Shown here piece by piece: positions 1-22,423 of a DNA stretch of 22,423 nt. This DNA comes from a virus. Within the stretch, counting starts at the first letter, position 1, and each line of letters begins with the position of its first letter. The notes under the pieces are model-generated. The model was not told the origin of the DNA, did not search any database, and saw nothing but the letters and a program-made list of their open reading frames with translations. The translations under genes and the position numbers were made by a program. The stretch spans positions 1-22,423 of the IMG/VR virus record IMGVR_UViG_3300009508_000069. One strand, given 5' to 3'.

Positions 1-2
1 AT

Positions 3-1739
3 GAAGATCCAGTTCCGGTGTTTGAGCAAGGTGGAGAAGTTCAATATTTTGCACCACCAAATTCAAGAATTGCTGGATTGAATAATTCAGATATTTTAGC
101 TTTAAACAAAGCAGAAATGAATTTGAAAAAGACTCCTTCTGAATCTCCTACGAATAGATTAAAAGAATTGTTTGAACAGAAAAGGGGTGTTTACGGCGAT
201 ATTTTAGGTTCTTCAGAAGATCAAAAAAATATGACTCAAGCACAGATGTTGTTTGATATTGCCAACACAGCTTTAACTTTTGCAGCTCCTATGCCTGGAG
301 AAAAAGCAGGACTTAGCCCAGCCGAGCGTTTAGCTATGGCTGCTACGACTACCAAGTTACCACAAACTATTGGAGCTCGTGCCGCGGACCTAACCTCTCA
401 AAAACAGAAATTAGATTTAGCCGCATTGCAAGCCGCAGAAACAACTCTTACTGCGGAAGATAAAGCAGCTTCTGCCAAAGAAATAGCTTTGGCTAAAAAT
501 ACTTCCAAAGCAGGAAGTTTTGTCATAGCGGTTGATGATACAGGAAAAGTTGTAGGACGTTATGACCAAAACAATTCCACCGATAAGACCTTGATAAAAA
601 ATTTACCTGAAAACGTAACTTTGAAAAAAATAGGTGAAATAAAAAATAAAACTTCCAAATTAATAAACGTCTTTAAAAACGGTAAGTACGAAATGAATTT
701 AGACTTATCTAATGATGAAGATAGAAAAGAATATGACAAACTTAAAACTGACAAAAATAATACTTTTTTTACAGTAGGCAACCAACCTACAGCGACTAAA
801 GCTACCAAGCCAAAGTACATGAAAATTGTTCCTATAGAAGATGGTGTTCCTAACACTGCAAAAGGCGTTTCTATTGATATCAACAGTGATGACGGAAAGA
901 GTGCGGTTGCACAAATGAAGTTAGATAATAAAAAACCTGATGGCCCAAAATTTCAGTTATTTGACACCTCAACTGAAAAACAATCTATCACAGCTCAACC
1001 TTACCTACTCGATGGAAACATTGTCTATTCTTTTGACGGTGTAAATGTTCAGGTTAAGGAAAATGATAAAATAGTAAACAAAAATATAAGTGAAGTTGGA
1101 GCAGTTGTTATTACAGATGATACTGCTTTTTCTGTCTTAAAAGCCGTTAAAAGCTCTAAGAAAGCTACTAAAGAATTAGAGGAATTAAATACGTTAGAAT
1201 TAGGCGATCAGTATCAAGATGCAAATGATTTTAAAGCTGTAACTAATGCTATGAATCATGCTAGAAATGGAACAGGTCCTTGGTCAAGCTTTCAAGCTTT
1301 AATTAATAATACAGTAGGTGGTATTACAGGAACAGCTCCTTTTAAAGACAACGCTGACAGCAGAAACTTTTTAAAAGCTATTGAACTTTTAAGTAGAACA
1401 GCTTTGGTGTCTAATTCTAGATACGCTTTAGGAGAAATGGCCGCTATTTCTGAATTATATCCAAATCCAGATAATGTTTTTAGATCTCCTAAGTCAGAAG
1501 CGGCTAAATTTATGCAATTAAAAAGATTTGCAATTCAATTTAAAAGAAATAATTTAGAAGCTTTAAAAGAAGGCGGTTTAGATCCTGCTGGAAGAGCTAG
1601 TTACAATAAACACAATCGTTCTCTTGACAGACTTTTAAGTTTATTATCAGATGTGCCTGTTACAGTTCAAGGTACAGGTGGAGGTATAAGCATGGAACAG
1701 TTAAACAAAGCTAAAGAAATTTTAAAAAAGAACAACTAA
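3..1739 (+). CDS. Virion-associated protein, 5'-truncated (unknown function)
   Basis: The frame is open to the window edge, so the true start lies upstream. The GTG at 18 is only the first start-like codon in view and has no convincing ribosome binding site. About 579 residues are visible. The protein is Lys/Asn-rich and mostly hydrophilic. The visible N-terminus carries a GGEVQYFAPPN segment resembling the glycine-rich GGxVxYF stretches of marine phage virion proteins. The C-terminal third (residues about 400-550) looks helical and ends in a Gly-rich linker and Lys-rich tail. It lies 10 nt upstream of the giant virion gene, with an AGAGGG site between them, so the two are probably co-transcribed late genes. 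No enzymatic motif is visible. The virion role is inferred from position and composition. Confidence 0.6.
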   Translation, partial: EDPVPVFEQGGEVQYFAPPNSRIAGLNNSDILALNKAEMNLKKTPSESPTNRLKELFEQKRGVYGDILGSSEDQKNMTQAQMLFDIANTALTFAAPMPGEKAGLSPAERLAMAATTTKLPQTIGARAADLTSQKQKLDLAALQAAETTLTAEDKAASAKEIALAKNTSKAGSFVIAVDDTGKVVGRYDQNNSTDKTLIKNLPENVTLKKIGEIKNKTSKLINVFKNGKYEMNLDLSNDEDRKEYDKLKTDKNNTFFTVGNQPTATKATKPKYMKIVPIEDGVPNTAKGVSIDINSDDGKSAVAQMKLDNKKPDGPKFQLFDTSTEKQSITAQPYLLDGNIVYSFDGVNVQVKENDKIVNKNISEVGAVVITDDTAFSVLKAVKSSKKATKELEELNTLELGDQYQDANDFKAVTNAMNHARNGTGPWSSFQALINNTVGGITGTAPFKDNADSRNFLKAIELLSRTALVSNSRYALGEMAAISELYPNPDNVFRSPKSEAAKFMQLKRFAIQFKRNNLEALKEGGLDPAGRASYNKHNRSLDRLLSLLSDVPVTVQGTGGGISMEQLNKAKEILKKNN

Positions 1740-1749
1740 GAGGGTTTAA

Positions 1750-4700
1750 ATGTCAGAACTTGAAATACCTTCGGGAGATACTTTTACTTCAGAGTTTAAA
1801 CCTTTAGAAGTTGACGATAATCAAATGGTTCAAATGATCAACCTGTTTGAATTTGACGAAAATGGTGAACAACAGTCTCAAGATCAAATAACAAAAAACA
1901 TAGCTGAAGTTTTTATAAGTGAAGCAAAAGAAAAATATAATGTTCCAAACCTCACTTATCAAAGCCTTTTAACACCTGATTCTCCTTTTTTAACAAGTTT
2001 ATATAAAAAAGGAATTATACCCGAAGGAAGTACTTTTGGAGAAGACGAAGAGGGTTTAATCTCTCCTAATGAAAAAATAATTAATTTTCTTTCTACAGCT
2101 AATTTTAGAGAAAACCCTATTTTATCGGGGGCCTTAGATACCGCAGGTAGCGCAACAGGTTTTACCATTGGTGCTGTTAAAGGTGCTCAGATAGGATCTA
2201 AAGTTCCTGGTAAACTAAAGATACCCGCTATGATTACAACAGGTATGATAGGAGGGGTTTTAGGTAGCGAGGTGCTTGAAACAATTCAACAGTCTATTTT
2301 TGGAAAGCCCTCTGCTCGTTTGCCGTCTCAAAGATCTAAATACGAAGGTGGTGTAACTGGCATGAATGTAGCTAATTTTTTATCAGCTCCTTACATGTTA
2401 CCTAGATACATCCAAATGGGTTCTAGTCAAGTTTTAAAGAACTTACAAAAAAATGCAAAATTACGTTTTGATAAATTAGCTTTTGCAAATAAAGGTAAGT
2501 TCCGAGATAAAGCTTTAGAATCAATTATAAAAAAAGGCAAAGCACCTCTTGGTTTAAGATTTGAAGCAGGTGCTGAAAGATTTTTACAAGGTTTTATAGA
2601 CACCTCTAGAAAAAATCCTTTTCTTTATGCTTCAGGAGAACTTTTTTCAGCAGCTGGTTCAGGCACAGGTGCCACTATTTCTGAAGAGTTATATCCTGGA
2701 GAAGCTCTTCCAAGAGTGGGCTTTGAATTAGGATTAGGAGTTCCCTCTGCTTTAGTACCTCATTTAGCCTTATCTAATGTAATTAAAAAAAGTTATGGTG
2801 CTTTAAAAGATTTTAGAACTAAGGCAAAAGAAATAAATCCTGTGACAGGAGAAAAGTTTGGAGCTAAAGGAGCTATTGCAGAAAGTAAAGCAGCAGATTA
2901 TTTTAAACAAAGAAAATTAAGAACAAGTATTGACGGTCTTTTATCTCAGTTAGAAAAATATATGGATGACGGTGATATTAATTCTTTATTAAACACTTTA
3001 GAAGGTAGCTTCTTAAACTTAGATCCAAACTTAAAAAAAGTTATGGGAGAAAAAGGAACTAAAGAGTTAATACAATTAGTAAGTAAATCTTCAGGATTAA
3101 AATCAGGAAACCCTATTTTAATGGCTTACGAGGGTGCTTTAAATGCTCGTTATGATTTCATGGGTAATGAAGTTAATAGTAAATTTAGAGAAGCTACTAA
3201 CGGATTGCTTCAAATGATGCAAATATTAATCGGTACAGGGGATGATGCAGCCTTAAAAGTAGCTTCTGAAATAGAATATAGTTTAATGGGTTCTTCGGTT
3301 CAAGCAAACATAGACGGTAAAGTAAGTTCTTTACTAGCTGCTTTTGACAAAGTTAAAGGCAAAAACACTAAAGACAATGTACAATTAAGCGAAAAACTGT
3401 TTAGTTTGTTAAAAAACGAATACAAATTGTGGAGAACTCAAGAGCGGAAATTTTATGACGGTGTTCCTAATTATAACTTTGACGAAGGTTTTCAATTTAA
3501 AGATGAATCTGGAGAAATTATAGAAGATGGTTTTTCAAACTTTTTAGAAATTTTAACAGATCCTGACGTTCTTCCTGTTGATAGAAACTTTGGTCAAGCC
3601 CTGATGAGAAAACAAGGTTTTGGACCTCTTCTCAACTATGCCAATGACATGCGAATTAAATTAGGACTACCTGAAGAAGGCGCTTTAACTTTAGCAGACG
3701 ATGCGGCTTCCGCGGCTCCTATCACAAATAAAAATATTCAAAATTCTGAAATAAAATTAGCTAATATGGAAAGACCTAGTGTAACGGCTAGTTACAATAA
3801 TTATAAACAAACTATTTTAAATAGAATAGAAAACGAAACATACGAAGGTGCTACGGATGATCTTAGCATAGATAAAACTATTATAGATGAAATAGAAAAA
3901 ACCATACGCGTAGATCAACCTTTAAGAGGTCAAAATTATAATTACCAAAACAGGACTAAAGATAGAAGACAACTTATTCAATTTGTAAAAGAAAAAGTAA
4001 AACTTCAAACTTTAATTAATGCGGAACGATCTAAAAGATCTGCAACAGAAGTTGTGTCACAAGCAACGGATAGACCTGATTTAGGCTCTTTAACTTTAGA
4101 TGAAATGAGATTAGCCCGATCTAATGCTTTAGATTTAGCTGCAAATCTTAGAGGAGAAGGCAAACCTCAACTTGCTAACAGAGCGAGCGCTATGGCAAAA
4201 GCTATTCTTCTTGATATACAATCTATATCAGATGATAAGTTACCTGAACTAAAAAGAGCTAATAATTTTTCAAGATCAGGGAACGATGTTTTCACAAGAA
4301 CCTTTGTTGGAAAAGTATTAGCTAAAAACAAAGACGGTTCTCAAACTATACCTATAGAAACTATAGTAGATCAATTACAAGCTTCAAATAACAAAACTTA
4401 TCTTAGATTTGCTCAAATACAAGACGCGCATGACTTTATCAATACTAATAATTTAAGAGCTCCCGAAGATAAATTTGGAACTATGAAAAGTTACAGAAGT
4501 ACTTTGACAGGGATATTAAGAAACATAGCTTCCAACAAATCTATATTTAATGAAGAGACAGGGGCTGTAAATTCTAATGGTTTAAAAAAATGGATGACAA
4601 AAAACGAACCTTTATTAAATATTTTTCCTGCTTTAAGACGAGATTTATTAAATGCAGAAACCGCTAATAATCTTTTAAAAAATGTTAAAGATGAAACTAA

Positions 4701-6528
4701 GGAAACAAATAAGATTTTAGAATCAACTTTTAATTTTTCTAAGTTTGCGGATGTTGAAAACCCTTCTAAATATATTTCACAAATTATAAATAGCGACCAA
4801 CCCATAAAAAGTTTAAATAATATTTTAAATAATATTAAAAATTTAAAAACGCCTGACAAAAATTTAGGGCAATATACTAAAAAAGTAAAAACTCTTTCAG
4901 GTGAGTTAGAAGAAACAGCAACAGCAAACAAGGAAAATATTCTTAAAGGTTTTAAACAATCTGTTTTAGAATATGTTTTAGTAGGTTCGGGTAGTTCAGG
5001 AGCAAACTCTAGATTCAGTCCTAGCAGGGCTTACAGTCTTTTGTTTGATGATATTAAAACATCTGGTGGTGAGACACGACAGTCCTTAGCTAAATGGATG
5101 TTGTCTAGCGGAGTTGCTAATAATCAAGAAATAACAACATACAGAACACTTTTAGAACAAATGGGTAAATTTGAAGCTGCGGAAGCTTCAGGAAGTTTGG
5201 CAGATTTAGGAGAAGGTTCTGTCAATTCTATGTTTGATTTTTATTTAAGAGTTTCAGGATCTGCCATTGGTGCAAAAATGCAGAATTTAATACCTGGCAG
5301 CACTGGAGCAGGTCAATTAGTAGCCGCTTCAGCAGGTAGTAAATTGATGAGGAGACTTTTCCAAGAAATACCTGAAAGCATGAAATTGGATGCTATGGCC
5401 GCTATAATGCAAGACCCTCCTGCTTTAGCCAAATTATTAAGACAAGCTAAGGATGAAAAAGCTCAAAGAGGTAATGCTTCTTGGTTTAGAAAATTTTTTG
5501 AAAAATCAGGCATTTTAGCTAAAGGTAGTGGCATTAGAAGAACTATTCCATTAACACAAGAAGTAATAAAACCAGAGATAGATCCTTTTGAAATGTTAAA
5601 TCAAGAAGATAATACTCAACAGAGTTCGGTTGAACCGAGTATACAAATGGGTACTCCCACCACCCAAGTAGCCTCAAGTCAGCCATTTTTGAGCGGATTG
5701 AACGTCGCTCCCGCGGGAGGCGGTATCTCCTCCACCGCCTCCGCGCCTACCAATAGAGCTCAATATGCTTCGCTATTTCCTAATGACATAGTTTCAGGAA
5801 TGATACCTACAGCTACTATGGCTGACGGTGGTGCCGTACCTCCAAGAAATGTCGAGATAAAAGGACAACCTCATATGCTTGCGTATATTACGCCTCAAGA
5901 AGGTGGGATACTACAACTTTTAGGCGGGTCAGGTAAAGCGGGACCTATGGGTATTCCTAGTTTCTTCGCGGATGATGACAGTGATGAAGCTTCAGAAGTT
6001 AGTGAACACTCTGAGGATGCGGCAGCCGGTACAGGTGGCCCCAGCTCAGGTGATATGGGTCTAGACGATAGTATTGCAGACATGGCTAATGCTATGGCAG
6101 GACACACAGCAGGAACAACGGGCTATTCAGATGTACAAGGATCTATTAACTATGCCCCCGTAGGAAAAATAGGTTTTGATCCTTTTGGTTTAAGAAATAA
6201 AATGAACCAACATGCTCGAAACTCTTTGTCTAGAGGTGTACAACCTAGTTTTACTACAGATACCAAGGGTAATGTTACGTCTGTTACAGGACCTGGAGGT
6301 CCTTCTTCAGGAATGCCAGGTATAGGTAGTTTACTATCTATGATTGGAACTAATATGGGTGTTACGACTACCACAGGATATAATCAAAATACAAATAATC
6401 CAAATGACAACGGTAATGACAATGAGTTAATTCGTAGAATACAACCTATTACCCCTCAACAGCAATATAGAACAGCTTTAAATCTGTACAATCAAAACCC
6501 TAATCGATACACATTAAGGACTAGATAA
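1750..6528 (+). CDS. Giant (1592 aa) virion protein, possible internal/ejection protein
   Basis: An AGAGGG ribosome binding site precedes the ATG. The N-terminus is acidic. Residues about 126-173 form a Gly/Ala-rich hydrophobic stretch with glycine-zipper spacing (GAVKGAQIG, MIGGVLG) that could insert into membrane. A long Lys/Glu-rich, predominantly helical middle (about 400-1200) follows. A second small-residue-rich patch precedes a low-complexity tail (about 1290-1592) rich in Gly, Pro, Ser and Asn. The tail includes MADGGAVPPRN at 1357 and a KGQPHMLAYITP segment, which I recognise as typical of marine phage virion proteins. Length, membrane-active-looking segment and position before the endolysin suggest an internal virion (DNA ejection) protein. 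A tail or structural scaffold is the alternative. No peptidoglycan hydrolase motif is visible. The gene is visibly more AT-rich than the replication genes. Confidence 0.65.
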   Translation: MSELEIPSGDTFTSEFKPLEVDDNQMVQMINLFEFDENGEQQSQDQITKNIAEVFISEAKEKYNVPNLTYQSLLTPDSPFLTSLYKKGIIPEGSTFGEDEEGLISPNEKIINFLSTANFRENPILSGALDTAGSATGFTIGAVKGAQIGSKVPGKLKIPAMITTGMIGGVLGSEVLETIQQSIFGKPSARLPSQRSKYEGGVTGMNVANFLSAPYMLPRYIQMGSSQVLKNLQKNAKLRFDKLAFANKGKFRDKALESIIKKGKAPLGLRFEAGAERFLQGFIDTSRKNPFLYASGELFSAAGSGTGATISEELYPGEALPRVGFELGLGVPSALVPHLALSNVIKKSYGALKDFRTKAKEINPVTGEKFGAKGAIAESKAADYFKQRKLRTSIDGLLSQLEKYMDDGDINSLLNTLEGSFLNLDPNLKKVMGEKGTKELIQLVSKSSGLKSGNPILMAYEGALNARYDFMGNEVNSKFREATNGLLQMMQILIGTGDDAALKVASEIEYSLMGSSVQANIDGKVSSLLAAFDKVKGKNTKDNVQLSEKLFSLLKNEYKLWRTQERKFYDGVPNYNFDEGFQFKDESGEIIEDGFSNFLEILTDPDVLPVDRNFGQALMRKQGFGPLLNYANDMRIKLGLPEEGALTLADDAASAAPITNKNIQNSEIKLANMERPSVTASYNNYKQTILNRIENETYEGATDDLSIDKTIIDEIEKTIRVDQPLRGQNYNYQNRTKDRRQLIQFVKEKVKLQTLINAERSKRSATEVVSQATDRPDLGSLTLDEMRLARSNALDLAANLRGEGKPQLANRASAMAKAILLDIQSISDDKLPELKRANNFSRSGNDVFTRTFVGKVLAKNKDGSQTIPIETIVDQLQASNNKTYLRFAQIQDAHDFINTNNLRAPEDKFGTMKSYRSTLTGILRNIASNKSIFNEETGAVNSNGLKKWMTKNEPLLNIFPALRRDLLNAETANNLLKNVKDETKETNKILESTFNFSKFADVENPSKYISQIINSDQPIKSLNNILNNIKNLKTPDKNLGQYTKKVKTLSGELEETATANKENILKGFKQSVLEYVLVGSGSSGANSRFSPSRAYSLLFDDIKTSGGETRQSLAKWMLSSGVANNQEITTYRTLLEQMGKFEAAEASGSLADLGEGSVNSMFDFYLRVSGSAIGAKMQNLIPGSTGAGQLVAASAGSKLMRRLFQEIPESMKLDAMAAIMQDPPALAKLLRQAKDEKAQRGNASWFRKFFEKSGILAKGSGIRRTIPLTQEVIKPEIDPFEMLNQEDNTQQSSVEPSIQMGTPTTQVASSQPFLSGLNVAPAGGGISSTASAPTNRAQYASLFPNDIVSGMIPTATMADGGAVPPRNVEIKGQPHMLAYITPQEGGILQLLGGSGKAGPMGIPSFFADDDSDEASEVSEHSEDAAAGTGGPSSGDMGLDDSIADMANAMAGHTAGTTGYSDVQGSINYAPVGKIGFDPFGLRNKMNQHARNSLSRGVQPSFTTDTKGNVTSVTGPGGPSSGMPGIGSLLSMIGTNMGVTTTTGYNQNTNNPNDNGNDNELIRRIQPITPQQQYRTALNLYNQNPNRYTLRTR
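5716..5742 (+). repeat. GC-rich 9-bp perfect inverted repeat inside the virion gene
   Basis: GGAGGCGGT (5716-5724) and ACCGCCTCC (5734-5742) are perfect inverted copies separated by 9 nt. They lie in a short GC-rich island (about 5700-5745) within an otherwise AT-rich gene. The island encodes the Ala/Gly/Ser linker ahead of the low-complexity tail. It would form a strong mRNA hairpin, but it may only reflect Gly/Ser/Ala codon choice. Confidence 0.5.
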
Positions 6529-6972
6529 ATGCAACTAAGTCAAAACTTTACTCTGGCTGAGTTAACAAAAAGCCAGACCGCAGAGCGTAGAGGTATAACT
6601 AACGTACCAGACGCGGAAGCCATAGAAAATTTAAAGATGCTTGCAGAAAACATTTTGCAGCCAGTGCGTAATGAGTTCGGCAGCTTCATGGTATCCAGTG
6701 GGTACCGCTGTCCAGAGCTTTCAATAGCGATTGGTAGCTCCAAGAACTCACAACACTGCACAGGAAGCGCCGCTGATTTTGAAGTAGCTAACGTAGATAA
6801 TTACCTATTAGCTCAATGGATAAGAGACAATCTTATCTTCGATCAGCTGATCCTTGAGTGTTACACAGGCGGAAACACAGGGTGGATCCACTGTTCTTAT
6901 GCATTGCGAGCTCGTAAAGAGTTACTTACATACGACAGAGTAAACAAGTACAGACAAGGTCTAATTAAGTAA
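6529..6972 (+). CDS. Peptidase M15-family endolysin
   Basis: A 147-aa zinc peptidase of the M15 (VanY/DacA-like) type. It should cleave peptide cross-links or D-Ala/L-Ala-D-Glu bonds in host peptidoglycan during lysis. The zinc/catalytic signature is complete: SQHCTGSAADF gives His76 and Asp83 (SxHxxGxAxD), Glu110 lies in LILEC and His121 in GWIHCSY. The N-terminal NFTLAELTKSQTA segment and the VSSGYRCPELS core match phage M15A enzymes. No signal peptide is visible, so it would need a holin or another export route. The ATG follows the stop of the upstream virion gene directly, indicating translational coupling. The 3' end overlaps the convergent helicase gene by 12 bp. Confidence 0.85.
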   Translation: MQLSQNFTLAELTKSQTAERRGITNVPDAEAIENLKMLAENILQPVRNEFGSFMVSSGYRCPELSIAIGSSKNSQHCTGSAADFEVANVDNYLLAQWIRDNLIFDQLILECYTGGNTGWIHCSYALRARKELLTYDRVNKYRQGLIK

Positions 6973-8406
6973 CCATCTCTTCTGTTCTTCGCCTAAGACT
7001 TCTCCAGCTAGGTTTATCTTTTCTCGCAGAGACTTGACAATCTTCTCGTCAATCGTGTCTTCCACAATCAAATCTATATAAGTCACAGCTTTCTTCTGAC
7101 CTATTCTATGAGCACGGTCTTCAGACTGTAGCCTTATCTCCAGATCATAACTGTTACTGTAATAGATCATAGTGTTAGCGGCTGTAAGTGTAATACCATA
7201 ACCACCCGTCTTAGGCTGACCTACAAAAAAGCGCAAAGGACTGTTCATATCTTGAAATTTATCCACAGTCTGTTGTCGATCGTCTTGCTTGGTTCCACCA
7301 TAGTAGGTTGCCACCGAATCGCCGCCATACTTAGAAGACAGAGCTTTTTCTATTTCTAAAATATCATGTGTGTAGTTACACCATATAATAATTTTACCGG
7401 AACATTCTTCTACCGCGGCCAACAGCTCAGTCAGTCTGTTGTTATCTAACACTTTCATTTCACCTTCGTCACTCACAAGATATCCACAGCATATCTGTTG
7501 CAGTCTCATAATCTGTGTAAGTACACTAGCGGTAGTAGCCAGCTGGCCCTCGTCTAACTGAGCCAAGGCATACTTCTTCATCTGCGCGTACAGCTTGGTT
7601 TGTTCCGCGGTCAACGGCACATTCCGTTTGACGTAAATCTTATCGGGTAAGTCCAGACAATCTTCCTTGAGGGTTCTTACACTAAACCTGTTGAGCTTAT
7701 CATTGAGCTCGTCCAAGCGTCTGTAGCCTGTGATCTCATTGAAGCTCCTTGCTCCCATAAATCTTTTTTGTACAACAGCATATCTGTTTTGAAAGGCAAA
7801 ATAACTGGCCTGATCCAGTGACATAGGGTCTAAGAAGGCACACTGAGAGTACAAATCCATAGGGCTTTTTGTAACAGGAGAGCCCGTCAGGATACGTTTA
7901 TACTTAGCATACTTACCTAACTGCATAATATTTTTAGTACGAGATGCCTTACGGTTCTTTATAGTCGTGCTTTCATCTACAATCATCATATTGTCAGGGT
8001 TTTTCTTTAAAAAATAATAGGCAGCTTTCTTACCACGATCAGAGCTGAAAGCCTCAACATTGATAACAAAAAACTTTATACCCGCCATAGTTTCAAACAC
8101 AAGCTTTTGCATACTGTCTTGGAAAGCCTTGGTGGTGCTGGGTTGCCAACGAACCACGAACCTTTCAAACTCTTCCGGCAAGTGATTCGGTATCTCTTGT
8201 TTGATCCAGTTATCGTATACACCTTTAGGAGCTACGATCATTACCGAATCAATTTCACCTTTTAATTTTAATTTACCAACAGTATCTATTGCTACTTTAG
8301 ATTTACCTAAACCCATCTCCATAAACAAGCCGTAGTAAGGTCTTTCCCAACTATCGTCTATGACTTCTTCCTGATGTTTAAAAGGATTTGTCTTATACAT
8401 ATACAT
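6961..8406 (-). CDS. SNF2-family (SF2) DNA helicase/translocase
   Basis: A 481-aa two-RecA-fold ATPase. Motifs in order: Q-like His11-Gln12; motif I MEMGLGKS (29-36); motif II Asp144-Glu145 in MIVDEST, a DEST variant; motif III LTGSP (173-177); motif V GYGITLTAA (402-410); and motif VI QSEDRAHRIGQ (427-437), which is diagnostic of SNF2 proteins. Such phage enzymes probably translocate on dsDNA and remodel replication or recombination intermediates. The first ATG is chosen because GGAG lies 9 nt upstream; a second Met is at residue 3. It is the only long minus-strand gene in the window. It sits between the late and replication blocks and converges with the endolysin. Its promoter region overlaps that of the replication operon. 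Confidence 0.9.
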   Translation of the reverse strand: MYMYKTNPFKHQEEVIDDSWERPYYGLFMEMGLGKSKVAIDTVGKLKLKGEIDSVMIVAPKGVYDNWIKQEIPNHLPEEFERFVVRWQPSTTKAFQDSMQKLVFETMAGIKFFVINVEAFSSDRGKKAAYYFLKKNPDNMMIVDESTTIKNRKASRTKNIMQLGKYAKYKRILTGSPVTKSPMDLYSQCAFLDPMSLDQASYFAFQNRYAVVQKRFMGARSFNEITGYRRLDELNDKLNRFSVRTLKEDCLDLPDKIYVKRNVPLTAEQTKLYAQMKKYALAQLDEGQLATTASVLTQIMRLQQICCGYLVSDEGEMKVLDNNRLTELLAAVEECSGKIIIWCNYTHDILEIEKALSSKYGGDSVATYYGGTKQDDRQQTVDKFQDMNSPLRFFVGQPKTGGYGITLTAANTMIYYSNSYDLEIRLQSEDRAHRIGQKKAVTYIDLIVEDTIDEKIVKSLREKINLAGEVLGEEQKRWLLN

Positions 8407-8419
8407 TTATTTTATCTCC

Positions 8420-8458
8420 GTGCTTGACATCTATATTACAATATGCGATTTATTATAT
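8420..8458 (+). promoter_or_regulatory. Candidate promoter P1 of the replication operon
   Basis: GTGCTTGACAT (8420-8430), 20 nt, then TATTATAT (8451-8458), upstream of the gene at 8517. The identical two-part arrangement recurs at 17163-17201. A TTGACA -35 box is clear. The TATTAT would sit 21 nt away, longer than the usual 16-18, so either the -10 is a weaker hexamer closer in or the element is phage-specific. The spacer contains the octamer TATGCGAT (8442-8449). 8459-8516 holds only the leader and the AAAGGA site for the next gene. Confidence 0.5.
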
Positions 8459-8466
8459 TAATGCAA
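8438..8466 (-). promoter_or_regulatory. Candidate promoter for the SNF2 helicase gene
   Basis: Read on the minus strand: TTGCAT (8466-8461), 17 nt, TATTGT (8443-8438), about 30 nt before the helicase start codon. The spacing fits a sigma70-type promoter, though both boxes are imperfect. It overlaps P1 on the other strand, so the two would compete or be co-regulated. Confidence 0.35.
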
Positions 8467-8516
8467 GGCTATAAAAAAGTCTTTAACCACGAAACAGCAA
8501 ACGCGAAAGGAAAAAT

Positions 8517-9095
8517 ATGGAAGATAGTTTGTTCAACGATATGCAAAAGGACGCTGTTAGTCAGCGTACTGGTGTAGAAAGTACAGACACAGGTCGATTG
8601 TCGAATGTGTCTACTTTAGCAAGTAAAATAATCCAAATGGAAAACAAGGTTAAGTTTCTTGAAGAGGAGCTCAAAACATCTAAGAAAGAGTTGTTAGAGC
8701 TTACAGATCAGGATCTTCCGGCCGCTATGGAAGAGATTAACATGGAAAGTTTTACTTTAAGTGATGGATCAGAAGTGAAGGTTATACCTACCTATGGTGG
8801 TACAATCAGAGCTGATGACAGACCTCAAGCGCATACTTGGCTAAGAGATAACGGTTATGGTGATTTAGTTAAAAACACTATCTCTGCTAACTTTGGCATG
8901 GGCGAGGATAACTTAGCAAAAGATTTTTATCAGTCTGCTCTCGATAGGGGCTTTCAGGTTGATAAGAAAGAAGCGGTTCATCCAATGAGTTTAAAGTCGT
9001 GGGTCAAAGAGATGACAGAAAATGGAAGTGAGTTTCCAAGTGATCTGTTTGGCGCGTTTATAGGTAAAAAAGCTAAAATTGTGAAGGGGAAATAG
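8517..9095 (+). CDS. Coiled-coil phage protein of unknown function
   Basis: 192 aa; the ATG is preceded by AAAGGA at good spacing. Residues about 30-65 form a Lys/Glu/Leu heptad-rich coiled coil. The C-terminal half (about 70-190) appears to be a compact domain with VKNTISANFGMGED, KEAVHPMSLKSWVKEM and FPSDLFGAFIGKKAKI segments. The last resembles a motif I recall from uncharacterised phage proteins near replication genes. It is first in the replication operon, one nt before the SSB-like gene, which suggests a role in DNA replication or recombination. No catalytic residues are recognisable and I cannot assign a named family. Confidence 0.65.
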   Translation: MEDSLFNDMQKDAVSQRTGVESTDTGRLSNVSTLASKIIQMENKVKFLEEELKTSKKELLELTDQDLPAAMEEINMESFTLSDGSEVKVIPTYGGTIRADDRPQAHTWLRDNGYGDLVKNTISANFGMGEDNLAKDFYQSALDRGFQVDKKEAVHPMSLKSWVKEMTENGSEFPSDLFGAFIGKKAKIVKGK

Positions 9096-9096
9096 A

Positions 9097-9912
9097 ATGG
9101 CTAATACACCAGTTAAGAAACAGGATTCTGACGTTGTTGCTCAGGATGCTAATGTAATCGATATGTCAATGTTTGCTACAGATGCAGGCATTGGTAATAA
9201 GGAAGTTGATCAAGATAGTTTAAGTATACCTTTCTTGAAAACTAACTTAACTAAGCAGATTAGAGCTTTGCATAAAGGCTCTAGTGAAGGAGATGTTATC
9301 AATACAGTAACAAATAGCATCTACAACGGGGAAGAAGGTATTAAAGTTATACCTTGTGCATACCAAAGACGTTTTATTCAATGGTCTCCACAAGGCGATG
9401 ATAATACCGCTCCGATTGCTATCTATGCTAGCAAGGAAGATTGTCCAACAACAGAACGATCCAAGGAAGATAATAAAGAATATCTTACAGATGGTTCTGG
9501 TCAATATATAGAAGATACGCACCAGCATTTCGTTCTTGTATTGAATAAGGATGGGTCAACTGACGTTGGTATGATCGCAATGAAGTCTACTTCTTTAAAG
9601 AAAAGTAAGAAGTGGAACTCAATTATTTCGGGCAGAAAGATGACGGGTCCAGATGGTCATGTTTTCAGCCCACCAAGGTTCGCTCATGTCTATCATCTTT
9701 GGACGTATTTAGAGGAGAAAAGCGGATACTCTTGGTATAATTGGGAGATGAAGTTAGAAGGTCAGGTAACTGAACGAGCTCATTACGATGAAGCTAAGAT
9801 GTTTGCCTTATCTGTCGAAAAAGGCGATGTTAATGTTAAGCATGAACAGGAAGGTGGGACTTCTTCTGCTCCTGTTGACAATGACGTTTCTGACAAAGAT
9901 ATACCGTTCTAA
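9097..9912 (+). CDS. Putative single-stranded DNA-binding protein
   Basis: 271 aa, starting one nt after the previous stop with a GGGG-type site upstream. The central region (about 35-220) alternates beta-prone segments with conserved-looking aromatics (AYQRRFIQWSP, HVYHLWTYLEEKSGYSWYNW). The C-terminus is a disordered acidic tail ending in DKDIPF, the same logic as the C-terminal acidic hydrophobic tip of bacterial SSB and many phage SSBs that recruits partner proteins. The SSB role is inferred from that tail and from immediate coupling (TAATG) to the primase gene. The core does not look like a textbook OB fold by eye, so a recombination mediator remains possible. Confidence 0.55.
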   Translation: MANTPVKKQDSDVVAQDANVIDMSMFATDAGIGNKEVDQDSLSIPFLKTNLTKQIRALHKGSSEGDVINTVTNSIYNGEEGIKVIPCAYQRRFIQWSPQGDDNTAPIAIYASKEDCPTTERSKEDNKEYLTDGSGQYIEDTHQHFVLVLNKDGSTDVGMIAMKSTSLKKSKKWNSIISGRKMTGPDGHVFSPPRFAHVYHLWTYLEEKSGYSWYNWEMKLEGQVTERAHYDEAKMFALSVEKGDVNVKHEQEGGTSSAPVDNDVSDKDIPF

Positions 9913-11447
9913 TGGTGTGGCAATCTTTTAGCGCTATCTTTGATGGCCTAGAAGAAGCCTTTGGAACGTACAAGATAGACAAAACCCAAGCCAATGGTAA
10001 GAAGTCAGGTAGAGCTGCACTAATACGCGAACTACGGACCAAGGATCATTGGCAAGGGCATCTTAGCGGTAAAGGCGATTCTCTAGGTATCATACCCATT
10101 AATGCAGATAATAACTGCAAGTGGGGGTGTATAGACATTGACCAATATCCGCTAGATCACAAGTCTTTAATTGAAAAGATTAGGCGAATGAAATTGCCTC
10201 TTGTGGTTTGTAGATCTAAGAGTGGTGGAGCTCATTGTTTTCTGTTCACTAGTGAATGGATCGAAGCTAAGGAGATGCAACAGACGCTTCAGCATATCTC
10301 CGCCGCTCTTGGCTACGGCCAAAGTGAAATCTTTCCAAAACAAATACGATTACAATTAGAACGCGGTGATGTAGGTAACTTTCTAAACCTACCTTATTAT
10401 GACGCTGAGGCCGGCCTACGATACGGTATAAAGGATGACGGCACCTCTGCGACCATCGAAGAATTTATAGAGCTGTACGAGGCTCACAAGCAGACCTTAG
10501 AGCAAGTCATGGCTCTGCAAGTAGAAGACAAAACAGATACACCTATTAAAGACGGCCCGCCTTGCCTCCAAACTCTTTGCGCAAGCAAAATATCCGAAGG
10601 CGGGAGAAACAATGGTTTGTTTAATATAGCTGTTTACTTACGAAAAGCGTACCCAGACAGCTGGGAAACAGAGATACTTACTTACAATATGATGTATTTT
10701 GAACCACCTTTGCCTTTGTCTGAAGTAAACATTGTCGCTAATCAAGCTAAACGTAAGGATTATGCTTACAAATGTAATGATTCGCCTATCAACTCGCATT
10801 GTAACAAAGAGTTATGTCGTACACGAAAGCATGGTGTTGGATCAGCTGTACAAGGAGCTACCATAGCAAACCTTAGAAAGTACAACTCAACACCGCCCGT
10901 CTGGTTTATGGATGTAAACGCGGAGCCCTTGGAGCTCGATACAGACGCTCTTCTCTCACAGCCCACGTTTCAAAAGGCATGTATGGAACAGTTGAACTTT
11001 ATGCCCCGCACAGTTGGTAAGCCTATGTGGGAAGGACGTATCAGTTCATTGCTTACAGAGATGAAAGAAAACGAAGCAGCAATTATAGAAGTGGCAGAAG
11101 ATGCAAGCACAAGCGGTCAGTTCTATGATTACCTTGAAGAATTTTGTAGACACTTACAACAAGCTCAGGCCAAAGAAGAGATACTACTGCGCCGACCTTG
11201 GACGAGTGAAGAAGATAATTTAACTTACTTTAGATTACGAGACTTTGAGAATTTTCTTAAAAAGAATAAATTCTTTGAATACAAGTCTCACAAAATTGCC
11301 CAGCGCTTGCGAGATATTAACGGGTCCAGTACTGTTTTGAAAATACAAAACAGATCTGTAAGATGTTGGGCAATACCCGCTTTTGAAAACGCAGATATGG
11401 AACTCAACCCGCCTAACATGGGCAAGAAAGAGGAGACACCATTTTAA
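9912..11447 (+). CDS. Archaeo-eukaryotic primase (AEP)-type primase/PrimPol
   Basis: 511 aa. The N-terminal AEP catalytic core is clear: CIDID places Asp75 and Asp77 as metal ligands, CRSKSGGAHCF supplies the SGGxH motif with His108, and SEIFPKQ (138-144) fits motif III, followed by a VGNFLNLPYY segment. It resembles the AEP domain of TOTE-type and phage PrimPols. A second, helical domain (about 214-310) has four Cys: C218 in GPPCLQTL, then C288, C297 and C302 (C-x8-C-x4-C). Such Cys could bind zinc or, by analogy with PriL, an iron-sulfur cluster. The C-terminal third (about 320-511) is unassigned, perhaps DNA-binding. The protein should synthesise primers for the PolA encoded downstream. 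The start overlaps the preceding stop as TAATG. Confidence 0.8.
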   Translation: MVWQSFSAIFDGLEEAFGTYKIDKTQANGKKSGRAALIRELRTKDHWQGHLSGKGDSLGIIPINADNNCKWGCIDIDQYPLDHKSLIEKIRRMKLPLVVCRSKSGGAHCFLFTSEWIEAKEMQQTLQHISAALGYGQSEIFPKQIRLQLERGDVGNFLNLPYYDAEAGLRYGIKDDGTSATIEEFIELYEAHKQTLEQVMALQVEDKTDTPIKDGPPCLQTLCASKISEGGRNNGLFNIAVYLRKAYPDSWETEILTYNMMYFEPPLPLSEVNIVANQAKRKDYAYKCNDSPINSHCNKELCRTRKHGVGSAVQGATIANLRKYNSTPPVWFMDVNAEPLELDTDALLSQPTFQKACMEQLNFMPRTVGKPMWEGRISSLLTEMKENEAAIIEVAEDASTSGQFYDYLEEFCRHLQQAQAKEEILLRRPWTSEEDNLTYFRLRDFENFLKKNKFFEYKSHKIAQRLRDINGSSTVLKIQNRSVRCWAIPAFENADMELNPPNMGKKEETPF

Positions 11448-11746
11448 TGGAAGATGAAGAAGAAAGAATGGTCAAGGCTGACGGCCTTGACGAAGCAATA
11501 TTAGGAACAGGTGGTCGTATAAATATGGACGAAGTCCTCATATATAGTTACGACAAGTGTGTACAGATATTCATGGATAAAGATAAAATGACATATGAAG
11601 AAGCTGTAGAGTGGATGGAGTTTAATGTTGTTGGAGCATGGATGGGACCAAGAACTCCTATCTTTATACATGAAATACCTACGTTTATGCGACCAGATGA
11701 TTTTTTAGAAGAACTAGGTTTTGTTAAACCGGCAAACGATAATTAA
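11447..11746 (+). CDS. Small conserved phage protein (EEAVEWMEFN/TPIF type)
   Basis: 99 aa, overlapping the primase stop and the next start as TAATG on both sides, so translation is probably coupled. The core YDKCVQIFMDKDKMTYEEAV followed by EWMEFNVVGAWMGPRTPIF matches a small, widespread phage/bacterial family that I recognise by its FNVxGAxxGxxTPIF end but whose function I do not know. It is acidic, without membrane segments or Cys pairs. Its place between primase and helicase suggests an accessory replication role. Assignment beyond 'conserved hypothetical' is not supported. Confidence 0.7.
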   Translation: MEDEEERMVKADGLDEAILGTGGRINMDEVLIYSYDKCVQIFMDKDKMTYEEAVEWMEFNVVGAWMGPRTPIFIHEIPTFMRPDDFLEELGFVKPANDN

Positions 11747-13257
11747 TGTTTAGAATCTTTGGACCTCCAGGAACTGGTAAAACAACAACACTCTTGAATA
11801 TGCTGGACAAAGCTCTTGATAGTGGCGTGTCTCCTAATAGTATTGCGTTTCTTGCTTTTACCAGAAAAGCCGCAAGCGAGGCCAAAGAACGTGCCTCCGC
11901 TCGTTTTCATCTAGACCCAGACAAAGACCTCTTTTACTTCCGTACTCTACACAGCTTGGCGTTGAGCGCTAGTGGTATCCGTACAGAACAAGTAATGAGT
12001 AAGGAACATTATAAGGAGCTGAGTGATATAATATCTATACCCTTAGTCTCAGGAACGTCTCTTAACGATGATATCGTAGACAAACAAGCCACCGATCATC
12101 CTATCCTTAGTTTGATAAACTTAGCTCGTTTATGTAAAACATCTTTGAGGAAACAATACAACCAGACCTCAATAGAGTTTGACTGGAACACTGTTAATTA
12201 TGTAGACAAGTCTTACAAACAATATAAAAAACATTACGAGCTTTACGATTTTACAGACATGCTACAATGTTTTATTGACGAAGCTGACGTAGCGTGTCCC
12301 AAGTTTGATCTCGTATTCCTAGACGAAGCACAAGACCTTAGTCCACTGCAGTGGGACATAGCTCATATCTTAGATAAGAACGCAAAGAAAATGTATGCAG
12401 CTGGAGATGATGACCAAGCTATATATAGATGGGCAGGTGCTGACGTAGAACATTTCATTACAATGGACGGCTCCAGTGAAACTCTATCGCAATCGTACCG
12501 CGTCCCACGGCTCATACACCGTACCGCCGAAACAATCGTATCCAGAATAAGTAATCGGTATCCAAAGAAATATAAGCCTAAAGATAGTAAAGGATCCATT
12601 AGCTACATCTCCCGTTTAGACGATATAGATGTATCATCTGGTCAATGGCTTATATTAGCTCAAGCGGGTTACATACTAATTCCCGTTGTTACGATGCTCC
12701 GGTCTTCTGGATACCTGTTCACTTATAAAGGACATAGATCTATCTCCGCTAAAATATCTTCTGCCGTCAATGGCTGGGAGCAGATGAGAAAAGGTAAAAG
12801 CATCACGCTTGAAACAGTCAAAGACATATATAGTTTTATGTCTACGGGTAACCGCGTCAAACGTGGCTTCAAGACAATGAGTGGAGCTGACGATAGTAAT
12901 CTATTTAATATGGCACAACTTCAGGATGAATGGGGTCTTGCCATAGGAGATGAGTTGATTTGGAGAGAGGCTCTTGATAGACTACCAGAGGAATCAAGGG
13001 TTTACATCACGGCTATGCTTAGAAGAGGAGAGAAGTTTAATGCAGAGCCCCGTATTACAATATCCACGATCCACGGGTCTAAAGGTGGCGAATCAGAAAA
13101 CGTAGTTATATTTACAGATCTATCCCCGTCAGCTGACGATGCAATGAGCGGAGGTAATGATGATCTGCATAGAGTGTTCTATGTGGCCGTCACACGGGCC
13201 AAAGAGAATTTGTTTATTGTCGAATCAGAAGACAGCAATAGGAGCTATGCGATATGA
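11746..13257 (+). CDS. UvrD/Rep-like superfamily 1 DNA helicase
   Basis: 503 aa with a full SF1 motif set: motif I GPPGTGKTTT at residues 6-15, Ia AFTRKAA, II LDEAQD (Asp193-Glu194), III GDDDQAIYRWAG starting at 220, IV LSQSYRVP, V STIHGSKGGESENVV and VI VAVTRAKE (480-487). It should unwind DNA 3'-5', as UvrD and Rep do. It is shorter than UvrD (about 720 aa) and starts practically at the Walker A, so accessory 1B/2B insertions are reduced. It may act as the fork helicase, because no DnaB-type hexameric helicase is visible in the window; that is inference. The start overlaps the previous stop (TAATG). Confidence 0.9.
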   Translation: MFRIFGPPGTGKTTTLLNMLDKALDSGVSPNSIAFLAFTRKAASEAKERASARFHLDPDKDLFYFRTLHSLALSASGIRTEQVMSKEHYKELSDIISIPLVSGTSLNDDIVDKQATDHPILSLINLARLCKTSLRKQYNQTSIEFDWNTVNYVDKSYKQYKKHYELYDFTDMLQCFIDEADVACPKFDLVFLDEAQDLSPLQWDIAHILDKNAKKMYAAGDDDQAIYRWAGADVEHFITMDGSSETLSQSYRVPRLIHRTAETIVSRISNRYPKKYKPKDSKGSISYISRLDDIDVSSGQWLILAQAGYILIPVVTMLRSSGYLFTYKGHRSISAKISSAVNGWEQMRKGKSITLETVKDIYSFMSTGNRVKRGFKTMSGADDSNLFNMAQLQDEWGLAIGDELIWREALDRLPEESRVYITAMLRRGEKFNAEPRITISTIHGSKGGESENVVIFTDLSPSADDAMSGGNDDLHRVFYVAVTRAKENLFIVESEDSNRSYAI

Positions 13258-13298
13258 GACACATGGAATATATGAAGAAAAGATTAAAGGAGGAAGAG

Positions 13299-13574
13299 AT
13301 GAAAGATATGGTCAACCACCCTGATCATTATACAAACAGCTCAATAGAAACCATCGACATGATAGAATCTATGACAGCTGAAGGATTTCAATATTATCTG
13401 GAAGGAAACATACTTAAATATTTAACACGATACAGACACAAAAACGGTATCCAAGACCTACAAAAGGCGCAGTGGTACCTTAACAAACTAATAGAGGTAC
13501 AATATGACACTACAGATGGCGATGTTCACACCGAAAACAGAGTGGGTTCCACCACACGAGTTACCAGATCTTAG
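13299..13574 (+). CDS. DUF3310 family protein
   Basis: 91 aa. The NHPDHYTNSSIETIDMIES segment, with GNILKYLTRYRHKNG and DLQKAQWYLNKLI, is the DUF3310 signature found in many phages, sometimes annotated as a nucleotide kinase without firm proof. I place the start at 13299 because AAAGGAGG (13286-13293) lies 5 nt upstream and family members usually begin just before NHPxHY. The in-frame ATG at 13254, overlapping the helicase stop, is an alternative adding 15 residues. The 3' end overlaps the polymerase gene by 71 nt in another frame. Cotranscription with polymerase hints at nucleotide metabolism or replication. Confidence 0.8.
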   Translation: MKDMVNHPDHYTNSSIETIDMIESMTAEGFQYYLEGNILKYLTRYRHKNGIQDLQKAQWYLNKLIEVQYDTTDGDVHTENRVGSTTRVTRS

Positions 13575-15396
13575 TGAAGCTAAGACGATAGCGATAGATG
13601 TTGAAACAAAAGATCCAAATCTAAAGACTAAAGGACCTGGATGGCCCACTGGAGATGGCGAGGTCGTAGGATACGCCGTAGCTGTAGACGGTTGGAAAGG
13701 TTATGTACCGATTCGCCACGGCGGAGGTGGTAATATAGATGAGCGTATAGTTAATAACTGGATGAAAAAGGTTTGCGAATCACCCGCTGAAAAAGTTATG
13801 CACAACGCACAATATGATGCGGGCTGGCTCAGGCGCATGGGTTTTAAAGTTAATGGTCGTATCATTGATACTATGGTTATCGCGTCCTTGCTGGATGAGA
13901 ATAGATTTAGTTACAGTCTCAACGCCTTGTCTTTTGAGTATTTATCAAAAACAAAAAGTGAGAAGAACCTGACTGAAGCTGCTAGAGACTTCGGGGTCGA
14001 TCCCAAAGCTGAACTGTGGAAGTTGCCAAGTATGCATGTCGGGCCATACGCCGAAGTGGACGCCGAGCTCACATTGGAACTCTGGAACTACTTCAAGCCC
14101 CTGATTTCTAAAGAAGACCTCTGGAGTGTCGTCAATCTGGAGCTGGATGTTCTTCCCGTACTCATAGATATGACTTGGAAAGGTGTTCGTGTTGATCAGG
14201 ATCGGGTCGAGCGGACCAGAGACTTTCTGCTCAAGGAAGAAAAGTCTATGCTCGCTAAGATCAAGCATCTGACCGGCATGAATGTAGAAGTATGGGCGGC
14301 TCAATCGCTCGCCAAAGCATTTGATACAGTTGGTATAAACTATCCCAAGACTGAAAAAGGTGCGCCATCTTTCACAAAATCCTTTCTATCCGAGCATAAC
14401 CACGAATTACCTAAAATGATACTAAGGACGAGAGACCTTAACAAGACCCATGGTACTTTTATTAACACAATTATGAAGCACACAGCTCACGATGGACGCA
14501 TACATTCACATATAAATCAGATCAGATCTGACGATGGTGGTACCGTATCAGGCCGAATCAGTATGAGTAATCCAAATTTACAGCAGATACCCGCCCGTGA
14601 TCCGGAGCTGGGGCCTATGATTCGCTCTTTGTTTTTACCTGAAGAGAATGAACAGTGGGCTAGTATAGATTTCTCGCAACAAGAACCACGAATCTTGGTC
14701 CATTATGCCCACGCCTACGGTAAATCCCAAGGCCATGACATGAAAGGCGTACAAGAATTTGTCGATGGATACCAAAATGATCCCGATATGGACTTCCATA
14801 CCATGGTAGCTGACATGGCAAACATACCTCGTAAGCAAGCCAAAACTATAAATCTGGGCATGATGTACGGCATGGGAGTAAACAAGCTGTCAGACCAGCT
14901 CGATATACCCGTAGAAGAAGCTAAAGGTTTAGTGAAACAATACCATGAACGCGTTCCTTTTGTGAAAATGCTCATGCATGGCGTGATGAATAAGCTTAAT
15001 TCACGACAAAGCTCCGGCTCTATCCGCTCTATCTTGGGTAGAAAGTGTCGATTCGATCTTTGGGAGCCAGATACGTTCGCTATGAACAAGGCCTTGCCCC
15101 TGAAAGATGCACTCAATGAACACGGCCCAACGACCAGATTGAAGCGAGCCTACACTTATAAGGCCCTAAACCGTCTTATTCAGGCCTCAGCCGCTGATAT
15201 GACCAAGCAAGCTATGGTAGATATCCACAAGCTGGGGATAACTCCGTTAATTCAGATACATGACGAGGTAGCTGTGTCCGTTTCTAACGATCATCAGGTT
15301 GATTCGATCGTCCATGCTATGGAAAATGCCGTTAAATTAAATGTACCTAGCAAAGTGGACGTGGAAATAGGCCCATCATGGGGCGAATCAAAATAA
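13504..15396 (+). CDS. Family A DNA polymerase with 3'-5' exonuclease
   Basis: 630 aa. The exonuclease domain is intact: Exo I IAIDVET (Asp32, Glu34), Exo II HNAQYDAGW (Asp105) and Exo III YAEVD (Tyr182, Asp186). Polymerase motif A is WASIDFSQQEPR (Asp389, Glu394), motif B RKQAKTINLGMMYG (Leu451 where E. coli Pol I has Phe762) and motif C IHDEV (Asp587, Glu588). There is no 5'-3' exonuclease domain, as usual for phage replicative PolA. Start: AGAGGT 5 nt upstream of the ATG, inside the DUF3310 gene. It should be the replicative polymerase, working with the AEP, SF1 helicase and SSB-like protein. Motif A has Phe-Ser-Gln-Gln in place of the common Tyr-Ser-Gln-Ile, a mild variation. Confidence 0.95.
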   Translation: MTLQMAMFTPKTEWVPPHELPDLSEAKTIAIDVETKDPNLKTKGPGWPTGDGEVVGYAVAVDGWKGYVPIRHGGGGNIDERIVNNWMKKVCESPAEKVMHNAQYDAGWLRRMGFKVNGRIIDTMVIASLLDENRFSYSLNALSFEYLSKTKSEKNLTEAARDFGVDPKAELWKLPSMHVGPYAEVDAELTLELWNYFKPLISKEDLWSVVNLELDVLPVLIDMTWKGVRVDQDRVERTRDFLLKEEKSMLAKIKHLTGMNVEVWAAQSLAKAFDTVGINYPKTEKGAPSFTKSFLSEHNHELPKMILRTRDLNKTHGTFINTIMKHTAHDGRIHSHINQIRSDDGGTVSGRISMSNPNLQQIPARDPELGPMIRSLFLPEENEQWASIDFSQQEPRILVHYAHAYGKSQGHDMKGVQEFVDGYQNDPDMDFHTMVADMANIPRKQAKTINLGMMYGMGVNKLSDQLDIPVEEAKGLVKQYHERVPFVKMLMHGVMNKLNSRQSSGSIRSILGRKCRFDLWEPDTFAMNKALPLKDALNEHGPTTRLKRAYTYKALNRLIQASAADMTKQAMVDIHKLGITPLIQIHDEVAVSVSNDHQVDSIVHAMENAVKLNVPSKVDVEIGPSWGESK

Positions 15397-15400
15397 AACA

Positions 15401-15430
15401 TTGACTGGATTATATAATCTCGCATATAAT
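15401..15430 (+). promoter_or_regulatory. Promoter of the ribbon-helix-helix-like gene
   Basis: TTGACT (15401-15406), 18 nt, TATAAT (15425-15430) is the best sigma70-type match in the window. It lies between the polymerase stop and the small gene at 15458. A 7/8 match to TATGCGAT lies in reverse across 15419-15426, partly in the -10, and an exact copy at 15450-15457 touches the start codon. This is an arrangement expected for autoregulation. Confidence 0.6.
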
Positions 15431-15449
15431 CCCGTAAAAGAGAAGGATT

Positions 15450-15457
15450 TATGCGAT
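15450..15457 (+). promoter_or_regulatory. TATGCGAT octamer, candidate operator
   Basis: An exact TATGCGAT directly before the ATG at 15458. The same octamer is at 8442-8449, 13246-13253 and 17176-17183, and in reverse at 20917-20924, each beside a candidate promoter or gene start. No binding protein is known; the ribbon-helix-helix-like product downstream is the obvious candidate. Confidence 0.35.
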
Positions 15458-15667
15458 ATGGATACAGAAAAATGGAAAAGCATTCTAGTTCCTAAAGATG
15501 TTTATTTAGAAATTAAGAAAATTGCAGCCAAAGAAGGCAGAACTTTGGGTGGACAACTACGGTTCATCTACTCTCAGTACGTTTCCGAGGAACAAAAGAG
15601 AGTAAAAGAGCTCGTAGATGCGGAAATGACCTTGAGAAAGGCCAAAGATCACTCAGTTATGAGTTGA
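15458..15667 (+). CDS. Small ribbon-helix-helix-like putative DNA-binding protein
   Basis: 69 aa. The start at 15458 is preferred: the frame continues upstream to a TTG at 15401, but that lies inside the promoter, while AGAAGGA (15441-15447) precedes this ATG. WKSILVPKDVYLEIKKIA (residues 6-23) followed by KEGRTLGGQLRFIYSQYV looks like a strand then two helices of the Arc/MetJ/CopG fold, with Lys/Glu-rich helix beyond. Such proteins bind DNA as dimers and repress or activate nearby promoters. Its own promoter carries TATGCGAT copies, suggesting autoregulation. Its 3' end overlaps the convergent gene by 19 nt. The fold is judged by eye, so the function is moderately uncertain. Confidence 0.65.
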   Translation: MDTEKWKSILVPKDVYLEIKKIAAKEGRTLGGQLRFIYSQYVSEEQKRVKELVDAEMTLRKAKDHSVMS

Positions 15668-15873
15668 CCGTCTTTATTTTGCATTAATTTAGATGCTTCA
15701 ACGCCCATATTGTACAAAGCGTCTGTCATAGGTCCATCAGATGCTTTCTTACCTCTTCCTGATAAAAAAACTTCTACTGGTGTAGCTGTATCTGGGTGGA
15801 AAGATACGGTCACAGCTAAACCTTCTCCTACATCCGTGGTTACACACGGTCTTCTATTCGGTAATTTTGACAT
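15649..15873 (-). CDS. Small conserved phage protein, TSCPD-like
   Basis: 74 aa on the minus strand. The ATG at 15873 is set by a near-perfect AGAGGAGG (15879-15886) 5 nt upstream; the frame extends nine more codons to 15900 but those lack a site. The segment AVTVSFHPDTATPVEVFLSG followed by MTDALYNMGVEASKLMQ resembles small phage proteins of the TSCPD type (a domain also at the C-terminus of class II ribonucleotide reductase, with the motif PxEVFxxxxKxGS). Here the usual Lys-x-Gly-Ser is altered and no Cys pair accompanies it. It converges on the ribbon-helix-helix-like gene. Function unknown. Confidence 0.65.
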   Translation of the reverse strand: MSKLPNRRPCVTTDVGEGLAVTVSFHPDTATPVEVFLSGRGKKASDGPMTDALYNMGVEASKLMQNKDGQLITE

Positions 15874-15968
15874 ATTGTCCTCCTCTGAATTAGACATCAT
15901 ATAAAATATTTTTTTGTTTTAATAGTCTTGACTTTCATTTTTTTTTAAAAATGTGCTATGATGTCCTT

Positions 15969-16730
15969 ATGGACCCAGTTACTATTTCACTCGCGATGGG
16001 AGTCGCGTCTAAAGCTTTCTCTGCCATAAAACAAGGTTTTGCGGTTGGCAGAGATATAGAACAGATGTCTGGAGACATCGGGCGATGGATGGGAGCTGTT
16101 TCAGATGTTGATAACGCGGAAAAGCAAGCTAAAAATCCTCCCCTGTTTGGCAAATTGTTTAAAGCTGGATCGATTGAAGAAGCAGCTCTCGCAGCTTATG
16201 CAGCCAAAAAGAAACTTGAGGAACAAAGGTACGAACTCAAGGTATTTCTGAACATGTCCCACGGGCCTGGAGCTTATGAGGAGCTCCTACAGATGGAAGG
16301 TCAGATAAGAAAAGACCGTCAAAGAACAGTTTACAAGCAACAACAGATGAGACGGCAGTTAGGCGAAGGTATTGCGTGGTTGTTCTTGGTATTAGTCGTT
16401 GGAGGATTTGTATTATTAGTTGCATCTATGTGGTTTAACAAAGCACATGCCGAGGGTTATAAATACCAACCTAAAAAATTAACAAGACAACAGCAAATTA
16501 ACAACGGTACTATTATACTGCCGGTTATGACAACATGCCGGTTAAAACTACAAAAAGTATTTAAAGATAAGATGGCTTGTATATATGTGGGCGCTCAAAA
16601 AACTTATGAATTAGAATTTACAGATATACAAATAGGCTGTCCTCGCAAATACAAGTGTAAGTTGAATCCTAACGGCAAAGAGCCTAGTATTGATCAAGTG
16701 ATGGAAAGTCTTAGGAGTATCGCCAAATGA
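15969..16730 (+). CDS. Single-pass membrane protein with four-Cys C-terminal domain
   Basis: 253 aa from the ATG at 15969; the frame also offers an ATG at 15951, but MDPVTISLAMGVASKAF is the natural-looking N-terminus. Neither has a good ribosome site. N-terminal residues 1-60 are small-residue-rich and amphipathic with GRWMGAVSDV. NPPLFGKLF (56-64) and helical charged segments follow. A clear transmembrane helix spans about 135-156. The C-terminal part (157-253) has Cys190, 204, 224 and 230, possibly two disulfides if exported. I recall similar N-terminal sequences (MDPVT, NPPLF) in marine phage proteins of unknown role. It could be a membrane-tethered lysis or superinfection-exclusion protein; neither is proven. 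Confidence 0.7.
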   Translation: MDPVTISLAMGVASKAFSAIKQGFAVGRDIEQMSGDIGRWMGAVSDVDNAEKQAKNPPLFGKLFKAGSIEEAALAAYAAKKKLEEQRYELKVFLNMSHGPGAYEELLQMEGQIRKDRQRTVYKQQQMRRQLGEGIAWLFLVLVVGGFVLLVASMWFNKAHAEGYKYQPKKLTRQQQINNGTIILPVMTTCRLKLQKVFKDKMACIYVGAQKTYELEFTDIQIGCPRKYKCKLNPNGKEPSIDQVMESLRSIAK

Positions 16731-16828
16731 GTAAGTGTGTAGGTGTTTGCAAATTAAATGAACAAAAAGTCTGCATCGGTTGTAACCGAACTATGGAACA
16801 GATAAAAGAAGCATACAAAGGTAAATGA
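16727..16828 (+). CDS. DUF1289-like Cys4 miniprotein
   Basis: 33 aa. The sequence MSKCVGVCKLNEQKVCIGC matches the core of DUF1289, a small bacterial family with C-x3-C-x7-C-x2-C (here Cys4, 8, 16, 19), followed by a TMEQIKE helix equivalent to the family's R-T-x-E-E-I. The four Cys probably bind zinc or an iron-sulfur centre. It overlaps the preceding stop and the next start as ATGA on both sides, so it is very likely translated by coupling. It is shorter than typical bacterial members (about 60-80 aa), retaining just the metal-binding core. Its role in the phage is unknown. Confidence 0.75.
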   Translation: MSKCVGVCKLNEQKVCIGCNRTMEQIKEAYKGK

Positions 16829-17016
16829 CGGTTTATAAGTGTCAGGACCATGTGTTGGACGTGAACAACAGCTCAAAGTCCTTTGTGTATTACAAGGACC
16901 AGCTCTTGTTTATGGGCGATAGCCGAACCGCAATAAAGTTGTTTTGTAAAAACTGCCAAGACCCTGATCTGCGCGTTAAATTAAAAAAATATAAATATAT
17001 TAATATATGGGATTGA
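16825..17016 (+). CDS. Small hypothetical protein
   Basis: 63 aa, starting in the ATGA overlap with the DUF1289-like gene. It is basic towards the C-terminus (LRVKLKKYKYINIWD) and contains Cys6, Cys41 and Cys44 (CKNC), which might form part of a metal site. No family recognised. It is the last gene before the terminator at 17117. Coupling to a gene with a convincing product supports its reality. Confidence 0.55.
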   Translation: MTVYKCQDHVLDVNNSSKSFVYYKDQLLFMGDSRTAIKLFCKNCQDPDLRVKLKKYKYINIWD

Positions 17017-17074
17017 CGGCCTTGTTTTAATTTAGTAGTGTTTATTTGTCTAGAGGTCGTAATGACACAAGCAT

Positions 17075-17098
17075 CTTAATGTACTCCTATTCATTAAG
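17075..17098 (+). repeat. 7-bp inverted repeat upstream of the terminator
   Basis: CTTAATG (17075-17081) and CATTAAG (17092-17098) flank a 10-nt loop containing ACTCCT. Together with the terminator hairpin it lies in the 100-nt non-coding 3' stretch (17017-17116), where I see no tRNA or ORF. It may be an mRNA 3'-end structure or a small RNA. The ACTCCT loop could pair with ribosome binding sites of the next operon, which is speculative. Confidence 0.35.
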
Positions 17099-17116
17099 GT
17101 TAAATTGCAAAACTTA

Positions 17117-17149
17117 AAACCCGTGAAGCTATCCTTCACGGGTTTTTTT
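17117..17149 (+). terminator. Intrinsic (Rho-independent) terminator
   Basis: A perfect 12-bp stem, 17117-17128 pairing with 17134-17145 (CCCGTGAAG against CTTCACGGG plus A/T pairs), a 5-nt loop and a run of seven T (17143-17149). It ends the transcription unit finishing at 17016 and isolates it from the promoter 14 nt downstream. Confidence 0.92.
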
Positions 17150-17162
17150 GTGTAAAACTTTT

Positions 17163-17201
17163 GTGCTTGACATGGTATGCGATAAATCTTATCTATTATA
17201 T
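17163..17201 (+). promoter_or_regulatory. Candidate promoter P2 of the methyltransferase operon
   Basis: GTGCTTGACAT (17163-17173), 20 nt, TATTATAT (17194-17201): the same 19 fixed positions and spacing as P1 at 8420. TATGCGAT lies in the spacer at 17176-17183. It sits between an intrinsic terminator and a structured leader, the expected place for an operon promoter. The TTGACA-to-TATTAT distance of 21 is long for sigma70. Confidence 0.6.
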
Positions 17202-17283
17202 GTGCGGATTGTTTAGCACGTTCAGGACTGTGATCTTATTCTCCATGGGATCTTAGTGACGATACCTCAAAACAATCTGCACA
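17201..17283 (+). promoter_or_regulatory. Structured 5' leader closed by a 14-bp stem
   Basis: TGTGCGGATTGTTT (17201-17214) pairs with AAACAATCTGCACA (17270-17283) over 14 positions with one G-U. The 55-nt interior contains the direct repeat GATCTTA at 17232-17238 and 17249-17255. No ORF accounts for it, and it lies just downstream of P2 and 30 nt before the ribosome site of the next gene. It may be an mRNA regulatory structure, a small RNA or a protein-binding DNA element. If transcription starts at about 17206, only the inner part of the stem would be in the RNA. Confidence 0.55.
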
Positions 17284-17312
17284 CCAACTTTAACAAAGAC
17301 TTGGAGGTCACA

Positions 17313-17552
17313 ATGACAAAGAAACAAGAATGGGAAATAGAAAGAGATAAGGAAAAAGCTCTTAGACAAAAAGGTCTACAAGCCCTTACCCTTGAACAAA
17401 TACAAGCGGTTCACGATACTTACGAAGCTTTGAACAGCGCTCTGATCAGTATAAGAGATTTAAATGATCTTATGCTTTCAGACATTAAAGCTTTGGACGA
17501 GGCTTCTTGGAGTTTACACCACCAGTTTAATTTAAGGAGTGAAGATGATTAA
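17313..17552 (+). CDS. Small helical hypothetical protein
   Basis: 79 aa. The ATG at 17313 has GGAGG 5 nt upstream; the frame extends to a GTG at 17256, but that lies in the structured leader. The protein is charged and entirely helical by eye: a Lys/Glu-rich N-terminal helix, then ALTLEQIQAVHDTYEALNSAL and further heptad-like repeats, suggesting a coiled coil or small helical bundle. No Cys, no membrane segment, no known family. First gene of the P2 operon; its stop overlaps the next gene by 8 nt. Confidence 0.65.
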   Translation: MTKKQEWEIERDKEKALRQKGLQALTLEQIQAVHDTYEALNSALISIRDLNDLMLSDIKALDEASWSLHHQFNLRSEDD

Positions 17553-17718
17553 TCCCACAGAAAAAAAGAGGCGTGGTTATCTCATGCATTTTGAAGAAGG
17601 AGCTCAGGATGCTGTTCTTTACCAACAGATGAATGAGGACAAAAAGTCTTCGGCTTATTATAGACGAGGCTTCGATTTTGGAATGACGCTGCATTTAAAA
17701 TTAAGGAGTATAAAATGA
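17545..17718 (+). CDS. Small hypothetical protein (57 aa)
   Basis: 57 aa, starting 8 nt before the previous stop with TTAAGGAGT (17532-17540) upstream. Contains RRGYLMHFEEGAQDAVLYQQ and YYRRGFDFGMTL, the pattern of a short amphipathic protein with an aromatic/Gly end. No family recognised. Its initiation region and the next gene's both use TTAAGGAGT, 4-5 nt, ATGATT, suggesting duplicated initiation sites. Good ribosome site and coupling at both ends make it likely real. Confidence 0.6.
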   Translation: MINPTEKKRRGYLMHFEEGAQDAVLYQQMNEDKKSSAYYRRGFDFGMTLHLKLRSIK

Positions 17719-17894
17719 TTGTAGAAAAAAATGGTCGCTTCACTTGTAATCTTTGTGGTTATGAGTGGAGTGCAATGTTAGGCGATGATCCAGTAAGTGT
17801 TCTTTTGCTTCACGATGCTGAAATTCCTGAAAAATGCCAATGTGAGGAGAAGAGAGATAAAAAGTTGCTATACTGGCAAGGAGAAAAAGAATGA
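17715..17894 (+). CDS. Small zinc-ribbon-like protein
   Basis: 59 aa, ATGA overlap with both neighbours; TTAAGGAGT (17701-17709) precedes the ATG. FTCNLCGYEW supplies CxxC (Cys11, Cys14) and KCQCEE a second pair (Cys44, Cys46), a plausible zinc site. Similar small Zn-ribbon proteins are common in phages and may bind nucleic acid or protein. It precedes the methyltransferase in the operon. No specific function can be given. Confidence 0.65.
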   Translation: MIVEKNGRFTCNLCGYEWSAMLGDDPVSVLLLHDAEIPEKCQCEEKRDKKLLYWQGEKE

Positions 17895-18649
17895 GTACGC
17901 AAAATAAAACCCATGCCGTGATGAGCCAACGGCATGAGGATAGCGATAGTCTGGATTACTTTCCAACGCCCCCTTGGGCCACCAGAGCTCTGTTTCAGGA
18001 AGTGCTTAAACGACCGGAACATAAACAAGAGCTGTTCTTTGAAGATAAATCAAATGTGACGTGCCTCGAACCAGCTTGCGGTGGCGGTCACATGGTAAAG
18101 GTCCTCGAAGAATATTTCGATAACGTAACCTCATGCGATATCGCCGATTACGGCCAAGATCATATAGCTGACTTCTTATCTAAAGACGTTAAAGACAAAT
18201 ATGATTTTATTATTACTAACCCACCCTTTAATCTGGCTGAAGAATTTGTTACTAAAGCTATACCTCTAGCTAGAAAATGTGTGGCAATATTCGCCAGAAC
18301 TCAATTTATGGAAAGTGTAGGACGATATGAAAGACTATTTAAACCAAATCCGCCGAAAATTATCGCTCAGTTTAGTGAGAGAGTACCAATCGTTAAAGGA
18401 CGTCTGTCCGCAACTGCTTCAACAGCTACAAGCTACGCTTGGTTCATATGGTGCGGAACTGCTAAAGAAAGTACAGAACATAACTACTTTACGTCCACAG
18501 CTCCCACCAAACTCTTCTGGATCCCTCCATCACGAAGGGTCTATGAAAAACCAAACGACTATGAAGAACGTGTGGAAACTCCACATTCTCGACCCACGGG
18601 TCACGCCCCACAAACAGACCTTTTTGGAAAAACTAAAGGAGATATTTAA
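17891..18649 (+). CDS. SAM-dependent DNA methyltransferase (probable N6-adenine)
   Basis: 252 aa. Motif I, CLEPACGGGHM (58-68), is a SAM-binding loop of the xxxGxGxx type. Motif IV is NPPF (110-113), typical of N6-adenine or amino-group methylases, and YDFIITNPPFNL forms the usual strand-loop. An N-terminal SLDYFPTPPWATRAL segment is characteristic of a phage methylase family in which the order SAM loop then NPPF is kept. It should methylate phage (or host) DNA, protecting against restriction or timing replication. No restriction enzyme is adjacent, so it looks like an orphan methylase. Target site cannot be predicted. Start overlaps the preceding gene (ATGA). Confidence 0.85.
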   Translation: MSTQNKTHAVMSQRHEDSDSLDYFPTPPWATRALFQEVLKRPEHKQELFFEDKSNVTCLEPACGGGHMVKVLEEYFDNVTSCDIADYGQDHIADFLSKDVKDKYDFIITNPPFNLAEEFVTKAIPLARKCVAIFARTQFMESVGRYERLFKPNPPKIIAQFSERVPIVKGRLSATASTATSYAWFIWCGTAKESTEHNYFTSTAPTKLFWIPPSRRVYEKPNDYEERVETPHSRPTGHAPQTDLFGKTKGDI

Positions 18650-18823
18650 ATGAGCGAAGAAAAAACTTGGATTAATATTAACGAAATGCCACTATGGGCA
18701 GAGGCTATTTTAGAAATAGAAGGCCTTGTTAATGAGGAAGTATCCAAATTAAAAAAGGCAGACAATATCAGAATGGCCACTTTGTTAACGAATAGTCTAA
18801 CTGTTATTAAACGAGGATACTAA
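18650..18823 (+). CDS. Small hypothetical protein (57 aa)
   Basis: 57 aa, starting immediately after the methyltransferase stop with AAAGGAG upstream, and ending in a TAATG overlap with the next gene. Reads as an all-helical acidic/basic protein: WININEMPLWAEAILEIEG then a Lys-rich helix (VSKLKKADNIRMATLL). No family recognised. Tight coupling on both sides supports it being expressed. Confidence 0.6.
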   Translation: MSEEKTWININEMPLWAEAILEIEGLVNEEVSKLKKADNIRMATLLTNSLTVIKRGY

Positions 18824-19116
18824 TGCCAAAAAATTGTCTGGATTACTGCAAAGAATGCGGAATAAAACTTAAAAATACTAAACATATTAGGACACATCCC
18901 AAATTGTGTCCTGATTGCCGAGGATATAATTCAACTTTAAACCCCAGCGTCAGAGAAGTTTTTAACCAAATGCAAAAAAACCCAACAACTCCGGCTGACG
19001 ATGAGCTGTGGTTTGAAGATTGTCCCAAAGCCGTCAAAGAACTCGAGTACGGCCGTGTGTCCAGAAAGACTAACGTAGCTCCCATAGAAACAACTCTTAG
19101 TGATTTGATTATATGA
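18823..19116 (+). CDS. Small zinc-finger-like protein
   Basis: 97 aa. CKECGIK (Cys9, Cys12) and LCPDCRG (Cys29, Cys32) form a C-x2-C-x16-C-x2-C zinc-ribbon pattern with His-rich linker residues between. The rest (about 35-97) is polar with a further Cys (EDCPKAV) and lacks recognised domains. Probable nucleic-acid-binding or adaptor protein. It begins with TAATG overlap and ends with ATGA overlap, so it is part of a continuous coupled string from 17313 to 19757. Confidence 0.7.
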   Translation: MPKNCLDYCKECGIKLKNTKHIRTHPKLCPDCRGYNSTLNPSVREVFNQMQKNPTTPADDELWFEDCPKAVKELEYGRVSRKTNVAPIETTLSDLII

Positions 19117-19757
19117 GTGAGCTGATATGTAACCTTCCCGCTGTTAAAGTTAAAGTCAGGCGGGAATATTTAAGGGATTTAGAAGATGGATTTGGTGAGT
19201 TTGTCGATGGGATCTGGGTCTCATGTAAATCTATTCCTGGAAGAGCATTTTATTTTGAGACTTATCTGCCTGAGTACGGCGCTCTGTATGACAAGTTGCC
19301 TATTAGCGCGTTCCTATCTAGAGCTGAAATACCCAATCCGGACTTACCTCTTAATAATCTGCAGTTCTGGAACGCTATGGATTATGGTATCGTGGCTGTT
19401 CATAAACAATTCATCGGTTCAATGGATTTTGAGGTGCTAACCAGAGACTTTGGTCTCCAAAAAGGTACTTATGTAGCTACCCTAGATAATTACCACGCCG
19501 ATATTAACGCTATAGATTATAGTACAGCTGAAACACCAGATGAACATAAATCTTTTAATCTACTGGAATTGGATAATGGCCAGTATTGCGTCTATCCTAA
19601 TAATAGAATGAGAGTTTACGATAATAGTCTCACGCCTCACGAGCCAAAGAAGCCGGACTTCAAAGTTAGTACTATTGAGTACCAAGTCGAGAATGGTAAC
19701 ACTACAAGACTTGGCGATACTGACGAATACTTCTGGAAAACTAAACAAGAACAATAG
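19113..19757 (+). CDS. Conserved phage protein, YDKLPISAF type
   Basis: 214 aa. Features VRREYLRDLEDGFGEF, SIPGRAFYFETYLPEY, ALYDKLPISAFLS and LPLNNLQFWNAMDYG, a set I recognise from uncharacterised phage and prophage proteins (often annotated hypothetical). No catalytic motif or membrane segment is evident. A mixed alpha/beta fold is likely. It is the last gene of the P2 operon and overlaps the zinc-finger gene by ATGA. After it the DNA is non-coding up to terS. Function unknown. Confidence 0.7.
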   Translation: MSELICNLPAVKVKVRREYLRDLEDGFGEFVDGIWVSCKSIPGRAFYFETYLPEYGALYDKLPISAFLSRAEIPNPDLPLNNLQFWNAMDYGIVAVHKQFIGSMDFEVLTRDFGLQKGTYVATLDNYHADINAIDYSTAETPDEHKSFNLLELDNGQYCVYPNNRMRVYDNSLTPHEPKKPDFKVSTIEYQVENGNTTRLGDTDEYFWKTKQEQ

Positions 19758-19822
19758 TTACATTTGTTAATCTCCTTTATATATAGAGCTGAAAATAAAA
19801 AAAATATTTTTTGTTAAATATA

Positions 19823-19849
19823 GGTGTAACTGGTGTAACTTATGTAACT
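19823..19849 (+). repeat. Three tandem 9-bp repeats (iteron-like)
   Basis: GGTGTAACT at 19823-19831 and 19832-19840, then TATGTAACT at 19841-19849: two exact copies and one differing at two positions, all in phase. Non-coding DNA upstream of the terminase gene. Each holds a GTAAC core shared with the inverted boxes at 19884-19924. Candidate binding array for TerS, an initiator or a repressor. Confidence 0.75.
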
Positions 19850-19883
19850 CGTATCTGTAATCGTTAGTACATAAGGATTCTAT

Positions 19884-19924
19884 GGTTACATATTTGGTTA
19901 CATATTTAATTTCAAATATGTAAC
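19884..19924 (+). repeat. Tandem 12-bp repeat plus 11-bp palindrome
   Basis: GGTTACATATTT occurs twice in tandem (19884-19895, 19896-19907), followed by an inverted copy AAATATGTAAC (19914-19924). GTTACATATTT (19897-19907) and that copy form a perfect 11-bp inverted repeat with a 6-nt spacer. Same GTAAC/GTTAC core as the 9-bp array upstream. The rest of the 19758-20007 gap is AT-rich, with an AT palindrome near 19797-19812. Confidence 0.75.
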
Positions 19925-20007
19925 TTTACAATATTAGATCGATTTTGGCTTTACTAAGGGCTAAAAAGTTTTTTGCAAAAAAATATTTTCTGGTGTATAT
20001 ATATAGG

Positions 20008-20589
20008 ATGAATAACTTAAAGCCTTTGAAAAAGGGTCGGGGAAGACCAAAAGCTGATCTGCATAGTAAGCTTACTAGGAAACAAGAACGCTTTGTAAAA
20101 GAGATTGTTTCTAATGATGGGATGATAACTCATAGAGAAGCTGCGATTAATGCGGGATACCCAGCATCTTCAGCTCACACTAGAGCTTATGAAATGATGA
20201 ACCCTCAAATCTGTCCACATATCTGTCGAGCTATTCAAGCTTATCGAGATGAGTTGGACGAGAAATATGGCATTACTTTTAAAAGACATTTACGAGATTT
20301 ACAAAGAATTAGAGATATGGCTATAGAAAACGGGGCATATTCAGCCGCAGTTCAAGCTGAGTATAGAAGAGGCCAAGCTAATGGTAATATCTATATTAAC
20401 AAATCTGAAATCCGTCACGGGACTATAGATAGTATGTCTAAGGATGAAGTCCTGAAAGCTTTAAAAGAGTTGAGACAAAATGAACCGAGATACGCTGAAG
20501 AAGTTATTGAACACGAGGACAACAAATCCGATAAAGAAGGAAGCGGGTCTGTACGAACAATTAAAGAGAGCCTCACTACAATACAGTAA
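20008..20589 (+). CDS. terS: Terminase small subunit
   Basis: 193 aa from the ATG at 20008. The frame reads back to a TTG at 19945, but the extra residues look like untranslated AT-rich leader, while MNNLKPLKKGRGRPKADL is a natural start. A basic N-terminus is followed by LTRKQERFVKEIV, REAAINAGYPASSAHTRAYEM and AIENGAYSAAVQAEYRRGQANG, and a C-terminal SMSKDEVLKALKEL helix; this matches the Terminase_2 (P27/TerS-like) pattern with an N-terminal helix-turn-helix for DNA recognition. It would recognise the packaging site and load the large subunit. The repeats just upstream (19823-19924) are a plausible site. The large subunit is not in the window. The 3' 110 nt overlap the next gene. Confidence 0.82.
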   Translation: MNNLKPLKKGRGRPKADLHSKLTRKQERFVKEIVSNDGMITHREAAINAGYPASSAHTRAYEMMNPQICPHICRAIQAYRDELDEKYGITFKRHLRDLQRIRDMAIENGAYSAAVQAEYRRGQANGNIYINKSEIRHGTIDSMSKDEVLKALKELRQNEPRYAEEVIEHEDNKSDKEGSGSVRTIKESLTTIQ

Positions 20590-20911
20590 ACCCATAAGAC
20601 TTAGTAGAATAGAAAACTGGATGACCCTTGGCCTTCCGGATTTACTTATTTGTGATCACAATCATAAATTTCATTTTGTAGAATTGAAATATGTAAAGTT
20701 TAATGCCGTCAATCTAAGCCCTCAACAAATTAGTTGGATTACCCTACATAAGGGAGCTTCCGTTTGGATATTAGTTAAAAGCACTAAAGGCCTTCACCTT
20801 TATAGAGCTGACCAAGCCATAGAGCTGAAAGAACAAGGAATAAAATTAGAGCCACATTTCTTTTGTCCTGAGCCTTTTGACTGGCAAAAAACTTTTGACT
20901 TGATCTTATAG
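20480..20911 (+). CDS. PD-(D/E)XK-type nuclease, VRR-NUC-like
   Basis: 143 aa. IENWMTLGLPDLLI followed by HFVELKYVKFNAVNLSPQQISWITLHKGASVWILVK gives the GxPD...ELK core of small phage PD-(D/E)XK enzymes, with Glu/Lys of the ExK motif in VELKY. Such proteins may resolve recombination junctions or degrade DNA; a VRR-NUC-like or Holliday-junction nuclease is the best guess. It starts inside terS in another frame and shares 110 nt with it. The only in-frame ATG has a weak site (a purine-rich AAAGAG upstream). The nuclease core begins at about residue 43, so the N-terminal 42 residues could be an extension. Confidence 0.75.
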   Translation: MNRDTLKKLLNTRTTNPIKKEAGLYEQLKRASLQYSKPIRLSRIENWMTLGLPDLLICDHNHKFHFVELKYVKFNAVNLSPQQISWITLHKGASVWILVKSTKGLHLYRADQAIELKEQGIKLEPHFFCPEPFDWQKTFDLIL

Positions 20912-20924
20912 AAAAAATCGCATA
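20895..20924 (+). promoter_or_regulatory. Possible promoter of the right-hand small-gene cassette
   Basis: TTGACT (20895-20900) at the end of the nuclease gene, followed by AT-rich DNA and a reversed TATGCGAT (20917-20924), about 40 nt before the ATG at 20964. A good -10 is not obvious (CATATC at 20 nt spacing is the nearest), so this is a weak call based mostly on the octamer and position. Confidence 0.3.
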
Positions 20925-20963
20925 TCGTTGTCTTAACTTAAACAAATAGCTTGGAGGCTAGAT

Positions 20964-21284
20964 ATGGTTAAATTTAAAACTAATATTCCAGATAATTTTG
21001 GAAAAAGATATTGTTTCACTTCTGTTGCAGATACTGAATTAGAAAATCATTATCGTGTAGCAAAGGTTTATGAAAACAAAAGCGGTTACTATCCATTGGG
21101 CAAATCAAAGCCTGATAATCACGAAATGGATAAGTTTGTTAGTGAAGATGGCGAACACATTCAAAGAATCTGCGATCAATTTAATGAGGGTCTTAATGTT
21201 ACTAAAGATGACATTAATCATATAGTTCATTCTTCTGTTAGGTTACAGTTTAATCCTTGGGAGGCTAACAATGATACTTTATAA
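20964..21284 (+). CDS. Hypothetical protein (106 aa), first of the small-gene cassette
   Basis: 106 aa, preceded by a near-perfect GGAGG (20953-20957) at 6 nt. It is polar, with a Phe/Tyr-rich N-terminal half (KRYCFTSVAD, YRVAKVYENKSGYY) and an acidic C-terminal half. Mixed beta/alpha by eye. No family recognised, no membrane segment, one Cys pair not resembling a zinc site. Overlaps the next gene by 14 nt. A cassette of strong-site small genes near the nuclease suggests early host-takeover functions, which is inference. Confidence 0.65.
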   Translation: MVKFKTNIPDNFGKRYCFTSVADTELENHYRVAKVYENKSGYYPLGKSKPDNHEMDKFVSEDGEHIQRICDQFNEGLNVTKDDINHIVHSSVRLQFNPWEANNDTL

Positions 21285-21567
21285 AGTGTTAGTTCGTGAT
21301 GGCGAAAGTCAGTATGAAGAGTTGGGTTATTATTCTAATTTTTCTGCAAAAGATTACGATAATGGTAAAATTACCGACCAGAAAATTTTATCAGAATTAT
21401 ATGACGAGCAGTTTACAGAAAAAGATTTGGAACCCGAAACCACCGATAACTATTGGTATGGGAATAAAATTCTATCTGTAGCAAGTGTTAGAGATATATT
21501 GGAGGATGAAATCCTTGTCTTACATAAATTTGGAATAGTTTATTATACTCAAGGAGGCCAACAATGA
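21271..21567 (+). CDS. Small acidic hypothetical protein (98 aa)
   Basis: 98 aa, GGGAGG (21259-21264) upstream of the ATG, which lies 14 nt inside the preceding gene. Strongly acidic (YDEQFTEKDLEPETTD) with a short beta-prone start (ILYKVLVRDG) and a hydrophobic LVLHKFGIVYYTQGG end. No family recognised. The sequence is consistent with a small phage protein that binds a host factor, for which there is no direct evidence. Confidence 0.6.
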   Translation: MILYKVLVRDGESQYEELGYYSNFSAKDYDNGKITDQKILSELYDEQFTEKDLEPETTDNYWYGNKILSVASVRDILEDEILVLHKFGIVYYTQGGQQ

Positions 21568-21779
21568 GTAAGTATACAAAAGCAGAAGAGAAAATTGTAG
21601 CTGACTTTGAAAAGTTAATTAAGAAAAAGGGATGGCAACCAATGGAAACTAGTGCCGTTGGTGGTGCTTGGTTTGGTGGTAAATCACATCACTCACTTGC
21701 TGACTATGTGCCTAGTAAAGTCTTTGATAAATCCAACCTTGAAGACATAGATTTTTTAGTACTTGGATGGAGGGCGTAA
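21564..21779 (+). CDS. Small hypothetical protein (71 aa)
   Basis: 71 aa, AAGGAGG site at 21551-21557, overlapping the previous stop as ATGA and the next start as TAATG. Begins with a charged helix (EEKIVADFEKLIKKKGW) and contains a Gly/His segment (VGGAWFGGKSHHSLADY). No family recognised. Compact, probably soluble. Confidence 0.6.
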   Translation: MSKYTKAEEKIVADFEKLIKKKGWQPMETSAVGGAWFGGKSHHSLADYVPSKVFDKSNLEDIDFLVLGWRA

Positions 21780-22021
21780 TGAGTAAAAAAGATTACACAG
21801 TCAAATATGACGTTTGCATTTGGTTTGATAGAAACTTCTTGGTTCAAGCGGATTCTCAGGAAGAGGCGGAACAAAAGGCTAAAGAGTTAATGCATGAAAC
21901 TGAAAATGATATGTATGCCACAGTAAATCCAACACCTTCTTTAGATTATAAAAAGTTAGAAGACTGGGTTTTTGGCGATGCTGAATTTAAATTAGATACT
22001 GTACACGTTGTGGAGGACTGA
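21779..22021 (+). CDS. Small hypothetical protein (80 aa)
   Basis: 80 aa from the ATG at 21779, which overlaps the preceding stop (TAATG) and follows GGAGGG (21769-21774). An alternative in-frame ATG at 21767 would add four residues but lies before that site. The DYTVKYDVCIWFDRNFLVQADSQEEAEQKAKELM pattern (strand, strand, then helix after a 'V-x-A-x-S-x-E-E-A' turn) resembles a small fold seen in many phage and mobile-element proteins, here not further assignable. Ends 2 nt before the next gene. Confidence 0.6.
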   Translation: MSKKDYTVKYDVCIWFDRNFLVQADSQEEAEQKAKELMHETENDMYATVNPTPSLDYKKLEDWVFGDAEFKLDTVHVVED

Positions 22022-22023
22022 TT

Positions 22024-22308
22024 ATGAAAGAAGTAATTAAAAAAGCAGTGGCCTCAGCTCGGTATTTCAAAAACAAAAAAGAAACTGATATGTGGCACTG
22101 TATTTGGCATGAGGGTAAACCTTATGATTATCATTTAATCCTAGATAACTATGGCGAGAATGATGAGCTTTTATATGAGGTGGATATATATTCTGTACCT
22201 AAATTAAAAAATGGCGAATGGGCAAACTTAAATGATTTAGTACATTTACACACCCACACTTTACCGTATAACCCAAATCTTTTTGAAAAAGGAGAAATCA
22301 ATGAATAA
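22024..22308 (+). CDS. Small hypothetical protein (94 aa)
   Basis: 94 aa with GGAGG upstream at good spacing. It is a mixed charged/aromatic protein with WHCIWHEGKPYDYHLIL and a His-rich segment HLHTHTLPYNP, which might bind metal but is not a recognised motif. No family known to me. Overlaps the last, partial gene by 8 nt. Confidence 0.6.
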   Translation: MKEVIKKAVASARYFKNKKETDMWHCIWHEGKPYDYHLILDNYGENDELLYEVDIYSVPKLKNGEWANLNDLVHLHTHTLPYNPNLFEKGEINE

Positions 22309-22423
22309 AGAAGATAAAATTTTAAAAACTTTAAACACTGACTTTGGTCAGCTCAGGCTAACCAACACAATGTTAAACAAAGCGATAATAGATGCTAATA
22401 CAAGTATCAGGAGATTTGCCAAA
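22301..22423 (+). CDS. 3'-truncated hypothetical protein
   Basis: 41 codons, open to the window end, preceded by AAGGAG at about 6 nt and overlapping the previous gene by 8 nt. Starts MNKEDKILKTLNTDFGQLRL and continues as a charged helix. Too short to assign. Confidence 0.5.
   Translation, partial: MNKEDKILKTLNTDFGQLRLTNTMLNKAIIDANTSIRRFAK

Follow-up and report, generated by a model that had tools for sequence, protein, structure and literature searches.

The window, that is, the whole stretch of DNA analyzed (virus record IMGVR_UViG_3300009508_000069; 22,423 bp, linear, 38% G+C), carries at its terminase small-subunit gene (terS) a unit of about 235 bp (19773-20008) that is bounded by 25-bp inverted repeats. 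Within this element, which also contains AT tracts, three direct boxes at 9-bp spacing are followed by a core of ~35 bp, two reverse boxes at 12-bp spacing, and a last direct box. Judging from the sequence, there is about an even chance that it represents a pac-type packaging-initiation site, bound by the small terminase subunit (TerS) in a family of abundant aquatic phages. The earlier note on this DNA had offered a pac/cos site, an iteron origin, or an operator, a proposal that finds partial support, with pac favored by the linkage to terS, the uniqueness of the site, its polarity, the arrangement of the boxes in two groups on either side of a variable core, and the SF6/SPP1-type domain of TerS.

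Architecture of the element

Seven GTWAC pentamers are found in this segment of the window, starting at positions 19757, 19826, 19835, 19844, 19885, 19897, and 19920. The earlier count of seven GTAAC/GTTAC boxes in 168 bp was right, but not their wholly non-coding location: box 1 (GTTAC, minus strand, 19757-19761) begins at the upstream gene's stop codon. This box is missing from several relatives and is probably outside the unit. Boxes 2, 3, and 4 are GTAAC copies on the plus strand (19826-19830, 19835-19839, and 19844-19848), each of the last two lying 9 bp past the preceding one, although box 4 is placed at 8 bp in some relatives. They belong to a series formed by two exact copies of GGTGTAACT and an in-phase TATGTAACT; hence, of the three in-phase 9-bp repeats first described, the phase is correct, while only two copies are exact and the coordinates shift by one base. 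Beyond the core lie box 5 (GTTAC, minus strand, 19885-19889) and, 12 bp past it, box 6 (GTTAC, minus strand, 19897-19901), within a 12-bp pair of TGGTTACATATT (19883-19894 and 19895-19906) that had already been noticed with a one-base shift. Box 7 (GTAAC, plus strand, 19920-19924) closes the array and, like boxes 2-6, is recognized by both sequence and conservation. A cryptic GTAAT box (plus strand, 19857-19861) reads GTAAC in many relatives; its first four bases are kept and the fifth is variable.

The array is indeed too orderly for background. The intergenic region (19758-20007) holds six boxes, compared with a mean of 0.64 in dinucleotide shuffles, and six were reached in none of 2,000 shuffles. 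In addition, GTTACA is the top 6-mer when both strands are counted, with 6 copies (mean of 2.2 and maximum of 4 in shuffles). The window also contains an exact inverted pair, GTTACATATTT/AAATATGTAAC, with arms of 11 nt and a gap of 6 nt. The 11-bp palindrome reported before is therefore exact here, but it is not kept in relatives, where GTWAC alone is. A hairpin RNA originating from this palindrome was considered and rejected, as its arms are not conserved and no Rfam match was obtained.

The extent initially assigned to the element (19757-19924) had missed both the GTAAY box at 19857 and the enclosing inverted repeats. The left arm, TCCTTTATATATAGAGCTGAAAATA (19773-19797), is 93% conserved and 84% complementary to the right arm (19984-20008), which has one full match in the whole window; the repeat scores 16.2, versus a shuffle maximum of 12.4. 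Next to the left arm, the sequence reveals an AT tract (19798-19822; 91% conserved) that could possibly act as a bend or unwinding element. The core that separates the left and right box groups (19849-19884) is poorly conserved (about 77%) and is a possible, putative cleavage region. A second AT tract, AAAAAGTTTTTTGCAAAAAAATATTTT (19963-19989), is 97% conserved over 19963-19983, and the right arm may double as the predicted -10 region of terS.

The gene terS (20008-20589, plus strand) was assigned by matches to phrog_51 (4e-14) and to Pfam Terminase_2 (PF03592), and its product shows an N-terminal helix-turn-helix of the SF6/SPP1 type. The family profile matches the DNA-binding domains of SF6 TerS (4zc3, 3zqp, and 2cmp; 2.5e-7 to 5.7e-7). 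An AlphaFold2 model with an overall pLDDT of 64, in which the helix-turn-helix alone is confidently predicted (about 83-93 in blocks 21-80), retrieved the same SF6 structures in Foldseek with a probability of 1.0 but weak E-values (0.12-0.13). The end of terS is overlapped by a gene for a VRR-NUC-like nuclease (20480-20911, plus strand), whose Pfam match is below the curated cut-off, while the upstream gene (19113-19757) matches phrog_3704 (annotated as ferredoxin). Elsewhere in the window, a 1,592-aa protein (1750-6528) yielded no PHROG match.

Conservation and linkage to terS

In 54 distinct elements located upstream of terS in close relatives, boxes 2-7 reach an average conservation of 97%, whereas the spacers stay at 80% (p=1.5e-4 by permutation). 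It had been stated that the absence of the boxes from relatives with the same terS would refute the proposal; the boxes are present there. One of these relatives (L011) mixes GTAAC and GTAAT, though its TerS is 97% identical to that of the window; the last base of the box is thus tolerant, and this mixture counts against the pac reading. In phages of the DSL-LC04 type, whose TerS is ~50% identical, the same box order is found with GTAAT as the box; the most complete arrays have it at offsets of 0, 9, 17, about 49, about 60, and about 81. Some variants of this type are devoid of one or more boxes, and the tandem pair is absent in L227-L237 (the nearest to DSL-LC04 itself) and in L239-L242. Between the DSL-type element and the terS downstream of it lie one or two small genes. 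The HTVC023P pelagiphage group (TerS ~30% identical) exhibits CYRGGAA boxes in a similar layout directly before terS. The box thus differs between groups (GTAAC, GTAAT, or CYRGGAA) whereas its arrangement and location are retained, as would be expected if the binder were encoded by the phage.

Inverted arms also enclose the array in DSL-LC04 and HTVC023P, and neither genome holds a comparable arm copy elsewhere. Most arms of the DSL-type relatives span 27-52 bp and score about 20-28, versus shuffled maxima of about 10-16, with weak arms in a few of them (L239, L280); scores in window-type phages are 14-17. Two long relatives, one of 59,971 bp and one of 58,648 bp whose ends overlap by 77 bp, each contain a single dense GTWAC cluster, namely the array, with 7 and 9 boxes, the next best clusters having 4 and 3. 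These two genomes of ~59-60 kb therefore present one site each, as is characteristic of pac.

A first, loose pattern scan was discarded as too unspecific, since many chance matches were expected. A scan of viral contigs based on the architecture only revealed at least 86 sites in at least 80 loci. Among the matches listed, 40 of 86 sites are followed, on the same strand and within about 500 bp, by a related terS, while a terS was found downstream on the opposite strand in none, upstream on the same strand in none, and upstream on the opposite strand in one. Fifteen of the other sites listed fall within long reading frames, probably by chance. One group of sites precedes a terS of the unrelated family PF16677, and in another contig (L546) the array is ahead of a terS next to terL that is Terminase_2-like, as judged by its sequence. 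A pac site usually, although not obligatorily, lies within or beside the gene for the small terminase subunit, and such a location is seen here, with L534 and the HTVC027P group as exceptions that count against the pac reading. In the former (L534:5675-10334), terS lies directly before terL and the GTAAC array is ~4.3 kb upstream, by a nuclease-like gene, so that both are uncoupled. In HTVC027P-type phages (TerS ~35% identical), no GTWAC or CYRGGAA array was found near terS. The conserved polarity with respect to terS could derive in part from co-inheritance.

A link to the upstream gene was also considered and rejected, as most of the homologues checked are devoid of the array. Genes similar to this phrog_3704-like gene are widespread without it; in L654 and L658, the same gene is present and the array appears several hundred bp further on. 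These data indicate that the array travels with terS. The upstream sequence differs at other terS loci, and in many of them the element is abutted by the end of another gene or of a terminator-like hairpin, as if its left edge were a recombination boundary.

Proposed packaging role and alternative functions

In the proposed packaging mechanism, oligomeric TerS would bind the left boxes (19826-19861) and the right boxes (19885-19924) through its helix-turn-helix domains, for which profile and structure matches provide the specific DNA-binding domain expected of a pac-binding protein. Bending of the DNA would be helped by the AT tracts, and TerL would then cut in or near the core, so that packaging would proceed in the direction of terS, terL, and the structural genes. 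In the window type, this binding of TerS could also damp transcription of terS, since the right arm sits at the expected terS promoter. Contig ends fall inside the element in 9 of 55 cases, versus 4.3 expected (p=0.026), with no sharp position, and in 7 of 30 for the HTVC023P type; this enrichment may be explained by the hypervariable upstream sequence.

The main rival to pac is an origin of replication, a possible but doubtful reading in which the boxes would be iterons for a phage initiator (e.g., an AEP-type primase), the AT tracts would melt first, and the inverted repeats would delimit the origin. Consistent with it are the tandem repeats of ~9 bp beside AT-rich DNA, the AEP-TOTE primase with a PriCT-like stretch encoded by the phage, the IHF-consensus cores of the PF16677 group and of some DSL-type relatives, and the DnaA boxes of one subgroup (L289, also L287), where four perfect copies (TGTGGATAA) occur about 74-169 bp upstream of box 1 of the array. 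Bacterial genomes also contain similar GTAAC arrays, which follow large genes, of the DUF927 type or similar, at a distance of 110-250 bp. Such tandem arrays were observed at L637:5679, L639:4677, L640:7632, and L647:5193, with DUF927 in L639 and L640, and no terS was seen at these loci. Their position and this lack of a visible terS suggest a role in replication, and they may be replication origins of prophages or islands; the IHF-like core that they exhibit is a product of selection, because the search pattern demanded it. On the other hand, among the phages examined it is terS, and not replication genes, that the array consistently accompanies, and an origin does not require the 40:0 orientation bias to terS recorded among the matches listed. 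Moreover, the element of the window contains no IHF site, a search for DnaA boxes near its array found none, and the GC skew does not change sign at the site, a result that is not decisive.

An operator or late promoter, at which a phage regulator (possibly TerS itself) would bind the boxes to control terS and the late operon, is unlikely. The element is directly ahead of terS, a weak promoter-like pair (TTGCAA-17-TATATA) ends beside the terS start of the window, and TTGAAA-17-TATATA is present in L379/L078. As a parallel, the title of a work cited in PMC6316719 states that the SPP1 terminase represses its own synthesis. However, no promoter at this place of the window exceeds the scan threshold, and the two-sided boxes and enclosing inverted repeats are more than an operator needs. 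Furthermore, to judge from predicted promoters, not every relative has its boxes where they could act on the terS promoter. Several DSL-type elements precede one or two small genes and a promoter-like site that is separate from them, and several of these phages have a better sigma-70 match (TTGACA/TTGACT-17-TATACT) downstream of the element, at least about 100 bp from the nearest box, which makes an operator less probable as an explanation for the whole family.

It is very improbable that the inverted repeats form a long RNA stem or a regulatory RNA. The arms vary between phages yet remain complementary within each phage in two of three sets, in which they match better within than across phages (p=0.004 and p<0.0001). 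Nevertheless, the HTVC023P-type set shows no within-phage excess (p=0.39), an Rfam search gave no match, and conservation resides in GTWAC boxes of both orientations and not in the internal palindrome. Regarding recombination, the attP sites of tyrosine recombinases hold arm-type boxes around a core, a layout that the element resembles. An attP-like function is unlikely in the extreme, as the tyrosine-integrase domain Phage_integrase (PF00589) was detected in all 14 control genomes but in none of six relatives with long or complete genomes, and HTVC027P, a phage of the HTVC023P type, has been described as lytic (PMC12753301).

Relation to known systems and other arrays

In P1, the pac site lies at the gene for the small terminase subunit and comprises about 160 bp, its seven short repeats forming two groups between which the cut is made; these repeats are Dam-methylated TGATC hexamers. 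The element shares with it the two groups of repeats and the location, but the TerS of P1 is unrelated and its boxes differ, being Dam-methylated TGATC. In lambda cosB, small-terminase boxes (R1-R2-R3) and an IHF site are arranged around a bend. The candidate element likewise has boxes around a putative bend, whereas it is not known to have a cosN, and its IHF consensus is not above chance: the best match between the box groups of the window has two mismatches, as in shuffles. The IHF site expected of a cosB thus appears only in some relatives, and a cosB model centered on IHF was rejected, given that IHF cores occur in the PF16677 group and some DSL-type phages and are absent in the window. 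Iteron origins of phages and plasmids are built from tandem short repeats, AT-rich flanks, and inverted repeats, all of which are found in the element; unlike them, it adjoins terS with constant polarity, and that of the window holds no DnaA box.

The TerS of SPP1 binds pacL and pacR, which flank the cut region pacC; this pac site overlaps with the start of terS and with its promoters (PMC6316719). The similarities with SPP1/SF6 include a homologous DNA-binding domain in TerS (gp1), a site that adjoins or overlaps the terS start, and two binding regions around a core (PMC6316719), binding and cutting being predicted in our case. The enclosing inverted repeats and the GTAAY layout are those of the present element, a distinction drawn at the level of architecture.

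It is also conceivable, though less likely than not, that a composite element bounded by inverted repeats, in which the box varies by clade and the layout is fixed, is common to several large groups of aquatic phages, and perhaps to different terminase families, as a previously undescribed, portable start signal for packaging (or packaging and replication). A DNA-level search of isolated phages gave no match to the element, and no description of a matching one was found in a literature search carried out mostly without subscription papers. A conserved, recognizable layout would allow packaging starts to be predicted from sequence and would aid the orientation of uncultured genomes, while the TerS domains and their boxes (GTAAC, GTAAT, and CYRGGAA) would constitute natural pairs to study the evolution of TerS specificity.

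Other arrangements were observed near terS. In L543 (241-470), as in L561, L578, L524, and L579, pattern matches delineate paired GTAAC arrays in opposite orientation, ~117 bp apart; the pair of L543 is ~230 bp ahead of a PF16677 (P22 gp3-type) terS, and its forward array has a core that includes an IHF consensus. HTVC027P-type phages exhibit instead AAGCTTG-like heptad repeats. In HTVC027P itself (L209:11090-11300), heptad CAAGC/GCTTG repeats are located ~700-900 bp before terS, and similar ones appear near terS in many of its relatives.
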